From positions 1-64,000 of the forward strand of contig AP009389.1 in the NCBI GenBank assembly GCA_000010565.1: 64,000 bases of DNA, in the 5' to 3' direction. The notes under the pieces were generated by a model. It was given only the letters and a program-made list of their open reading frames with translations. It ran no database searches and had not been told where the DNA came from. Shown in pieces: positions 1 to 64,000 of the stretch (positions are counted from its first letter, which is position 1; each line of letters starts with the position of its first letter). This DNA is from Pelotomaculum thermopropionicum SI (lineage in GTDB: Bacteria > Bacillota > Desulfotomaculia > Desulfotomaculales > Pelotomaculaceae). The translations under genes and the position numbers were made by a program.

Positions 1-1344
1 ATGGTTAAAAGCGAAGTAATAGACCTGTGGGAAAAGGCTCTCCAATTCCTTGAAAAAAAAATAAACAGGCACTCTTTTGAGACCTGGCTCAAGCCCTTAA
101 AACCGCTCGGTTACCACGAAAATACGGTAATCATCGAGGTCCCCAACCATTTTTCCCGGGAATGGCTCAATGAACGCTACGCCCCCCTGATCAAAAACAT
201 CTTCAGGCATATTCTGGAACAGGACATCGGCGTGCAATTCCTTCTTTCCGGCGAGGTAAGCGTTGTTGAGAGCGACCCGCTCAAAAAGGCTGTAAAGAAC
301 AATTTCGAGGAAGCATCTACTATTCACCTAAATCCTAAATACACCTTTGATACATTTGTCGTCGGAAACAGCAACCGGTTCGCCCACGCCGCCTGCCTCG
401 CCGTGGCCGAATCGCCGGCCAAAGCCTACAATCCTCTTTTTATATACGGCGGCGTTGGCCTGGGCAAGACCCACCTCATGCACGCCATTGGGCAGCATAT
501 TCTTGAACACAGCAACAAGATGAAGGTATCCTATGTAACCTCGGAGAAGTTCACTAACGAGTTGATTAATGCCATTAAAGACGATAAAACGGTAGAATTC
601 AGGAATAAGTACCGCGGCATGGATATTTTGCTGGTCGACGACATCCAGTTCCTGGCCGGCAAGGAGCGCACGCAGGAGGAGTTTTTCCACACTTTCAACA
701 CACTTTATGAAGCAAATAAACAGATCATCATTTCCAGCGACCGTCCGCCGAAAGAAATACCTACCCTGGAGGACAGGCTCCGCTCGCGCTTTGAATGGGG
801 TTTGATCACCGATATCCAGCCGCCTGATCTGGAAACACGCATAGCAATCTTGAGGAAAAAGTCCCAGCAGGAAAATCTTTTTGTTCCTGACGACACCATT
901 TTTTATATAGCCAACCGGATCCAGTCCAACATTCGCGAACTTGAAGGAGCGCTGATCCGGGTAATTGCCTATGCCTCCCTGAACGGCAAGGAAATCAGCC
1001 CTGAATTGGCCGCAGAAGTGCTCAAGGACATCCTCCCCCCGGAGAAGCCCAGGCAGATTACGGTGGAACTCATTCAGGAGGTTGTGGCTGGGTACTACAA
1101 CATCCGTGTCGAGGACTTCAAGAGCAAGAACAGATCCAGAGCGGTGGCATTTCCCCGTCAGGTTGCCATGTACCTGGCCAGGGAACTTACCGACCTATCC
1201 CTGCCCAAGATCGGCGAATACTTTGGCGGCCGTGACCACACCACGGTCATACATGCCTATGAAAAAATCAATAACGAGCTTAACATTGACATGTCCCTTC
1301 AAGAATCAATCAAGCAACTAATCAGTAAAATCGAGAATAAATAA
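1..1344 (+). CDS. dnaA: Chromosomal replication initiator protein DnaA
   Basis: DnaA binds DnaA boxes at the origin, melts the duplex as an ATP-dependent filament and loads the replicative helicase. The 447-residue product has the usual length and layout: an N-terminal domain I (about 1-80), a short linker, an AAA+ core with Walker [10 protein letters not shown] near residue 150 and Walker [10 protein letters not shown] near 210, and a C-terminal DNA-binding domain carrying the signature [14 protein letters not shown] near 405. The gene starts at the first base of the window, so its promoter and any upstream origin are not visible. It is followed 149 bp later by dnaN, the conserved order. Confidence 0.98.
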
Positions 1345-1493
1345 CATTCTATAAACATATTCCGATCCAGATGTTTTAAGCCTTCCGGCCCTGTATTAAC
1401 ATAGTAACAGGTAATACTACTCATACTCCTTTATAGTTAAAAATTATTTTACTAGTAAGTAATTAAGTAAAAAAATACAAACGGTGGTTAAGA

Positions 1494-2603
1494 ATGAAAA
1501 TCATTAGCGACAGAGAAAACCTTTTCAATGCCCTTCAGGTGGTTCAAAGGGCTGTTTCGGTGAAAAATCCGCTGCCTATACTTTCAGGCATTAAATTCGA
1601 GGCTGAAGACGACAGGCTCTTTCTTACAGCCACAGACCTTGAAATGGGCATAAGGTGTTCAATAACGGCAGAGGTGCTGCAACCGGGTGCCGCCGTGCTG
1701 CCGGCCAGGTACATCACCGAGTTGATCAGAAAACTGCCAGATCAGCCGTTTTTAATCGAATCGGATCAGGACACCGGTCATGTGACGATCAGGTATGCCA
1801 GCTCAGAGGCAAGCATGAACTGCTTTCAAGCTGATGAATATCCTGAGTTTCCCGTACCTGAAGGTAAAATAGAATTTACCGTTCCCGCCGATACTGTAAG
1901 GGAAGTCATAAGGCAAGTTATATTTGCCGTTGGCAGCGATGAAAACCGCCCGGTTTTTACAGGAGTGCTTTTTGAAGTCCGGGAGGGGCAGGTGCAGGTA
2001 GTGGCAACCGATACCCACCGGCTGGCCTGGCGGAAGTTTGACCTGGAAGAGCGTATCAGCGGTGCCGACATAAATTTAATCATACCCGGAAGGAGCCTGA
2101 ATGAACTGGCCAGGATTGCAGGCGGCCAGGACGGCAGAGTCAAAGTTACTGCCGCCGAAAGCCAGGTTCTTTTTACGGTTGGTGAAACCTCCCTGATTAC
2201 CAGGCTGATAGGCGGAAACTTTCCTAATTACCGGCAGGTAATACCGCAGGAGTTTGTTTCGAGAATCAGGGCTAAAACAAAGGATCTGGCAGAGGCAACG
2301 GAGAGGGCCTCGCTGCTTTCAAAGGACGGGGCGCCGGCAGTAAGGCTTGATGCAGGTGGCAATGTAATGGTTGTGACCGCCAATTCGGAAGTCGGCAGGG
2401 TGCGGGAGGAACTGGCCGTCCAGCAGGAAGGAGAACCGGTTCAGATTGCTTTCAATGCCCGTTATTTGAGCGATGTTTTGAAAGTGGTCGGCAGCGAGGA
2501 GATTGACATAGAGTTTACCGGGCCGCTCAGTCCGGGTGTTATAAGGCCGGTTGGCAGTACAGACTACCTTTCGCTGCTTCTTCCGGTGCGCTTGCGTGAT
2601 TAG
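1494..2603 (+). CDS. dnaN: DNA polymerase III beta subunit (sliding clamp)
   Basis: The 369-residue product is the ring-shaped processivity clamp that tethers polymerase III to DNA and docks many repair factors. Length, the start MKIISDRENLFNALQVVQRA and the C-terminal ending with PVRLRD match the family, which consists of three similar clamp folds of about 120 residues. It lies between dnaA and recF as in most Firmicutes. The 149-bp gap before it is AT-rich and contains a 10-bp palindrome TTACTAGTAA at 1449-1458. No clear DnaA box was seen there. The S4-domain gene yaaA, often found between dnaN and recF in Bacillus, is absent. Confidence 0.98.
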   Translation: MKIISDRENLFNALQVVQRAVSVKNPLPILSGIKFEAEDDRLFLTATDLEMGIRCSITAEVLQPGAAVLPARYITELIRKLPDQPFLIESDQDTGHVTIRYASSEASMNCFQADEYPEFPVPEGKIEFTVPADTVREVIRQVIFAVGSDENRPVFTGVLFEVREGQVQVVATDTHRLAWRKFDLEERISGADINLIIPGRSLNELARIAGGQDGRVKVTAAESQVLFTVGETSLITRLIGGNFPNYRQVIPQEFVSRIRAKTKDLAEATERASLLSKDGAPAVRLDAGGNVMVVTANSEVGRVREELAVQQEGEPVQIAFNARYLSDVLKVVGSEEIDIEFTGPLSPGVIRPVGSTDYLSLLLPVRLRD

Positions 2604-2627
2604 CCTGCACGCGCGGGGTGTGGCCGT

Positions 2628-3722
2628 TTGCTTCTCAGGCGACTGGAAATGTTAAACTTCCGCAATTTTGCGAGGCAGGCCGTTGAGCCCGGTCTGTACT
2701 TTAATGTGCTCTCCGGCAGGAACGCTCAGGGAAAAACAAACATTCTAGAATCGATTTACCTTGCCTGTACGGGAAGGTCCTTCCGCACGGCCAGGGAGAA
2801 GGAGTTAATTAAGAGAGAGAAGGAATTTTCTTCTATTAGGTGTCTTTTTGAAACAAGAGGGCGGGAAGTGGAGGTTAAGGTAACTCTGGTTCCCGGCCGG
2901 AAAAGAATAGAGGTAAACGGTGTGCTTAAGAGCGGCCATCCTTTCGGGTGGCCCGGAGTTGTTTTATTTACGCCGGATGATCTGGTGATGATTAAGGGAT
3001 CGCCTGCCGAAAGGAGACGCTTTCTGGATTACGATCTGGGGCCTTTCCATCCTCATTATGCGCATTGCCTGGATAGATATAACCGGGTGCTGTCCCAGAG
3101 AAATGCCCTGCTAAGGGAGGCTAAAGAAAAAAGGACAACTGGCGGGCCGCTGGAAGTATGGGACGAACAGCTCTGCCGTTACGGCTCAAGGCTTCTGTTT
3201 TTAAGGGTTTCTCTCTTAAAAAAGTTTTTCCCCGCAATACGCGCCTTGCACAGGGAACTCACGGAAGGGGCGGAGAACATCGAAATAAGCTACCTTTCCT
3301 CTCTGAAAATTGGCGAGGAATGCGGGGAAGATGAAATTTACGAGCGCTTTTCCGGTGAGTTGCGCCTGGTCAGGGATGAAGAAATAGCCAGGATGCAGAC
3401 GCTGGTCGGGCCGCACCGGGACGATCTGCATATAAAGGTGGACGGGCATGATGCCAGGGTTTACTGCTCTCAAGGGCAGCAGAGGACGATTGTCCTGACT
3501 TTAAAAGTTTTTCTTATCGAGCAGTGGCGCAGTGAGACCGGCGAATATCCCATCCTGCTGCTTGACGACGTCCTGTTCGAACTTGACGATAACCGCCGGG
3601 AAGCTCTGATGTGCCGCTTAGGGGGCCTGGTTCAGACTTTTTTGACCTGTACCAGGGTAAACTTTGATATAGAGGGATTTAAGGCAAAGGTATTCACCGT
3701 TTCCGGCGGTGAGGTAACTTAG
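2628..3722 (+). CDS. recF: DNA replication and repair protein RecF
   Basis: RecF is an SMC-like ATPase that helps load RecA at single-strand gaps. The 364-residue product carries Walker A GRNAQGKTN at about 30-38, a signature region around SQGQQRT near 280 and Walker B LLLDDV near 307. The start chosen is TTG at 2628, giving MLLRRLEMLNFRNF, which matches the family N-terminus (xLxRLxLxNFRNY). An ATG at 2649 would cut off the first beta strand. It follows dnaN by 24 bp and is probably co-transcribed with it. Confidence 0.96.
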   Translation: MLLRRLEMLNFRNFARQAVEPGLYFNVLSGRNAQGKTNILESIYLACTGRSFRTAREKELIKREKEFSSIRCLFETRGREVEVKVTLVPGRKRIEVNGVLKSGHPFGWPGVVLFTPDDLVMIKGSPAERRRFLDYDLGPFHPHYAHCLDRYNRVLSQRNALLREAKEKRTTGGPLEVWDEQLCRYGSRLLFLRVSLLKKFFPAIRALHRELTEGAENIEISYLSSLKIGEECGEDEIYERFSGELRLVRDEEIARMQTLVGPHRDDLHIKVDGHDARVYCSQGQQRTIVLTLKVFLIEQWRSETGEYPILLLDDVLFELDDNRREALMCRLGGLVQTFLTCTRVNFDIEGFKAKVFTVSGGEVT

Positions 3723-3740
3723 GGAGACTGGAGGGTTTAT

Positions 3741-3989
3741 ATGTTTTTGCACCTGGGAGGAGACGTTGTAGTTCCTAAACGGGATATTATTGCCATATTC
3801 GATATTCAAACTGCGCTTTCCCCGGCAACCAGGGAATTCATCGAAATAGCCAGAGATGAAGGCTTTGTCAGAAACATCTCAGACCATAACAAGGAAAAGT
3901 CGTACGTGCTCACGGCAAAAGAAATATTTCTATCACCGATTTCCTGTACCACCCTAAAGAAAAGATCGGAAAAGTTATTCGAGTATTAG
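3741..3989 (+). CDS. remB: DUF370 family protein, RemB/YaaB-like
   Basis: This 82-residue protein starts MFLHLGGDVVVPKRDIIAIFD, the typical start of the DUF370 family, which contains the Bacillus matrix regulators RemA and RemB. The position between recF and gyrB is that of Bacillus yaaB (remB). The product is small and soluble with no membrane segment. RemA is a DNA-binding activator of matrix and osmoprotection genes; the role of this paralogue here is inferred only from family and position. A purine-rich ribosome site (GGAGGG) precedes the ATG. The gene sits 18 bp after recF, suggesting the same transcript. Confidence 0.88.
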   Translation: MFLHLGGDVVVPKRDIIAIFDIQTALSPATREFIEIARDEGFVRNISDHNKEKSYVLTAKEIFLSPISCTTLKKRSEKLFEY

Positions 3990-4024
3990 ACTGAACATTA
4001 AAGACTTTGAAGCGGTGTTTTTAA

Positions 4025-5980
<1,956 letters not shown>

Positions 5981-5981
5981 A

Positions 5982-6030
5982 AAAGAGGAGCCGGCCCCAA
6001 AGGACGCTCCTCTTTATATTTTCCCTTTTT
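5982..6030. terminator. Bidirectional terminator between gyrB and mcp
   Basis: Perfect 10-bp stem AAAGAGGAGC (5982-5991) / GCTCCTCTTT (6006-6015) with a 14-base loop and T-rich flanks on both strands. It lies between the 3' ends of two convergent genes, so it can serve both. Confidence 0.85.
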
Positions 6031-6048
6031 TTAAGTGTTTTGCCGCTG

Positions 6049-7638
6049 CTAAATCTTGAACCGTTCTACCAGGGACTGTAGTTTGTTTGCAATGCCGGCC
6101 AGTTCCTGGGTGGCCGTGGCGACCTGCTGGATGGTGGAAGTAACCTGTTCATTGCTGGCGGAAAGCTGCTGCATGCCCTCGCTGGTCTGCTTTGCACTGG
6201 TGGCTATTTCCTCGGTCAGGACGATGCTGTTGTTTACGGCATTGATAATGTCCCTCAGGGCGTTGCCTGCCTCTGAGGCCAGGCTGACCCCTTCCCTGAC
6301 TTCCGCCGCTCCCTGGTCCATCGACTTGATGGCCGTGTCAACTCCACTCTGGATTCTGTTTATAATCTGGCCTATTTCCTTTGCCGCTCCGGCCGACTGC
6401 TCGGCCAGTTTCCTTACCTCCTCGGCCACCACGGCAAAGCCGCGCCCCTGGTCCCCGGCCCGGGCCGCCTCGATGGCCGCATTGAGTGCCAGCAGGTTGG
6501 TCTGATCGGCAATGCCGGTAATGACGTTGGTTATGTTTCCGACCTGGGCTGAAAGCTCGCCCAGGTTTCTTATCGCCTCCTGGACCCTGGACGCAGACTG
6601 CGAGATGGAGTTAATTTTATCTATGGTTTTCTGAACAGTCTCATTGCCCGTTTCGGCCACGGCAATGACCTGCCTGGACTCGCCGGCAGCCGCCTCGGCG
6701 TTTTCCATGCTCTTTTCCGCCATGGCGGCCACCTCGTTGGTGGTGCCGGCCACTTCCTCAATGGACGCGCTTACTTCCTGGCCGGACGCGGCAAGCTCCT
6801 CGCTGTGCGCGGCCAGGGTCTGGGCGTTGGTAACCACTTCTGAAATGAGTTCCCTAAGCTGTTTCGACATATCGTTCAGTGACCTTGCCAGATCGCCGAC
6901 TTCGTCTGAGGAGGCCGCTTTTATTTCCCCGGTAAAGTCGCCCTGCGCAAACCTGTTTGCCCCGTCAACCATTTCCTTAATGGGTTTTTTAATTGAACTG
7001 GAAATAAAGAAGCTTAAAATCATGCCAATTAAAAGGGCAGCTAAACTAAGGATTACGGAAATTGAGATGACTTTTAATACGTTTCGCCCTGTGTCATTAA
7101 TTTTTTGCTGGAATATTTTGTTATTATTTTCAGTAAGCCCGCGCAGGGTTTCGGTAAGCTGGCCGGTAATCGGGACCAGGCCGCCGGCTATCCGCTCAAC
7201 TTCTTTTTGGGCTGCCTGTATGGCTTCATGCTCAGTGGCTTTGTATCGTATTTCAATGGCCGGGATTAAGTCATTTTGAATGCCCTTATGATAAGCGCTG
7301 GTAATTTCAATCAATTTTTGTATTTCAGCTTTTTTATCTGCGGGGGCAATCTCGAGAAGCCTATTTTCCATTTCCAGGACCTGGTCCAGCTCCTTGTTGT
7401 AGGTGTCCCTGAAATTTTCCTTGCCGTATGCTATGTAGCCGCGGATGCCGGCAACGCCGTTATAAAAGTGAATCTCTATGTCTTTTTCAAGCGACAACTC
7501 CTGGTTAATGATGTCAATTGCATCTACGTCTTTGCTTATTGACCTTGTTTGGACAATAGAATTTAAACCCATTATAACCAGCAGCAGCAATACAATGGAA
7601 AAGCCCAACGCAATTTTTGCCCCTAGCTTTAACTTCAA
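6049..7638 (-). CDS. Methyl-accepting chemotaxis protein
   Basis: A 529-residue transmembrane chemoreceptor. An N-terminal membrane segment (about 9-28) is followed by an extracytoplasmic helical domain of the four-helix-bundle type (about 30-190). Then come a second membrane segment (about 190-213), a HAMP linker (about 213-270) and a long cytoplasmic coiled coil. The conserved signalling tip ITGIADQTNLLALNAAIEAA lies near 375. It would relay ligand binding to CheA/CheW; the ligand cannot be read from sequence. The start is TTG at 7638 with AAAGGAGG nine bases upstream. It is an orphan receptor, with no che genes nearby, and separates gyrB from gyrA on the opposite strand. Confidence 0.95.
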   Translation of the reverse strand: MKLKLGAKIALGFSIVLLLLVIMGLNSIVQTRSISKDVDAIDIINQELSLEKDIEIHFYNGVAGIRGYIAYGKENFRDTYNKELDQVLEMENRLLEIAPADKKAEIQKLIEITSAYHKGIQNDLIPAIEIRYKATEHEAIQAAQKEVERIAGGLVPITGQLTETLRGLTENNNKIFQQKINDTGRNVLKVISISVILSLAALLIGMILSFFISSSIKKPIKEMVDGANRFAQGDFTGEIKAASSDEVGDLARSLNDMSKQLRELISEVVTNAQTLAAHSEELAASGQEVSASIEEVAGTTNEVAAMAEKSMENAEAAAGESRQVIAVAETGNETVQKTIDKINSISQSASRVQEAIRNLGELSAQVGNITNVITGIADQTNLLALNAAIEAARAGDQGRGFAVVAEEVRKLAEQSAGAAKEIGQIINRIQSGVDTAIKSMDQGAAEVREGVSLASEAGNALRDIINAVNNSIVLTEEIATSAKQTSEGMQQLSASNEQVTSTIQQVATATQELAGIANKLQSLVERFKI

Positions 7639-8062
7639 ATTAAGATACCTCCTTTTTGCAGTGATTGTTAACTAAGTACCGTTCTTTATCACCCCCTGCC
7701 TTAAATTTATAGTAATTTCAATATAAGAACGAATATAAGTAAATTTACCATTTATTTCTGAATATTACAAGAAAATAATTACTTTTTATGTAACCATTTG
7801 ACATTTTTTGAGATGTTTATTTTGCTTTTTTAAGTATTATCTTTTCTTTAAATGTTCAGGAAGAAGGAGCAGGAAAAAGAAAACGGGAGAAATTGAGCAC
7901 TAATTTCCATTATCTGTAAGTTATGGGGCTTGCATGGCTGTGGTAGTATGAAAGGCAAAAAGGCAATGGCCATTTGCGTTAAAGGTTTGGGGGTGACAGG
8001 AGCGCCTGCGGGTTTTCCGGATGGTTGAAATCTGAATACTAGACAGGGAGGAGGGAACGGGC
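7639..8062. other. Non-coding gap between mcp and a small membrane gene
   Basis: About 420 bases with no supported gene. The left half is AT-rich and should contain the divergent mcp promoter, though I see no strong hexamer pair. The right half is GC-richer and ends in a ribosome site GGGAGGAGGG for the next small gene. No convincing RNA structure was recognised. Confidence 0.5.
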
Positions 8063-8356
8063 GTGAGGGCATTATCCGAGCGCAGGCAGACGAGGCCCGG
8101 AAAAATCAGGTCGCTTTTGCTGGTAGCGCTGCTGCTGGCGGCAGCCTTCCTGGCCGGCGCCGCAGCAGAAAAATCGGCCCATTTCCTTCAGGACTTGATT
8201 TCCACGGTGCCGTTTGCCGTGGAGGAGATAAAGGATTTTGTTAACGAAAAGGCTTACTTCAGGATTGATGCCGTAAACGGACGGTTCCGGCAGCTTTCGG
8301 AAACAGTAATTGCATACATGAAAGAGAAACCGCAGTTGTTTATCAGAGGCCCCTAA
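8063..8356 (+). CDS. Small single-span membrane protein, unknown function
   Basis: A 97-residue ORF starting with GTG, with GGAGGAGGG about eight bases upstream. The N-terminus is basic (ALSERRQTRPGKIRS), followed by one hydrophobic helix rich in Leu and Ala (about 17-36) and then a charged, probably helical tail outside the membrane. I do not recognise a family. A much shorter gene of similar design (basic start, one Leu/Ala-rich span ending AAGA) lies just after gyrA at 11383, so the two may be related. The ribosome site and protein-like composition support a real gene. Confidence 0.6.
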   Translation: MRALSERRQTRPGKIRSLLLVALLLAAAFLAGAAAEKSAHFLQDLISTVPFAVEEIKDFVNEKAYFRIDAVNGRFRQLSETVIAYMKEKPQLFIRGP

Positions 8357-8386
8357 AAACTCCCAGGTGCAAGGTGGTGCTTTAAT

Positions 8387-8548
8387 TTGGGAGAAACCAG
8401 GATCATCATTATTTCCCTGCAGCGGCCGAAGGCGCTGCTGCGGCGCCTGGCGCAAAGCCTGCGGCCCGGGCCGGGGAAGGCCGGCCTTAAGATGCGCAAA
8501 GACGGGTGGTGGTTAAAAAAGAAAAAGAATCCACAAAACAAAGAATGA
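8387..8548 (+). CDS. Possible small basic protein, unknown
   Basis: A 53-codon ORF starting TTG at 8387 with AAGGTGG nine bases upstream. The product would be strongly basic, with an isoleucine-rich start (GETRIIIISLQRPKALLRRL) and a lysine-rich end (WWLKKKKNPQNKE). No family is recognised and it is short enough to be chance. The ribosome site and its position directly after the 8063 gene are the only support. Confidence 0.3.
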   Translation: MGETRIIIISLQRPKALLRRLAQSLRPGPGKAGLKMRKDGWWLKKKKNPQNKE

Positions 8549-8720
8549 ATAATATAGAAACGAGGTGGTGTTTTTTGATTGCCTGAAGAGCGCTCCTGGG
8601 CAGGCATGCATCCCGGCTCAGGGGCGCAATCAGGAACTGGTGCTTTAACGCGGCCGATGGCGTGAGCAGTAAGGGGCTTGCAAGCGCATGACGCCCCCGG
8701 GGTTTAACCCCATATAAAAC

Positions 8721-8797
8721 GGCCGGGCCGCATTCAGAACACCAGACCGGCAGTTCCATAAAATTACAAGTTAAACAATTCCGGCCCGGCCTTTTTT
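8721..8797 (+). terminator. Terminator-like hairpin with large loop upstream of gyrA
   Basis: A perfect ten-base G/C stem, GGCCGGGCCG (8721-8730) with CGGCCCGGCC (8782-8791), is followed directly by six T residues. The 51-base loop is unusually long. Just upstream is a second hairpin GGGG-TTTAA-CCCC (about 8700-8710), and GGCGT/ACGCC can pair around 8660-8695. The 8549-8720 stretch holds no supported gene and could be an untranslated or structured RNA ending at this terminator. Confidence 0.6.
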
Positions 8798-8827
8798 AGG
8801 CCGCCGGCCGCGTTCTTTAAGGCAAAA

Positions 8828-8856
8828 TTGCATTTGCCGGGTTATTTTGATATAAT
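8828..8856 (+). promoter_or_regulatory. Sigma-A promoter of gyrA
   Basis: TTGCAT (8828-8833), exactly 17 bp, then TATAAT (8851-8856). It sits 31 bp after the terminator-like hairpin and about 38 bp before the chosen gyrA start. The -35 box itself contains an in-frame TTG that could be mistaken for a gene start. Confidence 0.8.
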
Positions 8857-8893
8857 TCCTTCGGAGAAAAACATTGGCAGGGGTGACCGGATT

Positions 8894-11320
8894 TTGCCGT
8901 CTATGACCGGAAAAGTGATACCAATTGATATAAACGAGGAAATGAAGCATTCCTATCTTGACTACGCCATGAGCGTTATTGTCGGACGCGCTCTGCCGGA
9001 CGTCCGGGACGGCTTGAAGCCGGTGCACCGCCGGATTCTTTACGCCATGCACAGCCTGGGGCTTACGCCGGACAGGCCCCACCGCAAATCCGCCTATATC
9101 GTTGGCGAGGTGCTGGCAAAGTACCACCCGCACGGCGATGTGGCCGTTTACGACGCCCTGGTCCGTCTGGCCCAGGATTTTGCCTGCCGCTACCCACTCG
9201 TGGACGGGCACGGCAATTTCGGTTCGGTGGACGGCGACTCGGCGGCGGCCATGCGCTACACCGAAGCCCGGATGGCCAGGATAACCCTGGAAATGCTTGC
9301 CGATATCGAAAAAGAAACGGTTAACTTTATTCCTAACTATGACGGCAAGACCGTAGAGCCGACCGTGCTGCCGGCCAGGATACCGAACCTGCTGATAAAC
9401 GGTTCTTCAGGCATTGCTGTGGGCATGGCCACCAACATTCCCCCCCATAACCTCGGCGAGGTTATTGACGGCGTGATCATGCTTATAGACAACCCTGACG
9501 CGAATATCAGGGATCTTATGAGCGTCATTAAGGGGCCGGATTTTCCAACCGGCGGTAAAATCATGGGCCGGGAGGGTATCTGGGACGCCTACCGCACCGG
9601 CCGGGGCAGCATCAAGGTGCGGGCCCAGGCTTCTATTGAAAAGATCGGCGGCGGCAGGCACAGCATTGTGGTCAGCGAAATACCTTATCAGGTAAACAAG
9701 GCCAGGCTGATTGAAAAAATTGCCGAACTGGTTAAGGATAAAAAAATAGACGGCATCAGCGACCTGCGCGATGAGTCGGACCGCCGCGGCATGCGAATAG
9801 TGATAGAACTCAGGCGCGATGCCAACCCGCAGGTAGTTTTAAACCAGCTTTACAAGCATACCCAAATGCAGGACAGCTTCGGGGTAATCATGCTGGCCCT
9901 GGTGGAGGGGGAACCCAGGGTCTTAAATTTAAAAGAGGTCCTCTTTTACTACCTTCAGCACCAGAAGGACGTTGTGGTCCGCCGCACGCGCTTCGAACTG
10001 AACCGGGCAGAGGCGCGGGCGCATATAGTGGAAGGGCTGCGCATTGCCATTGCCCACCTGGACGAGGTAATTAAAACCATCCGCTCATCGCGGACCCCGG
10101 AAGTAGCCAGGAAGGCCCTGATGGAGAAGTTCGGCCTGACCGAAAAGCAGGCCGAGGCCATTGTGGAAATGCGCTTGAGGCAACTGACCGGCCTGGAGCG
10201 GGAAAAACTGGAACAGGAGTACAGGGAACTGGTGGAAAAAATTGCTTACCTGCGCTCTGTGCTGGATGACGAGCGGAAAGTCCTCGGCATTATTAAAGAC
10301 GAGCTTTTGGCCGTAAAGAAAAAGTTTGCCGACCCGCGGCGGACGGCAATTACGAGCGAAGAGGCGGCCTTCGAGGAAGAGGACCTGATTCCGGAAGAAG
10401 ACGTGGTGATTACCATCACCAGCCAGGGGTATATCAAAAGAATACCTCTTGACACCTACCGCAGCCAGCGCCGCGGCGGCCGCGGCGTTACGGCCATGGG
10501 CACCAAGGAAGAGGATTTCGTGAGGCATCTTTTTATCACCACAACGCATCATTTTTTCCTCTTTTTTACCAACCAGGGCAAGGTATACCGCCTGAAGGTG
10601 CACGAAATTCCCGAGGCAGGCCGCCAGGCCAAGGGCACCGCCATTGTAAACCTGCTGTACATAGGCAGCGAGGAGAAGATTACAACGGTGATACCGGTCC
10701 GGGAGTTCGACCCGGCGCAGTATCTTTTTATGGCCACAAAAAGGGGAATAGTAAAAAAGACTCCTTTAAACGAATACGATACCTCCCGCCGCGACGGCAT
10801 AATAGCCATCAGCCTGAACGAAGGGGACCACCTGGTTGACGTTAAGCTCACCGGCGGCAGGGAAGAAATAATTCTGGCCACCAGGGGCGGGCTGGCCATT
10901 CGCTTCCTGGAGGAGGAGGTGCGGCCGACAGGCCGTGTCACGCAAGGGGTGAAGGGCATTAACCTGGTGGGGGACGATGAGGTTGTCGGTATGGAAGTGG
11001 CCCGCCCCGATGAGTTTTTGCTTTCCGTTACGGCCAACGGGTTTGGCAAGAGAACCAGGCTGTCCGAGTACCGCGCCCAGGCCAGGGGCGGCAAAGGTAT
11101 AATCAATATCAAGACTACCGCCAGAAACGGCCCTCTGGTAGCCATTCAGGCCGTAAAAGGAGAAGAGGAGGTTATGATGATCAGCGCCGAAGGCATAATT
11201 ATCAGGTTGAAGGCTCAAGACATCCCGGTTATGGGCAGGGCCACCCAGGGAGTGACGCTGATGCGCCTCGACCGGGGGGACTCGCTGGTGGCGGCGGCCA
11301 AGGTGGAAACCGAAGAATAG
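8894..11320 (+). CDS. gyrA: DNA gyrase subunit A
   Basis: GyrA is the breakage-reunion subunit that cuts and reseals DNA through a tyrosine ester and wraps DNA with its C-terminal domain. Seen: the N-terminal core [20 protein letters not shown], the catalytic tyrosine in [11 protein letters not shown], and the GyrA box QRRGGRGV at the start of the beta-pinwheel domain. The GyrA box separates gyrase from topoisomerase IV. I chose TTG at 8894, with AGGGGTG eight bases upstream, giving [17 protein letters not shown] (808 residues). An ATG lies three codons on at 8903. The upstream in-frame TTG at 8828 is inside the promoter and is not the start. Confidence 0.96.
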
Positions 11321-11382
11321 CTTAGAAGAAAGGCTTGATACGCCCGCCCAATTACAAAAACGTTTGCCGGAGGGTGAAGCTT

Positions 11383-11502
11383 TTGAAAAAGGCATGGCGG
11401 CTTTTCCTGTTCCTGGCCTTAACCTTGCTCGTCTCCTTTGCTGCAGGGGCCATTCTGAAAAAGACGCTGTATATTGTACAGCCTGTTATCGACCGCCTGT
11501 AG
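11383..11502 (+). CDS. Very small single-span membrane protein
   Basis: A 39-codon ORF with start TTG at 11383 and ribosome site GGAGGG nine bases upstream; an in-frame GTG at 11374 overlaps that site. The product is a basic start (KKAWR), one strongly hydrophobic helix and a short tail ending PVIDRL. No family is recognised. It follows gyrA by 62 bp and precedes a clear terminator, so it would be the last gene of the gyrA transcript. Its design resembles the membrane-span part of the 8063 product. Confidence 0.5.
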   Translation: MKKAWRLFLFLALTLLVSFAAGAILKKTLYIVQPVIDRL

Positions 11503-11508
11503 AAATCT

Positions 11509-11535
11509 GCGCTTTTTAAAAGCGCCTTTTTTTTG
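11509..11535 (+). terminator. Rho-independent terminator after the gyrA transcript
   Basis: Hairpin GCGCTTTT (11509-11516) / AAAAGCGC (11518-11525) followed by a run of nine T residues. The central A/T pairs form the loop. Confidence 0.85.
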
Positions 11536-11557
11536 CCGTCTGCCGGAAGTGATTCTC

Positions 11558-11586
11558 TTGTTTTTGATTTTAAAGTAATGTAAAAT
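11558..11586 (+). promoter_or_regulatory. Probable sigma-A promoter of pdxST
   Basis: TTGTTT (11558-11563), 17 bp, TAAAAT (11581-11586), placed about 48 bp before the pdxS start. The -10 has one mismatch to consensus and the -35 is weaker. Confidence 0.55.
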
Positions 11587-11633
11587 AATTTGATAGTTAA
11601 TTAAGAGCAAGAACTTGATTGGGGGCATTTTCA

Positions 11634-12518
11634 ATGGTTGAGAAAGGGACCTGGACTGTTAAAAAAGGCCTGGCAGAGATGTTAAAGGGCGGCGTGATCA
11701 TGGACGTTACCACTCCGGAGCAGGCCAAGATAGCGGAGGAAGCCGGAGCCTGCGCCGTTATGGCCTTGGAAAGGGTTCCGGCAGATATCCGGGCGGCCGG
11801 GGGAGTTGCCAGGATGGCCGACCCGGCGGTAATCCTGCGCATTATGGATGCGGTCACCATCCCGGTGATGGCAAAGGCCCGCATCGGCCATTTTGTCGAA
11901 GCGCAGATCCTCGAGGCCCTGGGCGTCGATTACATTGACGAAAGCGAAGTGCTCACTCCTGCAGACGAAACCCATCACATCGACAAACATGCCTTCAGGG
12001 TTCCCTTTGTGTGCGGCGCCAGAAACCTGGGCGAGGCGCTGAGGAGGATTGGCGAGGGGGCGGCCATGATCCGGACCAAGGGCGAGCCCGGCACTGGCAA
12101 TGTGGTCGAGGCCGTAAGGCACATGCGGATGATGATGAGCGAAATACGCCGCGTTCAGAATATGCCCAGGGAGGAACTGATGGCGGCGGCCAAGGAAATG
12201 GGCGCACCCTACGAGCTTCTGGTGCAGGTTGCCGAACTGGGGCGCCTGCCGGTGGTGAACTTTGCGGCGGGCGGCATTGCCACCCCGGCCGACGCGGCGC
12301 TGATGATGCAGCTCGGAAGCGACGGAATATTTGTCGGTTCAGGCATATTCAAATCCAAGGATCCGGTTGCCCGCGCCAGGGCAATAGTAGCCGCCACAAC
12401 CCATTACAACGACCCGCAGGTCCTGGCGGAAGTATCCAAAGACCTGGGCGAGGCCATGCCGGGGCTGGAGATAGCAACCATTGCCGCCGAACAACGGATG
12501 CAGGACCGTGGGTGGTAA
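11634..12518 (+). CDS. pdxS: Pyridoxal 5'-phosphate synthase, PdxS subunit
   Basis: PdxS joins ribose 5-phosphate, glyceraldehyde 3-phosphate and ammonia into pyridoxal phosphate (DXP-independent route). From ATG 11634 the product is 294 residues, the normal length. Family motifs are present: [20 protein letters not shown] with the conserved aspartate near 25, AKARIGH with the substrate lysine near 82, and [19 protein letters not shown] with the second lysine near 150. The phosphate-binding [19 protein letters not shown] lies near 215. A TTG at 11619 is also in frame but would overlap the ribosome site. The glutaminase partner pdxT follows. Confidence 0.96.
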
Positions 12519-12659
12519 GGCCGTTCCCGGTTGAAGAAGATCTTTTTAAGGAGTTCAACGGGGAAGTTTACCCAGAAAGGCCGGGGCAGCCGGCCTGCAT
12601 TAATTAAACGGAGATTTGGGCTGTAGATCAGGTCCCGTTTTAAGAAAGGAAGTTTTCGA

Positions 12660-13250
12660 ATGAAGGTAGGGGTTCTGGCCCTGCAGGGGGCCTTCAGAGA
12701 GCATCAGAAAGTTCTTGCCGCCTGTGGAGCGGAGTCGGTCCAGGTGAGAAAGCCGGAGCAACTGGAGGATATCTCGGCCCTGGTTATCCCGGGAGGCGAG
12801 AGCACCACAATAGGGAAGCTCCTGCTTGAATTCAACCTTTTTGAACCGCTGGTAAAGCTCGGACAGGGCGGCCTGCCCGTATTCGGCACCTGCGCCGGGA
12901 TGATCCTGCTGGCCAGGGAGATAGCCGGTTCCGGACAACCCCGCCTGGGTCTCATGGACATATCCGTGGAACGCAACGCCTTCGGCCGACAGGTGGAAAG
13001 CTTTGAGGCCGATCTGGACATCCCGGTCCTCGGGGAGGAGCCCTTCCGGGCGGTTTTTATCCGGGCGCCGTACATTATCGAGGCCGGCGGCGGTGTAGAG
13101 GTGCTGGCCAGGTTCGGGGAAAAAATCGTCATGGCGCGCCAGGGCAGGTGCCTGGCGGCCGCCTTTCACCCGGAGCTGACCGGCGATCTGCGCATTCACC
13201 GCTATTTTCTGGAAAAGTGCGTCCGGGCCGGGCAGAACTGCAAAGGCTGA
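12660..13250 (+). CDS. pdxT: Pyridoxal 5'-phosphate synthase glutaminase subunit PdxT
   Basis: PdxT hydrolyses glutamine and channels ammonia to PdxS; twelve copies of each form the complex. The 196-residue product has the class I amidotransferase features: PGGESTT near 45-51, the nucleophile cysteine in GTCAGM near 78, and the histidine/glutamate pair in FHPELT near 170. The ribosome site GAAAGGAAG precedes the ATG. It follows pdxS after 141 bp; that gap contains a hairpin AGGCCGG/CCGGCCT (about 12577-12597) but no T run, so read-through is likely. Confidence 0.96.
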   Translation: MKVGVLALQGAFREHQKVLAACGAESVQVRKPEQLEDISALVIPGGESTTIGKLLLEFNLFEPLVKLGQGGLPVFGTCAGMILLAREIAGSGQPRLGLMDISVERNAFGRQVESFEADLDIPVLGEEPFRAVFIRAPYIIEAGGGVEVLARFGEKIVMARQGRCLAAAFHPELTGDLRIHRYFLEKCVRAGQNCKG

Positions 13251-13329
13251 TTTTATTAAATCTTGTGAATAGATTTTCATTGCCTGTACCTATTGCAAAC
13301 GGGTATTACATGTAGTAATATTAAAAAAC

Positions 13330-13650
13330 GAGGATAAACGTCGGTTAAAAAGGGTTTATCCGGCCGGACAGGTTCCGCAAGAATAAAGAGCGTCACCGAC
13401 GGAAACCCGGTGAAGGGGTAAAGTAGTCCGCTGCAGGCCTTTCAGAGAGCCGGTGGTTGCTGCGAACCGGCAGGAGCAGATGGATGAAACAGGCTCCCCG
13501 GAGGGGGCTTGCTGAAAGCAGCAGTAGGCAGGCACGGGCGCCTTCCGTTAACACAGGCCAAAGAGGGCCGGATCGGTTCCGGCCAAGAAGGGTGGCACCG
13601 CGGGAGCAACCTCTCGTCCCTGTTTGGGGGCGGGGGGTTCAGTATTTTCT
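13330..13650 (+). promoter_or_regulatory. T-box riboswitch leader (probably serine-responsive)
   Basis: A T-box leader senses uncharged tRNA and switches between terminator and antiterminator. Seen: the highly conserved T-box sequence AAGGGTGGCACCGCGGGAGC at 13589-13608 followed by AACCTCTCGTCCCT, and the stem I distal motif AGAGAGCCGGTGGTTGCTGC at about 13443-13462. The specifier-loop flanks are AGTA (near 13423) and GAA (near 13485), closed by GTCC/GGAT and CTGC/GCAG pairs. A separate perfect hairpin GGATAAAC/GTTTATCC lies at its 5' edge. I could not read the specifier triplet with confidence by eye. Serine is inferred from the genes downstream (aminotransferase, serA, and serS further on). 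Confidence 0.88.
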
Positions 13651-13697
13651 GGCTTTTTTGTTTAATTTTGTTTTTTGAGAAGGGGGAAATCAGGCAA

Positions 13698-14852
13698 ATG
13701 CAGGACAAGGAATATTTGATGATTCCGGGCCCAACACCCGTGCCGCCGGCGGTATACGCGGCCATGTCCAGGCCGGTCGGCGGGCACAGGACGGACGAAT
13801 TTGCCCGCCTGTACATGCGCATTGTCGAAAAGCTCAAGAAAGTTTTTCAGACCGAAAACGACGTTTTTGTCCTCACCAATTCCGGCACGGGGGCGCTGGA
13901 GACCGCCGTTGCCAACACCGTCAGCCCCGGCGACAAGGCCCTGGCCCTGATAACCGGCAATTTCGGCGAGCGTTTTGCGGCCATAGCCAGGGCTTACGGT
14001 GCCGAATTGATCGAGCTGAATTTCGGCTACGGTAATGACGTTGACCTGAAGGCAGTGGAGGAGAAGTTAAACGAGCACCCCGACATCAAGGTTGTGCTGG
14101 CAACCCAAAACGAGACTTCCACCGGCGTATGCAACGACATTGCCGGCATTGGCGCCCTGGTGGCCAGGACGCCGGCACTGCTGCTGGTGGACGGCGTAAG
14201 CGGGGTGGGTGCCATTGAAATCAAGGTGGACGAATGGGGCGTGGACATTCTCTGCACGGCCTCCCAGAAGGCCTTTATGCTTCCTCCCGGGCTGGCCATG
14301 GTCAGCGTCAGCGAGAAGGCCTGGCAGGTGGTTAACGGCAACCGGTCGCCGCGCTTTTATTTCAGCCTGCCGGCCTGCAAAAAGGTTTACGGCAAGTGGA
14401 ACACCCCTTATACTCCCAGCGTGACCCTGTTTTACGGCCTTGAGGCAGCCCTGGACATGATGCTGGCCGAAGGCCTGGACAACGTTTACGCGCGCCACGC
14501 CCTGCTGGCCAGGGCCACCCGTGCCGCCGTCAGGGCGCTCGGGCTTAAGCTTCTGGCGGAGGACCGGTGCGCCTCCAACGCCCTTACCGCCGTATGGGGC
14601 CCGGAAGGGGTTGCGGCCGATGAACTCCGGAAGATAATTAAAAAGCAGTACGGCGTGGCCTTTGCCGGCGGGCAGGGGGACGTGAAGGGCAAGATATTCC
14701 GCATTGCCCACATGGGCTTTTCTGATAAAATGGACGTGATCATTGCCATCAGCGCGCTGGAAATGGCCCTGGCCCAGACGGGCTACCCGGTTCAGCTCGG
14801 CGCCGGGGTAAAGGCGGCGCAGGAAGTTTTCTTGGGGAGGGAGCAAAAATGA
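13698..14852 (+). CDS. Class V aminotransferase (serine/alanine-glyoxylate type)
   Basis: A 384-residue PLP enzyme of the alanine-glyoxylate/serine-pyruvate aminotransferase family (PucG-like). The motifs are MIPGPTPVPP at the start, TNSGTGALE near 65 for phosphate contact, LLVDGVSGVGA near 155 with the PLP aspartate, and the Schiff-base lysine in TASQKAFMLPPG near 195. The start at ATG 13698 has AAGGGGGAA upstream; the frame stays open further up, but that part is T-box leader. It overlaps serA by four bases (ATGA), so the two are translationally coupled. With serA under a T-box it may act in serine/glycine interconversion or as the phosphoserine-pathway transaminase; the exact amino donor is not decided. 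Confidence 0.9.
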   Translation: MQDKEYLMIPGPTPVPPAVYAAMSRPVGGHRTDEFARLYMRIVEKLKKVFQTENDVFVLTNSGTGALETAVANTVSPGDKALALITGNFGERFAAIARAYGAELIELNFGYGNDVDLKAVEEKLNEHPDIKVVLATQNETSTGVCNDIAGIGALVARTPALLLVDGVSGVGAIEIKVDEWGVDILCTASQKAFMLPPGLAMVSVSEKAWQVVNGNRSPRFYFSLPACKKVYGKWNTPYTPSVTLFYGLEAALDMMLAEGLDNVYARHALLARATRAAVRALGLKLLAEDRCASNALTAVWGPEGVAADELRKIIKKQYGVAFAGGQGDVKGKIFRIAHMGFSDKMDVIIAISALEMALAQTGYPVQLGAGVKAAQEVFLGREQK

Positions 14853-16429
14853 AGGTGCTGGTGCTTGACGGAGTAGAAGAGGAGGGCTTGAAGGCTTTAA
14901 GGCAGGAACCGGGCATTCAGGTGGATGTAAAGGATAAAATGAGCGAGGACGAACTGGTTGCCGCCATCGGGGATTATGACGGGATTATCGTGCGGAGCGC
15001 CACCAAGGTGACCGCCAGGATCATAGAGAAGGCCGCCCGGCTGAAGGTGGTGGGGCGCGCCGGCGTGGGCGTCGACAACATTGACGTGCCCGCTGCAACG
15101 GCGCGGGGCATTCTGGTAGTCAACGCGCCGGAAGGCAACACCCTGGCCGTGGCGGAACACACCATAGCCATGATGCTCTCCTTGGCCCGCAACATTCCCC
15201 AGGCCAACGCCTCCCTCCGGGCCGGCAAATGGGACAAAAAATCGTTCATGGGGGTCGAATTGAGGGGCAAGGTGCTTGGCGTAATCGGCCTGGGACGGAT
15301 CGGCTCGGCGGTGGCCAAGCGGGCCCAGGGAATGGAAATGAAGGTGGTGGCCTACGATCCCTATATAAATGAAGAAAAAGCCGGCCTGCTCGGCGTAACC
15401 TTGCTGTCCCTGGAAGAACTTTTGAAACAGGCCGACTTCATTACCGTCCACCTGCCGCTGACCAGGGAATCAAAGTACATGCTGGGCGAAAAAGCCTTCA
15501 GCCTGATGAAAGACGGGGTCAGGATCATCAACTGCGCCCGGGGCGGGGTGGTCGATGAGCAGGCCCTGTATAACGCCATGAAGTCCGGCAAGGTGGCCGG
15601 GGCCGCCCTGGACGTTTTTGAGAAAGAGCCGAACACCGACAGCCCGCTTTTTGAATTCAAGAATTTTATCGCCACTCCCCACCTGGGTGCCTCCACCCAG
15701 GAGGCCCAGCTCAGCGTGGCCACCGACGTGGCCAGGGAGGTGGTGGCCGCCTTAAAGGGAGAGCTGGTCAAAAACGCCGTCAACATACCTTCGGTCAGCC
15801 CGAAAGTGCTGGCTGTAATCAAGCCGTACCTTTCGCTGGCGGAGAAAATGGGCAAGTTTGCCGCCCAGGTCATTTGCGGGCGGGTTAACAAGATCGAAGC
15901 CACCTACAGCGGCGACCTGGCCGGCCAGGAGGTCTCGCCCCTTACCACTGCCATTTTAAAGGGGTTTTTGGATTCAATCCTGCAGGAGATGGTAAACTTT
16001 GTGAACGCCCCGCTGCTGGCCAAAAAGCGCGGCATTAACGTTATTCAGAGGCAGGAGACAGAAGAGGCGGACTATGCCAACCTGATTACCGTAAAGGTTA
16101 AGTCCGATCAGGAGGAGATTTCGGTAGCAGGCACAATTTTCGGCAAGGTAGACCAGCGCATCGTTTCAATTGACGGCTATCACGTGGACGCGGTGCCGGA
16201 GGGGCACATGCTGTATATTCCGCACATCGACAAGCCGCGCATAATCGGCCCGGTCGGCAACCTGATCGGTACCCACAACATCAACATTTCCGGGATGCAG
16301 GTAGGCCGCAAGGTAATTGGCGGCAAGGCGGTAATGCTGCTGAATATCGATTCGCCGGTGCCGGAGGAAACCATGGCGGAAATCGCCAAAATCGACGGGG
16401 TGCTGGGAGTAAAAAGCGTCAGCATATGA
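14849..16429 (+). CDS. serA: D-3-phosphoglycerate dehydrogenase
   Basis: SerA oxidises 3-phosphoglycerate with NAD+ as the first step of serine synthesis. The 526-residue product is the long form. A substrate domain is split around a Rossmann domain (GLGRIGSAVAKRAQ near 148, NCARGGVVDEQAL near 227, and the catalytic histidine in TPHLGAST near 275). An intervening domain (about 320-450) and a C-terminal ACT domain (about 453-526) that usually binds serine for feedback control follow. It overlaps the aminotransferase gene by ATGA and is followed by a strong terminator. Confidence 0.96.
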   Translation: MKVLVLDGVEEEGLKALRQEPGIQVDVKDKMSEDELVAAIGDYDGIIVRSATKVTARIIEKAARLKVVGRAGVGVDNIDVPAATARGILVVNAPEGNTLAVAEHTIAMMLSLARNIPQANASLRAGKWDKKSFMGVELRGKVLGVIGLGRIGSAVAKRAQGMEMKVVAYDPYINEEKAGLLGVTLLSLEELLKQADFITVHLPLTRESKYMLGEKAFSLMKDGVRIINCARGGVVDEQALYNAMKSGKVAGAALDVFEKEPNTDSPLFEFKNFIATPHLGASTQEAQLSVATDVAREVVAALKGELVKNAVNIPSVSPKVLAVIKPYLSLAEKMGKFAAQVICGRVNKIEATYSGDLAGQEVSPLTTAILKGFLDSILQEMVNFVNAPLLAKKRGINVIQRQETEEADYANLITVKVKSDQEEISVAGTIFGKVDQRIVSIDGYHVDAVPEGHMLYIPHIDKPRIIGPVGNLIGTHNINISGMQVGRKVIGGKAVMLLNIDSPVPEETMAEIAKIDGVLGVKSVSI

Positions 16430-16440
16430 GGTGCGAAAAG

Positions 16441-16478
16441 ACCGGGGCGGCCCGCGGCAGGCGCCCCGGTTTGTTTTA
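16441..16478 (+). terminator. Terminator after serA
   Basis: Nine-base perfect stem ACCGGGGCG (16441-16449) / CGCCCCGGT (16462-16470) followed by TTGTTTT. Confidence 0.85.
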
Positions 16479-16503
16479 CAAACCACTGCCTGTATAGTAT
16501 AAT
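16475..16503 (+). promoter_or_regulatory. Sigma-A promoter of serS
   Basis: TTTACA (16475-16480), 17 bp, TATAAT (16498-16503). It overlaps the tail of the serA terminator, so serS appears to be transcribed separately from the T-box-controlled pair. Confidence 0.8.
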
Positions 16504-16540
16504 AAAAAAGTTAAACGGCAAAAGAGGCATATTTTGTTAG

Positions 16541-17833
<1,293 letters not shown>

Positions 17834-17864
17834 GATTTCACGGGGCCCAGGAGGATTACATAGA

Positions 17865-18701
17865 ATGTCCGCACCGGTAATTGACTTTCACATTCATCCT
17901 GTTGCTTACGAAAGTTACTGCACTTCTGCCGCGGAATGGATAAAAGAGCGCCAGTCGGTACAGGACTGGCCTGGTTTTATTAAAAGATACGAGGACCCTG
18001 CCGTTTTTTCCGCCTTTCTGGCCGAAAACGGCGTGGACTACGGCGTTGTCCTGGCTGAACTGACCCCGGTGACCACCGGCATCTGCACCAACGAATATGT
18101 ACTGGAGTTCTGCCGCGGCCGGGAAAAGCTCATACCGTTTGCCAGCATCAACCCTTATACAACCGAGGGAGGTGCCGTCGGCAAAGAGGCAAGGCGCCTT
18201 CTGGAAAAAGGCTTTCGCGGGATCAAGCTGTATCCCACCTACCAGTACTTCTATCCCAACGACCGCATGCTGTACCCTCTTTATGCCGCGGCCGAGGAGG
18301 CAGGCGTGCCGGTAATGGTTCATACAGGCTCCTCTGTGTTCAAGGGCTCGCGGCTGAAGTACGGCGACCCTCTCTTTCTGGACGATGTGGCGGTGGACTT
18401 CCCCGGCCTGAGAATTCTCATTGTGCACAGCGGACGGGGCCTGTGGTATAATAACGCCTTTTTCCTGGCGCGGCTGCACGAAAATGTTTACATGGAAATA
18501 GCCGGCCTGCCGCCGCAAAAGCTTCTGGATTATTTCCCCGAGCTGGAGCGCAATGCCGGCAAGATTGTTTTTGGTTCCGACTGGCCCGGCGTGGCCAGCA
18601 TAAAAGCCAATATTGAAACGATCAGAAACCTTCCCTTAAGCGAGGAAACCAAGGAAAAGATTCTAGGCGGCAACGCTGCCGGGATACTGGGCATAAAATA
18701 A
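17865..18701 (+). CDS. Amidohydrolase family 2 (TIM-barrel metal-dependent hydrolase)
   Basis: A 278-residue amidohydrolase_2 type protein. The metal-binding start IDFHIHP (residues 5-11), a central GIKLYPTYQYF, HTGSS near 150, the histidine in LIVHSGRG near 182 and the late aspartate in FGSDWPG near 243 form the expected TIM-barrel metal site. Members include uracil-5-carboxylate-type decarboxylases and lactonases; the substrate here is not predictable. The ribosome site AGGAGG precedes ATG 17865. It follows serS by 31 bp and may share its transcript. Confidence 0.85.
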   Translation: MSAPVIDFHIHPVAYESYCTSAAEWIKERQSVQDWPGFIKRYEDPAVFSAFLAENGVDYGVVLAELTPVTTGICTNEYVLEFCRGREKLIPFASINPYTTEGGAVGKEARRLLEKGFRGIKLYPTYQYFYPNDRMLYPLYAAAEEAGVPVMVHTGSSVFKGSRLKYGDPLFLDDVAVDFPGLRILIVHSGRGLWYNNAFFLARLHENVYMEIAGLPPQKLLDYFPELERNAGKIVFGSDWPGVASIKANIETIRNLPLSEETKEKILGGNAAGILGIK

Positions 18702-18784
18702 GGCGGAACAAATCAAACCGCATTTTGCGGAAGGATTTTGCCCCGAAAAACCGCACGCGGCTTATAAACGGGCTGGGGCCTTTA

Positions 18785-18813
18785 TTGACACTGGATGTGA
18801 TCTGTGTTAGACT
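18785..18813 (+). promoter_or_regulatory. Promoter of the tRNA-Ser pair
   Basis: TTGACA (18785-18790), 17 bp, TAGACT (18808-18813), about 77 bp before the first tRNA. The -35 is perfect and the -10 is a 4/6 match. Confidence 0.65.
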
Positions 18814-18889
18814 TTATTATGCCCCGAGTGCTGCAATCAGGCAGGAACTCAGCGGCCCAGGCAGCCTGCTAATTGCTGGCGGTTGATGA

Positions 18890-18979
18890 GGAGGGGTGTC
18901 CGAGCGGTTTAAGGAGGCGGTCTTGAAAACCGTTGGGCTCTTGCGGGTCCCGTGGGTTCGAATCCCACCCCCTCCGCCA
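18890..18979 (+). tRNA. tRNA-Ser(TGA)
   Basis: A class II tRNA with acceptor GGAGGGG paired to CCCCTCC, anticodon loop CTTGAAA with anticodon TGA, a long variable arm as required for serine, T arm CGTGGGTTCGAATCCCAC and an encoded CCA. It reads UCA and related codons. Confidence 0.96.
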
Positions 18980-19005
18980 TGTGCAAATTATGCAAGCCGT
19001 TTAAC

Positions 19006-19100
19006 GGAGAGTTGGCCGAGTAGGCTGAAGGCGCTCGCCTGCTAAGCGAGTATACGGGAATAAACCTGTATCGAGGGTTCGAATCCCTCACTCTCCGCCA
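19006..19100 (+). tRNA. tRNA-Ser(GCT)
   Basis: A class II tRNA with acceptor GGAGAGT paired to ACTCTCC, anticodon GCT in the loop TGCTAAG, a long variable arm, T loop TTCGAAT and encoded CCA. It reads AGC/AGU codons and lies 26 bp after the tRNA-Ser(TGA) gene. Confidence 0.96.
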
Positions 19101-19108
19101 GAAAATGT

Positions 19109-19148
19109 AAAAGGCGCTTCTTATCTGGAAGCTGCCTTTTTATTTTTT
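19109..19148 (+). terminator. Terminator of the tRNA-Ser pair
   Basis: Stem AAAAGGC-GCTTC (19109-19120) / GAAGC-T-GCCTTTT (19128-19140) with one bulged T, followed by TATTTTTT. Confidence 0.82.
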
Positions 19149-19175
19149 AAAGAATATTGGTTAACAAAATTTTTG

Positions 19176-19204
19176 TTGACAAAGGATATTTGGCCCTTTA
19201 AAAT
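19176..19204 (+). promoter_or_regulatory. Sigma-A promoter of the acd-etf-fix operon
   Basis: TTGACA (19176-19181), 17 bp, TAAAAT (19199-19204). Immediately downstream (about 19206-19226) is an imperfect inverted repeat with TTGAA and TTCAA half-sites, a possible operator. The MarR-family gene at the far end of the operon is one candidate for binding it, which is only an inference. Confidence 0.75.
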
Positions 19205-19395
19205 TTGAATTGAAAACAATTTCAAGAACATTAAGGCATTACGGGAATAAGAGCCCCTTAAAGGCAAACTTGCCTGGGGGCGTGCGGGCGGATGAGAGCG
19301 CTTTAAGGGGGGGGTGAGTCCCGGCTTAAATGAGCGGAGTTACCGGCCGGTTATCTGTTTGCGGCGATTATTTTTAAACAGGAGGAGATAGCCAT
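19205..19395 (+). promoter_or_regulatory. Structured 5' leader of the acd operon
   Basis: About 190 bases of untranslated leader. A perfect ten-base stem CCCCTTAAAG (19254-19263) / CTTTAAGGGG (19301-19310) encloses a small hairpin GGCAA-AC-TTGCC (about 19264-19274) and a G-rich segment. It does not match any riboswitch consensus I can recall. It ends in the ribosome site AGGAGGAG before the acd start. Confidence 0.5.
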
Positions 19396-20535
19396 ATGAA
19401 CTTCAAGCTAACCGAAGAACAAGAATTAGTGCGCGCCAGCGTAAGAGAATTTTGCCAGAAGTACGTAGAGCCCATAGCCGACAAAGTAGACCAGGAAGCA
19501 TACTTTCCGATGGAGACCGTAAAGAAGCTGGCCGAGCAAGAGTGGACCGGCATACCCTATCCCGTCGAGTACGGCGGTGCCGGGTCAGACTATCTGACCT
19601 ACATCATCGTGCTTGAAGAGCTGTCCCGGGCCTGCGCCACCACCGGGTTTACCCTGGAGTGCCACACCTCATTAGCCAGTTATCCCATATACAAGTACGG
19701 CACCGAAGAGCAGAAGAAGAAGTGGCTGGTGCCCATGTGCAAGGGCGAGATATTAGGGTCATTTGCCCTGACCGAGCCCGGGGCCGGCACCGACGCAGCT
19801 TCCGGCCAGAGCACCGCAGTGCTGGTCGGTGACGAGTACGTATTAAACGGCACCAAGATGTTCATATCCAACGCGCCGGTAGCCGGAGTGCTGGTAATAT
19901 TCGCATCCACCGACAAGAGCAAGGGAGCCAAAGGCATAAGCGCATTCATCGTACCCGCCGATGCGCCCGGGCTGCAGATCGGCAAGCACCTGAACAAGAT
20001 GGGCATTCGCGGTTCCCTCACCGCCGAAGTAATCATGAAAGACTGCCGCATACCCAAAGAAAACCTTTTAGGCAAAGAAGGCGAAGGTTTCAAGATTGCC
20101 ATGTCCACCCTGGACGGCGGGCGGATCGGGATAGCCGCCCAGGCGCTGGGGATAGCCCAGGCCGCTTTAGACGAGTCAATTTCATACTCCAAAGAGAGAG
20201 TGCAGTTTGGCAAACCGATCAGTTCCTTCCAGGCCATCCAGTGGATGATCGCCAACATGGCCACCGACGTTGAAGCCGCGAGGTTTTTGACCTACTACGC
20301 CGCCTGGTGTTACGACCAGGGGAGGCCCTACAGCAAAGAAGCCGCCATGGCCAGGCTGTTCGCCTCCGAGTGCGCCGCCAGGCACACCAACAGAGCAGTG
20401 CAGATTCACGGCGGCATCGGTTACATCAAAGGGCACAAAGTCGAGCGGCTGTACCGCGACGCCAAGATCACCGAGATTTACGAAGGTACCAACGAAGTGA
20501 TGAGGATGGTCATAGCCGGCAACCTGCTGCGGTAG
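19396..20535 (+). CDS. Acyl-CoA dehydrogenase (short-chain/butyryl-CoA type)
   Basis: A 379-residue FAD enzyme that introduces a 2,3-double bond into acyl-CoA and passes electrons to electron-transfer flavoprotein. Seen: FALTEPGAGTDA near 135 (FAD/substrate signature), the core helices, and a C-terminal IHGGIGYIKGHKVERLYRDA leading to the catalytic glutamate in IYEGTNEV near 366. Length and motifs match short-chain or butyryl-CoA dehydrogenases; substrate chain length is not decided. ATG 19396 has AGGAGGAG upstream. Genes for both ETF subunits, an ETF:quinone-type oxidoreductase and a ferredoxin-like protein follow in the same direction. Confidence 0.94.
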   Translation: MNFKLTEEQELVRASVREFCQKYVEPIADKVDQEAYFPMETVKKLAEQEWTGIPYPVEYGGAGSDYLTYIIVLEELSRACATTGFTLECHTSLASYPIYKYGTEEQKKKWLVPMCKGEILGSFALTEPGAGTDAASGQSTAVLVGDEYVLNGTKMFISNAPVAGVLVIFASTDKSKGAKGISAFIVPADAPGLQIGKHLNKMGIRGSLTAEVIMKDCRIPKENLLGKEGEGFKIAMSTLDGGRIGIAAQALGIAQAALDESISYSKERVQFGKPISSFQAIQWMIANMATDVEAARFLTYYAAWCYDQGRPYSKEAAMARLFASECAARHTNRAVQIHGGIGYIKGHKVERLYRDAKITEIYEGTNEVMRMVIAGNLLR

Positions 20536-20574
20536 GCAAGACAACATAGCGGCTTTGTTGCTTCACATAGACCA

Positions 20575-20667
20575 CCAGGGGAAAATAAGGCAGAGAGACA
20601 GAGGACCAAAGTCAGGCCTTTCCACAAGATAGGCGGCGAGTAAGTCCCCCGTCTCTGCCTTCCCTGG
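20575..20667 (+). other. Long intercistronic hairpin between acd and etfB
   Basis: Within the 171-bp gap, CCAGGG (20575-20580) plus AAGGCAGAGAGAC (20587-20599) can pair with GTCTCTGCCTT (20651-20661) plus CCCTGG (20662-20667). This forms a long stem with two internal bulges and a loop of about 50 bases. No T run follows, so it is more likely an mRNA-processing or stability element than a terminator. Confidence 0.55.
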
Positions 20668-20706
20668 GGATACAAGAGAGCAATTAAAAAACAGGAGAGG
20701 CGAGAC

Positions 20707-21480
20707 ATGCTCAAGATCATCGCTTGTTTCAAGTGGGTAATAGACGAACAAGACATAAGAGTCGACCAGAAGAGCCGCGAGCTCATAATGGAGCGAGTAG
20801 GCTACAAGATCAGCGACTACGACCGCAACGCCATTGAAGAAGCCGTGCGGCAGCAGGAAGCCCACGGCGGCAGCGTGGTGGCCGTGACAGTAGGGCCGCC
20901 CGGCGCCAGGCAGAGCTTAAAAGACGCCCTGTCCCGCGGGCCCGAGCGGGCGTGGTTTATCAGCGATCCATCCTTTGCCGCGCTCGAGCCGTCCCAGACC
21001 GCCGCCATACTGGCAGAAGCCATAAAAACGAAAGGCGAGTTCGACCTGATTATCTGCGGCGAAGGTTCCAGCGACCTGTACGCCCAGCAAGTCGGGCCCG
21101 CCCTGGCCCAGCGGCTCGGCATACCCTGCGCCACCTACGTTAACAAAGTGACCTTAGAGCCCGGCGAGAAGAAGCTCACAGCCGAGCGCAAGCTTGACGA
21201 CGGCATAGAGACAGTAAGCATCCAACTGCCCGCGCTCATAACGGTGCTGCCCGACATCAACACACCCCGGATACCCAGTTTAAAGCAGGTTTTAGGAGCC
21301 GCCAAGAAGCCCGTAGAAGAGATCAAGAAGAGCGACTTAGGGCAGGACTTTCAGCCGCGCCTTGAGACCATAAGCATTTTAGGAGCGACCATGGAGCGGC
21401 GCCGTTTGAAGTACAGCGCCGAGGCAGCCGACATCAAGGCCGTGGTAGACGCATTGTTGAAAGAAGGAGTAATAGCATAA
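20707..21480 (+). CDS. etfB: Electron-transfer flavoprotein beta subunit (EtfB/FixA)
   Basis: EtfB pairs with EtfA to carry electrons from acyl-CoA dehydrogenase. The 257-residue product starts MLKIIACFKWVIDEQDIRVD and contains the beta-subunit signature segment around ERKLDDGIETVSIQLPALIT near 165, with IPSLKQVLGAAKKPV after it. The ribosome site AGGAGAGG precedes ATG. With FixC- and FixX-like partners downstream, this ETF could belong to a FixABCX-type system, some of which bifurcate electrons; that function is inferred. Confidence 0.94.
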   Translation: MLKIIACFKWVIDEQDIRVDQKSRELIMERVGYKISDYDRNAIEEAVRQQEAHGGSVVAVTVGPPGARQSLKDALSRGPERAWFISDPSFAALEPSQTAAILAEAIKTKGEFDLIICGEGSSDLYAQQVGPALAQRLGIPCATYVNKVTLEPGEKKLTAERKLDDGIETVSIQLPALITVLPDINTPRIPSLKQVLGAAKKPVEEIKKSDLGQDFQPRLETISILGATMERRRLKYSAEAADIKAVVDALLKEGVIA

Positions 21481-21497
21481 GGAGTTGGTCATAGAAC

Positions 21498-22457
21498 ATG
21501 GCAGGCATCTGGATATTTGCAGAAAGCCGCGAACAGACCTTAGAGCTTATAAGCGCCGGAACAAGCCTGGCCCGCCAGCTTGACGGGGCAGCAGTAGTTA
21601 CCTTTGCAACAAGCAGGCAGTTGGCCGAAGAATACATCAGTTGCGGCGCCGGCGAAGTTTTGGTGCTGCCCCCCCTGGCCGGCGGCCAGCCCTTAGAAGC
21701 ATACGTTCCGGCCATAATAGAAGCCGTTCGCGGCGGCGACCCCGACATATTTCTAATCAGTGCGACCCAGCGCGGCAGAGAGATAGCCGCCCGCGTTGCC
21801 GCCGCCCTTGACACCGGGCTGTGCAGCGGGTGCACCGCCCTAAAACTCGACAAAGAGAAAAAACAGCTAATCATGGAGCGCATGCTTTACGGCGGTGCCG
21901 CCGTGCAGACAGTGGTATGCAGCGGCCGGCCCCAGATGGCCACCATTCCTCCCCGCACCTTCGAGCCCGCCGCACCGCAGGAAGGCAGGCAGGGGAAGAT
22001 CACCGAACTGGCCGGCGTTCAGCCCTCACCCGTCAAAGTAGTCGGCAGGGCTCCCAAAGCCGCCGAAGCAGTAGACATAACCGAGGCAAAAGTAGTAGTC
22101 TGCGCCGGGCGCGGCTTCGAGAAAAAAGAAGACCTGAATTTAGCCCAAGAACTCGCCCAGGTGACCGGCGGCGCCGTTGGTTGTACCCGGCCCGTGGCCG
22201 AAGAACTGCGCTGGCTGCCAGAAGACCTCTACATCGGCATTTCCGGCAAGAAAGTCAAGCCCGGCCTTTACATCGGCCTTGGAGTAGCCGGGCAGATCCA
22301 GCACGTCACCGGCATGCGCGACAGCAAAGTCGTTTTAGCCGTAAACCGCGACGAAAACGCCCCCATATTCGACGCCGCCGATTACGGCATAGTAGGCGAC
22401 CTGTACGACGTCGTGCCCAAACTGATCAAAGAACTCAGGATAGCCCTCAACAAATAA
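21498..22457 (+). CDS. etfA: Electron-transfer flavoprotein alpha subunit (EtfA/FixB)
   Basis: The 319-residue alpha subunit binds FAD in its C-terminal domain. Seen: an N-terminal alpha/beta domain (MAGIWIFAESREQTLELISA) and a C-terminal FAD domain (about 190-319). The FAD domain carries VVCAGRGFEKKEDLNLAQEL, GAVGCTRPVAEE and the late motif GVAGQIQHVTGM, with AVNRDENAPIFDAADYGIVG near 285. It starts 17 bp after etfB. Confidence 0.95.
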   Translation: MAGIWIFAESREQTLELISAGTSLARQLDGAAVVTFATSRQLAEEYISCGAGEVLVLPPLAGGQPLEAYVPAIIEAVRGGDPDIFLISATQRGREIAARVAAALDTGLCSGCTALKLDKEKKQLIMERMLYGGAAVQTVVCSGRPQMATIPPRTFEPAAPQEGRQGKITELAGVQPSPVKVVGRAPKAAEAVDITEAKVVVCAGRGFEKKEDLNLAQELAQVTGGAVGCTRPVAEELRWLPEDLYIGISGKKVKPGLYIGLGVAGQIQHVTGMRDSKVVLAVNRDENAPIFDAADYGIVGDLYDVVPKLIKELRIALNK

Positions 22458-22479
22458 CACAAGCGGGGTTTTAAGCCTT

Positions 22480-23778
22480 ATGGAAGAGAAATTTGCCGCA
22501 ATCGTAGTCGGTGCCGGGCCTGCAGGCAGCACCGCCGCCTACCTGATGGCCAAAGCAGGCCTTGAAGTACTGCTCATAGAAAAAGGAGCAGCGCCCGGGT
22601 CCAAAAACATGTTCGGCGGGCGGATGTACAGCCACGCCCTAAACCAGGTCATTCCCGGCTTTTGGGCCGAAGCCCCCGTAGAAAGGCCCGTAGCAAAAGA
22701 GATCATCACCCTTATGACCGGAGACCAGTGCCTGTCCATAAGCATTCAGGACTTAAGCTGGACCAAGCCGCCCTACCATTACCATTCCTTCACCCTGTTG
22801 CGGGCCGAGTTCGACGCCTGGCTGGCCGCCAAAGCCGAAGAAGCAGGAGCCATGCTGGCCTGCGGCATCCGCGTCGACGACCTTTTAATTAAAGACGGCC
22901 GCGTGGTGGGCATAAGAGCCGGCGAAGACGAAATGCTGGCCGACGTAGTGATCGCAGCAGACGGCGTCAACTCCCTCATGGCCCAGAAAGCCGGCCTGGC
23001 CAGGATGTTTTCCCCCGGCCAGGTGGCCACCGGCGTAAAACAAGTAATCAAGCTTTCCCCCGAAGAGATCAGCCGGCGCTTCCAGTTAGAAGGCAACAAC
23101 GGCGCAGCCCAGCTGTTCGTCGGCGAGTGCACCAAAGGCATGCAGGGTGGCGGGTTCATCTACACCAACAAAGACACAATATCCCTGGGCCTGGTCATAA
23201 AAGCAGCAGAACTGCAGAAGACCCAGCACAAAATTGCCGACCTGGTCGAAGAATTCAAGCACAATCCCCACATCAGGCCCCTCGTCGAAGGAGGAGAAGT
23301 AGTAGAATACTCCGCCCATCTCGTGCCCGAAGCCGGTTTAGACATGATGCCCCAGTTATACGGCGACGGCATTCTCGTTGCAGGCGACGCCGCCGGGTTC
23401 GTTTTAAACCTGGGCTATATAGTGCGCGGCATGGACTTTGCCATCGCCTCAGGCCAGGCCGCCGCCCAGACCGTAATAGAGGCCGCCAGGAACAACAACT
23501 TCAGCCGCCAGAGCCTAAGCCAGTACGCCAAACTGCTCAAAGAAAGCTTCGTGCTAAGAGACCTCGAGTTTTACCGCAAGGCGCCGCACTTTTTAGAGAA
23601 CCGGCGCATGTTCGAAGTTTACCCGCAACTGGCCTGCGGGTTGATGAGCAGGATGTTTACCGTTGACGGCAGCCCGCCGGCGCACCTTTTGAACAAGGTA
23701 TTAAGCCAGGTTAAAGAAAGCCAGGCCGGCCTTGCCCAGCTGGCCGGCGACGGCTGGAAAGGAGCGCGCATCCTGTGA
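22480..23778 (+). CDS. fixC: FixC-like FAD-dependent oxidoreductase (ETF:quinone type)
   Basis: A 432-residue flavoprotein of the FixC/ETF-quinone oxidoreductase family. It has an N-terminal dinucleotide fold VVGAGPAGSTAAYLMAKAG (residues 8-26), GGRMYSH near 46, a middle substrate domain and a second FAD contact ILVAGDAAGFVLNLGY near 300. In the FixABCX model it accepts electrons from the ETF and passes them to quinone or another low-potential carrier. It overlaps the ferredoxin-like gene by four bases (GTGA), matching fixC-fixX order. Confidence 0.92.
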   Translation: MEEKFAAIVVGAGPAGSTAAYLMAKAGLEVLLIEKGAAPGSKNMFGGRMYSHALNQVIPGFWAEAPVERPVAKEIITLMTGDQCLSISIQDLSWTKPPYHYHSFTLLRAEFDAWLAAKAEEAGAMLACGIRVDDLLIKDGRVVGIRAGEDEMLADVVIAADGVNSLMAQKAGLARMFSPGQVATGVKQVIKLSPEEISRRFQLEGNNGAAQLFVGECTKGMQGGGFIYTNKDTISLGLVIKAAELQKTQHKIADLVEEFKHNPHIRPLVEGGEVVEYSAHLVPEAGLDMMPQLYGDGILVAGDAAGFVLNLGYIVRGMDFAIASGQAAAQTVIEAARNNNFSRQSLSQYAKLLKESFVLRDLEFYRKAPHFLENRRMFEVYPQLACGLMSRMFTVDGSPPAHLLNKVLSQVKESQAGLAQLAGDGWKGARIL

Positions 23779-24062
23779 AACGCCTGACCGTAGAGCAGCT
23801 TTTGGGAATAAACAAGTTTATGGTGGACGACGAAGAGGCCCACATAGTTTTAAACAAGGAGATTTGCGCCTCGTGCGCGACAAAGCCGTGCACGTTTGCC
23901 TGCCCGGCCTGCCTGTACACCCTCAAGGAGAACGGGGAAGTCAACTTCGACTATGCGGGCTGCCTGGAGTGCGGCACCTGCAGGGCGGTCTGCCCGAAGG
24001 AGGGGGCCATTGCCTGGGGCTACCCAAGGGGTGGCTTCGGGGTCAGCTTCAGGTACGGGTAG
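23775..24062 (+). CDS. fixX: FixX-like ferredoxin
   Basis: A 95-residue iron-sulfur protein with GTG start overlapping the fixC stop. Cysteines occur as CASCATKPCTFACPACL near 31-47 and CLECGTCRAVCP near 63-74; the second cluster motif is a classical CxxCxxCxxxCP. FixX partners FixC and is thought to shuttle electrons between it and the quinone pool or another acceptor. It is the last gene of the operon before a clear terminator. Confidence 0.92.
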   Translation: MKRLTVEQLLGINKFMVDDEEAHIVLNKEICASCATKPCTFACPACLYTLKENGEVNFDYAGCLECGTCRAVCPKEGAIAWGYPRGGFGVSFRYG

Positions 24063-24125
24063 GATGCCGCGGGCCGTGCCCGCCGGTGGAGGCAGCGGGC
24101 AGGGGAAATTTAAAAAAAGATAAAG

Positions 24126-24178
24126 AAGGCGTCTTCGGTCCCGAAAACCTTTCCGGGCGTTAGACGCCTTTTTTTTTG
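24126..24178 (+). terminator. Terminator of the acd-etf-fix operon
   Basis: Stem AAGGCGTCT (24126-24134) / AGACGCCTT (24162-24170), with an inner CCCG/CGGG pairing, followed by a T run to 24178. Confidence 0.88.
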
Positions 24179-24204
24179 CCCTTTGTAAGGTTTGTAAATT
24201 TGTC

Positions 24205-24687
24205 TTAGGCGTGCCGGGAGCTGTTTCTGGCGCTGTGGCCGTGGTTGCCGGCAGGCGGGGCAGGCTTGTGCTGGGAAATCCGCTCCAGAAAGTTCTTTAG
24301 CTGAGCCTGCTCCTCGTCCGAAAAAATTTTTAAAACATCCCTGTTGGAGGCTGAGATTACTTCATTAATCGGCTCCATCAACCGGAGGCTTCTTTCCGTT
24401 AAAACCACCCTGACGGCCCTTCTGTCCTCAGGATCCGGCGTTCTGGTCAACAGCCCCTTGCTTTCCATCCGGTCCAGAATGCCCGTAATAGTCGAGCCGT
24501 CCAGGCACAGCTTCTGGGCAATCTGGGTGGGCGTCTGGCCGTCTTCAGCCCACAGGCAGCTTAGTATCCCGTACTGAACGGGCGTAATATCAAACGCAGC
24601 AAGCCTTGCCCTGAAATATTGAAGAACTGCCTGCTGTGCCTTGGTCAGCAAAAAATTTATGCACTGGTTTAATTCCAACTTGTTCAC
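24205..24687 (-). CDS. MarR-family transcriptional regulator
   Basis: A 160-residue winged-helix regulator. Family marks include QYGILSCLWAEDGQTPTQIA near 38 (helix-turn-helix start), LDGSTITGILDRMESKGLL (recognition helix) and the wing RTPDPEDRRAVRVVLTERS. The GTG at 24687 abuts the ribosome site AGGAAGG. TTG at 24678 has better spacing (8) and would give MELNQCINFLL, so the true start may be there. It converges on the acd-etf-fix operon, which is its most obvious candidate target, and has a strong promoter with a tandem repeat in its leader. Confidence 0.93.
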   Translation of the reverse strand: MNKLELNQCINFLLTKAQQAVLQYFRARLAAFDITPVQYGILSCLWAEDGQTPTQIAQKLCLDGSTITGILDRMESKGLLTRTPDPEDRRAVRVVLTERSLRLMEPINEVISASNRDVLKIFSDEEQAQLKNFLERISQHKPAPPAGNHGHSARNSSRHA

Positions 24688-24710
24688 CTTCCTGCTGAGA
24701 GTAAACCGGT

Positions 24711-24738
24711 TTCAGGCAAATATATTCAGGCAAATATA
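24711..24738. repeat. Two perfect tandem copies of a 14-bp unit
   Basis: TTCAGGCAAATATA occurs twice head to tail (24711-24724 and 24725-24738). It lies between the marR promoter and its start codon, roughly +13 to +41 of the predicted transcript, a good place for an autoregulatory operator. Confidence 0.8.
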
Positions 24739-24757
24739 TAATAAAACAGCCAGTAAA

Positions 24758-24787
24758 ATTATATAAAAACTGAAAATAATTTGTCAA
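24758..24787 (-). promoter_or_regulatory. Promoter of the marR-type gene
   Basis: On the minus strand TTGACA (24787-24782), 18 bp, TATAAT (24763-24758). Both hexamers are perfect. Confidence 0.8.
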
Positions 24788-24897
24788 CAAATATTTGCAC
24801 ATCAAACCAATGTCATTTTCAGACTGAAAAATATTATGTAATTCCATGGCAAAATTGGTTATAATAAAGGAAAATTATTTTTTGGGAGGTATATGGC

Positions 24898-25176
24898 GTG
24901 AAAAATTGCCCGGTTTGCTCTGTCCCGCTGGACGAAATTCCCAAGTCGGGTGTGCTGATTGACGTTTGCCCCAAATGCAAAGGTGTCTGGCTTGACCGGG
25001 GGGAACTGAACAGGCTGCTGAATACGGCCAGGGAGTATTACGACGAGTACGAGGATTTTTACAAAAAGCACCATCACGATTATGATGATTATCACCACCA
25101 TGCCAGGGAACATTACAAGCACGGCCATTATAAAAAACGGGGCCTGTTCAAGATGCTCGAGGACATCTTTGACTGA
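24898..25176 (+). CDS. Zinc-ribbon (zf-TFIIB type) protein with His/Tyr/Asp-rich tail
   Basis: A 92-residue protein starting GTG with GGGAGGT upstream. Two CxxC knuckles (C4/C7 and C24/C27) with GVWLDRGELNRLL are diagnostic of the zf-TFIIB domain family. Residues about 47-80 are extremely rich in His, Tyr, Asp and Lys (for example HHHDYDDYHHHAREHYKHGH), which could bind additional metal. Its function is unknown in the family at large. A TATAAT at 24860-24865 is a plausible -10 box. The gene stands alone and ends at a short hairpin. Confidence 0.85.
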   Translation: MKNCPVCSVPLDEIPKSGVLIDVCPKCKGVWLDRGELNRLLNTAREYYDEYEDFYKKHHHDYDDYHHHAREHYKHGHYKKRGLFKMLEDIFD

Positions 25177-25181
25177 TCAAG

Positions 25182-25200
25182 AGCCCCTTTGGCAGGGGCT
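25182..25200. terminator. Short terminator between convergent genes
   Basis: Stem AGCCCCT (25182-25188) / AGGGGCT (25194-25200) with a five-base loop, followed by TTC. It lies just before the 3' end of the reverse-strand glycosyltransferase. The T run is short, so strength is uncertain. Confidence 0.5.
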
Positions 25201-25201
25201 T

Positions 25202-26098
25202 TCAGAATTCTATTCCAAACTTCTTCATGAACCAGTCGTCATCGTACATGCGGCCGGCAAGGTAGCGCCGCCGCTGCTGCAGTGCGCCGCCCTGCAGAAC
25301 CCTCCTGACTGTGTCCGCCAGCCTGCCGCACGGCTCGATCAGGCCCATAACCTTTTTCACCCGGCTGCTTTTGAAGTGTGAAAGAGCCATGCGGAGCAGG
25401 TTGTGGTGGACGTGGTCCATTGTTACAGGGTAGGGGTGCCTGGAACGGAAGAGGTGCAGCACCCTGACCGAGGGGACGACGTACAGCCGGCAGCCGAAAA
25501 GCCAGAGCTTGAGGGACAGCTCTGCGTCCTCGCAGCCCCAGACTATAAACCCTTCGTCAAAGCCGCCCACCCGGCGGAAGGCACCGGCCCGGACCGCCAG
25601 GCATCCGCCCGGCAGGAGAGGCACGGGGCCGGCCGGCATGCCACCCGGCGGGGGCAGCCAGACGGTTTCCAGCCGGCTGTTCCAGGTCTGACCGTAGCCA
25701 ACTGCAGCGGGGTTTTCAAGGGAGCCGATGGCCGGGGAGACGGCGTCCACTCCGGGGCGCGAGAAGGTATCAAGAAGGGCCTCCAGCCAGTTTTGCGGCA
25801 CCGTTATGTGGGCATCGCAAAATATCAGGTATTTTCCCCGCGCGCTTGCTGCTCCCAGGTTTCTGGCCCTGGCTGCGCCCAGGCCGGACGATGATATGAG
25901 CTTAACCCTTTCGTAATTATTGCTTTGCTGCAGGAACCGGCAGCAGCCGTCGCTGGAGCCGTCGTCGACGACGATGATTTCCGGGCCCCGGCCGGGAGTG
26001 GAGGCCAGGATGGAATCAACGGTCATTTTTATATTTTCCCCTTCGTTCCGGCATGGTATTATTATTGAAACTTCTGCCGCAAGAGCGTGCTTTGCCAG
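25202..26098 (-). CDS. Glycosyltransferase family 2, probable CTG start
   Basis: A GT-A fold glycosyltransferase: VSIIIPCRNEGENI at the first strand, EIIVVDDGSSDG for the nucleotide, YLIFCDAH as the metal-binding region, and GGFDEGFIVWGCEDAEL as the acceptor/catalytic segment. The first ATG in frame (26026) lies after the conserved first strand and would remove it. In-frame sequence continues upstream to a stop at 26105-26107 and contains no ATG, GTG or TTG. CTG at 26098 has AGGTGA six to seven bases upstream and gives MAKHALAAEVSIIIP, so I annotate from there. The alternative is a damaged 5' end. Donor and acceptor are unknown. Confidence 0.8.
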   Translation of the reverse strand: MAKHALAAEVSIIIPCRNEGENIKMTVDSILASTPGRGPEIIVVDDGSSDGCCRFLQQSNNYERVKLISSSGLGAARARNLGAASARGKYLIFCDAHITVPQNWLEALLDTFSRPGVDAVSPAIGSLENPAAVGYGQTWNSRLETVWLPPPGGMPAGPVPLLPGGCLAVRAGAFRRVGGFDEGFIVWGCEDAELSLKLWLFGCRLYVVPSVRVLHLFRSRHPYPVTMDHVHHNLLRMALSHFKSSRVKKVMGLIEPCGRLADTVRRVLQGGALQQRRRYLAGRMYDDDWFMKKFGIEF

Positions 26099-26156
26099 CG
26101 CAAATCACCTGCCCCGCAGGTAGTATCTCTAACATCTTATGCCGGCCGGCAATGCC

Positions 26157-26185
26157 TTGACTAGCCGCAATGATTTTGTTACAAT
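26157..26185 (+). promoter_or_regulatory. Promoter of the tRNA-Arg pair
   Basis: TTGACT (26157-26162), 17 bp, TACAAT (26180-26185), 33 bp before the first tRNA. Confidence 0.7.
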
Positions 26186-26217
26186 AAAACTTGCCACGGA
26201 AACAGGCAAGGCAATAT

Positions 26218-26294
<77 letters not shown>

Positions 26295-26308
26295 GAATAT
26301 CTTAATAC

Positions 26309-26385
26309 GCGCCCGTAGCTCAGGAGGATAGAGCAGCGGTTTCCTAAACCGCGTGTCGGGAGTTCGAGTCTCTCCGGGCGCACCA
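26309..26385 (+). tRNA. tRNA-Arg(CCT)
   Basis: Acceptor GCGCCCG / CGGGCGC, anticodon loop TTCCTAA with anticodon CCT (AGG codons), T loop TTCGAGT and encoded CCA. It lies 14 bp after tRNA-Arg(ACG). Confidence 0.95.
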
Positions 26386-26543
26386 CCGGAAATTAGACCC
26401 TGCAGGGAATTGCGGGGTTTCGTTTTTTCAGCGAATTTCGCCCGTAACGGTGTAAAACCGGCACTCCGGCCTTGCAGATTGCCCGTGGTAACAATATATG
26501 GTATATTTATAAGCAAGACACACTTTGCAAAGGCGAAAATACT

Positions 26544-26924
26544 ATGAAAAACAGACCGGTTAGCCAGGAATACCTTGAAAACCTGCGCCGGGCCTGGCAG
26601 GAACGGGCAAGGCGGAAAAAAGAGGACATGGAAAAGCTGCGCCGGGAAGCATTGCTTAAAGCTTCCGCCGCAGCCGCCCACTTAAAGGCAAAATACGGGG
26701 CTGCAGCCGTGTACCTTTTCGGCTCGCTGGCAGGGGGAGGGCATTTTTGCAAAAGTTCGGACATCGATTTGCTTGTCGAAGGGTTCCCTCCGGAAAAGAG
26801 CTACTGGAGGATGCTGGTGGAACTAGAGGAAATAACCAGCCCGCTGGAGGTCAGCGTCGTCCTGGCCGAAGATGCTGTGCCCGGCCTGCGCGAAAAAGCT
26901 AGAAAAGAGGGAATTCTCCTGTGA
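26544..26924 (+). CDS. MNT-type minimal nucleotidyltransferase
   Basis: From ATG 26544 the product is 126 residues. A charged N-terminal helix (about 10-50) precedes a nucleotidyltransferase core VYLFGSLAGGGHFCKSSDIDLLVEG, with the GS pair at 60-61 and metal-binding aspartates at 73 and 75. A third-acidic-position strand EVSVVLAEDAV follows. Such domains often form two-gene systems with a HEPN protein, acting as antitoxin by AMPylating the partner. The next ORF overlaps it by four bases (GTGA) in the partner position. Confidence 0.85.
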   Translation: MKNRPVSQEYLENLRRAWQERARRKKEDMEKLRREALLKASAAAAHLKAKYGAAAVYLFGSLAGGGHFCKSSDIDLLVEGFPPEKSYWRMLVELEEITSPLEVSVVLAEDAVPGLREKARKEGILL

Positions 26925-27190
26925 CCCGCAAACAGTTCGCAGTTATCGCCACCCGTATAAAGGAAGAAATTGATAACATTAAAAGCCTTTCCCGGGAGCT
27001 TTCTAAAAAAGGCTTAACCGGTTCCAAAAAAAAGATAAAGTCCGCCCTGCCTCCGGGAGATACTTTTATTCCGGTCAATCCTGATGAACAGGTATATCTT
27101 GGAGCCGGGGTTCTTCCTGTACAGGCCGATATGCAGGTACAATTATCCTATGAGCAGCACAAAACCCTGTGTATAATGTCCATAGTCTGA
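26921..27190 (+). CDS. Uncharacterised partner ORF of the nucleotidyltransferase, perhaps truncated
   Basis: An 89-residue ORF overlapping the MNT gene by GTGA. The first 30 residues (TRKQFAVIATRIKEEIDNIK) look like the helical start of a proper partner protein. From about residue 33 the sequence becomes low-complexity and protein-unlike after a run of A residues near 27027-27034. A full HEPN domain with its R-x4-6-H motif is not present. It may be a degraded HEPN-type gene or an unrelated short gene. Confidence 0.45.
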   Translation: MTRKQFAVIATRIKEEIDNIKSLSRELSKKGLTGSKKKIKSALPPGDTFIPVNPDEQVYLGAGVLPVQADMQVQLSYEQHKTLCIMSIV

Positions 27191-27198
27191 ATGGCTTA

Positions 27199-27226
27199 GG
27201 CCCGTCACAGTGACGGGCCGGTTTTT
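27199..27226 (+). terminator. Terminator after the nucleotidyltransferase pair
   Basis: Nine-base stem GGCCCGTCA (27199-27207) / TGACGGGCC (27211-27219) with a three-base loop, followed by GGTTTTT. Confidence 0.85.
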
Positions 27227-27282
27227 CGCGAACCGCTTCCTGGCGCCCTGGCTCCATTCCTGCTGCCGCCCGGCGGCCGGCC

Positions 27283-27311
27283 TTGACACCCGGATGTTTG
27301 TACCTTATAAT
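27283..27311 (+). promoter_or_regulatory. Sigma-A promoter of tadA
   Basis: TTGACA (27283-27288), 17 bp, TATAAT (27306-27311), a full consensus promoter about 84 bp before the tadA start. Confidence 0.85.
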
Positions 27312-27394
27312 GCTTATTGCAGGTTTTAAAGGGGCGCGCGGCTGCATGCGGCAGCGCGATAAACCTCCGGGTTTCAAAAAGGAGCAGGCTTTGT

Positions 27395-27865
27395 GTGGCT
27401 GTTGTAAATCACGCCGGGTACATGCGCGAGGCCCTGGCGGAGGCAAAAAAGGCTTATGGCCTGGGCGAAGTGCCGGTCGGTGCGGTTGTTGTCCGGGACG
27501 GCGAAATTATCGGGCGGGGGCATAACCTGCGGGAGACTCTGAAGGACAGCACCGCCCATGCGGAAATCCTGGCCATGCGCGAGGCGGCCAGGATTGTCGG
27601 GGACTGGCGCTTGAACGGCACCGTCCTTTACTCAACCATCGAGCCCTGTGCAATGTGCGCCGGGGCGATAATCCAGTTCAGGGTGGCCACGCTGGTCTAC
27701 GGCGCTGCCGACCCGAAGGCCGGGGCCGCCGGGTCGGTGATCGACGTGATCGGGCAGCCGCGCTTCAACCACCGGGTGGAAGTGGTGTCCGGGGTGCTGG
27801 AGGAGGAGTGCCGGGAAATAATTCAAAAGTTTTTCCGGGAACTGAGGGAAAGGGAGGAAACCTGA
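27395..27865 (+). CDS. tadA: tRNA-specific adenosine deaminase
   Basis: TadA converts A34 to inosine in tRNA-Arg(ACG), letting it read CGU, CGC and CGA. The 156-residue product has the zinc deaminase motif: TAHAEILAM (His and catalytic Glu) and PCAMCAGAI (two Cys ligands). The start region EALAEAKKAYGLGEVPVGAVVV is typical. GTG 27395 is chosen because AAGGAG lies about ten bases upstream; the ATG at 27422 is internal to the usual N-terminus. Its substrate tRNA-Arg(ACG) gene lies upstream and a tRNA-Ser follows. Confidence 0.94.
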   Translation: MAVVNHAGYMREALAEAKKAYGLGEVPVGAVVVRDGEIIGRGHNLRETLKDSTAHAEILAMREAARIVGDWRLNGTVLYSTIEPCAMCAGAIIQFRVATLVYGAADPKAGAAGSVIDVIGQPRFNHRVEVVSGVLEEECREIIQKFFRELREREET

Positions 27866-27908
27866 CGGGCGTTGAAAAATGAGTGCCCGCTTGAACAACA
27901 TATTTTTT

Positions 27909-28002
27909 GGAGAGATGGCCGAGCTGGTCGAAGGCGCTCGACTCGAAATCGAGTAGACCGTTAGTAGCGGTCTCGTGGGTTCGAATCCCACTCTCTCCGC
28001 CA
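27909..28002 (+). tRNA. tRNA-Ser(CGA)
   Basis: Class II tRNA with acceptor GGAGAGA / TCTCTCC, anticodon CGA in loop CTCGAAA, a long variable arm, T arm CGTGGGTTCGAATCCCAC and encoded CCA. It reads UCG. It lies 43 bp after tadA with no separate promoter seen, so it may ride on that transcript. Confidence 0.95.
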
Positions 28003-28016
28003 GATTGCTTATATAT

Positions 28017-28053
28017 CAGGGGGCTGCCGCCTTTTTCGGGTAACAGCCCCCTG
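28017..28053 (+). terminator. Hairpin after tRNA-Ser(CGA)
   Basis: A perfect ten-base stem CAGGGGGCTG (28017-28026) / CAGCCCCCTG (28044-28053). The downstream sequence AATATTT is only moderately T-rich, so termination is likely but not certain. Confidence 0.65.
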
Positions 28054-28216
28054 AATATTTAAGTCAGAATTAGTCAATCGTCATGGCGGGCGCTTAAATT
28101 AATCGCAGCACAGGCAGGTGAGCCAATGCAGGCTGTCCTTGATAAAGCTATTTAAGTGTGAGGATATAAGATCTATTTCAAAAGAGATGCTTTTATCACG
28201 GATAGGTATAGTATCT

Positions 28217-29029
28217 TTAGTAACTATGGAGGCGGTTGAAGATAGGATTCGTATATTGCTGAATCTTTAAATGGTACCTGGGGAGAACCATATTCAAGCA
28301 AGAAGCGGTCTCGATGGCCTTCAGTATTTCCAGGGAGGGTATTTCGTATTCCAGCGCGAAGGAAGGTACTGTCCCTCGCTCCAGTAAAAAAGCAGCCTTT
28401 TGCAAAAGGGTAAAGAACCTGTGCTCGGCGGATATGGGCGTCCACAGGCTGGCTGCCCTTTTGTAGCGGCCCAGGTTAAAGCAGGCTACTGCTGCTAGGT
28501 GCTTGTTTTGCCAGTGGACATGTTCTGATTTCCAGCGGCGGTACAGTTCAAAAACCTGGCGGTGGTCCTGCTGGTCGGCGGCTGCCTGCATGATTGCTAC
28601 AGTATATTCTAAAAAAGTGTAAAGTTTAGTGCGCGGCAACACCTGCCGCAGGCATGCCAGATCTTTTTCAAAGCGCCGCACAGCTTGGCTCAGGTACTGG
28701 CGGGAGGCTTCCATGTCCCCCAGGGCGCAATAGATCCGGTAGGCCAGGGCGTATGTATAAGGGTTTACCTTCGTGTTTATCGCACCGGTGCTGTCCTCTT
28801 CGGTTTCCTTCAGAACAGGCGCTAGAATTCTTAAGGCCCGCTGGGGGTCCTGGCCTAAAAAAACAGCTGTAGCAAGGTTGTTGCGGGCAGGAGCGCTGTC
28901 TTCCAGTTTAAGAGCTTTGGCGTAGAAAAATTTTGCTTTTTGGAAGTCCCCTTTATCCATGTATTTTTTTCCTTCGTCCATCAGCTCAGCGGCTCTTGAC
29001 TTTTTCCCTTTTATTGCCGTAGCGGGCAA
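28217..29029 (-). CDS. TPR-repeat protein, unknown role
   Basis: A 270-residue protein with tetratricopeptide-like helices. The clearest unit is AAELMDEGKKYMDKGDFQKAKFFYAKALKLE near 13-44, and weaker units follow (PARNNLATAVFLGQDPQRAL, YTYALAYRIYCALGDMEASR, AAVACFNLGRYKRAASLW). There is no signal peptide. TPR arrays usually mediate protein contacts; no partner is evident. It stands alone on the minus strand. Confidence 0.75.
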   Translation of the reverse strand: MPATAIKGKKSRAAELMDEGKKYMDKGDFQKAKFFYAKALKLEDSAPARNNLATAVFLGQDPQRALRILAPVLKETEEDSTGAINTKVNPYTYALAYRIYCALGDMEASRQYLSQAVRRFEKDLACLRQVLPRTKLYTFLEYTVAIMQAAADQQDHRQVFELYRRWKSEHVHWQNKHLAAVACFNLGRYKRAASLWTPISAEHRFFTLLQKAAFLLERGTVPSFALEYEIPSLEILKAIETASCLNMVLPRYHLKIQQYTNPIFNRLHSY

Positions 29030-29440
29030 CCCCCTCGTATAATTTTAGTTTAACATGTTCCTTGGTGGGCTATGGAGGTCTTTTGGGCGGTGCCGTCAAG
29101 AACGCTCCGCCTTCAGATTAAACAATTTTAATGATACTTTGCGAAATAGTTAGTAATTAAGACTAATTGTCCAATTTTAAGGGGTCAGGCCGTGTGAGGT
29201 TCCATATCAAATTATTCGCCAAATAGTGGGTACAAGTCCTTCTTTTCCTCACCGGTCTGGTTAAATTAATTGGTGGGTACAAAGTATTGCTTCTTTGTGC
29301 CGGCGGGTGTATTTTTATATAGAACATCTTGTGGAGAGAAAAAGAATATTTCGTCGAACCGGCGGGACCAGGAATAATCAATGAATAATGATTGTTCTTT
29401 TGTTTCGGCAGGCATGCCGGCGCCGGGGGAAGGAGAATAA
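29030..29440. other. Non-coding gap upstream of the sensory hydrogenase locus
   Basis: About 410 bases without a supported gene. It contains a direct repeat GTGGGTACAA (about 29227 and 29274). It also holds an inverted repeat ACAAAG-N8-CTTTGT (29279-29284 / 29293-29298) that could be an operator or a hairpin. I see no strong sigma-A hexamer pair, although the promoter of the 29441 operon should be here. Confidence 0.5.
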
Positions 29441-29722
29441 ATGCTTGTAATCCAGATTTGCGTTGGCAGTTCGTGTTTTCTGCGCGGGTCGCGAGAGGTC
29501 ATTGAAACAGTGGAGAAACTGATAAACCACTACCGGCTGGATGACGTGGTTGTTCTTAAAGGCAGCTTTTGCATGGAGCACTGTAACGATGGGGTTACTT
29601 TAAAAATCGGCGATAAAACCTTTACAGGCGTCAACAGGGAAAGTATAACCGGTTTGTTTGAAAAAGAAGTTTTTGAACAGCTTTACGGGGTGAAAAACGA
29701 TGAGCCTGATCAGCACAAATGA
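29441..29722 (+). CDS. Thioredoxin-like [2Fe-2S] ferredoxin (HydC/NuoE-type domain)
   Basis: A 93-residue protein starting MLVIQICVGSSCFLRGS. Cysteines at 7, 12, 43 and 47 (CVGSSC ... CMEHC) match the thioredoxin-fold [2Fe-2S] domain of NuoE and HydC. It probably feeds or drains electrons to the adjacent hydrogenase-like protein. ATG 29441 has GAAGGAGAA upstream. It overlaps the hydrogenase gene by 23 bp, so they are translationally coupled. Confidence 0.85.
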   Translation: MLVIQICVGSSCFLRGSREVIETVEKLINHYRLDDVVVLKGSFCMEHCNDGVTLKIGDKTFTGVNRESITGLFEKEVFEQLYGVKNDEPDQHK

Positions 29723-31436
29723 GGCAAAATGCCGGGATTGTTACAAGTGCCTTCGCTCCTGTCCGGTTAAAGCAATATCGATTAAAACCGAAAAACCCGG
29801 TACTGCCGTGCGGGTCCGGGTTATAGAGGAGAGTTGCATCCAGGACGGCCTTTGCACTCTTGTTTGTCCGCAAAAGGCAAAGGTGGTCAATAACTGCCTG
29901 GAGGACGTAAAGAAAGCAATTGCCCGGAACACTGTGCCGGTTATAGCCAGTGTGGCGCCTTCCTTCCCGGTGGCGCTGCCGCTGCCCGAGCCGGGCTTGT
30001 TTCCGGCAATACTCAGGCGCCTCGGCTTTTCTCGCGTGGAGCAAACGGCGGTTGGAGCCGGGCTGATCTGCCTTGAACACGGCCGGATGGAGTTTAAAGG
30101 GCCGCTTATTTCCAGCGCCTGCCCGGTAATTGTAAATATCGTAGAGCGGCATTACCCCCGGTTAATACCTCATTTGTCGCCCCTGGTATCCCCTATGATA
30201 GCTCACGCCAGGCTTCTTAAAAGCCTGTACCCGGGGAGCATTGTGGTGTTTATCGGGCCCTGCATTGCCAAAAAAGGAGAAGCTCTTTCTGAGGAATTCA
30301 AGGGAGATGTCGATTATGTGCTCGGCTTTACAGAGGTATGGGAGTGGATTAAGAGTGAAGGGCTGGAAATAGAGAAGCTGTCTGCCGGGGAATTTGACGG
30401 TTACAACCCCGGGCCCGCCCGTTTGTTTCCCCTTGAGGGCGGGCAGCTGATGACAACCTCACTGAGTACGGATATGCTGGATAAAAATGTTCATGCGTTT
30501 TCCGGCTTGAAAAAGTGTATGGAGCTTCTTGCCAGTTACGGCGAGGCCGCTCCGTCGGGAAAACCGGAATTTATAGAGTTGCTGGCCTGCGAAGGGGGAT
30601 GCGTAGGCGGGCCTTATACAGTTGTTGAAAAAAGCTCTTTCATAAAGAAGCAGAAACTTTTGGATCTGCATTACCGCAGCCTTCAGGAAGAGGCTGCTTC
30701 CGGCAGGGAAGCGGAGCCAGGGCCGCAACTTCCTTCCGGGCTTTTGTACCGCACCTACCGGAACAAAAAATGCGAGCTGCCCCTTCCCAGCCCAGAACAA
30801 ATTGATAAAATACTGGCCATGACCGACAAATTTTCACCGGAAGACGAGCTGAACTGCGGGGCCTGTGGTTTCAATACCTGCAGGGACAAGGCGGTTGCCG
30901 TTTTCCACGGTTACGCCGAGCCGGAAATGTGCATTCCTTACATGAGAAGGAGGGCAGAGTCTCTATCGAACCAGGTTCTCCAGGCCCTGCCGGATGCGGT
31001 GGTTATTGTGCGGGGTGACATGGCCATTGAGGAAATCAACCCCGCAGCGGAAAAGATGTTTAATTGCACCAGGAGCGTAATCGGCCAGGACCTTGAAGTG
31101 CTGACAGATCCCACTGAATTCTTGAAAGTATTTCAGACAAAGAAGATGGTCAAGCTGGAGGTTTCCGACTTAAAAAACAAGATCGACACCAGGCAGATTA
31201 TTTTTCCTTTAGGGGACAGGGTTGTAGGCATACTTACCGACATTACCGAAGAACTGAAAAGGGAGGAAGAGCTTTCACTGGTGAAAACCCAGACCATTAA
31301 CCGGGCCCAGGAAGTAATTAAAAAGCAAATGACCGTGGCCCAGGTTATAGCCGGGCTGCTGGGGGAAACTACGGCGGAAACCAAAGCGCTGTTAAATGAA
31401 TTGATTAAGCTGATGAAAGATAAGAAAGAGAACTGA
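29700..31436 (+). CDS. Sensory-type [FeFe] hydrogenase with PAS domain (HydS/HfsB-like)
   Basis: A 578-residue protein. Two [4Fe-4S] sites lie at the N-terminus (CRDCYKCLRSCP at 11-22, CIQDGLCTLVCP at 46-57). The H-cluster domain follows with its three motifs: SSACP (C141), GPCIAKKGE (C188) and ACEGGCVGG (C297, C301). Then comes an additional four-cysteine Fe-S domain (C386, C389, C394, C411), then a PAS domain (about 425-530) and a helical end. In catalytic hydrogenases the first motif is SCCP; here the proton-transfer cysteine is replaced by Ala140, as in sensory HydS proteins. With a PAS domain and a phosphatase gene downstream, I infer an H2 or redox sensor, not a main hydrogenase. Confidence 0.88.
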   Translation: MSLISTNEAKCRDCYKCLRSCPVKAISIKTEKPGTAVRVRVIEESCIQDGLCTLVCPQKAKVVNNCLEDVKKAIARNTVPVIASVAPSFPVALPLPEPGLFPAILRRLGFSRVEQTAVGAGLICLEHGRMEFKGPLISSACPVIVNIVERHYPRLIPHLSPLVSPMIAHARLLKSLYPGSIVVFIGPCIAKKGEALSEEFKGDVDYVLGFTEVWEWIKSEGLEIEKLSAGEFDGYNPGPARLFPLEGGQLMTTSLSTDMLDKNVHAFSGLKKCMELLASYGEAAPSGKPEFIELLACEGGCVGGPYTVVEKSSFIKKQKLLDLHYRSLQEEAASGREAEPGPQLPSGLLYRTYRNKKCELPLPSPEQIDKILAMTDKFSPEDELNCGACGFNTCRDKAVAVFHGYAEPEMCIPYMRRRAESLSNQVLQALPDAVVIVRGDMAIEEINPAAEKMFNCTRSVIGQDLEVLTDPTEFLKVFQTKKMVKLEVSDLKNKIDTRQIIFPLGDRVVGILTDITEELKREEELSLVKTQTINRAQEVIKKQMTVAQVIAGLLGETTAETKALLNELIKLMKDKKEN

Positions 31437-31453
31437 AAGGGACGGGTTTATTA

Positions 31454-32605
31454 ATGCCGTTTTACCTCGATATTGGATACTCTCAGCTAAATAAAAAAGG
31501 GGAAGAGCTCTGCGGCGATTCAGTAGAGATTCTCCGTTCGGAAAAGTCCACCGTAATAGTATTGTCCGACGGGCTGGGAAGCGGGGTAAAGGCCAACATT
31601 CTTTCCCGCATCACCGCCAAAACTGCAGCAACCATGTTAAAGATGGGATGCCTTATAGATGAAGTAATTGAAACCATGGCCGAAACCCTGCCCGTATGTA
31701 ATGTCAGGCACCTGGCCTACAGCACTTTTTCCATTGTCCAGATCTTTAACGACGGAAGGGCTTATCTGGCCGAATTCGACAACCCTCCGGCCTATCTTGG
31801 TTATGAGAATGAGATTTTGCCCTTAAAAAGAGAAGAGCGCACGGTTAGGGACAAACAGGTGAAGGAAACCCTTCTTGACCTGATGCCCGGGAACTGGATA
31901 GTCTTAATTAGTGACGGCGTTCTCCATGCCGGTTTGGGGAATGTCTTGAACTTCGGGTGGGGGGACCGCCAGCTTGGCAGGTTCATTAAGGAAACGGCAG
32001 GCCAGAACCTCGAAGCAAACGACTGGGCCGAGACAATTACGGAAAAGTGCAATGAGCTTTATGGGGGGCTTCCAGGGGATGACGTAAGCGTTGTTGTCAT
32101 TAAGATCAGGGATACCAGGAAACTGACGGTTTTGGTAGGCCCCCCGAGGTCCAGGGCTGACGATAGAAAAGCAGTTGGCAGTTTAATCCGGACGGAGGGC
32201 AGGAAAGTTGTTTGCGGCGGATCCACCAGCAACATGGTAAGCAGGATATTGTTGAAAGAACTTGTCATCGACATGAGCTCGTTTTCTGAGGATGTTCCGC
32301 CTACGGGAACAATTGAAGGGATCGACCTGGTTACGGAGGGTGCTATTACCCTCTATCATGCGCTGGAAATGCTTAAAAAGGGCGTCAAGCTGAGAAGCCT
32401 GGCCGGGGCTAAGGACGGGGCAAGTTTATTGCTGGCAGAGTTTCTCAGGGCTGATAAGGTTCATTTTATCGTCGGCCTGGCGGTGAATCAGGCCCAGCAT
32501 TACCCCGGTTTCCCGCCGGCGTGTTTATTGAAAAATCAAACGGTCAGGGATATCGCGGAAATCCTGAAAAGCATGGGGAAAGAGGTAACCATCGAATACC
32601 TTTAG
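31454..32605 (+). CDS. SpoIIE/PP2C-family protein phosphatase with C-terminal extension
   Basis: A 383-residue protein. Residues about 5-215 form a PP2C/SpoIIE-type phosphatase with the metal motif VLSDGLGSGVKANILS near 36, VLISDGVLHAG near 156 and the late GDDVSVVVIKI near 205. The remaining 170 residues are a soluble alpha/beta region with no domain I can name. It lies 17 bp after the sensory hydrogenase gene. Similar phosphatases accompany a subgroup of sensory [FeFe] hydrogenases, so it is the likely output of the sensor. The phosphoprotein target is unknown. Confidence 0.85.
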   Translation: MPFYLDIGYSQLNKKGEELCGDSVEILRSEKSTVIVLSDGLGSGVKANILSRITAKTAATMLKMGCLIDEVIETMAETLPVCNVRHLAYSTFSIVQIFNDGRAYLAEFDNPPAYLGYENEILPLKREERTVRDKQVKETLLDLMPGNWIVLISDGVLHAGLGNVLNFGWGDRQLGRFIKETAGQNLEANDWAETITEKCNELYGGLPGDDVSVVVIKIRDTRKLTVLVGPPRSRADDRKAVGSLIRTEGRKVVCGGSTSNMVSRILLKELVIDMSSFSEDVPPTGTIEGIDLVTEGAITLYHALEMLKKGVKLRSLAGAKDGASLLLAEFLRADKVHFIVGLAVNQAQHYPGFPPACLLKNQTVRDIAEILKSMGKEVTIEYL

Positions 32606-32705
32606 AATTGCGGGTATATCCTTGCTTTTAATCCTGTCAAAATACCGTCTGGAGGTGAAAGTGCCGGCGGGGCTCTGCCGCTTTTAATCAACCGGCCTCC
32701 GCCGG

Positions 32706-33473
32706 ATGCATATGCCGTTTGAAGACAAAGGCTCACTTACGACAAGGCGCACAGGGGAAATTCTTTTGCTTTTTTTAGAAGAAGAAAAACTCACCTTATC
32801 AGAGATTGCCAGACGTGTGGGTATCAGTAAAACGGCGGCCTACAGGATGGTAACAACCCTGGTTGAGATGAATTTCTTAAAAAAGGACGAAACAAAAAGA
32901 TATCAGCTCGGCCACAACATACTGAGGCTGGCCAGAATGGTCGAGCAGAGCTTGAAAAGTATTGCCGTGCAGGTTATGAAGGAACTGGCCGCAAAGACCG
33001 GGGAGTCGGTTTATTTAAGCATGTCAAAAAACTGCCAGTACTACTATTTTATAGAGGGAGTGGAAAGCGGGCAGCACCTGAAGTGGACGGTCAACATCGG
33101 CGAGCCCAACTCCCTTCTGGTCGGCTCTGCGGGCAAGGCGCACGTGGCCTTCCGCGACAGAAAAGAAGCAGAGGAAATTGTTCAACGGGCAAGACTGATT
33201 CCGTTTACCCCGCATACAATTATAGAAAAAGAAAAATTAATTGAAGAGCTGGAAAAGATTCGCTCTCAGGAGTATTCCTTCAGCTGGGGGGAGAGATACG
33301 AAGAGGCGGTGGGAATATCCTGCCCTATATGGGATTCCGCTAAAAAGAGATATGCCGTAGCTGTTCTGAGCATTTTTATTCCCAAGTTCAGGTACTCCGA
33401 CCTGGATTTAAACCGCTACCTGGAACCTCTGAGAGAGGCTGCGAAAAAAATTTTTTTGCTGCTGGGAGGATAA
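32706..33473 (+). CDS. IclR-family transcriptional regulator
   Basis: A 255-residue regulator with an N-terminal winged helix (LTLSEIARRVGISKTAAYRMVTTL near 35-60) and a C-terminal IclR effector domain (ESVYLSMSKNCQYYYFIEGV, AVGISCPIWDS, AVAVLSIFIP). The effector is unknown. ATG 32706 has no good ribosome site; a hairpin of GCCGGCGGGG/CCTCCGCCGG type surrounds the start and may control translation. It faces the nitrilase remnant downstream and may once have regulated a nitrile/amide uptake cluster there. Confidence 0.88.
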   Translation: MHMPFEDKGSLTTRRTGEILLLFLEEEKLTLSEIARRVGISKTAAYRMVTTLVEMNFLKKDETKRYQLGHNILRLARMVEQSLKSIAVQVMKELAAKTGESVYLSMSKNCQYYYFIEGVESGQHLKWTVNIGEPNSLLVGSAGKAHVAFRDRKEAEEIVQRARLIPFTPHTIIEKEKLIEELEKIRSQEYSFSWGERYEEAVGISCPIWDSAKKRYAVAVLSIFIPKFRYSDLDLNRYLEPLREAAKKIFLLLGG

Positions 33474-33545
33474 TTGCTATAAAATGTCTAAATATTTTTT
33501 ATCCTATTTTTGAAACATATTTTCAATAATAGAAACAAAGGAGTG

Positions 33546-34322
33546 ATGGCGGTGAAGTACGACATTTACACTGCGGTGGCCATTCAGCCGGAAGTGAAGG
33601 TAGTGGAGAAGAGGAGCGACATAAAAAAGAATTTGCAGCGCTGCCTGGAGCTTATCGATGCAGCCCCTCAAACAGCACCGAGTGCTAAGGAAAAGTACGA
33701 AGGCAACTGGGCGCCCATTAAGCTCGTCTCTTTCCCGGAATTTTTTATTCAGGGACATGAGGGGCACTGGCCGTTCGACCACTACATCAATGAAGTTCTT
33801 ATCGACATTCCCGGCGAGGAAACCGAGCGTTTGGCCGAAAAAGCCAAAGAATACCAGATTTATATTGCCGGCTGCGCGCTGGAAAGAGACAAGGACTGGA
33901 TCGACGACGGATACTTCTTTAACACCCACTTCATCATCGGGCCTGACGGGAAAATAATTCATAAGTACCGGAAAATCACCGTGGCCACCCATTATGAGCT
34001 GGCCGTAAGCCCGCATGATGTCTACGACAAGTTCGTTGCCATGCATGGCGATGATCTCTCCGTATTTCTCCCCGTCACCGATACCGAGATCGGGAAAATC
34101 GGCACCATTACCTGTATGGATGGACATTTCCCGGAGACAGCCAGGGCCTTGGGGGTACAGGGCGCCGAGGTCATTCTCCACCCGCTGCTGGTCGAGCCGA
34201 TGATGTCGCCTCCCCAGGAGATCTGGCAGATGATGAACAGGATGCGGGCCTGGGAAAATGTCTGTTACGTGATTGCCGCCTCCGTTCGACTTACCTTTCG
34301 GAATATGTGCCAGCTAAGGTGA
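33546..34322 (+). pseudogene. Nitrilase/carbon-nitrogen hydrolase, 3'-truncated by deletion
   Basis: The first 245 or so residues are a good carbon-nitrogen hydrolase: the glutamate in VSFPEFF, the lysine in KYRKITVATHYEL and the nucleophile cysteine in GTITCMDGHFPE. After YVIAAS the reading frame runs into unrelated sequence (VRLTFRNMCQLR, stop). In another frame that DNA encodes the middle of an MFS transporter. The conserved C-terminal part of the nitrilase is missing. ATG 33546 has AAAGGAGTG upstream. A single deletion joining two neighbouring genes explains both fragments; the product is probably inactive. Confidence 0.8.
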
Positions 34323-35257
34323 GAGGGCGGTTTGTCAGCGTTTTTAACGCCTGTTTCTCTTTGGGCGTTGCCCTGGCCTATTTTCTGGGATATCTGGTTG
34401 TCGTCCCCTTTGGATGGAGATGGGGTTTTGCAATTGGAGTACTGCCCATTTTAATGTTTTTTGTGGCCAAAGCCACCCTTCCTGAATCCGTGCGGTACCT
34501 GCTGGAAAAGGGGAAAATAGAAGAAGCGGTAAGAATAGTTGAACAGATTGAGAAAAAGATTCTTAAAAGAGTGACCGTGCCCTTTGAAGAAGCGGTTAAA
34601 ATTGAGAGAGAAGCTGCTGCATCGCAGCGCAAGGAGTCCAGGATAGGGATAGCCGACCTGTTTACCAGGGGAATGGCCAGGTATACAATCGTTGTTGCCA
34701 TAGCATGGTTCAGCCTGCAGTACTGTGTTTACGCAATTATGGTCTGGATGCCTGTGGTATTGAGGACGGAACTCGGCTTTCAGCTGGCGACGGGGCTTTC
34801 TTTCCTGGCCCTTGGATCGCTTTTGGGAGCTGCGGCAACACCGCTTTCCGGCATTGCGGCAGACACGATCGGGCGGAAAATATCGCTGTGCGCGATATTC
34901 ACCATTTACGGCATTATCCCTTACTTCCTGTTTCTCCTTGGCAGGGACCCGGCGCTCGGCTTTATCCTTTTAATGCTTACCCTTATTGTCGTCGGGCTGA
35001 TTAACGGCATAGTGTATGTTTACAGTCCCGAAAACTTCCCGACCAAGGCGCGGGGGGCCGGGATGGGGTTTGTCACGGCCGTCGGCCGGGTGGGCGCCAT
35101 TGCCGGCCCGACGATTGTGGGGTTCATTTACTCTGTGGCGGGGTTTATCTGGGTGCTCCATGTCAACATTGCCCTGCTGCTGTTTGGCGCCATTGTAGTG
35201 TGGATTTTTGGCCGGGAGACAAAGGGCAGGGTCCTGGAAGATATCGAAAGCAGTTAG
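34289..35257 (+). pseudogene. MFS transporter, 5'-truncated by the same deletion
   Basis: The frame begins in TYLSEYVPAKVRGRF, the conserved cytoplasmic loop motif that normally lies near residue 120 of sugar/aromatic-acid type MFS carriers. About eight membrane segments follow, with GIAADTIGRK near 180 as the second-half repeat of the motif. The first four membrane segments are missing. GTG 34307 could be used as a start but lacks a proper ribosome site. It would have been a 430-450 residue transporter, perhaps for the substrate or product of the truncated nitrilase. Confidence 0.8.
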
Positions 35258-35426
35258 TTATGATTGAGCAGAAAAAATATCTTTTTTAAAGAAATTGCGG
35301 AAAAGGCGGTGCTTGATGCCTTACCGCGCGCCCTGCACATTCATGCAGGGATTTTTGTTGTTTAAGGGGATGCAGGGGCAAAGAAAAGAAAATCGCTCCA
35401 TTCATTTACAATAGCAGATTTTTTCT

Positions 35427-35720
35427 TCATGTGGACATGTACCGTTTCAGTTCCTCATAAAAATTTTCACGAGTGCCGGCAAGAATCACAACAACGGTTG
35501 AGCCGCCTTCTTCAATGATTGTATAGGCCAGCTCATAGTTTGTTTTATTGTAATAAATATCATAACAAAAGACACCGGCGAGGTCGCCCGTTTTGGGTTC
35601 GCCCATATAAGGATCCTTGAGAATTTCATCGACGGCTTTTTGAAAAGCTGCTTTAAGAGGCTTTTCTTTGATCTTTTTTAAATAACGGGCGGCGGGAGGC
35701 AGAATAATCAGCTTATACAT
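35427..35720 (-). CDS. RelE/ParE-family toxin
   Basis: A 97-residue protein starting MYKLIILPPAARYLKKIKEKPLK, typical of the RelE/ParE fold, with GVFCYDIYYNKTNYELAYTI and VVVILAGTRENFYEEL at the end. RelE-type proteins cleave mRNA on ribosomes, while ParE-type proteins poison gyrase; I cannot tell which applies. Its ATG shares one base with the antitoxin stop (TAATG), the usual antitoxin-first arrangement. Confidence 0.85.
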   Translation of the reverse strand: MYKLIILPPAARYLKKIKEKPLKAAFQKAVDEILKDPYMGEPKTGDLAGVFCYDIYYNKTNYELAYTIIEEGGSTVVVILAGTRENFYEELKRYMST

Positions 35721-36061
35721 TATTTGTCCTCCGTGCCGAATACATCTTCATATGTGGAAAATCCGGCTTTACCGGCGGCAGCGAGGCGGGCTTCGCCAAG
35801 CAGGCGTTCAACGGCAGGACGGACTTTGCGCCGCAGTTCCTTAAACTTTTCAAGAAGCTCCTGCCCTGAAAGGCCTTGGGATATTAAGTCAGCTAGGATT
35901 TGTTCGTCAAATTCGCCGGAGTTTTCGCGCACAGGACGGATAACAATGGCATTATTTTGGAGATAACACTCAACTTCCTTTTCAATGCCGAGGCTGTTAA
36001 AAAATTCTATAGGAATGGTTATCTGGCGTTTCTGTGATACGGAAATGCGTTTTTTCAACAT
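35720..36061 (-). CDS. AbrB/SpoVT-type antitoxin
   Basis: From ATG 36061 the product is 113 residues. It starts MLKKRISVSQKRQITIPIEF, a swapped-hairpin AbrB DNA-binding domain, followed by an acidic helical toxin-binding tail. The ribosome site AAGGGGG lies about eight bases upstream; a longer frame beginning at 36187 has no such support. It should neutralise the RelE-type toxin and repress the pair. A 15-bp palindrome lies about 95 bp upstream. Confidence 0.85.
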   Translation of the reverse strand: MLKKRISVSQKRQITIPIEFFNSLGIEKEVECYLQNNAIVIRPVRENSGEFDEQILADLISQGLSGQELLEKFKELRRKVRPAVERLLGEARLAAAGKAGFSTYEDVFGTEDK

Positions 36062-36154
36062 GTAATTTCCCCCTTGTTGGGCTATTTGTAACATGATTCT
36101 TTCCTCTTTCTTAGTATATGCTAAGTAAAGATATAATACACAAACTTTTTTTGA

Positions 36155-36169
36155 TTTGATTATATCAAA
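36155..36169. promoter_or_regulatory. Palindrome upstream of the toxin-antitoxin pair
   Basis: TTTGAT-TAT-ATCAAA, a perfect inverted repeat in the promoter region of the antitoxin gene; a candidate operator for autoregulation. Confidence 0.5.
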
Positions 36170-36249
36170 GAAACAAAGAAATATCAAGAAGCGGCAAGTT
36201 AAAGAGTATATAAGCTGTTCTTCCTTTTTCTTTGAATTATTCCCGGGTC

Positions 36250-36314
36250 TTAACTAGTTGCTCAACAAATTTTAAGTTTTTATTAAGTTTGGTTTCAGTT
36301 GCAAACCTGATAAT
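36250..36314 (+). promoter_or_regulatory. Phased 11-bp repeat array A and -10 box, two-component operon
   Basis: Units end at 36254 (TTAAC), 36265 (CTCAA), 36276 (TTAAG), 36287 (TTAAG) and 36298 (TTCAG), each exactly 11 bp apart. Ten bases after the last unit comes GATAAT (36309-36314), a 5/6 match to a -10 box. No -35 hexamer is placed at 17 bp, as expected of an activator-dependent promoter. The same architecture precedes two other genes in this window. Confidence 0.75.
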
Positions 36315-36351
36315 ATAAAAATAATACAGGTTATAAAGGTGGTGGGCCGGG

Positions 36352-37035
36352 ATGCCAAAATTAAAGGGGATCAGGGTGCTGCTGGTGGACGACGAGCCGA
36401 ATATACTGCAGTTTTTAGAGCTGGGCCTGCAGAACGAAGGCTTTGAGGTGCAGACTGCCCAGGACGGTTTTACGGCAATTAACCTGATGAAGCAATTTCA
36501 GCCGCACGTGGTTATACTCGACGTTATGATGCCGGGCATGGACGGCTTTGAAGTTTGCCGGATGCTTAAAAAGATGGAAAACGTGGCGGTTATCATGCTG
36601 ACGGCCAGGGACGAGGTGGACGACCGGGTAAAGGGTTTAAATATCGGAGCCGACGATTACATGGTAAAGCCGTTTAGTTTTGAAGAGCTGCTTGCCAGGA
36701 TTCACGCCAGGGTCCGGAACCAGTTTCCAAACCTGTTCGGGGAAGTGGCAATTGGCCCGTTCCAAATCGATGACCGGCGCAAGGAGATAAAGTTTGAGGG
36801 CAGGGTTTTAGAGCTTTCCCCTACGGAGTACGAGCTCCTCAAGTATCTGGTCTTGAATCATGGGCTGGTTTTAAGCAAAAGGATGATTCTGGATAAAGTT
36901 TGGGGTTACGATTTTGCCGGAGAGGAAAACATCGTAGAGGTGTACGTCAGGTCCCTGCGGGAAAAGTTAAAAGATAAAGACCATCAGATCATCCGGACCT
37001 TGCGGGGAGCCGGGTACCGGGTTGATTTGCCATGA
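36352..37035 (+). CDS. OmpR/PhoP-family response regulator
   Basis: A 227-residue regulator. The receiver domain (about 6-120) has the acidic pair DDE, the phosphoacceptor aspartate in VVILDVMMPGMDG and the lysine in DDYMVKPFS. The winged-helix output domain (about 130-227) ends ENIVEVYVRSLREKL and LRGAGYRV. ATG 36352 follows AAAGGTGGTGGG. It overlaps the kinase gene by four bases (ATGA). OmpR/PhoP proteins bind direct repeats with an 11-bp period, so the arrays upstream of this gene, 38715 and 42886 are its likely targets. Confidence 0.94.
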   Translation: MPKLKGIRVLLVDDEPNILQFLELGLQNEGFEVQTAQDGFTAINLMKQFQPHVVILDVMMPGMDGFEVCRMLKKMENVAVIMLTARDEVDDRVKGLNIGADDYMVKPFSFEELLARIHARVRNQFPNLFGEVAIGPFQIDDRRKEIKFEGRVLELSPTEYELLKYLVLNHGLVLSKRMILDKVWGYDFAGEENIVEVYVRSLREKLKDKDHQIIRTLRGAGYRVDLP

Positions 37036-38468
37036 ACAGTAAAAAAAGCGAATTTTTCGGCTCGCTCCGGATTCAATTGTTGTCCCGTTCTCTCCTGATC
37101 CTTGCCCTTTTGCTTATGCTGATCGGCCTATTTCAGTATGTTTTGATGAAGGAGTTCGTGTACAGGAACAAAGCCGCCAGCATACAGAGCCAGCTCCTGT
37201 CGGTTCCCCGTTTTGACTGGCCGCAATTGCCCGGTATCCCGGAGGACGGCAGGGTGCGCCCGCCGCTTTTTTTTATTCCTGAGGTGAACCTGGCATTTGT
37301 CGATCTGGAAGGCAACTTTTACGTGCTGTCACGCGGGCCTGGGGACACAAGCCCTCCAAGGCTGGATACCGGGGAGTATTTGAGCATACTAGGCAAAAGG
37401 CCGGACCTGAGATATAAAGTTGTTTATGATTCCGCGGGGACAGAACAGTTGCTGGTGTTGCAGCCGGTCATGGCAAGGAACGGGAAGGTTATCGGCATAA
37501 CCCAGGCGGGTACTTTGACAGGCCCGCTAAAAGAGCTGCTTGTACGCCAGCTTCTAGTGTTTTTGGTTCTTTCCCTGGCAGCCATGTTTTTCGGGCTGCT
37601 CGGTTTTCTGCCAGTGATTAGAAGAACACTGGCCCCCCTTTCCAACATGATAGATACTGCCGGGCAAATCGACGCCGGAAATCTGGCTAAGCGTTTCCCG
37701 ACCCAGCAGGGTCAGGTAGAAATAGACCGCCTGGCGGAATCCTTCAATGGGATGCTGGACCGTTTGGAGGCTTCCTTCAAAGCGGAAAGGGAAACCAAGG
37801 AACAGATGCGTCGCTTTATAGCAGACGCCTCCCACGAGCTCCGCACGCCGCTGACGTCCATCCACGGCTTTCTGGAGGTGCTGCTCCGCGGCGCGGCCAG
37901 CCAACCCGATCAGCTGCAGAAAGCGTTAAAAAGCATGCACAGCGAATCGGAGCGCCTTACCAGGCTGGTGCACGACCTGCTGCTGCTGGCCAAGCTCGAC
38001 CGCACCCCCCAGGTTGAGCTGGCCGAAGGTTTACTGAGCACCATGATCCTGGATATGGAGCCACAGCTGCGAATACTGGCCGGCAACAGAGAGCTCAGCC
38101 TGCAGATCGAACCGGGCGTAGTGTGCAGGTATGACGTGAACAAAATGAAACAGGTCATTTTGAACCTGTTTCACAATGCGGTACAGCATACCGACCCTGA
38201 AGGCGGCTGTATCCGGCTTTCGTTGTCCAGGGTTGATGGCGGCGTGCGGCTTTCTGTTCAGGACAACGGGCCAGGGATCGGCGAGGAATACCTGCCCCAT
38301 ATCTTCGACCGGTTCTACCGGATAGATGTATCCCGCGCCCGCAAGTACGGCGGCTCAGGCCTGGGCCTGGCAATTACTAAGGCAATTGTGGACATTCACG
38401 GCGGAGTTATCAGCGTTGAAAGCAAGCCGGGAGAAGGCTGTACATTTCACATCTGGCTGCCTGTATAA
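37032..38468 (+). CDS. Sensor histidine kinase
   Basis: A 478-residue membrane kinase. A first membrane segment lies at about 15-38, an extracytoplasmic region at about 40-165 and a second segment at about 170-195. The HAMP linker (about 195-250) precedes the phospho-accepting histidine in ADASHELRTPLTS near 268. The ATPase domain has NLFHNAVQHT, DNGPGIGEEYLPHIFDRFY and GGSGLGLAI. It overlaps the response regulator start-to-stop. The sensed signal is unknown; the linked efflux and glycosyltransferase genes suggest an envelope signal. Confidence 0.94.
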   Translation: MNSKKSEFFGSLRIQLLSRSLLILALLLMLIGLFQYVLMKEFVYRNKAASIQSQLLSVPRFDWPQLPGIPEDGRVRPPLFFIPEVNLAFVDLEGNFYVLSRGPGDTSPPRLDTGEYLSILGKRPDLRYKVVYDSAGTEQLLVLQPVMARNGKVIGITQAGTLTGPLKELLVRQLLVFLVLSLAAMFFGLLGFLPVIRRTLAPLSNMIDTAGQIDAGNLAKRFPTQQGQVEIDRLAESFNGMLDRLEASFKAERETKEQMRRFIADASHELRTPLTSIHGFLEVLLRGAASQPDQLQKALKSMHSESERLTRLVHDLLLLAKLDRTPQVELAEGLLSTMILDMEPQLRILAGNRELSLQIEPGVVCRYDVNKMKQVILNLFHNAVQHTDPEGGCIRLSLSRVDGGVRLSVQDNGPGIGEEYLPHIFDRFYRIDVSRARKYGGSGLGLAITKAIVDIHGGVISVESKPGEGCTFHIWLPV

Positions 38469-38510
38469 ACTGCGGAGTTTTTAATTCATAGCGAACAAAC
38501 GGGAGTGCTT

Positions 38511-38586
38511 TTAAGGGTCAATTCAGCACTTGCTCAACCAACTTTCAGTTTTCGTTAAGGAATATTTCAGCTAAGGAGGTTATTAT
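38511..38586 (+). promoter_or_regulatory. Phased 11-bp repeat array B and -10 box, efflux operon
   Basis: Six units end at 38515 (TTAAG), 38526 (TTCAG), 38537 (CTCAA), 38548 (TTCAG), 38559 (TTAAG) and 38570 (TTCAG), each 11 bp apart. Ten bases after the last lies TATTAT (38581-38586) as -10. An SD-like AAGGAGG at 38573-38579 lies between array and -10, so it would not be transcribed from this promoter. Confidence 0.75.
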
Positions 38587-38714
38587 TGTTAAAGTAAAAG
38601 GCTGCACTTCGCCGGATGCCTCGTGCGGCTGTTCAAAGCAATGAATGAAAGGGGGGTTTAAAAATTTTTGTTTTCTTAAAGAGAAAAAAAGTTTTCTTTG
38701 TTGCAACAGCAGTT

Positions 38715-40121
38715 GTGGCAGCAGCGCTGGCCGGTTTATATGTTCTGGGAGGAACAAAAAAAGCAGAAAGCAATTACATAACCGGCACCGTTAAAAAAGG
38801 GACGGTAACCACCGCCATTTCAGCCACCGGCACGGTAGAACCGGTAAGCACTGTTTCCTTGAGCTTTGAAAACGCAGAAATAATAAAGAAAATATACGTA
38901 AAAGAGGGAGATCACGTAACCGCAGGGCAGCTTCTGGCTGAACAGGAGAGCGACAATTTGGAAGCGCAGGTGATCCAGAGTTCGGCAAGTTTAAAAGGGG
39001 CCCTGGCCAAGCTTGAACTCTTAAAAAACGGTTCTACGGCAGAAGAAATAGCTCAGGCCGAGGCAAACGTAGTGATGGCCCAGGCGGCTTATGACCTGAC
39101 GAAAACCAACCTGGAGCGTTATCAGGCGCTGTTTCAGGAAGGAGCTGTATCTAGGGCCGATCTGGACAGCGCCAGCAACGAATATGTTAATGCAGAGGCC
39201 AAGTTAAAACAAGCTCAGGAGTCTCTGAAGGCCCTTTTAAACGGCAACAGGCGGGAAGATATTGAGGCACAGGCCGCCCAGGTGGAGAGCAGCAGGGCGC
39301 AGCTTCAGATAGCACAGAAGGCCCTGGCGGGGACAAAACTGTTCAGCCCCATAAATGGTGTTGTCAGCGAAGTAAACGGCGGGGAGGGACAGCGGGCTGC
39401 CGCCAACAACAACAGTACCAGCAGCGGAACCGGTTTTATTGTTGTTATTTCGGATGCTCTGCAGGTCAGGGCCCAGGTTAATGAGGCCGACATCGGCAGG
39501 CTGGAAACCGGCCAGAAGGCGGAAATCACGGTCAACGCTTTTCCCAATAAAACCTTTACCGGCAGGGTAGGCAGCATCTCCCCGCAGGCGACTACGGTCT
39601 CAAACGTTCAGGTTTACGACACGGTTATCGAGCTGGACGAAAACCAGCAGGGCTTAAAGGCAGGAATGCCCGCAAACGTAAATATAATTGTTGAAAGGCG
39701 CGAGGATGTTTTGACCGTGGCCAGGGGAGCCGTGACTTATGCTGCTAACTATCTAAACAATGCGGGACAGGGAACCGCTGCCAAGACAGCATCGCCTGAA
39801 GGCGGAAACAGCAACCGTACCTCTGTTAGCGGTGCCGACGGGAATTCCAGCAGCGGGATTGGTGCTGCAGGGCTGGCAAAAGAGAATGCCCGGAAGCAAC
39901 AGGCGGTTGTCCTTGTTCTGGACAAATCCGGCAGGCCTGCGCCCCGGCAGGTGGTGCTAGGGTTGTCGGACCTGAAAAACTATGAAGTTATTGAAGGCCT
40001 TAATGAAGGCGATGTTGTGATTATTGGCGGAAGCGGTACCGCTGTTTCAGGTAGCGCAAGCAACAACAGCAGCGGGAGCGGCGGCGGTCCGCCGCTCATG
40101 GGAGGGCCTCCGCCACATTAA
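38715..40121 (+). CDS. MacA-like efflux periplasmic/membrane-fusion adaptor
   Basis: A 468-residue adaptor: N-terminal membrane anchor, a lipoyl-like half GTVEPVSTVSLSFENAEIIK, a helical hairpin with coiled-coil (about 80-180), a second lipoyl half (LFSPINGVVSEVNGG), beta-barrel and membrane-proximal domains. The tail is low-complexity, rich in Gly, Ser and Asn, ending GGPPPH. The first standard start is GTG 38715 but it has no ribosome site and lies inside the anchor. In-frame sequence extends upstream to ATT at 38664, seven bases after AAAGGGGGG, and adds a basic segment (LKRKKVFFVATA). An ATT start is therefore possible. ABC ATPase and permease genes follow. Confidence 0.88.
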   Translation: MAAALAGLYVLGGTKKAESNYITGTVKKGTVTTAISATGTVEPVSTVSLSFENAEIIKKIYVKEGDHVTAGQLLAEQESDNLEAQVIQSSASLKGALAKLELLKNGSTAEEIAQAEANVVMAQAAYDLTKTNLERYQALFQEGAVSRADLDSASNEYVNAEAKLKQAQESLKALLNGNRREDIEAQAAQVESSRAQLQIAQKALAGTKLFSPINGVVSEVNGGEGQRAAANNNSTSSGTGFIVVISDALQVRAQVNEADIGRLETGQKAEITVNAFPNKTFTGRVGSISPQATTVSNVQVYDTVIELDENQQGLKAGMPANVNIIVERREDVLTVARGAVTYAANYLNNAGQGTAAKTASPEGGNSNRTSVSGADGNSSSGIGAAGLAKENARKQQAVVLVLDKSGRPAPRQVVLGLSDLKNYEVIEGLNEGDVVIIGGSGTAVSGSASNNSSGSGGGPPLMGGPPPH

Positions 40122-40177
40122 AACGGGCGCCTTATCAATGCTCCGCTGGTAAAAATTAATATGGGATGGTGCTGTGA

Positions 40178-40942
40178 ATGTCCGGGAATACAGCAATCGT
40201 TGTGGAAAACATCAAAAAAGTATACAACATGGGGGAAACTAAAATTTTAGCTTTAAAGGATATCAGTTTCACCATCCATGAGGGCGAAATGGTTGCCATT
40301 ATGGGTTCCTCCGGTTCAGGCAAAAGCACCCTGCTTAACATTTTGGGCTGCTTAGACAAGCCCACTGCGGGCAGTTATTATCTTTACGGCGAAAATGTTT
40401 CCCAACTGGACAAAAACCAGCTGGCCTTTATCCGCAACAAAAGGATCGGTTTTGTATTCCAGGGTTTTAACCTGCTGGGAAGAATGTCAGTGCTGGCTAA
40501 TGTGGAGCTCCCGCTGGTCTATGCCGGCGTACCAAAGAAAGAAATGGCCGAAAGGGCAAAGGAGGCCCTGGCCTGGGTCGGACTGTCAGAGTACCTGCAT
40601 CACTATCCCAATCAGATGTCGGGCGGCCAGCAGCAGAGGGTGGCCATCGCCCGGGCGCTGGTGAACAACCCTTCTTTGATCCTGGCAGACGAACCCACCG
40701 GTGCCCTCGACTCAAAAACGAGCGTGGAGATCATGGCAGTGATTCAAAGGCTTAATATTGAGAGAGGTATAACTGTGGTGGTGGTTACCCATGAAAAAGA
40801 TATCTCGTTGTACTGCCAGCGTTTAATCAATGTTAAGGACGGGTGCATTACCGGAGACGCTCCGGTTTTGAACCAGAGAGAGGCTGCCGGGGACCTGCCA
40901 GTCTTCCCTGGAGAAAAGGAGGCGGCGGGTTGGACGTTTTAA
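40178..40942 (+). CDS. ABC transporter ATP-binding protein (MacB/LolD type)
   Basis: A 254-residue ATPase with Walker [10 protein letters not shown] near 46, Q-loop [14 protein letters not shown], signature [15 protein letters not shown] near 148 and Walker [13 protein letters not shown] near 167, followed by the H-loop VTHEKD. These are the marks of the MacB/LolD group that powers mechanotransmission-type permeases. GTG/ATG-type start near 40178 is an ATG. It overlaps the permease gene by 13 bp. Confidence 0.95.
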
Positions 40943-42147
40943 ACAGCCTCGAGGTGGCTATAAATGGTATTAGGGCAAACAAGCTAAGGTCATCCCTGAC
41001 CATGCTGGGCATCATCATCGGCGTTGCCGCCGTCATCATCATGATCTCCATGGGACAGGGAGCCAGCAAGAGGATTTCCGACCAGATTTCCAGCATGGGT
41101 TCAAATTTGCTCATGGTTTTTGCGGGGGCCGGGCAGGGGCCTGTGCGGGGGGCATCGGGAAGCGTAAACACCCTCACCCTGGAGGACGCCAAAGCCATAG
41201 CCGGCCTCTACGGGGTGGCCAGGGCGGTGCCGGAATTGAGCACCGGCGCCACGGTGGCATACGGCAGCCAGACCTGGACCTCCCAGGTTGACGGCACCAC
41301 GCCGGAGATGCAGCAAATTAAAAAATGGACCGTCAGCCAGGGGTCGTTTTTCACGGAGGACGACGTAAAAAGCGCCAGACTGGTGGCTGTTTTAGGTAAG
41401 ACGGTCGCGGACAACCTTTTCCCCGCCGGCTTCAACCCGGTGGGAGAGACGATCAGGATAAACAGGCTGACCTTCACCGTCGTCGGCGTGCTTGCCCCCA
41501 AGGGGGCAGCTATGGCCGGCCAGGATCAGGATGATGTCATATACGTTCCTGTGACTACGGTTCAAAAGAGGATGATGGGCGTAAATTACGTCCGGGTGAT
41601 CAATGTTCAGACTGAAACAAAGGAAAGTATGGCTTACGTCCAAAGCAGTATAGAAGAACTGCTCCGGGAGAGGCACCGTATTACCGGCAACAAATCGGAT
41701 GACTTTACTGTGCGAAATTTAACATCCGTTCTGGAAGCCGCCGAAACAGCAACCAGCACCATGACCCTGCTCCTGGCCAGCGTGGCCGCTGTGTCCCTTC
41801 TGGTGGGCGGCATAGGGATTATGAATATTATGCTGGTTTCCGTCACGGAGAGGACAAGGGAGATTGGCCTGCGCATGGCGGTGGGGGCCACAGAGAACGA
41901 TATCCGCAACCAGTTTCTGGTGGAGGCCGTTGCGCTCTGCCTGACGGGCGGTGTGGCGGGTATTCTAGCCGGTATTGCAGGCTCAAAAATAATCTCAAAG
42001 GTTGCCGGGTGGTCTACATACATCACGCTGTATTCGATTTTGTTGTCCGCTGGTTTTTCAGCGGCTATAGGAATTTTCTTCGGCTACTACCCTGCTAAAA
42101 AAGCGGCGGGGCTTGATCCCATCGAGGCGCTGCGTTTTGAAAAGTAA
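40930..42147 (+). CDS. ABC transporter permease, MacB/FtsX type
   Basis: From TTG 40930, with AAGGAGG seven bases upstream, the product is 405 residues. It has one membrane segment near 20-45 (SSLTMLGIIIGVAAVIIMIS), a large extracytoplasmic MacB_PCD domain (about 50-280) and three C-terminal segments. The C-terminal segments contain the family motif ERTREIGLRMAVGATENDI. With the adaptor and ATPase it would form a tripartite-like exporter. In a single-membrane organism this probably exports peptides, antibiotics or lipids. The frame extends upstream into the ATPase gene, which is not used. Confidence 0.93.
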   Translation: MDVLNSLEVAINGIRANKLRSSLTMLGIIIGVAAVIIMISMGQGASKRISDQISSMGSNLLMVFAGAGQGPVRGASGSVNTLTLEDAKAIAGLYGVARAVPELSTGATVAYGSQTWTSQVDGTTPEMQQIKKWTVSQGSFFTEDDVKSARLVAVLGKTVADNLFPAGFNPVGETIRINRLTFTVVGVLAPKGAAMAGQDQDDVIYVPVTTVQKRMMGVNYVRVINVQTETKESMAYVQSSIEELLRERHRITGNKSDDFTVRNLTSVLEAAETATSTMTLLLASVAAVSLLVGGIGIMNIMLVSVTERTREIGLRMAVGATENDIRNQFLVEAVALCLTGGVAGILAGIAGSKIISKVAGWSTYITLYSILLSAGFSAAIGIFFGYYPAKKAAGLDPIEALRFEK

Positions 42148-42239
42148 AGACCGGATGGGAGGTATTCCAGGGGTGGCGGAAATGTGTCTGAGATCTTACG
42201 CTGGCTGGAAGCAAGTTATTGAGATAGGGGGAATAAGTG

Positions 42240-42659
42240 ATGAAAAAGTGCCGGCAGCTCCATTTGTGGATTGGTTTGTTCACTTCTGTTCTGATCCTGA
42301 TAGAGTCTGTTACGGGCCTGTTAATGGTTGAACCCTGGCTGATCGGCGCAAACAGGCCGCAGGCGGAGCAGCGGGTGCAGCTAGAAAAAGCTGGCGCAGT
42401 GGATTTTGCCGGGGATGCGGCTGCATACGGCAGGCGCGCCGGGGCAGGGGCAGGACAGGGCAGGAATGCCGGAAGCGCCGGGAGGCAAAACAGCCTGATG
42501 GCGTTTGTTAGAGGCCTGCATTCCGGTAAAATAGGCAATACAGACCTTTCAATTTTTCTCGACATAGTTGCTGTGGCCATGATTGTTTTAACGACAACCG
42601 GGATTATCATGTCCGTTAACATTTTGAGGGCGCAAGCCAGGGCAAAAAAGAGAATTTAA
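42240..42659 (+). CDS. Small membrane protein, PepSY-associated TM-like
   Basis: A 139-residue protein with two predicted membrane spans, LWIGLFTSVLILIESVTGLL near 8-29 and IVAVAMIVLTTTGIIMSVNI near 108-130. They are separated by a Gly/Ala/Arg-rich loop (RRAGAGAGQGRNAGSAGRQN). The first span resembles PepSY-associated TM helices, which assist membrane redox or iron-handling proteins; the resemblance is partial. ATG 42240 lies after AGGGGGAA. It follows the permease by 92 bp and may belong to the same transcript. Confidence 0.65.
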   Translation: MKKCRQLHLWIGLFTSVLILIESVTGLLMVEPWLIGANRPQAEQRVQLEKAGAVDFAGDAAAYGRRAGAGAGQGRNAGSAGRQNSLMAFVRGLHSGKIGNTDLSIFLDIVAVAMIVLTTTGIIMSVNILRAQARAKKRI

Positions 42660-42775
42660 TTTTATCCAGATCCTGCCGTCTGACAGGTATTGGCAAGGTT
42701 GCATTTAAGGCATCAGCGCGGCTTGCCTGCGCGTGAATGCCTTTTTATGTAGTGCGCGTGCAACGCACAGAGCTT

Positions 42776-42851
42776 TTCAGCATATATTCAACCCCTGATC
42801 AACCAATATTCAGTTGCGTTTAAGGGGCAATTCAGGTTAAAAGGGTACCAT
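42776..42851 (+). promoter_or_regulatory. Phased 11-bp repeat array C and -10 box, glycosyltransferase gene
   Basis: Six units end at 42780 (TTCAG), 42791 (TTCAA), 42802 (ATCAA), 42813 (TTCAG), 42824 (TTAAG) and 42835 (TTCAG), each 11 bp apart. The -10-like TACCAT (42846-42851) starts 11 bp after the last base of the array, the same position as in arrays A and B. Confidence 0.75.
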
Positions 42852-42885
42852 TGAAAAAAGGGTCAGTTGTTATAGGAGGCCTGCC

Positions 42886-45048
42886 GTGCAGTCAGCTAAA
42901 CATGCAGGAAGGGGAGTTGTGGCGGTGAGAAAAAAACGGCTGAGAAAAAAACGGCTGAGAAAAAACCGGTCTTGGGGCTTTGACCCTGTTTTTACGGGCA
43001 TTGTCTTGCTGTCCGCATTTTTGAATATTTTCAACATCTGGAAGGACCAGTACGCCAACGCCTATTACACTGCGGCCGTAACCAGCATGCTGCAGAACTG
43101 GCGCAATTTTTTATTCGCTTCGTTTGACCCGGCTGGATACATAACAGTGGATAAACCGCCGGCCGCCTTCTGGGTGCAGGCGGCATTTGCCTATGTTTTC
43201 GGAGTGCATGGGTGGAGCGTTATTCTCCCGCAGGCTCTGGCCGGAGTTGGTTCTGTACTGCTGGTGTACGTTTTAGTAAAGCCTGCTTTCGGCAAGACGG
43301 CAGCCCGGCTTGCGAGCCTTGTCATGGCAAGCACGCCAATTGCCGTAGCGGTGAGCAGGACTAACAACATTGACAGCCTCCTGGTATTTACGCTCCTCAT
43401 TGCAACCTGGATGCTGTTCCGGGCGGTCCGGAGCCAGAAGTTTTTGTGGTTGCTCGGTGCCTTTGCCATGATCGGAGCCGGCTTTAATATGAAAATGTTT
43501 CAGGCCTACATGGTTGTGCCGGCTTTTTGCCTGCTCTACCTGATCGCTTATGAGGGCGGGTGGAAGAAGAAACTGGCCGTTCTGGCGGCGGCAACAGCCG
43601 TTATGGTAGTGGTGTCGGGGGCGTGGGCGACTGTGGTCGAGGTGATCCCTCCCGAAAACAGGCCGTACATCGGAGGCAGCCGGACCAACTCGGTGCTGGA
43701 GCTGGCCGTGGGGTACAACGGGATAATGCGTCTAACAGGAATGCACGGATGGGGCGCCGGCCCCGGTTCGGCCCAGGACAGGCGGCAAATGCCGGCGCAG
43801 GATGAGGGTGCAAGGCCGGACCCGCGGCAAATGCCTCAGGGCGGAGAGAACGTGCCTGACCGGCTGCAGGGACAGCAGGAAGGAAGCAACGCGCCTGCTC
43901 CGGCGCAAATGCCCCCCGATAAAAGCGGCTTGCCGGGAGCTGTTCAGGGCAGCAGAACTGGACAGGGGTCGGCACCAGGATTTGGCGGGGGCCGGCCACA
44001 GGGCCGGGGCGGCGGCGCTTTCGGCACGGGTCAGCCGGGACCGCTGCGGCTGTTTCAATCCGAACTTTCTGGCCAGACAAGCTGGCTTTTGCCGTTCGTG
44101 GGCTTTGCCTGCACCGGTTTGCTGGCGGGGGTAAGCCGGAAAAGGCCGCTTACAGCCAAGCAAAAAGAGACCCTGTTCTGGCTGGCCTGGCTTGTCCCGG
44201 CAATGGCGTTCTTCAGTGTCGCCGGCTTTTTCCACCACTATTACCTGATCATGCTCGCACCTCCGGTTGCGGCACTAGCAGGGGCAGGCTGGGTTGAGCT
44301 CTGGAGCCAGTACCGCGACAGGGACGGCTGGAAAATGTTGCTCTTGCCGGCCGGCCTGCTGGCTACTACAGCTTTTGAACTGTACGTACTGCAGCCCTAC
44401 CAGAGGCAAATCGGCATTAGCTGGTCCATCTGCATAGGAGCGGCAGGGGCCGGGCTGGCACTGGTATTGTTTATAGCCGCTACAATAAAACAGAAGCCGG
44501 CTTTTGTGTTAGCCTTGGCTGCGATGCTGGTGCTGCTGGCAGCACCCCTGTACTGGGCCTGCACGCCGCTTTTGTACGGCGTAAACTACACTATGCCGCA
44601 GGCCGGACCTGTTCAGCAAGGGTTTGGCCAGAGGCCTGGTATTGGAAGAGGGCCTGGTTCTGGGGTTAATGAAAAACTGCTTGAGTACCTTGAAAAGAAT
44701 AATACAGGAGAAAAATACCTTTTTGCCACTACCGACGCCAATACGGCCGCGCCGTACATCATTGAAACAGGCAAAGCCGTAATGGCCATGGGTGGCTTCA
44801 GTGGCTCCGACCCCGTTCTCACTGTAGAGAAACTGAAGCAGATGGTGGCAAACAAAGAAGTTAAGTATTTCCTGATTCCTTCGGTCTCCGGTTTTGTAGG
44901 CAGGGAGGGTGGCGCTGCGGGTGAAGTGCTGGAGTGGATCCGGGCCAACAGCACGGAGGTTCCCCGGGAAGAGTGGCAGCCAAATGTAATTCAAAGCGTC
45001 CCTGGGGGAATGAGGGACGGCAGGACGTTATATAAAATTAAAGGCTGA
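42886..45048 (+). CDS. GT39-family membrane glycosyltransferase (YkcB/ArnT-like)
   Basis: A 720-residue polytopic protein with about a dozen membrane spans. The N-terminal loop has the GT-C catalytic acidic residues (NAYYTAAVTSMLQNW ... SFDPAGYITVDKPP), and SRTNNIDSLLVFTLLIATWM follows near 160. This family transfers sugars from polyprenyl-phosphate carriers to lipids or proteins outside the membrane. Two odd features: the N-terminus has the tandem RKKRL-type repeat (from a 15-bp DNA repeat near 42932-42965), and residues about 285-385 are a Gly/Gln/Pro-rich low-complexity insert. GTG 42886 has GGAGG upstream. The normal GT2 partner gene next door is broken. Confidence 0.88.
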   Translation: MQSAKHAGRGVVAVRKKRLRKKRLRKNRSWGFDPVFTGIVLLSAFLNIFNIWKDQYANAYYTAAVTSMLQNWRNFLFASFDPAGYITVDKPPAAFWVQAAFAYVFGVHGWSVILPQALAGVGSVLLVYVLVKPAFGKTAARLASLVMASTPIAVAVSRTNNIDSLLVFTLLIATWMLFRAVRSQKFLWLLGAFAMIGAGFNMKMFQAYMVVPAFCLLYLIAYEGGWKKKLAVLAAATAVMVVVSGAWATVVEVIPPENRPYIGGSRTNSVLELAVGYNGIMRLTGMHGWGAGPGSAQDRRQMPAQDEGARPDPRQMPQGGENVPDRLQGQQEGSNAPAPAQMPPDKSGLPGAVQGSRTGQGSAPGFGGGRPQGRGGGAFGTGQPGPLRLFQSELSGQTSWLLPFVGFACTGLLAGVSRKRPLTAKQKETLFWLAWLVPAMAFFSVAGFFHHYYLIMLAPPVAALAGAGWVELWSQYRDRDGWKMLLLPAGLLATTAFELYVLQPYQRQIGISWSICIGAAGAGLALVLFIAATIKQKPAFVLALAAMLVLLAAPLYWACTPLLYGVNYTMPQAGPVQQGFGQRPGIGRGPGSGVNEKLLEYLEKNNTGEKYLFATTDANTAAPYIIETGKAVMAMGGFSGSDPVLTVEKLKQMVANKEVKYFLIPSVSGFVGREGGAAGEVLEWIRANSTEVPREEWQPNVIQSVPGGMRDGRTLYKIKG

Positions 45049-45058
45049 GGAGAGTGCC

Positions 45059-45699
45059 ATGACAGGAAAAGTCCGCTATACCATTGTCATTCCGGTATAC
45101 AATGAGGCTGTTGTGCACGAAACCTACCGCAGGTTGACAAAGGTGATGCAATCTATCGGCGAACCGTATGAATTGCTGTTCGTTAACGACGGAAGCCAGG
45201 ACTGGACAGGAAAAATTATTGAAAGCTTGGCGGCAGCGGATGGATGTGTGAGAAAGCTTGACTTCTCGCTGTGCGATGTCATGCGCGATATCAGGGAGAA
45301 AAACCGCTATGTCCGCGGCCTGGTAAGCTGGGCCGGCTTCCAGCAAGCGGCGGTGGAGTACGTCCGGGAGGAGCGTTTTGCCGGGGAAACAAAGTACCCG
45401 TTTAAAAAAATGCTAAGGCTAGCGGCGGACGGGATTGCTTCTTTTTCCTGTAAGTCTCTCCGGCTGGCACTGCCATTCGGCCTTTTGGTTAGCTCTGCCG
45501 GTCTGGCCTGGCTGGCTTTTTCATTAGGCAGGCTGTTGCTCCATGCCGGAGAGGGTGTCGGTTGGAGGCCCTCGCTGCCTGCCTGTTTCTGCTAAACGGC
45601 CTGATCCTGATCCAGATTGGGATTCTTGGAGAATATATCGGAAGAATTTACGATGAAAATAAAAGCCGGGCCGGGCGATGCGGTAAAAAGGCATGGTAA
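45059..45699 (+). pseudogene. GT2 glycosyltransferase (YkcC/GtrB-like), deleted and frameshifted
   Basis: The start (RYTIVIPVYNEAVVHETYRR ... LLFVNDGSQDWT) and the end (EKNRYVRGLVSWAGFQQAAV, then membrane spans) match polyprenyl-phosphate glycosyltransferases of about 320 residues. After KLDFS the frame jumps straight to LCDVMRDIREKN. Roughly 100 residues with the DxD catalytic core are missing. Near 45567 a one-base frameshift follows; the proper end (LNGLILIQIGILGEYIGRIYD) continues in another frame to 45699. Both lesions together make a pseudogene. It is 10 bp after the GT39 gene, its expected donor-forming partner. Confidence 0.85.
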
Positions 45700-45745
45700 A
45701 AAACGTCCGGCCGCCGTTTAATTTGGCACAAAGGAGTGTCCGCCG

Positions 45746-46292
45746 ATGAGCAGAAAAGTTTTGCTTATACTATGCTTGAGCGTTTTGCTTATGGTCGGAT
45801 TTACCTGCATGTACGCCGTATCCGGCTATCAAGGCCGACATTGCCGCCTCATACCTTATTTACAGGCTGGCCGGGAGATATCTCTCACGACAGGCCGGCT
45901 TTTTGCTGGCGGCATTTTATGTCTATAACCCTGCTGTATTTATAAACTCTGCCCTTTGGGGGCAGGTGGATTCGTTTTTTACTCTTATTGTTATCTCTGC
46001 GGCGGTTATGCTTTCGGAAAGAAAGGTTGCCGCTTCTGCCGCCCTGTTTGCGGCGGCCGTAATGATGAAGCTGCAGGGGATTATTTTTCTGCCGGTTTTA
46101 TTCTTTGAACTGGCCGGGCAGAGGAGAGCCGACGTCATTTTTAAGGCAGCGGCTTGTGCCCTGGGCACGGCGGCGGCCGTTGCACTCCCGTTTTCCCTGA
46201 ACAATGGAACGCTCTGGATTTTCAAGCTTTTTACGAGTACGGCGGCGGAGTACCCCTATTCATCGGTAAATGCCTTTAATTTTTTTAAATAG
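45746..46292 (+). pseudogene. Polytopic GT-C type glycosyltransferase remnant
   Basis: ATG 45746, with AAGGAG upstream, encodes a membrane anchor MSRKVLLILCLSVLLMVGFT. Near 45825 homologous sequence continues in a different frame as ADIAASYLIYRLAGRYLSRQ and then FYVYNPAVFINSALWGQVDS, a typical loop of polyprenol-dependent GT-C enzymes. The frame stops at 46292 after three or four spans, well short of a full-length enzyme. An internal deletion plus 3' loss explain this. It is the third broken gene in this part of the window. Confidence 0.75.
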
Positions 46293-46296
46293 GCTC

Positions 46297-46333
46297 TTGA
46301 CATAAAATAATATTAATTTTATAATGGTTATGA
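46297..46333 (+). promoter_or_regulatory. Consensus promoter with overlapping PerR box
   Basis: TTGACA (46297-46302), 17 bp, TATAAT (46320-46325), a perfect sigma-A promoter. TTATAATGGTTATGA (46319-46333) overlaps the -10 and matches the PerR box TTATAATnATTATAA at 12 of 14 defined positions. Bound repressor would block the promoter, giving autoregulation of the gene downstream. Confidence 0.82.
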
Positions 46334-46357
46334 ATTAATAGGGGAAATAAAATAAAA

Positions 46358-46780
46358 ATGATTACAAAAAAGTTGAAAAAGCTGGGCTTAAAATTAACTC
46401 CCCAGAGGCTGGCCATCTTAAACCTGCTCGAGGGCAATACAACGCATCCCTCGGCCGAGGAAATTTACAACCAGTTGAAGCCTCAGTTTCCTTCCCTGTC
46501 TCTTGCCACGGTCTACAACACTCTTGAAGTGCTGGCCGGGGCCGGCGAACTGCAGGAAATAAGGATAAAAGCGGACAAAAGGAACTTCGACCCCAACCCC
46601 GTTCCGCACGGCCACTTTTTGTGCCGGCTTTGCCAGTCCATTTGCGACCTGGACATAAGACCCCTGGAGATACAAACTCCGTTTAACATAAAGGGCTACC
46701 TTGTAGAAGAATACACGCTTTATTTTTACGGGGTTTGCCCTAAGTGCCTGGAAAAGGGTGCAAATAAAGGCGGGGAGTGA
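46358..46780 (+). CDS. perR: Fur-family peroxide regulator, PerR-like
   Basis: A 140-residue Fur-family repressor: N-terminal winged helix (LTPQRLAILNLLEGN, LATVYNTLEVLAG) and a metal-binding dimerisation domain. Structural zinc cysteines are at 89/92 and 127/130. Regulatory ligands H30, D78, H84 and H86 correspond to PerR positions; an aspartate at 78 rather than the glutamate of many Fur proteins favours PerR. PerR senses peroxide through iron-catalysed histidine oxidation. A PerR box on its own promoter and a rubrerythrin gene 45 bp downstream support the assignment. Confidence 0.87.
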   Translation: MITKKLKKLGLKLTPQRLAILNLLEGNTTHPSAEEIYNQLKPQFPSLSLATVYNTLEVLAGAGELQEIRIKADKRNFDPNPVPHGHFLCRLCQSICDLDIRPLEIQTPFNIKGYLVEEYTLYFYGVCPKCLEKGANKGGE

Positions 46781-46825
46781 ATTTTTCACCTCTTGTAATA
46801 AAAAAATTATCAGGGAGGTAAAAAA

Positions 46826-47371
46826 ATGAAAAGATGGCGCTGCACAGTTTGCGGGTACGTCCACGTAGGGGAGGCTCCGCCGGAAAAATGTCCCAACTGC
46901 GGGGCCCCGAAGGAAAAGTTCGAGCTTTTGACCGCTACCGGCCCGGATTTGGTGGACTGGAACAAGATCGGCGTGGCGAAGGGAACCGGCTTTGAAAGCG
47001 ATCTGGAGATGCAGTTTAAGGGGGAATGCATGGAGGTGGGGATGTACATCGCCATGGCCCGCCAGGCCGAGCGGGAGGGTTACCCGGAGATAGCCGAGAC
47101 GATGAAGCGGATAGCCTGGGAGGAAGCCCATCACGCGGCCCGCTTTGCCGAACTTTTAGGTGATGTGGTGGGAGAAAGCACGGAGGAAAACCTGAAGAAA
47201 CTGGTGGAGGGCGAGGCAGGCGCCAACCGCGGCAAGAAGGATATTGCCACCCGCTCCAAAAAGGAAGGGCAGGATGCCATCCACGATGCCATCCATGAGG
47301 CCTGCAAGGACGAGGCCAGGCACTGCATGGCTTTCTACGGGCTCTTAAAAAGGTATTTCCCCCAAGCATGA
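46826..47371 (+). CDS. rbr: Rubrerythrin with N-terminal rubredoxin domain
   Basis: A 181-residue peroxide-reducing protein of anaerobes. The rubredoxin-type Fe(Cys)4 centre is at the N-terminus (C6, C9, C22, C25 in [15 protein letters not shown] ... CPNCGAP). The ferritin-like di-iron domain follows with [10 protein letters not shown]-type and [15 protein letters not shown] helices and a second set near DEARHCMAF. The order rubredoxin-first is that of reverse rubrerythrins, found in clostridial peroxide defence. AGGGAGG precedes the ATG. Co-transcription with the PerR-like gene is likely. Confidence 0.93.
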
Positions 47372-47475
47372 AATATTGATAGATTCGGATAAGCCGTTTT
47401 AAATAAACCGGTGGGGCCAATTGGGCCCCGCAAACACCGGAAAGCAGGAAATTTTTCTCCTTAAAATTGTCTTAG

Positions 47476-47515
47476 AAGGGCTTTCCCCCTTGACAGGTGA
47501 AAGCCCTTTTTATTT
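47476..47515 (+). terminator. Terminator after rubrerythrin
   Basis: Perfect ten-base stem AAGGGCTTTC (47476-47485) / GAAAGCCCTT (47499-47508), then TTTATTTTG. An additional hairpin GGGGCC-AATTG-GGCCCC lies upstream at about 47413-47429. Confidence 0.88.
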
Positions 47516-47723
47516 TGACCGAAACTGCCCCACGTGTGCTCCGTGCGATAAAAAGGTATTAAAAGGTATTAAAAAAAGAGGATATTAAAGATAAATTCTC
47601 GAATAGTAAAAACATTCTATACCGTTGATAGAATATTAACGGGTTTAACCTCAGCCGGCAAGCTTGAAGAAGAAATCTGCGCATCTAAAGAGCAGCATGT
47701 CATCCAACTAAGGAGTCAGGCAT
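47516..47723. other. Upstream region of the second two-component system
   Basis: Contains two tandem copies of AAAAGGTATT (47551-47570) and an inverted repeat ATTCTAT-N7-ATAGAAT (47614-47620 / 47628-47634). Both are candidate regulator sites for the kinase/regulator genes downstream. No clean sigma-A hexamer pair was found. Confidence 0.45.
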
Positions 47724-48968
47724 ATGAATCTCTCAAAAATCGATTACTTATTTGATGTTTCTATTAAAACGCTTTATTTTGCCGGCAAGCTTTTACAAGA
47801 GCGCGGCAATTTTGAGCGGGTTCCCGGTTGGCTTGCTGAGACTCTGGGGGTTAACGGCTCGGCTTTAGGTATTGTAGCGGCGAAGCAGTGTAAAGTCTAT
47901 TTTGCCCGGGCTGGTCAAAACGGCGAAGCCGGTTCTATGGAAGTAGCTGTGGATGTGCTGCGGTGCCTGTGTCAAAATTCTTTTGGGAACAGTAATGTCA
48001 AATGCCGTGTCTTTGACTGTCCGGTGAGACAAAAGATATTCGATAAGTGCGGCCGGTCCGGTCTGGAGGCAAGCTGTTTCCCCATGGCCGGCAGGAAAGG
48101 CTTTTTAATGGTATGCGGAGAAGCACTGCTGCTGAATTCTTCCCCCGTTACGGAAATACTTAAGGCCATAACCCATATCATCGCATGCGGTTTGGATGCT
48201 GCTGATAGAACGCGAGAAGCCGCCTCGTATTTTCTGCCTCCCGAAAATATGGCCCAAATGTGGTCAGAAATGCTGGCCGGCTTATCCCATGATTTAAGAA
48301 CGCCTCTGGCCTGTATTAAAGGATACATCACAACCTTGATGCGGGAAGACGTTACCTGGGATCCTGCTGATGAAAAAGAGTTTATGAACATTATTGTTGA
48401 GGAAACAGATCATATTGAAAGTTTAATTAATAACCTGTTGGATTCCACCACTTTTAGCTGGAAAGGTGAAATTGAACTAAGAAAAGAACTCATTTCACTG
48501 CCTCAAATAGTTAATAAAGTGCTCAGGGACCCGTCATACCGTATTAAAAATCACCAGTTTACCGTATTGTTTCCGGAAGGATTCCCGCTTGTAGAAGCGG
48601 ACCCGGTCAGGATCGAGCAGGTGCTGCGAAACCTTGTAGACAACGCGGTCAAATATTCCATGGAGGACACTCAAATTGTCATTAAAGGGGAAGCAATGGC
48701 TGGTGAAATAGTTGTTTCGATTGCCGATCAGGGCATCGGCATTGATAGCGAACACTTAAAATGGCTGTTTGAAAAATTTTTCCGGGTGGGCATAAAGGAA
48801 AATAATAAGGGAATGGGGCTGGGGTTGCCTTTAGCCCGTCAAATATTAATTAGCCACGGTGGCAGGATCTGGGCGGAAAGCAAGTTAAACCAGGGAACAA
48901 CTTTTTACTTCACGCTGCCTGTAGGCCAACAAACAGCTAAGATGAATAAACACCCGCGGGGCGACTAG
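47724..48968 (+). CDS. Sensor histidine kinase, soluble, KdpD-like C-terminus
   Basis: A 414-residue kinase without membrane segments. The N-terminal half (about 1-165) looks like a GAF-type sensor with several cysteines (CRVFDCPVRQKIFDKCGRSG), which could make it redox- or metal-sensitive. The phospho-histidine lies in GLSHDLRTPLACIKGY near 190. The ATPase domain has NLVDNAVKYS, ADQGIGID and GMGLGLPLAR. The core resembles the cytoplasmic part of KdpD, but no kdp genes are present. It is followed 9 bp later by its response regulator. Confidence 0.9.
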   Translation: MNLSKIDYLFDVSIKTLYFAGKLLQERGNFERVPGWLAETLGVNGSALGIVAAKQCKVYFARAGQNGEAGSMEVAVDVLRCLCQNSFGNSNVKCRVFDCPVRQKIFDKCGRSGLEASCFPMAGRKGFLMVCGEALLLNSSPVTEILKAITHIIACGLDAADRTREAASYFLPPENMAQMWSEMLAGLSHDLRTPLACIKGYITTLMREDVTWDPADEKEFMNIIVEETDHIESLINNLLDSTTFSWKGEIELRKELISLPQIVNKVLRDPSYRIKNHQFTVLFPEGFPLVEADPVRIEQVLRNLVDNAVKYSMEDTQIVIKGEAMAGEIVVSIADQGIGIDSEHLKWLFEKFFRVGIKENNKGMGLGLPLARQILISHGGRIWAESKLNQGTTFYFTLPVGQQTAKMNKHPRGD

Positions 48969-48977
48969 GGGGTTGAG

Positions 48978-49676
48978 ATGAAGCGCAAAACGATCCTGAT
49001 AGTGGATGACGAACCTCGCCTGGTGCGATTAGTTAAGGTTAACCTGTTGGCCAGTGGGTACGTGGTGGATACAGCCGCCGATGGAAAAACTGCAATTGAG
49101 ATGCTGGAATCTTCCGGCTATGATTTGTTAATTTTAGATATTATGCTTCCCGGCCCTCTCAATGGATTTGAGGTTTGCAAGAGAATCCGCGAATTTTCCG
49201 ATATCCCTATTATTATGCTTACGGGCCGGGCCCGCGAGCAGGACCGGATCCGGGGTTTTGACGCAGGGGCTGATGATTATGTAACCAAGCCCTTTAGCGT
49301 TGAGGAATTGCTGCTTCGTGTCAAGGCTATTCTCAGGAGAAGTCATCCATCGGAGGAATTTCCAAAAGGCCCTGTCTATAAATTTGGCGACCTGGTTATC
49401 AATTTTGCCCAAAAACGGGTCTTTGTCAGGGGCAGGGAAGTGAGGCTCACCGCTACCGAATACCAGGTCTTGTACCACCTGGGTTGTAATGCGGGAAAGG
49501 TAATTACCCATGAAGATTTGTTGACCCGGGTTTGGGGTGCTGAATACCGTAACGAGTTGCACTACCTGAGAAACTACATCAGCAGTTTACGAAAAAAAAT
49601 TGAGGATGATCCTGGCGATCCTAAATACATTCTTGGCAAACACGGTATTGGCTACTACCTGGCATTAGGTGAATAG
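48978..49676 (+). CDS. OmpR/KdpE-family response regulator
   Basis: A 232-residue regulator with a receiver domain (DDEPRLVRLV, phosphoacceptor aspartate in LLILDIMLPG, lysine in DDYVTKPFS) and a winged-helix domain ending RNELHYLRNYISSLRKKIED and HGIGYYLALGE. It is the partner of the kinase just upstream and ends at a strong terminator. Its targets are not evident; glnA is the next gene but has its own upstream region. Confidence 0.93.
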   Translation: MKRKTILIVDDEPRLVRLVKVNLLASGYVVDTAADGKTAIEMLESSGYDLLILDIMLPGPLNGFEVCKRIREFSDIPIIMLTGRAREQDRIRGFDAGADDYVTKPFSVEELLLRVKAILRRSHPSEEFPKGPVYKFGDLVINFAQKRVFVRGREVRLTATEYQVLYHLGCNAGKVITHEDLLTRVWGAEYRNELHYLRNYISSLRKKIEDDPGDPKYILGKHGIGYYLALGE

Positions 49677-49702
49677 AAAACTTTATAAAAATTCCTTGGG
49701 TG

Positions 49703-49731
49703 ACTCTGCCAAATAAAGGCAGAGTTTTTTT
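49703..49731 (+). terminator. Terminator after the second two-component system
   Basis: Eight-base stem ACTCTGCC (49703-49710) / GGCAGAGT (49718-49725) followed by seven T residues. Confidence 0.9.
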
Positions 49732-49854
49732 ATGAACTTCTTATATTCATGATTATCTCTTTTATGATTTTTTGATGAAACATCAATTAGATTAAAACTA
49801 ACCGGTGCCTTTCCCATTAAAACAAATATAATAACTATGGCTTGGAGGCTGGTA

Positions 49855-51186
49855 ATGCTTACCCGTGAAGACGTCCTGGAAAAAGCCAGGGAAGAACGAG
49901 TAAAATTCCTCCGTTTGCAGTTTACCGATATTTTCGGCGCTTTGAAAAATATCGCCGTCACGTCGGAGGATTTGGAACGGGCGTTGGCCGGCAGGGTTTC
50001 CTTCGACAGCTCTGTGGTTGACGGGGTGGTCAGCAGCCAGGAACAGGACATTACCCTCCAGCCCGACCTGTCCACCTTTTTAGTGCTTCCCTGGCGCCCC
50101 CGTGAGGAAGCGGTGGCCCGCTTCATCTGTGATGTAGCCAACCCGGACGGGACTCCCTACCCTGGATGCTCGCGCAGCGTTCTGAAACAGGTGCTGAGTG
50201 AAGCCGACCGGGCGGGGTTTAAAATACTGGTGGGTGTGGAGGTGGAATTTTATCTTTTTTATACGGACGAAAACGGCAACCCAACCACCAATACCCATGA
50301 CAGTGCAGGATATTGCGACTTGACCCCTGTTGACCTGGGTGAAAATGCCCGGCGGGACATGGTGTTGGTCCTGGAAGAAATGGGGACGGACATCGGTTTC
50401 AGTCATCATGAAAAAGGGCCGGGCCAGCACGGAATCACCCTGAAACCGGATAACGCTCTGGCCGTTGCAGACAAGCTGGTAACTTTCAAGTTTATCGTGC
50501 GTACCATTGCCCAGCGGTACGGACTGCATGCTTCCTTAATGCCTAAACCGCTTAACGGCAGGCCGGGGTCGGCATTGAACTTGTGCCTGTTTCTCCAGCG
50601 CAATGGGTACGGCTTTTTTGACGATGCACCTAAACAGCCTTCGCAGCTTGGCCAGGAGGTCGGGCACTTTATCGCCGGGATTCTGGCCCACGCCCGGGCT
50701 AACACCGCCATTACCAATCCACTGGTTAACTCTTATAAGCGGCTGTTCCCCAATGGCCTTACAATGCCTGTGCGTGTTGCCTGGTCGGAAGACAGCCGCA
50801 ATACGGTGCTTAGGGTGGTTACCCAGTGCGGGCAGGAAACGCGGGTAGAGGTGCGGAACCCGGATCCGGCATGCAACCCGTACCTTGCTCTATCCGTAAT
50901 TTTGAAAGCGGGATTGGAGGGTATTCGACAGCAGCTTCCCCAGCCGCCTCCGCTGAGCGAAAACATTTTCCTAGCAGATGACAACCAGAGCAAGGGCGCG
51001 CAGGTTGCCTGCCTGCCCCGCACCCTGGGTGAAGCCCTGCAGGAACTGGTTTCCGATCAACTGGCCAGGGCTACACTGGGCGAGTATATTTTCCGGCGGT
51101 TCGTCGAGGCAAAAGGTGAAGAGTGGGAACGTTTCCAGGCATTTGTGCATCCCTGGGAACTGCAAGAATATCTCTCCTGCTTTTAG
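49855..51186 (+). CDS. glnA: Glutamine synthetase, type I
   Basis: GlnA makes glutamine from glutamate and ammonia using ATP. From ATG 49855, with GGAGG six bases upstream, the product is 443 residues, the length of the Firmicutes GlnA. Seen: beta-grasp start FLRLQFTDIFGALKNIAVTS, the metal-binding VGVEVEFYLF near 130, GPGQHGITL near 195, KPLNGRPGSALNLCLFLQ near 230 and VRNPDPACNPYLALSVIL near 335. A possible -10 TATAAT lies at 49828-49833. No GlnR operator was recognised. gdhA follows 180 bp later. Confidence 0.95.
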   Translation: MLTREDVLEKAREERVKFLRLQFTDIFGALKNIAVTSEDLERALAGRVSFDSSVVDGVVSSQEQDITLQPDLSTFLVLPWRPREEAVARFICDVANPDGTPYPGCSRSVLKQVLSEADRAGFKILVGVEVEFYLFYTDENGNPTTNTHDSAGYCDLTPVDLGENARRDMVLVLEEMGTDIGFSHHEKGPGQHGITLKPDNALAVADKLVTFKFIVRTIAQRYGLHASLMPKPLNGRPGSALNLCLFLQRNGYGFFDDAPKQPSQLGQEVGHFIAGILAHARANTAITNPLVNSYKRLFPNGLTMPVRVAWSEDSRNTVLRVVTQCGQETRVEVRNPDPACNPYLALSVILKAGLEGIRQQLPQPPPLSENIFLADDNQSKGAQVACLPRTLGEALQELVSDQLARATLGEYIFRRFVEAKGEEWERFQAFVHPWELQEYLSCF

Positions 51187-51344
51187 CAACTGATTTTACA
51201 TAACATTGAGTGGTGGTCAGTACAAAAGGTTAGTTCTAAGAATGGCCCCGGGCCAATCCATGTTGATCTTCGCAAAGGCACGCCAGGTTATCAAGAGCCC
51301 TTGATGCAGTTTTAATGCGGGTTCTTTGGCAGCTTTCAAATTAA

Positions 51345-52712
<1,368 letters not shown>

Positions 52713-52757
52713 TTTTAGCAAGGCAAGAACTGCCGGAAAGGCAAAGGAGGTTGAACC

Positions 52758-52913
52758 ATGGATCAGTGCCCGTTAGCTTATGTTGACCCTTGTTCAAAAT
52801 GCGCTCAATTTGGGAACTGCTGTCCGAGTCAATCCCTCCAGAAACTTAACGTTCTTGAAAACGAGCTGCAAGAATTGAAAAAGATGCTGCAACAACTGGT
52901 TGATAAAAAATAA
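52758..52913 (+). CDS. Small cysteine-rich protein, unknown
   Basis: A 51-residue ORF with ATG 52758 and a very good ribosome site AAAGGAGG. The first half carries five cysteines (C4, C12, C15, C21, C22) in the pattern C-x7-C-x2-C-x5-CC. The second half is a leucine-heptad helix (LQKLNVLENELQELKKMLQQ) that should form a coiled coil. It lies 45 bp after gdhA and before a strong terminator, so it is probably the last gene of the gdhA transcript. I do not recognise the family. The layout suggests a small metal- or cluster-binding protein that oligomerises through its helix. Confidence 0.7.
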   Translation: MDQCPLAYVDPCSKCAQFGNCCPSQSLQKLNVLENELQELKKMLQQLVDKK

Positions 52914-52961
52914 AGGATTAACCTGGACGAACCGGAACCAAAGCATTCGCAGTTAAAACAT

Positions 52962-53001
52962 AAATGAGACAGGGACGGCAGTTCCTCTTGTCTCATTTTT
53001 T
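52962..53001 (+). terminator. Terminator after gdhA and the cysteine-rich gene
   Basis: Perfect ten-base stem AAATGAGACA (52962-52971) / TGTCTCATTT (52989-52998) followed by T residues. Confidence 0.88.
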
Positions 53002-53134
53002 AACGCAAAAAAAAGCAGTTGATTTACAGGGTACAGGCCTGCAAGGGAAATGGCATCACGATATAGGGGCTGCCAGGAACAGGTAGGGCAAATAACTTGC
53101 TGTACACTGCGGCCGCCCTGGCAGGGCAAGACTA

Positions 53135-53163
53135 TTGCATTTAGCCGGATTTAAATGTATAAT
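53135..53163 (+). promoter_or_regulatory. Sigma-A promoter of tRNA-Ser/SRP RNA
   Basis: TTGCAT (53135-53140), 17 bp, TATAAT (53158-53163), 86 bp before the tRNA. It can drive both the tRNA and the SRP RNA. Confidence 0.8.
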
Positions 53164-53249
53164 TACCTATGCGGCAACTCTGGAAACAAAGTGTTTACAG
53201 TTCGCGTATCGAATATCAAACTAATAATAGAATTTTTCAAGTAGTGCAC

Positions 53250-53339
53250 GGAGAGATGGCCGAGTGGATGAAGGCGCACGCCTGGAGAGCGTGTGGACGG
53301 GGAACCGTCTCGTGGGTTCGAATCCCACTCTGTCCGCCA
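53250..53339 (+). tRNA. tRNA-Ser(GGA)
   Basis: Class II tRNA with anticodon GGA in loop CTGGAGA, long variable arm, T arm CGTGGGTTCGAATCCCAC and encoded CCA. The acceptor stem is GGAGAGA against TCTGTCC, which leaves a G-G opposition at the fourth pair. The sister tRNA-Ser(CGA) has TCTCTCC and pairs perfectly. The rest of the molecule looks normal. Confidence 0.93.
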
Positions 53340-53352
53340 TTTTATTAAAATT

Positions 53353-53621
53353 GGCCGTGCTAGACGGGGAGGCAGCGGTGCCCTGTACCCGCAAACCGCT
53401 ACAGCGGGGTCGAACTCCTGCCCGAGGAGTTGGCTTGTGGGGTCCGGCGCCTGTAAGGGGTGTAGACGATTGGGTCTCGCGCGACGGGGCTTCCTGAACC
53501 GTGTCAGGTCCTGGCGGAAGCAGCACTAAGGGAAATCCCCCGGGTGCCGCGAGGGCGCCTGATCTGAGCTGCCTGCGGGTGTATCGCCCGGAAGCTGATA
53601 TTCGACGGCAGGTGCACGGCC
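53353..53621 (+). ncRNA. ffs: Signal recognition particle RNA, large Firmicutes type
   Basis: The RNA scaffold of SRP, with Alu-like and S domains. Ends pair as GGCCGTGC (53353-53360) / GCACGGCC (53614-53621), giving 269 nt, close to the Bacillus scRNA. The Alu-side sequence GTGCTAGACGGGGAGGCAGC and the S-domain GTGTCAGGTCC ... GGAAGCAGCACTAAG (about 53502-53531) are diagnostic. The S-domain tetraloop reads TGGC, the URRC class, in place of the common GGAA. The place between tRNA-Ser and dnaX is conserved in Firmicutes. Confidence 0.93.
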
Positions 53622-53630
53622 ATAAAACTT

Positions 53631-53665
53631 ACCGCCTCCTTAAAATCAGGGAAGGCGGTTTTTTA
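53631..53665 (+). terminator. Terminator of the SRP RNA
   Basis: Stem ACCGCCT (53631-53637) / AGGCGGT (53653-53659) followed by TTTTTT. Confidence 0.88.
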
Positions 53666-53803
53666 TCGGACGGCTCAATTTACCCGGCCGCCGTGGCGTC
53701 TGAAGGGCGTTAATTGCCGCCGGCCGACAAGGAGATATGTACCGGGCGGCGAAGTATATAGGCAGGATATGTTACAGAGGTTTTTTGAGAAAGGGTTATT
53801 CCT

Positions 53804-55480
53804 ATGACCTATCTTGCACTGTACAGGGAGTGGCGGCCCCGCACATTCGGGGAGATAATCGGCCAGGAACACATTACCAGGACCCTGAAAAACGCCGTGG
53901 AGGCCGGCCGGGTGGGCCACGCCTATATTTTTTGCGGCGCCCGGGGTACCGGCAAGACCACTGCCGCCAAGGTGCTGGCCAAGGCTTTGAACTGCACCGG
54001 CCGGGAGGGGGCCGAGCCCTGCAACCGCTGCGAAAGCTGCCGGGCGGTTAACGAAGGCATTTCCGTGGACGTTATCGAAATAGACGCCGCCTCCAACCGG
54101 GGCATTGACGAGATCAGGGACCTGCGGGAAAAAATCAGGTTTGCCCCTGCTGCGGGCAGGTACAGGGTTTACATAATCGACGAGGTGCACATGCTTACCA
54201 GCGAGGCCTTCAACGCCCTTTTAAAGACGCTGGAGGAACCGCCAAGGCACGCGGTGCTGATCCTGGCCACCACCGAGCCGCACAGGGTGCCCCTGACCAT
54301 CCTGTCCCGCTGCCAGCGCTTTGATTTCAGAAGGATTATTCCCGCTGACATAATTAAAAGGCTTAAGGAGGTGGCGGCCGGCGCAAGGCTGGAAGTCGAG
54401 GAGGAGGCTTTGAGGCTGATTGCCAGGGCGGCCGAGGGCGGCTTGCGGGACGCCCTGAGCATACTCGACCAGGCGGCCGCCTTCGGCGGCATGAAGGTGA
54501 CGGAGGCCGGCGTGCACCAGATCCTGGGGACGGTGCGCACCGACGCCCTGGACAGAATGGCCGGGTGCCTGGCCGCCGGCGAGGCCGGCCGGGCCTTACG
54601 CCTGGTGAGCGAGCTGGCGGGCGAAGGAAAGGACCTGCGCCTGTTTGCCAGAGAGCTGGCAGGTTACTTGCGGGCCCTTCTTTTGGAGAAAATTTCACCC
54701 GGTACGCCGGCCGGGGAGGCCTGGGGCGATACCGCCAGGATGGCGGCGCAGGCGGCGGAGTTTAGCGAGGCGGGGCTTGTCAGGGCGGTGGAAATAATAG
54801 CCCGGGCCGAGCAGGATATGAAGTGGAGCGCCATGCCCGGCATTGTTCTTGAGCTGGCCCTGGTCAAGGCCTGCCGTCCCGAGGCCGGGTGGGATCTCCC
54901 ATCGCTGGCGGCAAGGGTGGCCGGCCTGGAAGAAAAAATCAAGTTGCTGGCTCCGGCCGAAGCTCCCGTTAAAAGGCCGCCTGCTGCGGCAAAAGCGGCA
55001 TCCGCGCCGCGCCAGGCCGCACCGGCGCCGGTGCCGGTGGCGGTACCGGCTCTGCCGCAGAAGCAGGTCCAGGAGGCAGGCGGACCGGGCGGGCCGGCGG
55101 AGGCGGTGTCCCTGGAGCAAGTCAGGGAAGCCTGGGAAGATTTGATGAATGCCATGCGGAAGGAGCGCCTGCCCCTTTACACCAATTACTCGAAGGCCGC
55201 GCCGCTGGCGGTGAAGGGCCGCGTCCTGGTGGTGGGCTTTCCCGAAGGGGAGGCTTTGTTTAAAGAAATTGCGGAGATGCCCGAAAACAAGAAATATTTT
55301 GAAGGGCTGCTGGGCAGGTTTTTTAAAGGAGAGTGGCAGGCTGCCTTTAAGTTTTACCGGGGGCGGATTCCCCTTCCCAGGAGGCGGGAAGCTCCGGCGG
55401 AGCCGGTAGCGGACGTAAAAAGGCGCTTCGGGGGAGAGGAAATAACCCTGGATGACGAACCGGGGGATTCGCTTTTTTAA
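53804..55480 (+). CDS. dnaX: DNA polymerase III subunits gamma/tau
   Basis: DnaX is the AAA+ clamp-loader motor; the tau form also binds polymerase and helicase. The 558-residue product has Walker A GARGTGKTT near 44, a zinc module CNRCESC near 73 and Walker B YIIDEVHML near 122, with SRC sensor motif LSRCQRFDF near 168. An Ala/Pro-rich linker (about 385-425) is followed by a C-terminal domain. I saw no obvious slippery sequence for a short gamma form. It follows the SRP RNA and precedes yaaK and recR. Confidence 0.95.
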   Translation: MTYLALYREWRPRTFGEIIGQEHITRTLKNAVEAGRVGHAYIFCGARGTGKTTAAKVLAKALNCTGREGAEPCNRCESCRAVNEGISVDVIEIDAASNRGIDEIRDLREKIRFAPAAGRYRVYIIDEVHMLTSEAFNALLKTLEEPPRHAVLILATTEPHRVPLTILSRCQRFDFRRIIPADIIKRLKEVAAGARLEVEEEALRLIARAAEGGLRDALSILDQAAAFGGMKVTEAGVHQILGTVRTDALDRMAGCLAAGEAGRALRLVSELAGEGKDLRLFARELAGYLRALLLEKISPGTPAGEAWGDTARMAAQAAEFSEAGLVRAVEIIARAEQDMKWSAMPGIVLELALVKACRPEAGWDLPSLAARVAGLEEKIKLLAPAEAPVKRPPAAAKAASAPRQAAPAPVPVAVPALPQKQVQEAGGPGGPAEAVSLEQVREAWEDLMNAMRKERLPLYTNYSKAAPLAVKGRVLVVGFPEGEALFKEIAEMPENKKYFEGLLGRFFKGEWQAAFKFYRGRIPLPRRREAPAEPVADVKRRFGGEEITLDDEPGDSLF

Positions 55481-55514
55481 TAAACCTGTTACTTAAAGAA
55501 GGGGGACAATTGAA

Positions 55515-55832
55515 ATGATGGGCGGCAATATGAGCAAGATGATGAAGCAGGTTCAAAAAATGCAGCAGGACATGCTCAGGTTGCAGGAGGAACTGGGCAA
55601 CCGGACAGTGGAGAGCACGGCCGGCGGCGGGGCGGTGAAGGTAGTGGCCAACGGCAGGAATGAGATTGTTTCAATTGAAATCAAGCCGGAAGCGCTAGAC
55701 CCGGAGGACGTGGAAATGCTCCAGGACATGATTTTGGCGGCGGTCAACGAGGCCCTGAAAAAGGCCCAGGACATGATCTCCCAGGAAATGGGCAGGCTTA
55801 CCGGCAATTTAAAGATTCCCGGCCTGTTTTAA
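55515..55832 (+). CDS. yaaK: YbaB/EbfC family nucleoid-associated protein
   Basis: A 105-residue DNA-binding protein that forms tweezer-like dimers. Seen: N-terminal helix MSKMMKQVQKMQQDMLRLQE, the central sheet VESTAGGGAVKVVANGRNEI and the second helix DMILAAVNEALKKAQDMIS. AAGGGGG precedes ATG 55515. It is encoded between dnaX and recR, its conserved place, and stops three bases before recR. Confidence 0.93.
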   Translation: MMGGNMSKMMKQVQKMQQDMLRLQEELGNRTVESTAGGGAVKVVANGRNEIVSIEIKPEALDPEDVEMLQDMILAAVNEALKKAQDMISQEMGRLTGNLKIPGLF

Positions 55833-55835
55833 GAG

Positions 55836-56438
55836 ATGGACTACTACGCCAAACCGGTTGCCCGCCTGATCGAACAATTGGCCAGACTGCCCGGCATAGG
55901 CCCTAAAACGGCGCAGCGCCTGGCTTTTTACCTTTTGAACGCTCCTCTCGAGGTTGCCCTGAACCTGGCCCGGGCCGTTGAAGAGGCCCGGCAGGCCGTG
56001 CGCTACTGCTCGGTGTGCGGCAACCTTACCGACACCGACCCCTGTTTTATCTGCGGGGACGATCGGCGCAGGCGAGATTTGCTCTGCGTGGTCGAGCGCC
56101 CCAGGGACGTGGTGGCGCTGGAAAAGGCAAGGGTTTTCAAGGGCCTTTATCACGTGCTGCACGGCTCCATTTCGCCGGTGGAGGGGATAGGCCCGGAGCA
56201 GCTTAGAATAAGGGAACTGCTGAAGCGCCTTGAGGGGGGAACGGTAAGAGAAGTGATCCTGGCCACCAACCCAACCGTTGAAGGGGAGACTACCGCCCTT
56301 TACCTGGCCGGTCTGATCAAGCCGCTGGGCGTCAGCGTGACCAGAATTGCCCACGGCCTGCCCGTAGGCGCCGACCTTGAATACGCCGACGAAATGACGC
56401 TGAGCAAGGCGCTGGAAGGCAGGCGGGAAATGAAATAG
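55836..56438 (+). CDS. recR: Recombination protein RecR
   Basis: RecR works with RecO (and RecF) to load RecA on SSB-coated DNA. The 200-residue product has the helix-hairpin-helix [17 protein letters not shown] near 17, the zinc finger [18 protein letters not shown] near 54, and a TOPRIM domain [15 protein letters not shown] near 80. It starts three bases after yaaK; the ribosome site is not strong, so translational coupling is likely. Confidence 0.96.
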
Positions 56439-56466
56439 GAATATTTTTCATTCCGGGCCATATAAT
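56439..56466 (+). promoter_or_regulatory. Candidate sporulation sigma-E promoter of bofA
   Basis: GAATATT (56439-56445), 13 bp, CATATAAT (56459-56466). This fits the sigma-E pattern (GnATA-type -35, CATAnnnT -10) better than sigma-A, which would need a -35 at 56438-56443. It begins right after the recR stop codon and lies 23 bp before the chosen bofA start. Confidence 0.6.
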
Positions 56467-56488
56467 GGAGCTAGGGAGGTGCTCCGCC

Positions 56489-56755
56489 TTGGAATGGAAG
56501 TTATTTTTAACGGGCCTGGCCGGACTTTTAGGGCTGTACCTGGTGGGAACGGTACTGTTCCGCCCCTTGAAATTTCTAATCCGCCTGGCCGTCTGGGCTT
56601 TGCTCGGGGCGGTCCTTTTGGCGGCGGCCAATGTATTGCTGGGGCATTTCGGTTTTCACATTGCCGTCAACCCGGTGACCATAATGACCGCCGGTATTCT
56701 CCAGTTGCCGGGGGTGGTGCTGCTGGCGCTGATCAATTATCTGTATATGGGCTGA
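56489..56755 (+). CDS. bofA: Pro-sigma-K processing inhibitor BofA
   Basis: BofA holds the SpoIVFB protease inactive in the outer forespore membrane until the sigma-K checkpoint. From TTG 56489, with GGGAGGTG upstream, the product is 88 residues with two or three hydrophobic segments (LFLTGLAGLLGLYLVGTVLF, LAVWALLGAVLLAAANVLLG). The family end NPVTIMTAGILQLPGVVLLA is present. ATG 56465 in the same frame lies inside the -10 region of the candidate sigma-E promoter and is not the start. Position after recR is conserved. Confidence 0.9.
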   Translation: MEWKLFLTGLAGLLGLYLVGTVLFRPLKFLIRLAVWALLGAVLLAAANVLLGHFGFHIAVNPVTIMTAGILQLPGVVLLALINYLYMG

Positions 56756-56767
56756 TATTTTTTGTAA

Positions 56768-56806
56768 AAAAGGGGGACATCTAAATATGCCCCCCTTTTA
56801 ATTTTG
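56768..56806 (+). terminator. Terminator after bofA
   Basis: Stem AAAAGGGGG (56768-56776) / CCCCCTTTT (56791-56799) followed by AATTTTG. Confidence 0.85.
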
Positions 56807-56837
56807 CCACTAAAAAGGCCGGGAGGTGCGCATAATA

Positions 56838-57503
56838 ATGGCAGGCCGGACGGTGGAGGCATATACCGGCGAGTACGCCAGCGGGAAAAGCGAGAATGCG
56901 GTAAACCGTGCCCTGGAACTGGCCGGCCGGGGCAGAAGGGTCACCCTGGTCGACCTGGATATCGTGGAGCCGGCCTACACCTTAAGGCCCATTCAGGACG
57001 AGCTCAGAGCTAAAGGGGTGGATGTAATTGCCTGGCGGACCGGAGAGGCCCCGGGGCCGGGCGAGGCGGGCGGCTTGATCAGGCCGCAGGCCAGGTGGGC
57101 GCTGCGTCGCCAGGGGGATATCATCCTGGATGTCGGCTACGGGGCGGAAGGGCTTAAAACACTGAACCTGCTGGAAGGCGCGGGCACAGACCCGGACCTG
57201 AAAGTCCTGGCCGTAATTAACGCGCGCCGGCCGCTTACCGCCGGGGTGGAGGACATTGTTGAGTACGTGAGGGGAATGGGGCGGGTGGACGGTCTGATCA
57301 ACAACACCCACCTGGCCGGGGAAACCACCGCCGCAGTGGTGCAGGAAGGGGCCAGGACGGTTGCTGAGGCCGCCGGGATACTGGGCCTGCCGGTGGTGGC
57401 CACGGCGGCGGTGGCAGAAATAGCCTGGGAAATAGGCCCGCTGGACTGCATGGGCAACCCGGTCAGGCCCCTTACCAGGTTCATGCAAAAGGCTTTTTGG
57501 TAG
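56838..57503 (+). CDS. P-loop NTPase, unknown role, upstream of 2-oxoacid oxidoreductase genes
   Basis: From ATG 56838, with GGGAGGTG nine bases upstream, the product is 221 residues. The N-terminal loop GEYASGKSENAVNRALEL is a deviant Walker A motif. VTLVDLDIVEPAYTLRP resembles the switch region of SIMIBI ATPases such as CooC and MinD relatives, and ILDVGYGAEGL resembles Walker B. It overlaps or abuts the oxidoreductase alpha gene region and is probably in the same operon. A role in cofactor insertion or activation is conceivable but not shown. Confidence 0.75.
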   Translation: MAGRTVEAYTGEYASGKSENAVNRALELAGRGRRVTLVDLDIVEPAYTLRPIQDELRAKGVDVIAWRTGEAPGPGEAGGLIRPQARWALRRQGDIILDVGYGAEGLKTLNLLEGAGTDPDLKVLAVINARRPLTAGVEDIVEYVRGMGRVDGLINNTHLAGETTAAVVQEGARTVAEAAGILGLPVVATAAVAEIAWEIGPLDCMGNPVRPLTRFMQKAFW

Positions 57504-57511
57504 GTGGTAAG

Positions 57512-58606
57512 ATGACTGTGGAGATTTTTGAAGGGGAAAAAAGGGCTTTTATGACCGGCAACGAGGTGGTGGCCTGGGCTGCTGTTGCCGCCGGGGCGGA
57601 CATAATGTTCGGCTACCCGATTACGCCCCAGAACGAGATAATGCATTACTGGACCAGGCTGGCTCCCAGGTACGGCAAAAAATTTCTTCAAACCGAGGAC
57701 GAACTGTCGGCCGGGTTTACCACGGCGGGCGGCGTGATGGCCGGGCTGAAGGCTTTTACGGCCACGGCCGGCCCCGGCAACGTCCTGATGCAGGAGCCCA
57801 TGTCCATGGCCGAAATGATGCGCCTGCCCACCGTGGTAGTGGTGCAGCAGCGGGGCGGCCCGTCCACGGCCACGGTCATTTACTCCCAGCAGGAGGTTAC
57901 GCTGACCGCCCTGGGCGGTAACGGCGAGGGCCTGCGGGTTGTTTACTCCACCGCCACGCACCAGGAGCTGTTCGACTATACCATCAAGGCCTTTAACACG
58001 GCCTGGAAGTACCGTTTTCCCACCTTCGTGCTGGGCGACGGCTACCAGGCCAAGATGAGGGAGCCTCTTACCGTTTACAACCCGGCGGGGCGCGGCATCC
58101 GGCTGATCGAGCCGGAGCCCCTGGTGGGTCTTGATGGCGTGCCCGGCAGGGACAGGCCGCCCGCCCAGCACAGGAACACCTTCAGCCTGGAGGAGGAGCT
58201 TTACGAAAAATTGATGGGAGATATTAAAGATTATGAAAAGGCGGCGCCCGAAATTGCCGAGTACCAGTCGGCCGGCACAGAGGACGCCGACCTGGTGGTG
58301 GTGGGGCATGGCGTTGTGTTCAGGGCGGTCAGGGACGCCGTTAAGAGCCTGCGCGAAAACGGCCTAAAGGCAGGCTACTTCCGGCCGGTAACGCTCAGGC
58401 CCTTCCCCGTGCCGCAATTCAGGGAGGTGGCAGGGAGGGCGAAGAAGATTCTGGTCGTTGAGTCGGCGTACGGCCAACTGGCCAGGCTGCTTAAAGAGGC
58501 CGCCTGCGGCACCCCCGCCGGGATCGAGGTCCTGTTCAGGCCCGGCGTCGGGATTACTGCCGGGGAAATAGAGGACAGGGCGAGAGAAATCATATCACTT
58601 TTTTGA
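57512..58606 (+). CDS. korA: 2-oxoacid:ferredoxin oxidoreductase, alpha subunit (KorA/VorB type)
   Basis: A 364-residue subunit that, with beta, gamma and delta subunits, oxidatively decarboxylates a 2-oxoacid to acyl-CoA and reduces ferredoxin. Motifs: FMTGNEVVAWAAVAAGADIM, GYPITPQNEI near 40, TEDELSAGFTTAGGVMAGLK near 60 and TATAGPGNVLMQEPMSMAEM near 85. The last domain holds VVVGHGVVFRAVRDAVKSLR. The set resembles 2-oxoglutarate or branched-chain enzymes; the substrate is undecided. ATG 57512 is preferred over TTG 57497 because of the GGTGG ahead of it. Confidence 0.9.
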   Translation: MTVEIFEGEKRAFMTGNEVVAWAAVAAGADIMFGYPITPQNEIMHYWTRLAPRYGKKFLQTEDELSAGFTTAGGVMAGLKAFTATAGPGNVLMQEPMSMAEMMRLPTVVVVQQRGGPSTATVIYSQQEVTLTALGGNGEGLRVVYSTATHQELFDYTIKAFNTAWKYRFPTFVLGDGYQAKMREPLTVYNPAGRGIRLIEPEPLVGLDGVPGRDRPPAQHRNTFSLEEELYEKLMGDIKDYEKAAPEIAEYQSAGTEDADLVVVGHGVVFRAVRDAVKSLRENGLKAGYFRPVTLRPFPVPQFREVAGRAKKILVVESAYGQLARLLKEAACGTPAGIEVLFRPGVGITAGEIEDRAREIISLF

Positions 58607-58705
58607 GCGGCGACAATGCACTGCCCTATAAAAGCATTTTCTCGCTAAAACATGATCTGATAGAGCCGTGACCAGCATTTTACAATATTAAGGAGGCCTT
58701 TTGTA

Positions 58706-59482
58706 ATGTTCCCACAGCCTGACATGCCGCAGAGCTGGCGGGCTGAAACCAAGCCCCACAAGTTCTGCCCCGGCTGCGGCCATGGCATTGTACTGAAGTG
58801 CCTGGGGCAGGCCATCGATGAACTAGGCCTGCAGGGCAGGACGGTATTCGGTTGCGACATCGGCTGCTCCCTGCTTTCATGGGATTTCTTCAACCTCGAC
58901 AGCGTCCAGACCCACCACGGCCGGACCACCCCCGTCATGACGGGCATAAAAAGGGCCAGGCCGGAGCTGATCTGCGTTGCCTACATGGGTGACGGCGGCG
59001 GATATTCCATTGGCCTTCAGCACCTGATCAGCGCGGCCGCCCGCGATGAAAAGATTACCGTTGTGCTGGCCAACAACACCCTGTACGCGATGACCGGCGG
59101 CCAGCTTGCGCCGACCACCCTGCCCGGGCAGAAGACCGAGACCACGCCCTACGGGCGTGACCCGGAGGCCACCGGCCGGCCCCTGCTGGGGCCGGAGATG
59201 GTTGCGGCGGTTGCCGGGGAAGGGGCCTATGTGGCGCGCGGGAGCATAGCCAATGTCCGGCAGTTGAAAGGCTTTTTAAAAAAGGCGCTGGAAAACCAGA
59301 TGGCCGGGGCCGGGTTTTCCTTTGTCGAAGCCCTCTCAGCCTGCCCCACCAACTGGCGGATGAACGCGAAGGAAACCTGGCGCTTTATCGAAGAAGAAAT
59401 GCAGGGGTATTTCAGGACGGGGGAAATCAAGGTTCCCGGTGCCGTCCGGAAGGAGGCTGAAGATGGTGGGCACAACAGTTAA
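58706..59482 (+). CDS. korB: 2-oxoacid:ferredoxin oxidoreductase, beta subunit (TPP-binding)
   Basis: A 258-residue TPP subunit. It has FCPGCGHGIVLKCLGQAIDE near 24 (Fe-S/TPP entrance), the TPP/Mg motif YMGDGGGYSIGLQHLISAAA near 93 with VVLANN closing it, and TGGQLAPTTLPGQKTETTPY. AAGGAGG precedes ATG 58706. It overlaps the gamma gene by 20 bp, so the two are translationally coupled. Confidence 0.92.
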   Translation: MFPQPDMPQSWRAETKPHKFCPGCGHGIVLKCLGQAIDELGLQGRTVFGCDIGCSLLSWDFFNLDSVQTHHGRTTPVMTGIKRARPELICVAYMGDGGGYSIGLQHLISAAARDEKITVVLANNTLYAMTGGQLAPTTLPGQKTETTPYGRDPEATGRPLLGPEMVAAVAGEGAYVARGSIANVRQLKGFLKKALENQMAGAGFSFVEALSACPTNWRMNAKETWRFIEEEMQGYFRTGEIKVPGAVRKEAEDGGHNS

Positions 59483-60023
59483 AATCGTGCTGGCCGGCGA
59501 AGGAGGGCAGGGCGTCCAGGCGGCGGCGGAGATAATTGCGGAGGCGGCCAACGAGGAAGGCAGGCAGGCCCTTTATATCCCCAACTTCGGGGTGGAACAG
59601 CGGGGCGGAGTATCGGTTGCCTTTGTCCAGGTCGGCGATGAGCCGATCGGCTCTCCCAAGTTCCGGACGGGGGATTTCGTTGTCGCCTTAAGCGGCCGCG
59701 CCGTGCAGCGGACAAGGCAGTATGCCGGCCCGGCAACCACTTTTGTTTACGACAGCAGCATCCAGAACGCAGAAAAAGAACTGCCCGGAGGGGCCGGCAG
59801 GGTGCTGGCCGTGCCGGCCATGGAGACGGCCAAAAAAGAGCTCCACCCGCGGGTGTTCAACATCATCATTTTGGGCGCGGTGGTGGCGCTGACCGGGGTT
59901 ATTTCGCTTGAACGGGCCAGGGCTGCCGTTGAGAAGAAACTGGGTTACAGGTTCGAGAAGCAGCCGGAACTTCGCGAGCTGAACTTTAAGGCGCTGGAGC
60001 GCGGAGCGGCCATGGTTTCCTGA
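59463..60023 (+). CDS. korC: 2-oxoacid:ferredoxin oxidoreductase, gamma subunit
   Basis: From ATG 59463, with AAGGAGG upstream inside korB, the product is 186 residues. The gamma-subunit signature VLAGEGGQGVQAAAEIIAEA is at about 7-26. GVEQRGGVSVAFVQVGDEPI near 45 and FNIIILGAVVALTGVISLER near 135 are also typical. It completes the catalytic CoA-binding part together with korA and korB. Confidence 0.92.
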   Translation: MVGTTVKIVLAGEGGQGVQAAAEIIAEAANEEGRQALYIPNFGVEQRGGVSVAFVQVGDEPIGSPKFRTGDFVVALSGRAVQRTRQYAGPATTFVYDSSIQNAEKELPGGAGRVLAVPAMETAKKELHPRVFNIIILGAVVALTGVISLERARAAVEKKLGYRFEKQPELRELNFKALERGAAMVS

Positions 60024-60070
60024 AAAAGCCGGGTTATTTGCAGGAATTTTTTTCGCTGGAGGCAGAAAAC

Positions 60071-60328
60071 ATGACACCGGAATTCGTACCAAAAACGCAG
60101 AAGCTCGAGAAGGGCACGTTTATCCTTTTTCCCGCCCTTTGCAAGGGATGCGGGCTGTGCATAGAAAAATGCCCCAAAAAGTCAATCGGCTGGTCGGAAG
60201 TGCTGGGAGTATACGGAACCCCCACGGTAGAAGCTAACAACAGTTGCATTGCCTGCGGCATCTGCCAGGCCGTATGCCCGGACTGCGCCATCAGGATTGA
60301 AAAAAATGGAACGGCAGGGAGGCCTTAA
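60071..60328 (+). CDS. korD: 2-oxoacid:ferredoxin oxidoreductase, delta subunit (2[4Fe-4S] ferredoxin)
   Basis: From ATG 60071, with TGGAGG upstream, the product is 85 residues with two [4Fe-4S] motifs: CKGCGLCIEKCPKKS and CIACGICQAVCPDCA. It relays electrons from the TPP subunit to free ferredoxin. A longer frame from TTG 60038 exists but its start overlaps the ribosome-site region. It is the last gene of the korABCD operon; the order alpha, beta, gamma, delta is unusual in placing the ferredoxin last. Confidence 0.9.
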   Translation: MTPEFVPKTQKLEKGTFILFPALCKGCGLCIEKCPKKSIGWSEVLGVYGTPTVEANNSCIACGICQAVCPDCAIRIEKNGTAGRP

Positions 60329-60408
60329 AGGACGGGTCTCTTTTTTCACATGTAATAGAGCCCGCACATAACTTATAAAACAGGGATGTTTGGATGGAGG
60401 CGGTTTTT

Positions 60409-60588
60409 GTGCCCTCTGCCTGCATAATCTGCCTGCGGCCCCGGCCGGACGGCGGCGAAGGCCTCCTGGTCAGGGGCTGTTTTATCTGCCCGGAGTGCGA
60501 GGCCAGGATTGTCTCGCTTTCCGCGGACGATCCGGACTACGGCCGTTACAGGCAAAGTTTAAAAGAGATCTGGCGCCGGCCTGGATGA
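60409..60588 (+). CDS. csfB: Anti-sigma-G factor Gin (CsfB)
   Basis: Gin is a zinc-knuckle anti-sigma factor that blocks sigma-G (and sigma-E in Bacillus) during sporulation. From GTG 60409, with GGAGG eight bases upstream, the product is 59 residues. Cysteines occur as C-x2-C and C-x2-C-x2-C (ACIICL, GCFICPEC), followed by the family tail ISLSADDPDY-like segment (IVSLSADDPDYGRYRQSLKE). Position before a yaaO-type decarboxylase and tmk matches Bacillus csfB. Confidence 0.88.
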   Translation: MPSACIICLRPRPDGGEGLLVRGCFICPECEARIVSLSADDPDYGRYRQSLKEIWRRPG

Positions 60589-60772
60589 CTGAGGCCGCTG
60601 CCGGGTGGACGTGCCGCCAGATGGTCCGGTCTTATTGCCGGGGGGCGCCGGAGCAAAACTTCCGGGTGCAGATGGTAATGCCGCCGGTGTTATGAAAAAT
60701 AAGAGCTTAGCAAATACTGCTTTTTATGGTATTTTATTTTTATTAACGTTTAATATTTCGGAGGTAATGCTT

Positions 60773-62212
60773 TTGGGGCCGGAACAGGAAAGGGCTCCGC
60801 TTTTTGAAGCTCTGGCCGCGCACGTCCGGAAAAACCCGGCCGGTTTGCACGTCCCCGGCCACAGCCGGGGCAGGGGGTTGCCGGAAGAATTGCTGTCCCT
60901 CGGGAGTGCCCTGTTCGGCCTGGACCTGACCGAACTGCCCGGCCTGGACGACCTGCACAGCCCGCGGGGGCCTATTGCCCGGGCGCAGGAGCTGGCGGCG
61001 CAGGCTTACGGCGCCGACCGGACATTTTTCCTTGTTAACGGCACCACCGCGGGCATTCACGCCCTGATTTGCGCGGCAGGCCGGGGGAAAATAATTGTGC
61101 CCAGAAACGCCCACCGCTCGGTGCTGGGCGGCCTGATCCTCTCAGACGCCGATCCGGTTTATGTCGTGCCCGGAATAATTCCCGGCTTTGGCGTGGACTG
61201 CGGCATAACGCCCCGGGAGGCCGCCGGGGCGCTGGATGAGTATCCCGGCGCGGCACTGCTGGTGGTCAGGCCGAATTATTACGGTGTGGCGGAAGACCTG
61301 GACGGGCTGGTTCTGGCTGCCCACATGCGGGACAGACCCCTGATGGTGGACGAGGCGCACGGGGCGCACCTGCGCTTTCATCCCGGCCTGCCGGAAGACG
61401 CCATGGCAGCTGGCGCCGACGCTTCGGTACAGAGCACCCACAAACTGGGCGGCTCCCTGACCCAGAGCTCCATGCTGCACCTGCGCGGCGGCCGCCTGGA
61501 CGCAGAAAAAGTGGCCGCTTCGCTGAGCCTGCTGCAGACCACCAGCCCCTCCTACATTTTAATGGTTTCCCTGGACCTGGCCCGGCGGCAGTTGGCCCTG
61601 ATGGGCGAAGGGCTTATCGAAAGGGTGCTGGAGCTTGCCCGGGAGTTGCGCGGCAGGCTGGCCAGGATAAGGGGGCTGGAAGTTTTAACCGGGGAGCACC
61701 TGCCTGGAAATGCGGCCCGCCTTGATCCGACCAGGCTGGTGATCTCGGTGCGGGGGCTGGGCTTGACCGGCTACCAGGCCGCCGGCCTGCTGGCCGAACG
61801 CTACGGCGTTTTTGTAGAAATGGCCGACTACGGCAACCTGGTAGCCGTCATTTCGGCCGGGACGGCCAGGGCAGACTGCAATGCCCTGGCGCACGCGCTA
61901 GAGGATCTTGCGGCCAGGGAAAGGCCCGGCCGTCGGCTGCCCGCCCTGCCGTTGCCGGCCGGCTTCAGAAAGGTAATGAAGCCGCGCGAGGCATGGTTTT
62001 CCCCGGCTCAAAGGGTTGCCCTGGAAGATGCGAAGGGCAGGGTTTGCGCCGAGATGGTAGCGGTTTACCCGCCGGGCATTCCCGCCGTGTGTCCGGGAGA
62101 GGTAATAACGCCGGAAGTTCACGAATACCTGGTCTTGTTGAGTAAAATGAGGGTGCCCTGCCAGGGGGCCTCCGATCCGGAATTAAAAACAATTAAAGTT
62201 GTGGTAGAATAG
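60773..62212 (+). CDS. yaaO: Orn/Lys/Arg decarboxylase family protein (YaaO-like)
   Basis: A PLP fold type I decarboxylase of about 479 residues. It has GLHVPGHSRGRGLPEE near 25, LVNGTTAGIHALI near 88 (phosphate loop), MVDEAHGAHLRF near 195 and the Schiff-base lysine in QSTHKLGGSLTQSS near 225. Substrate (lysine, arginine or ornithine) is not decided, and it may act in polyamine synthesis. TTG 60773 is chosen because CGGAGG lies eight bases upstream; ATG 60767 is only two bases from it. The neighbours csfB and tmk are conserved partners. Confidence 0.9.
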   Translation: MGPEQERAPLFEALAAHVRKNPAGLHVPGHSRGRGLPEELLSLGSALFGLDLTELPGLDDLHSPRGPIARAQELAAQAYGADRTFFLVNGTTAGIHALICAAGRGKIIVPRNAHRSVLGGLILSDADPVYVVPGIIPGFGVDCGITPREAAGALDEYPGAALLVVRPNYYGVAEDLDGLVLAAHMRDRPLMVDEAHGAHLRFHPGLPEDAMAAGADASVQSTHKLGGSLTQSSMLHLRGGRLDAEKVAASLSLLQTTSPSYILMVSLDLARRQLALMGEGLIERVLELARELRGRLARIRGLEVLTGEHLPGNAARLDPTRLVISVRGLGLTGYQAAGLLAERYGVFVEMADYGNLVAVISAGTARADCNALAHALEDLAARERPGRRLPALPLPAGFRKVMKPREAWFSPAQRVALEDAKGRVCAEMVAVYPPGIPAVCPGEVITPEVHEYLVLLSKMRVPCQGASDPELKTIKVVVE

Positions 62213-62244
62213 TATTGCAGATGCGTTGAAAGGGCTCATTCTTA

Positions 62245-62895
62245 ATGAAAGGAAAATTTATTGTATTCGAGGGCGTTGACGGCTCCGGGAAGACCACCCA
62301 GATCAAGCTGCTGGGGGAAAAGCTCGAGAGTATGGGCTGCCCGGTGGTCTATACCAGGGAGCCGGGCGGCACCAGGGTGGGAGAGCGGATCCGGGAAATT
62401 CTTTTAAACCCGCTGTACGGTGAACTGGTTCCCTGGGCGGAAGCTCTCCTTTACGCGGCAGCGCGCGCCCAGCACGTGGCGCAGGTTATTTTGCCGGCGC
62501 TGAGGGAAGGAAAAGTGGTGCTGTGCGACCGCTTTACCGATTCCAGCCTGGCCTATCAGGGCTACGGGCGGGGCGTGGATATAGAGATGCTGGAACAGGT
62601 GAACCGGCCTGCGGCGGCCGGAGTGGTTCCCGATCTGGTGCTGGTGCTGGATTTTGACCGGGAAGGGCAGACAGAACGGATGGCCCGCTCCGGACGAAGT
62701 GCCGATCGGATTGAGCGGGAGGCGCAGGAGTTTTACCGCCGGGTCCGGTCGGGCTACCTGGCCCTTGCCGCCCGCGCCCCGCGCCGCTACAGGGTGATAG
62801 ACGCAAGCAGGGCGGAAAAACTGGTGCACCTGGATGTGCTGAAGGCGGCAGAGGAGGTGCTGGATGCTTTTCTTAAGGGAAATAGTAGGGCATAG
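62245..62895 (+). CDS. tmk: Thymidylate kinase
   Basis: Tmk phosphorylates dTMP to dTDP. The 216-residue product has the P-loop FEGVDGSGKTTQ (residues 7-18), the substrate motif TREPGGT near 37 and DRFTDSSLAYQGYGR near 92 with the DR/Y pair. The LID region is RMARSGRSADRIE. The 3' end overlaps holB by 32 bp. It has the standard length and position. Confidence 0.96.
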   Translation: MKGKFIVFEGVDGSGKTTQIKLLGEKLESMGCPVVYTREPGGTRVGERIREILLNPLYGELVPWAEALLYAAARAQHVAQVILPALREGKVVLCDRFTDSSLAYQGYGRGVDIEMLEQVNRPAAAGVVPDLVLVLDFDREGQTERMARSGRSADRIEREAQEFYRRVRSGYLALAARAPRRYRVIDASRAEKLVHLDVLKAAEEVLDAFLKGNSRA

Positions 62896-63871
62896 GCAGA
62901 TTACCGGAGCTCTGATGAATGCCGTTGCCTGCGGGCGGGTGGCCCATGCCTACCTCTTTGCCGGGCCTGCCGGAGTGGGAAAAAAAACAACGGCGCTGGC
63001 CTTTGCCCGGGCGTTGCTCTGCCCCGTTCCCGAAGGCGGGGACGCCTGCGGGACCTGCCGGCAGTGCCGGCAGGTGGAGCACCGGAACCATCCCGACCTT
63101 TATATCGTGAATCCTTCCGGGGCTACTATCAAAATCGAACAGATAAGAGAACTGCAGCACCGGGCACCCTACCGCCCCTACCAGGGCGGTCGGAAGCTGT
63201 TTTTAATCTGCCGGGCGGAGACAATGACTGCGGAAGCCGCAAACTGCCTGCTTAAAACCCTGGAAGAGCCTCCGCATGACACGGTGCTTATTCTTGTCTC
63301 CGACCAGCCCCAGAGCCTGCTGCCGACCGTTCTTTCCCGCTGCCAGCAGTGTTTTTTTAAGAGCATACCCCTTTCCGAGCTGTCCGGCAGCCTGACGGCA
63401 AGACACGGCCTGGCTCAGGAAGAGGCCCTGCTGGCTGCCGCCATGTCGGGCGGCAGTATGGGTAAGGCCCTGGCGTATGCCTCCGGCTCTCTGGCGGAAA
63501 GGCGCAATGCGGCCGGGGCGCTGGCCGGGGCGCTGAAGACGGCCGGCCCCCTGGAGGCCCTGGAGATGGCCGGAAAAATATCGGAAGACAGGGAGGAAGC
63601 CCTCTTAATCCTGGAAATGCTCATCTGCTGGTTTAGAGACCTGCTGGTTTACAGGGAAACGGAAGATGCTGCACTTTTGTTCAACGCCGACCGGGCCGGG
63701 CTTGTTAAAAAGGAGGCTCAAAGTTTTCAGCCCGGGCGCCTGGTGGAAATAATAGAGGATATTGAGGCCACTAGAAATAAGATTGAGGCCAACGCCAGCA
63801 CCAGGCTGGCCCTGGAGGCGCTTTTCCTGCGCCTGTCCGGCGGCGCTTGCGCGCAAGAGGCGCCGCCTTAA
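62864..63871 (+). CDS. holB: DNA polymerase III delta' subunit
   Basis: HolB is the non-ATPase stator of the clamp loader. The 335-residue product has a P-loop-like GPAGVGKKTTALAFARALLC near 27, a zinc module CGTCRQCRQVEH near 63, and the SRC motif LSRCQQCFF near 160. No ATPase aspartate pattern matches a working Walker B. ATG 62864 lies inside tmk (32-bp overlap). It precedes ricT, as in Bacillus. Confidence 0.93.
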   Translation: MLFLREIVGHRQITGALMNAVACGRVAHAYLFAGPAGVGKKTTALAFARALLCPVPEGGDACGTCRQCRQVEHRNHPDLYIVNPSGATIKIEQIRELQHRAPYRPYQGGRKLFLICRAETMTAEAANCLLKTLEEPPHDTVLILVSDQPQSLLPTVLSRCQQCFFKSIPLSELSGSLTARHGLAQEEALLAAAMSGGSMGKALAYASGSLAERRNAAGALAGALKTAGPLEALEMAGKISEDREEALLILEMLICWFRDLLVYRETEDAALLFNADRAGLVKKEAQSFQPGRLVEIIEDIEATRNKIEANASTRLALEALFLRLSGGACAQEAPP

Positions 63872-63879
63872 GAGGAGGT

Positions 63880-64000
63880 ATGAGGAAAGTGGGATTGACG
63901 GTTGTAGGAGTCCGGTTTAAGAAAGCCGGCAAGATATATTATTTTGATCCCGATGAGCACCTTCTGGCCCCGGGCGACGGGGTAATTGTAGAAACTGCCA
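63880..64000 (+). CDS. ricT: PSP1-domain protein RicT/YaaT, 5' part only
   Basis: The first 40 codons of a gene cut by the window end. The start RKVGLTVVGVRFKKAGKIYY and PDEHLLAPGDGVIVETA is typical of the PSP1 family member YaaT (RicT). RicT is part of the RicAFT complex that affects sporulation, competence and mRNA processing. ATG 63880 is close to AGGAGG; GTG 63889 has better spacing and is an alternative start. Position after holB is conserved. Confidence 0.85.
   Translation, partial: MRKVGLTVVGVRFKKAGKIYYFDPDEHLLAPGDGVIVETA

Follow-up and report, generated by a model that had tools for sequence, protein, structure and literature searches.

Group C3 of the [FeFe] hydrogenases is entered in HydDB as 'phosphatase-linked (putative)', its role being called undetermined in the part of that source compared here (PMC5037454), and no demonstrated output of the group was found in those portions of the literature that were compared. 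The window, that is, the whole 64,000-nt stretch analysed (positions 1 to 64,000 of contig AP009389.1, Pelotomaculum thermopropionicum SI), carries three co-directional plus-strand ORFs at 29441–29722, 29700–31436 and 31454–32605. The first two overlap by 23 nt and the third starts 17 nt 3′ of the second. Since this arrangement is kept in many genomes, a chance arrangement can be ruled out. The domain calls of an earlier note on this DNA, namely a thioredoxin-like [2Fe-2S] protein, an [FeFe] hydrogenase with four-cysteine Fe-S and PAS domains, and a SpoIIE/PP2C phosphatase, proved correct by ORF and Pfam analysis. The next gene 3′ of the phosphatase encodes an IclR-family regulator (Pfam); scans of the window for a Rex-type operator near the operon and for promoters gave matches at chance level.

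From the Pfam matches, the tree and the site survey, the 578-aa product of the middle gene is a putative sensory [FeFe] hydrogenase of the group C3 type, here called HydS. It starts with two ferredoxin clusters (29712–29879; Fer4_7 2.2e-8, residues 10–60, and alignment), in the second of which Asp49 (codon 29844–29846) replaces the second cysteine. These are followed by the H-cluster domain (29937–30614; Fe_hyd_lg_C 1.3e-53, residues 80–305), an extra four-cysteine Fe-S domain (C386, C389, C394 and C411; 30849–30938; PF04060 2.2e-10, residues 384–413) and a PAS domain of approximate bounds (30960–31244; PAS_8 1.1e-5, residues 425–473, with a weak PAS_9 match at 431–517). All four H-cluster cysteines (C141, C188, C297 and C301) are kept. 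The marks of group A catalysis, i.e. the proton-transfer cysteine and the methionines at CpI positions 353 and 497, are replaced by Ala140, Gly186 and Leu295, respectively; Ala140 (codon 30117–30119) lies at the CpI Cys299 position in the SACP motif S139-A140-C141-P142, just as the earlier note had claimed. Among the 48 phosphatase-paired HydS proteins surveyed, C141, C188, C297 and the four cysteines of the extra Fe-S domain are present in 48/48, C301 in 46/48, and the proton-transfer cysteine is lost in 47/48.

In the tree, the group A enzymes, among them the three of this genome, fall together apart from the rest (SH-aLRT 100%), and the window HydS lies within a clade of phosphatase-paired forms (SH-aLRT 95–99); with the NCBIfam group A and B models it scores far below the cut-off. 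These comparisons support a sensory-type (group C) assignment, apart from the bulk group A enzymes, and the placement among bulk hydrogenases that the earlier note had named as speaking against its sensory reading was not seen. The other three [FeFe] hydrogenases of the genome are encoded away from the trio. A transcriptome study of the host lists four hydrogenases, one NiFe and three Fe (PMC6046458); the window HydS, the fourth [FeFe] hydrogenase of this syntrophic organism, is missing from that list. In group C relatives the same module is fused to sigma-54 activator, GGDEF+HD or MCP output domains, and such varied outputs argue that the HydS module is an input module. A histidine-kinase label for some forms in the tree was rejected, the fused domains being a sigma-54 activator or GGDEF/HD instead.

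HydS is most conserved in a C-terminal helix (31302–31397; AQEVIKKQMTVAQVIAGLLGETTAETK), identified by conservation analysis and the site survey, where conservation over 25 residues reaches 0.87, versus 0.56 for the H domain. The helix is specific to the phosphatase-paired HydS proteins, its signature GETTAET being absent from the group C forms with fused outputs. The helix is probably a docking or output element.

The third gene encodes a predicted SpoIIE-type PP2C phosphatase of 383 aa (SpoIIE 2.4e-14, residues 30–218), which keeps its metal-binding aspartates (D22, D39, D154 and D209/D210). AlphaFold, applied only to the window and related loci, and Foldseek confirmed the SpoIIE/PP2C fold (match to SpoIIE 2e-12), the closest solved relatives being SpoIIE, RsbU-type and RsbX phosphatases. 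Behind the catalytic domain lies a region, here called CT, which the earlier note had described as about 170 residues without a family. It is indeed without a match among Pfam, NCBIfam and PDB sequences, but is shorter, comprising about 161 residues (223–383; 32120–32602). The structure prediction that the note had proposed gave a confident alpha/beta model (pLDDT 90, pTM 0.87), yet a Foldseek search with CT alone retrieved nothing from the PDB at E<0.001. A likeness of CT to methylglyoxal synthase was rejected (Foldseek TM 0.42, E 0.067; hhalign probability <1%, using a profile of CarB/PurH domains). In one family, seven genomes encode CT as a free-standing protein of 152–159 aa immediately after HydABC.

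The link between HydS and the phosphatase is clearest across genomes. CT is present in 121 of the 399 genomes of the phylum sample, in 143 copies, and at least 131 of these copies have HydS directly ahead of the CT-phosphatase (114 from tables and 17 from locus reading). When 19 of the copies seemingly without HydS were read by locus, HydS stood next door in 17, so that its apparent absence from the phylum tables is mostly a scoring limit of the table search. By these sequence counts, CT appears almost confined to HydS-linked phosphatases. HydS and phosphatase distances correlate strongly (r=0.93; none of 2000 permutations exceeded 0.17), and in three genomes that carry two pairs each, r is 0.91–0.96 for the true pairing versus −0.42 to 0.15 when the partners are swapped, showing that the two proteins co-evolve as specific pairs. 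The hydrogenase-phosphatase coupling claimed earlier is thus backed as a partnership by both adjacency and paired co-evolution, but the suggestion that such a sensor is central to syntrophy is not. At this frequency the pair is a common feature of the phylum and not special to syntrophs. Of 39 loci of the order, 16 have HydABC next to the pair, and of 20 further loci, 15 have HydA or HydABC there; in the window the pair has no such neighbour, HydABC being elsewhere in the genome. In several genomes of one genus HydS is deleted and the [2Fe-2S] protein and phosphatase are kept, and one genome has the phosphatase without HydS; an adjoining HydS is thus not strictly required by the phosphatase.

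The first gene encodes a thioredoxin-like [2Fe-2S] protein of 93 aa (Pfam 2Fe-2S_thioredx 1.4e-6), with its ligands Cys 7/12/44/48 arranged as CxxxxC and CxxxC. Its relatives align to residues ~589–669 of the ~670-aa HydA, whose own Pfam match spans 589–661, an alignment that marks it as a homologue of the Trx-like domain with which the HydA of HydABC ends.

With these parts in place, we consider the trio likely to be an H2/redox-sensing signalling unit of group C3 (hfsABC/hydS type), in which HydS would gate the phosphatase and the output would tune HydABC and fermentation genes. The most likely reading is that HydS controls the phosphatase according to H2 or redox state. HydS would bind H2, the presumed ligand, at an H-cluster whose tuning favours slow turnover, and the change may pass via its Fe-S clusters and PAS domain to the C-terminal coiled helix, which would dock on the phosphatase and gate its activity; the small [2Fe-2S] protein would serve this complex as a redox partner. 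The CT domain would aim the phosphatase at a putative Ser/Thr phosphoprotein, whose dephosphorylation would fit HydABC and fermentation gene expression to the H2 level. In the group D relative TamHydS, H2 does not reduce the C-terminal cluster (PMC13104023), a finding that speaks against a simple relay of electrons via that cluster. Other published work favours the proposed unit: in Thermoanaerobacterium saccharolyticum, deletion of hfsA or hfsB leads to more ethanol and adhE, and the high ethanol yield requires hfsC and hfsD (PMC5707799); in Ruminococcus albus, a HydS/adhE/hydrogenase cluster drops 111-fold in H2-consuming co-culture (PMC6776011).

Intracellular redox, from ferredoxin or NADH via the [2Fe-2S] protein, could instead be the primary signal, with H2 merely equilibrating at the H-cluster and the phosphatase reading a redox gauge and no H2 receptor. 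The homology of the small protein to HydA and its position directly 5′ of the phosphatase at the HydS-deleted loci are consistent with this, as is the finding that loss of hfsA, its probable equivalent, phenocopies loss of hfsB (PMC5707799). However, the hfsA deletion also cut the hfsB–D transcripts (PMC5707799), so the phenocopy may be polar, and the near-invariant H-cluster ligands of the paired survey would be wasteful without H2 chemistry; we regard such a redox gauge as possible but rather doubtful. Direct post-translational action of the phosphatase on HydABC, with CT as the HydABC-recognition domain and no transcription regulator as target, would suit the free-standing CT behind HydABC and the frequent adjacency of the pair to it. 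This is unlikely, given that the effects in the hfs mutants and in R. albus are at transcript level (PMC5707799, PMC6776011), that gene adjacency by itself names no substrate, and that the window's HydABC lies elsewhere.

Partner switching, in which the phosphatase would, like SpoIIE and RsbU, dephosphorylate an anti-anti-sigma factor of the STAS type, is suggested by its nearest solved structures, but no STAS gene was seen adjoining the pair. Three SpoIIE-family phosphatases of the genome exceed the Pfam cut-off, and its STAS proteins also number three. Of the two STAS/HATPase pairs, one (2376149/2376525) is adjoined by a phosphatase of its own (2377119); for the other (1264687/1265070) the simplest reading is SpoIIAA/AB, with the 845-aa SpoIIE-like protein at 185120 serving it. 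With no unserved STAS/kinase pair apparent in the genome, we find this mechanism quite improbable. A reading of HydS as an ordinary enzyme of slow H2 metabolism, with an unrelated phosphatase as neighbour, would agree with the intact H-cluster cysteines and mostly intact relay cysteines of HydS and with the measurable activity of TmHydS (PMC10055695). It is very hard to reconcile with the near-exclusive tight pairing and co-evolution, the almost universal loss of the proton-transfer cysteine in paired forms and the reuse of the input module with other outputs.

For H2/redox-gated control of the phosphatase, the pairing data provide two concrete testable elements, the HydS C-terminal helix and CT, with HydABC as the likely downstream concern. 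We tentatively suggest that CT might be a new regulatory domain dedicated to hydrogenases, recognising HydS, HydABC or both (or else a small redox ligand). When fused it would aim PP2C at hydrogenase metabolism, when stand-alone it would itself regulate HydABC, and the HydS helix would be its matching output element.

Compared with known systems, the window phosphatase shares the PP2C fold and catalytic Asp with SpoIIE and RsbU, but has CT and a HydS partner where those have membrane, PAS or RsbT-type regulation. A131 and G177 of Thermotoga maritima TmHydS correspond to Ala140 and Gly186, and the extra Fe-S and PAS domains are common to both, whereas Leu295 and Phe243 stand against Ser267 and Tyr223 (correspondence by alignment and reading of CpI; PMC10055695). 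The R. albus HydS likewise has a PAS domain and a Ser/Thr phosphatase gene, but shares a transcript with adhE and a group A hydrogenase gene, whereas the window trio is alone (PMC6776011). By published description, hfsABCD of T. saccharolyticum has the window's order of small HydA-like protein, PAS-hydrogenase (HfsB) and serine phosphatase (HfsC) (PMC5707799, PMC11837493); the small [2Fe-2S] protein is probably the hfsA equivalent and the predicted phosphatase the hfsC equivalent, but the fourth gene, the [FeFe] hydrogenase hfsD, gives way to the IclR-type regulator. Group C3 also couples a group C hydrogenase to a Ser/Thr phosphatase with the same proposed role, although the part of the HydDB description compared mentions neither CT nor the signature helix (PMC5037454). 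The window shows an H-cluster domain with full cysteine ligands, a placement outside groups A and B, four-cysteine Fe-S and PAS domains, and a linked phosphatase gene. Judged by these features and that part of the HydDB description, the trio is not a new system but a predicted member of an already named class (HydDB C3, hfsABC, hydS).

It is clear from the Pfam analysis that the trio (29441–32605) comprises three co-directional open reading frames with the domain content claimed in the earlier note. They encode a 93-residue thioredoxin-like [2Fe-2S] protein (29441–29722; CxxxxC...CxxxC ligand pattern), the putative sensory hydrogenase HydS (29700–31436), whose frame overlaps the first by 23 nt and whose H-cluster domain is accompanied by two ferredoxin clusters, a further four-cysteine Fe-S domain and a PAS domain, and a SpoIIE-type PP2C phosphatase (31454–32605). 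The predicted structure of the phosphatase matches the B. subtilis SpoIIE fold, and the aspartates that bind metal are conserved across an alignment of 45. Its C-terminal region (CT), described earlier as 170 unassigned residues, is indeed without a Pfam or NCBIfam family match and measures about 161 residues. The host genome is a single contig of 3,025,375 bases. At 33510–35257 of the window, a carbon-nitrogen hydrolase frame, cut short at the C-terminus, continues into a major-facilitator transporter frame that lacks its N-terminal ~130 residues, as if two genes had been joined by deletion.

The HydS active site reads S-A140-C-P, and Gly186 and Leu295 take the place of the two conserved methionines. 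Alanine is the commonest residue at the proton-transfer position of sensory enzymes (about 43%), and the T. maritima enzyme TmHydS has Ala (A131) there and Gly (G177) at the first methionine position (PMC10055695), both matched by A140 and Gly186. In a 74-row tree without the named group C references (TmHydS and R. albus RaHydS), HydS groups with the phosphatase-paired forms, and every group A row, the host's three other [FeFe] hydrogenases among them, lies elsewhere. HydS also scores far under the cut-offs that NCBIfam sets for its models of groups A and B. It therefore belongs with the sensory type proposed earlier and not with the bulk hydrogenases. At residue 49 (29844–29846), Asp replaces a cluster-ligand Cys of the second ferredoxin cluster, as in 17 of the order's 34 paired HydS and in 4 of the 14 other paired HydS; all unpaired hydrogenases in the alignment have Cys.

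The pairing of HydS with the phosphatase is real and specific. In the host's order, full-length HydS and CT-phosphatase matches adjoin co-directionally in nearly every genome having them. CT is present in 121 of 399 sampled genomes of the phylum, and among 143 CT places (not counting the copy in the window or the second pieces of split ones), HydS lies immediately upstream in 114 by the phylum tables. Nineteen of the other 29 were read individually, and 17 of these have HydS adjacent; the remaining 12 comprise one CT-phosphatase without adjacent HydS (L126, 5087–6226), three free-standing CT, one contig end and seven outside the reading. No HydS was found in the L126 genome at E≤1e-50; flanking genes there encode a DUF3810 protein, a peptidase C26 and a GTPase. 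Over 34 pairs, distances among the HydS proteins track those among their phosphatases with a correlation of 0.93; the highest value reached in 2000 permutations was 0.17. Three genomes have two pairs each, and in these the correlation is 0.91–0.96 for the real pairing but vanishes or reverses when the paralogues are swapped.

Among 39 loci of the order, 16 have HydABC, the bifurcating hydrogenase, next to the pair, and among 20 further loci, a selected sample, 15 have HydA or HydABC there; the small [2Fe-2S] protein is homologous to the C-terminal Trx-like domain of the neighbouring HydA. In one genus HydS has been lost from between its two intact flanking genes, leaving a short 3′ remnant (L038, 5649–7152; L039 and L048, both 5644–7152; L045, 3639–4953), which in L045, the clearest case, still resembles the HydS end. 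These genomes have further HydS copies.

The most conserved 25-residue stretch in 48 phosphatase-paired HydS is the C-terminal helix (residues ~535–566, AQEVIKKQMTVAQVIAGLLGETTAETK; helical as judged by sequence pattern), with conservation of 0.87, against 0.79 for the Fe-S domain and 0.56 for the H domain. Its signature is absent from group C relatives of the same order, which have fused outputs: a sigma-54 activator with Fis-type HTH (L095, 3939–6143, by Pfam; L096, 4123–6387, L097, 3280–5478, and L099, 2797–5058, which align in that region too or group with L095), GGDEF and HD domains (L094, 3963–6395; probably also L107 and L098), or an MCP signalling domain (L100). HydDB groups C1–C3 have histidine kinase, chemotactic and phosphatase outputs, the sigma-54 activator not being among them (PMC5037454). 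The GGDEF/HD fusion suggests H2 control of cyclic-di-GMP. One input module with swappable outputs looks like a sensor, and most simply the output of the paired forms would be the C-terminal helix together with the phosphatase as a separate protein.

Of all parts of the system, CT is the least known. Its predicted structure is a confident alpha/beta model (pLDDT 90, pTM 0.87) without a PDB match at E<0.001; a methylglyoxal-synthase-like hint (TM 0.42) was unsupported by profile comparison. The alignment shows conserved GPP, CGG(S/T)T, TEG and C-terminal GK motifs. In seven genomes of one family, which also have HydS-phosphatase pairs elsewhere, a free-standing CT of 152–159 residues without phosphatase stands directly behind HydABC (L061–L067, e.g. 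L061, 5123–5602), which links CT with hydrogenase metabolism in its own right, apart from the phosphatase.

Most likely, H2, or a redox state set by it, would alter HydS, whose PAS-helix end would in turn alter phosphatase activity. Signalling by plain electron flow through the HydS C-terminal cluster is doubtful, since H2 does not reduce the C-terminal cluster of a group D enzyme (PMC13104023). As for the phosphatase target, the host's STAS/kinase pairs appear to be served by their own phosphatases, which makes a STAS partner switch less likely; the opposing phosphorylation could come from the two Hanks-type kinases of the genome. At L155 (G000:C1:129241–129966), a Hanks-type kinase domain lies within a 2075-residue open frame.

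Published genetics agree with the proposed control of the phosphatase by HydS. In T. saccharolyticum, adhE and ethanol go up when HfsA or HfsB is lost, and this high ethanol yield disappears once HfsC and HfsD are also missing (PMC5707799); in R. albus, the HydS/adhE/hydrogenase cluster falls 111-fold in H2-consuming co-culture (PMC6776011). In the open-access literature searched, we found no description of CT or its free-standing form, the signature helix or the paired co-evolution. HydDB already lists group C3 as 'phosphatase-linked (putative)', with its role undetermined (PMC5037454). Unlike the T. saccharolyticum hfsABCD operon, the window trio lacks hfsD and is thus not a complete counterpart; it is a further member of an already known kind, the same as HydDB group C3, hfsABC and the R. 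albus systems.

What the first reader, a model, noticed from the sequence alone, without database searches (positions are those of the whole stretch)
52758..52913. Unrecognised 51-residue cysteine-rich coiled-coil protein following gdhA
Excellent ribosome site, five cysteines in C-x7-C-x2-C-x5-CC and a leucine-heptad helix, between gdhA and a terminator. Short genes like this are commonly missed. It may be a small metal or Fe-S sensor or chaperone tied to nitrogen metabolism.
Basis: partly seen in the sequence, partly recalled or inferred. Interest (0 to 1): 0.55.

Follow-up and report, generated by a model that had tools for sequence, protein, structure and literature searches.

The report
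Small cysteine protein beside glutamate dehydrogenase
A real but unnamed 51-residue protein with four conserved cysteines and a coiled-coil tail is encoded at the end of glutamate dehydrogenase operons in a group of anaerobic bacteria, and probably helps tune how they take up ammonium, although its exact job is untested.

Summary
ORF 52758-52913 is a real gene: its frame is conserved in 28 of 113 genomes of the window's order under purifying selection. It starts 45 nt after the gdhA stop, has a ribosome site and precedes a terminator hairpin. Four of the five cysteines are conserved; C22 is not. The tail is a conserved three-heptad coiled coil.

In 18 of 28 genomes it directly follows a gdh gene, of two separate families about 35% identical (13 and 5 genomes). 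In 2 more it lies beside P-II/Amt, or between P-II and a regulator-glnA pair. The tie to ammonium assimilation is thus more than one inherited operon. Against a strict GDH partner: 8 genomes have it elsewhere (one at a contig end), and it is repeatedly lost below gdh.

No Pfam, NCBIfam or PDB family claims it. Metal binding and GDH binding are inferences. Best reading: a small oligomeric Cys4 accessory protein that modulates ammonium-assimilating enzymes; a new family of a known kind.

The parts
52758..52913 (+). 51-aa Cys-rich coiled-coil small protein gene (the finding)
   Evidence: ORF; conserved in 28 of 113 order genomes; purifying selection
52744..52750 (+). Shine-Dalgarno-like AAGGAGG upstream of the ATG
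   Evidence: sequence read directly; similar purine-rich sites before most of the 18 gdh-linked copies
52767..52823 (+). codons for the conserved four-cysteine motif C4-x7-C12-x2-C15-x5-C21 (C22 not conserved)
   Evidence: 28-sequence column tally: C4 27/28, C12 28/28, C15 28/28, C21 27/28, C22 5/28 (the two degenerate copies, G022 and G023, left out of the tally)
52824..52907 (+). codons for helix 23-50, a three-heptad coiled coil (hydrophobic 27, 30, 33, 37, 40, 43/44, 47)
   Evidence: 79-100% hydrophobic at these columns in 28 sequences; AlphaFold helix 23-50, pLDDT about 95 over residues 31-50
52962..53001 (+). hairpin plus T-run, probable intrinsic terminator of the operon
   Evidence: sequence; hairpin/T-run sequences seen after most gdh-linked copies by reading
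51366..52712 (+). gdhA, NADP-specific glutamate dehydrogenase (448 aa), directly upstream
   Evidence: NF006929 781 bits against cut-off 536; Pfam ELFV_dehydrog
49837..51186 (+). glnA-like glutamine synthetase, upstream in the conserved gene order
   Evidence: Pfam Gln-synt_C/N; below the TIGR00653 cut-off, so a divergent GS
48978..49676 (+). OmpR-type response regulator of the same conserved order
   Evidence: Pfam Response_reg + Trans_reg_C; order HK-RR-GS-GDH-small in 11 of 13 gdh-type-I loci
47724..48968 (+). sensor histidine kinase of the same conserved order
   Evidence: Pfam HisKA + HATPase_c

Best explanation
The ORF encodes a genuine small accessory protein of ammonium assimilation. 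Shown: a conserved, selected reading frame with its own ribosome site, lying as the last gene of a glnA-gdhA (or gdh alone) gene order before a terminator, with a conserved Cys4 head and a conserved coiled-coil tail. Inferred: the tail makes it a dimer or trimer, the four cysteines hold one metal (Zn, or an Fe-S cluster in these anaerobes) or a redox-active thiol set, and the oligomer binds glutamate dehydrogenase, or a factor shared by GDH, GS and P-II, to adjust ammonium assimilation to metal or redox state. It is a conditional modulator rather than an essential subunit, because relatives lose or relocate it repeatedly.
For: Directly downstream of gdh in 18 of 28 genomes that carry it, gap 32-105 nt. 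The 18 involve two gdh families about 35% identical (13 type I, 5 type II), so the association arose more than once or was re-formed. Two further genomes have it convergent with P-II/Amt (G002, L057) or between P-II and an ANTAR-like response regulator plus GS (G051, L074). Of the 8 distinct contexts other than the window's own type, 3 are ammonium genes; at an assumed background of 1% per context P(>=3 of 8) is 5e-5 (background and grouping are my estimates). 25 of 28 carriers have some gdh, against 37 of 85 non-carriers (counted, not corrected for kinship). HK-RR-GS-GDH-small is found as a block in families f1, f8 and f16. The type-II-linked proteins alone carry a C-terminal RYx[RK][IV][SG] tail: 5 of 5, against 0 of 23 others. 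Four cysteines (27-28 of 28) and the heptad positions are the most conserved features.
Against: 8 of 28 genomes carry it with no ammonium-assimilation gene adjacent: alr (three genomes, one of them with ald), agr-like genes, a purF-like gene, others; G023, one of the 8, sits at a contig end. Three carriers (G023, G052, G069) show no gdh at E 1e-40. G053 keeps gdhA without it and has the small gene elsewhere. Nine of 22 informative loci in the window's gdh clade lack it, and the sister gdh clade (8 loci read) never has it, so GDH works without it. No column of GDH cleanly separates carriers from non-carriers. No direct evidence of metal or of GDH binding. Cysteines are lost in G004, G068 and G023, and the gene is nonsense-interrupted in G022.
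Confidence: 0.45

Rival explanations
1. A general small metal- or thiol-buffering protein without a specific partner. Its place after gdh is inherited positional linkage and it can sit anywhere with a promoter.
For: 8 of 28 genomes have it next to other genes or at a contig end; repeated loss under gdh; a tandem pair near a biotin-dependent carboxylase in G256.
Against: Linkage to two different gdh families and twice to P-II genes is hard to get from position alone; the conserved coiled coil argues for a protein partner or a defined oligomer.
Confidence: 0.27
2. A DNA- or RNA-binding zinc-knuckle regulator of the nitrogen genes: dimeric coiled coil plus Cys4 head, acting on transcription or mRNA rather than on the enzyme.
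For: Cys4 plus dimerising helix is a layout used by small zinc-knuckle regulators (recalled); it sits in operons with two-component regulators and next to an ANTAR-like response regulator.
Against: No match to any DNA- or RNA-binding family over its cut-off; the window copy is not notably basic in its head region.
Confidence: 0.13
3. A ferredoxin-like electron carrier or donor to GDH or a neighbouring oxidoreductase.
For: Four cysteines; strict anaerobes; in G053 it lies downstream of a 4Fe-4S protein.
Against: The spacing C-x7-C-x2-C-x5-C is not the ferredoxin C-x2-C-x2-C-x3-CP (recalled motif); no Fer4 hit; GDH uses NAD(P), not ferredoxin (established knowledge).
Confidence: 0.06
4. Not a functional protein: a chance ORF in a 3' untranslated region, or a segment conserved as RNA.
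For: Short; between gdhA and a terminator; no named family.
Against: pS far above pN only in this frame; ribosome sites and starts kept at different loci; the same protein in unrelated DNA contexts.
Confidence: 0.02

Closest known systems
sP36 of Methanosarcina mazei (61 aa; abstract and outline of PMC10714827 read)
   Same: A small protein of ammonium metabolism, near the same size, acting by protein binding (AmtB1 and GlnK1)
   Different: Archaeal; no sequence comparison was made here; sP36 works on the transporter, whereas this family is linked mostly to gdh; no binding shown here
GarA of Actinobacteria (search listing and abstract starts only)
   Different: GarA is an FHA-domain protein controlled by phosphorylation (recalled); no FHA hit here and this protein is far smaller
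DUF6767 (PF20555)
   Same: A weak match over the CP-x-A-Y..C head, 8 of 15 members at E up to 1, best 0.012
   Different: Never reaches the 27-bit cut-off (0 of 60 genomes; chance stretches score alike)
Operon-encoded small enzyme subunits such as CydX (seen in search listing and abstract start only)
   Same: A short conserved ORF attached to an enzyme
   Different: CydX is a membrane subunit of an oxidase (recalled in part); here Cys-rich, no evident membrane segment, and often lost

Membership tests
DUF6767 (PF20555) | Score over Pfam gathering cut-off (27 bits) | tested here: not met
   11.3 bits for the window protein; 0 of 60 genomes over cut-off
Ferredoxin / 4Fe-4S (Fer4) family | C-x2-C-x2-C-x3-C-P motif (recalled) and a Fer4 profile match | tested here: not met
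   Spacing is C-x7-C-x2-C-x5-C; no Fer4 match
Cys4 metal-binding small protein (loose kind) | Four strictly conserved cysteines | tested here: met
   C4 27/28, C12 28/28, C15 28/28, C21 27/28; the two degenerate copies left out
Cys4 metal-binding small protein (loose kind) | Bound metal or cluster | not testable with these tools
   Needs purified protein; head modelled at low confidence, pLDDT 44-52 over residues 1-20
Coiled-coil oligomer | a/d hydrophobic repeat over about three heptads | tested here: met
   Columns 30, 33, 37, 40, 44 hydrophobic in 100% of 28, column 47 in 79%; the best PDB profile matches are mostly coiled coils, best E 0.037
GDH accessory / modulator | Repeated operon linkage with gdh | tested here: met
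   18 of 28 genomes, two gdh families
GDH accessory / modulator | Always co-occurs with the partner enzyme | tested here: not met
   Absent from 9 of 22 informative loci of the window's gdh clade; 3 of 28 carriers (G023, G052, G069) show no gdh at E 1e-40
GDH accessory / modulator | Physical binding to GDH or effect on its activity | not testable with these tools
   None obtained

The most novel reading that the evidence does not exclude
A previously undescribed family of Cys4 coiled-coil small proteins binds glutamate dehydrogenases of two distantly related subfamilies (with a tail specific to one of them) and P-II-linked partners, acting as a metal- or redox-responsive switch of ammonium assimilation in Desulfotomaculum-like anaerobes.
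Probability: 0.2. Interest if true: 0.7.

Novelty: new member of a known kind. Interest (0 to 1): 0.42.

Why it matters
Small-protein control of ammonium assimilation is known from archaea and cyanobacteria but, to my knowledge, not for glutamate dehydrogenase in anaerobic Bacillota. A family that follows two different GDH types would give a directly testable regulator or partner of an enzyme at the junction of carbon and nitrogen, in syntrophic bacteria with very tight energy budgets. It would also supply a named family for short genes that current profile libraries miss.

Tried and rejected
DUF6767: 8 of 15 members touch it at E up to 1, but whole-genome scans give equal scores to chance stretches, some with stop codons, and none over the cut-off; rejected. 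PDB profile search: mostly generic coiled coils, best E 0.037; uninformative. PHROGs: scattered weak hits, best phrog_35216 E 0.0011 for 1 of 15 members, not followed up. Phage and plasmid records and viral contigs: no relative, so no sign of a mobile-element gene. G128 in the phylum search (E 4.8e-6, two stop codons inside a 773-residue frame) and the second G071 match (E 7.7e-4 inside a 598-residue frame) were set aside as chance. GDH columns that separate carriers from non-carriers: none clean. AlphaFold from 4 sequences: helix only, head undefined; fold searches were therefore not run. Papers: DUF6767 0 hits; Desulfotomaculum + glutamate dehydrogenase + small protein 0 hits; other listings showed nothing on this family. 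PMC6046458, passages read: the gdhA gene of P. [quoted passage not shown] the small gene is not mentioned in those passages. Rows dropped: alignment A1 used 15 of the 21 loci then held; left out were L005, L008, L012 (same places as L002, L003, L004), L015 (nonsense), L016 (near copy of L014), L021 (degenerate). The 28-row tally and tree left out G022 and G023 (degenerate) and include two G256 copies. Of the 23 genomes with a gdh of the window's type but no adjacent small gene, 19 were read; G073, G074, G076 and G097 were not. Two of the 19 (G019, run of N; G111, contig end) were counted as uninformative. In one search the pairs involving L063 are out of register because of a one-codon insertion, and their high pN is an artefact.

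Full report
Observation. The reading frame at 52758-52913 is as described: 51 residues, cysteines at 4, 12, 15, 21 and 22, and a leucine-rich second half. The start codon lies 45 nt after the gdhA stop with an AAAGGAGG ribosome site. A hairpin with a T-run follows about 50 nt after the stop codon (z -3.07). Downstream lie a tRNA gene and the bacterial large SRP RNA. The window is contig 1, bases 1-64000, of a 3,025,375-base genome. From recall, this size and gene content fit Pelotomaculum thermopropionicum SI; no call names it.

Is it a gene? Yes. The genome-contig scan with the single sequence found three relatives. The profile found 28 of 113 genomes of the order (the class holds the same 113). 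In the phylum draw, 6 of 398 genomes matched: four belong to the order, one (G256, tandem pair) is credible and one (G128) is probably chance. Against nine relatives, synonymous change is 0.52-0.96 and non-synonymous 0.08-0.22 per site, while the other two frames show no such pattern. The own genome holds one copy. None was found in plasmid or phage records or viral contigs.

What is conserved. In 28 sequences (two degenerate copies left out, two G256 copies included) C4, C12, C15 and C21 are present in 27, 28, 28 and 27, and C22 in 5. P5, A7, Y/F8, G19, P23, L33 and E34 are also nearly fixed. Columns 27, 30, 33, 37, 40 and 44 are hydrophobic in all 28, and column 47 in 79%. AlphaFold on four sequences gives a confident helix 23-50 (pLDDT about 95 over residues 31-50) and an undefined head (pLDDT 44-52 over residues 1-20). 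This fits a Cys4 head on a coiled-coil stalk; metal is inferred, not shown.

Where it sits. In 18 of 28 genomes the gene is directly downstream of gdh on the same strand, with a 32-105 nt gap. Thirteen follow the window's gdh type (NADP-specific, NF006929 over cut-off), 11 of them in the order histidine kinase, response regulator, glutamine synthetase, gdh, small gene; of the other two, one contig begins inside gdh and one locus lacks the block. Five follow a second gdh family, 34-38% identical to the first. Of the other ten genomes, G002 has it convergent with P-II and Amt, and G051 has it between P-II and an ANTAR-like response regulator followed by glutamine synthetase. G069 has it after ald-alr, G081 and G107 beside alr; G107, G045 and G101 have it divergent from agr-like genes; G053 beside Fe-S proteins and a purF-like gene; and G052 by a UPF0047 gene. 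G023 carries a degenerate copy at a contig end, next to a transporter that lies beside gdh in its close relatives. G256, outside the order, has a tandem pair near a carboxylase.

How strong is the link? Counting contexts instead of genomes, three of eight contexts other than the window's own type are ammonium genes (second gdh family, P-II/Amt, P-II/glnA; the other five are alr, agr, G053, G052 and G256). With an assumed 1% background per context this has probability 5e-5; the background and the grouping are mine. Of 28 carriers, 25 have some gdh at E 1e-40, against 37 of 85 non-carriers (counted; kinship not corrected, and adjacency makes the count partly circular). The type-II-linked proteins share a C-terminal RYx[RK][IV][SG] ending (5 of 5) that the other 23 lack. 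One of the five (G068) is in the same genus as two genomes that carry the type-I form without the tail, so the tail follows the gdh type and not the genus; the protein tree groups it the same way, with modest support.

Against a strict partnership. Of 36 order genomes with a gdh of the window's type (at least about 70% identical), 13 have the small gene behind it. Nineteen of the other 23 were read and none has it there, two of them being uninformative. On the gdh tree all 13 carriers fall in one clade (13 of 22 informative members), with losses scattered through it, and the eight-member sister clade never has it. G053 keeps gdh and carries the small gene elsewhere. G022 has an in-frame stop, and G004, G023 and G068 have lost cysteines. 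The protein is thus accessory and dispensable.

Mechanism, with steps marked. Shown: a selected small protein, usually at the end of a gdh transcription unit by gene order (transcripts not seen), with Cys4 and coiled-coil conservation. Inferred: oligomer; metal or redox site; protein binding that adjusts ammonium assimilation through GDH or a factor shared with GS and P-II. I give the whole chain 0.45, a partner-less metal or thiol protein 0.27, a nucleic-acid-binding regulator 0.13, an electron carrier 0.06 and an artefact 0.02.

Comparison with the known. No Pfam, NCBIfam or PDB sequence family fits; DUF6767 was tested and not met. It may work like sP36 of Methanosarcina mazei (abstract and outline read) or, functionally, like GarA (listing only), but it is not shown to belong to either. 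Searches of the held papers for DUF6767 and for Desulfotomaculum with glutamate dehydrogenase and small protein returned nothing. The transcriptome paper on the presumed host, of which passages were read, mentions gdhA but not this gene in those passages.

Verdict. A true, overlooked small gene, tied to ammonium assimilation in a patchy but repeated way; biochemical role open. Interest 0.42, new member of a known kind.

Noticed in passing
L060, L062, L063, L064, L065 (small genes): Small proteins behind the second gdh family end in RYx[RK][IV][SG] (5 of 5); none of the 23 others does.
   Followed up: partly
L055 (6095-6244) and L056 (7178-7324): In one genus (g8) the small gene is decaying: one copy lost most cysteines, one has an in-frame stop after the Cys motif, and other members lack it.
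   Followed up: partly
L070 8857-9800, L071 7161-8104, L072 7125-8149: In three genomes the small gene is divergent from a two-gene unit with an AgrB-like protein and an unnamed 157-158 aa protein, next to a 551-572 aa protein, possibly a sensor kinase.
   Followed up: no
L084-L087, 3' of gdh: In genus g34 the gdh gene is followed by a similar leader-like stretch (GGATACAA..TGTCC..GGCAA.GATTGCCC) before an ANTAR-like regulator and glnA; possibly an RNA target of that regulator.
   Followed up: no
window 47724-52913 and L069: The HK-RR-GS-GDH-small block of another family (f8, G031) has a GDH 87% identical to the window's, closer than any same-family genome searched, suggesting transfer of the block as a unit.
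   Followed up: partly
L075 7839-8552: Outside the order, G256 holds a tandem pair of the small gene upstream of a PYC_OADA/biotin carboxylase subunit.
   Followed up: no
window 49837-51186: The glnA in this operon scores below the GlnA equivalog cut-off (389.5 against 429 bits), so it looks like a divergent glutamine synthetase paralogue.
   Followed up: no
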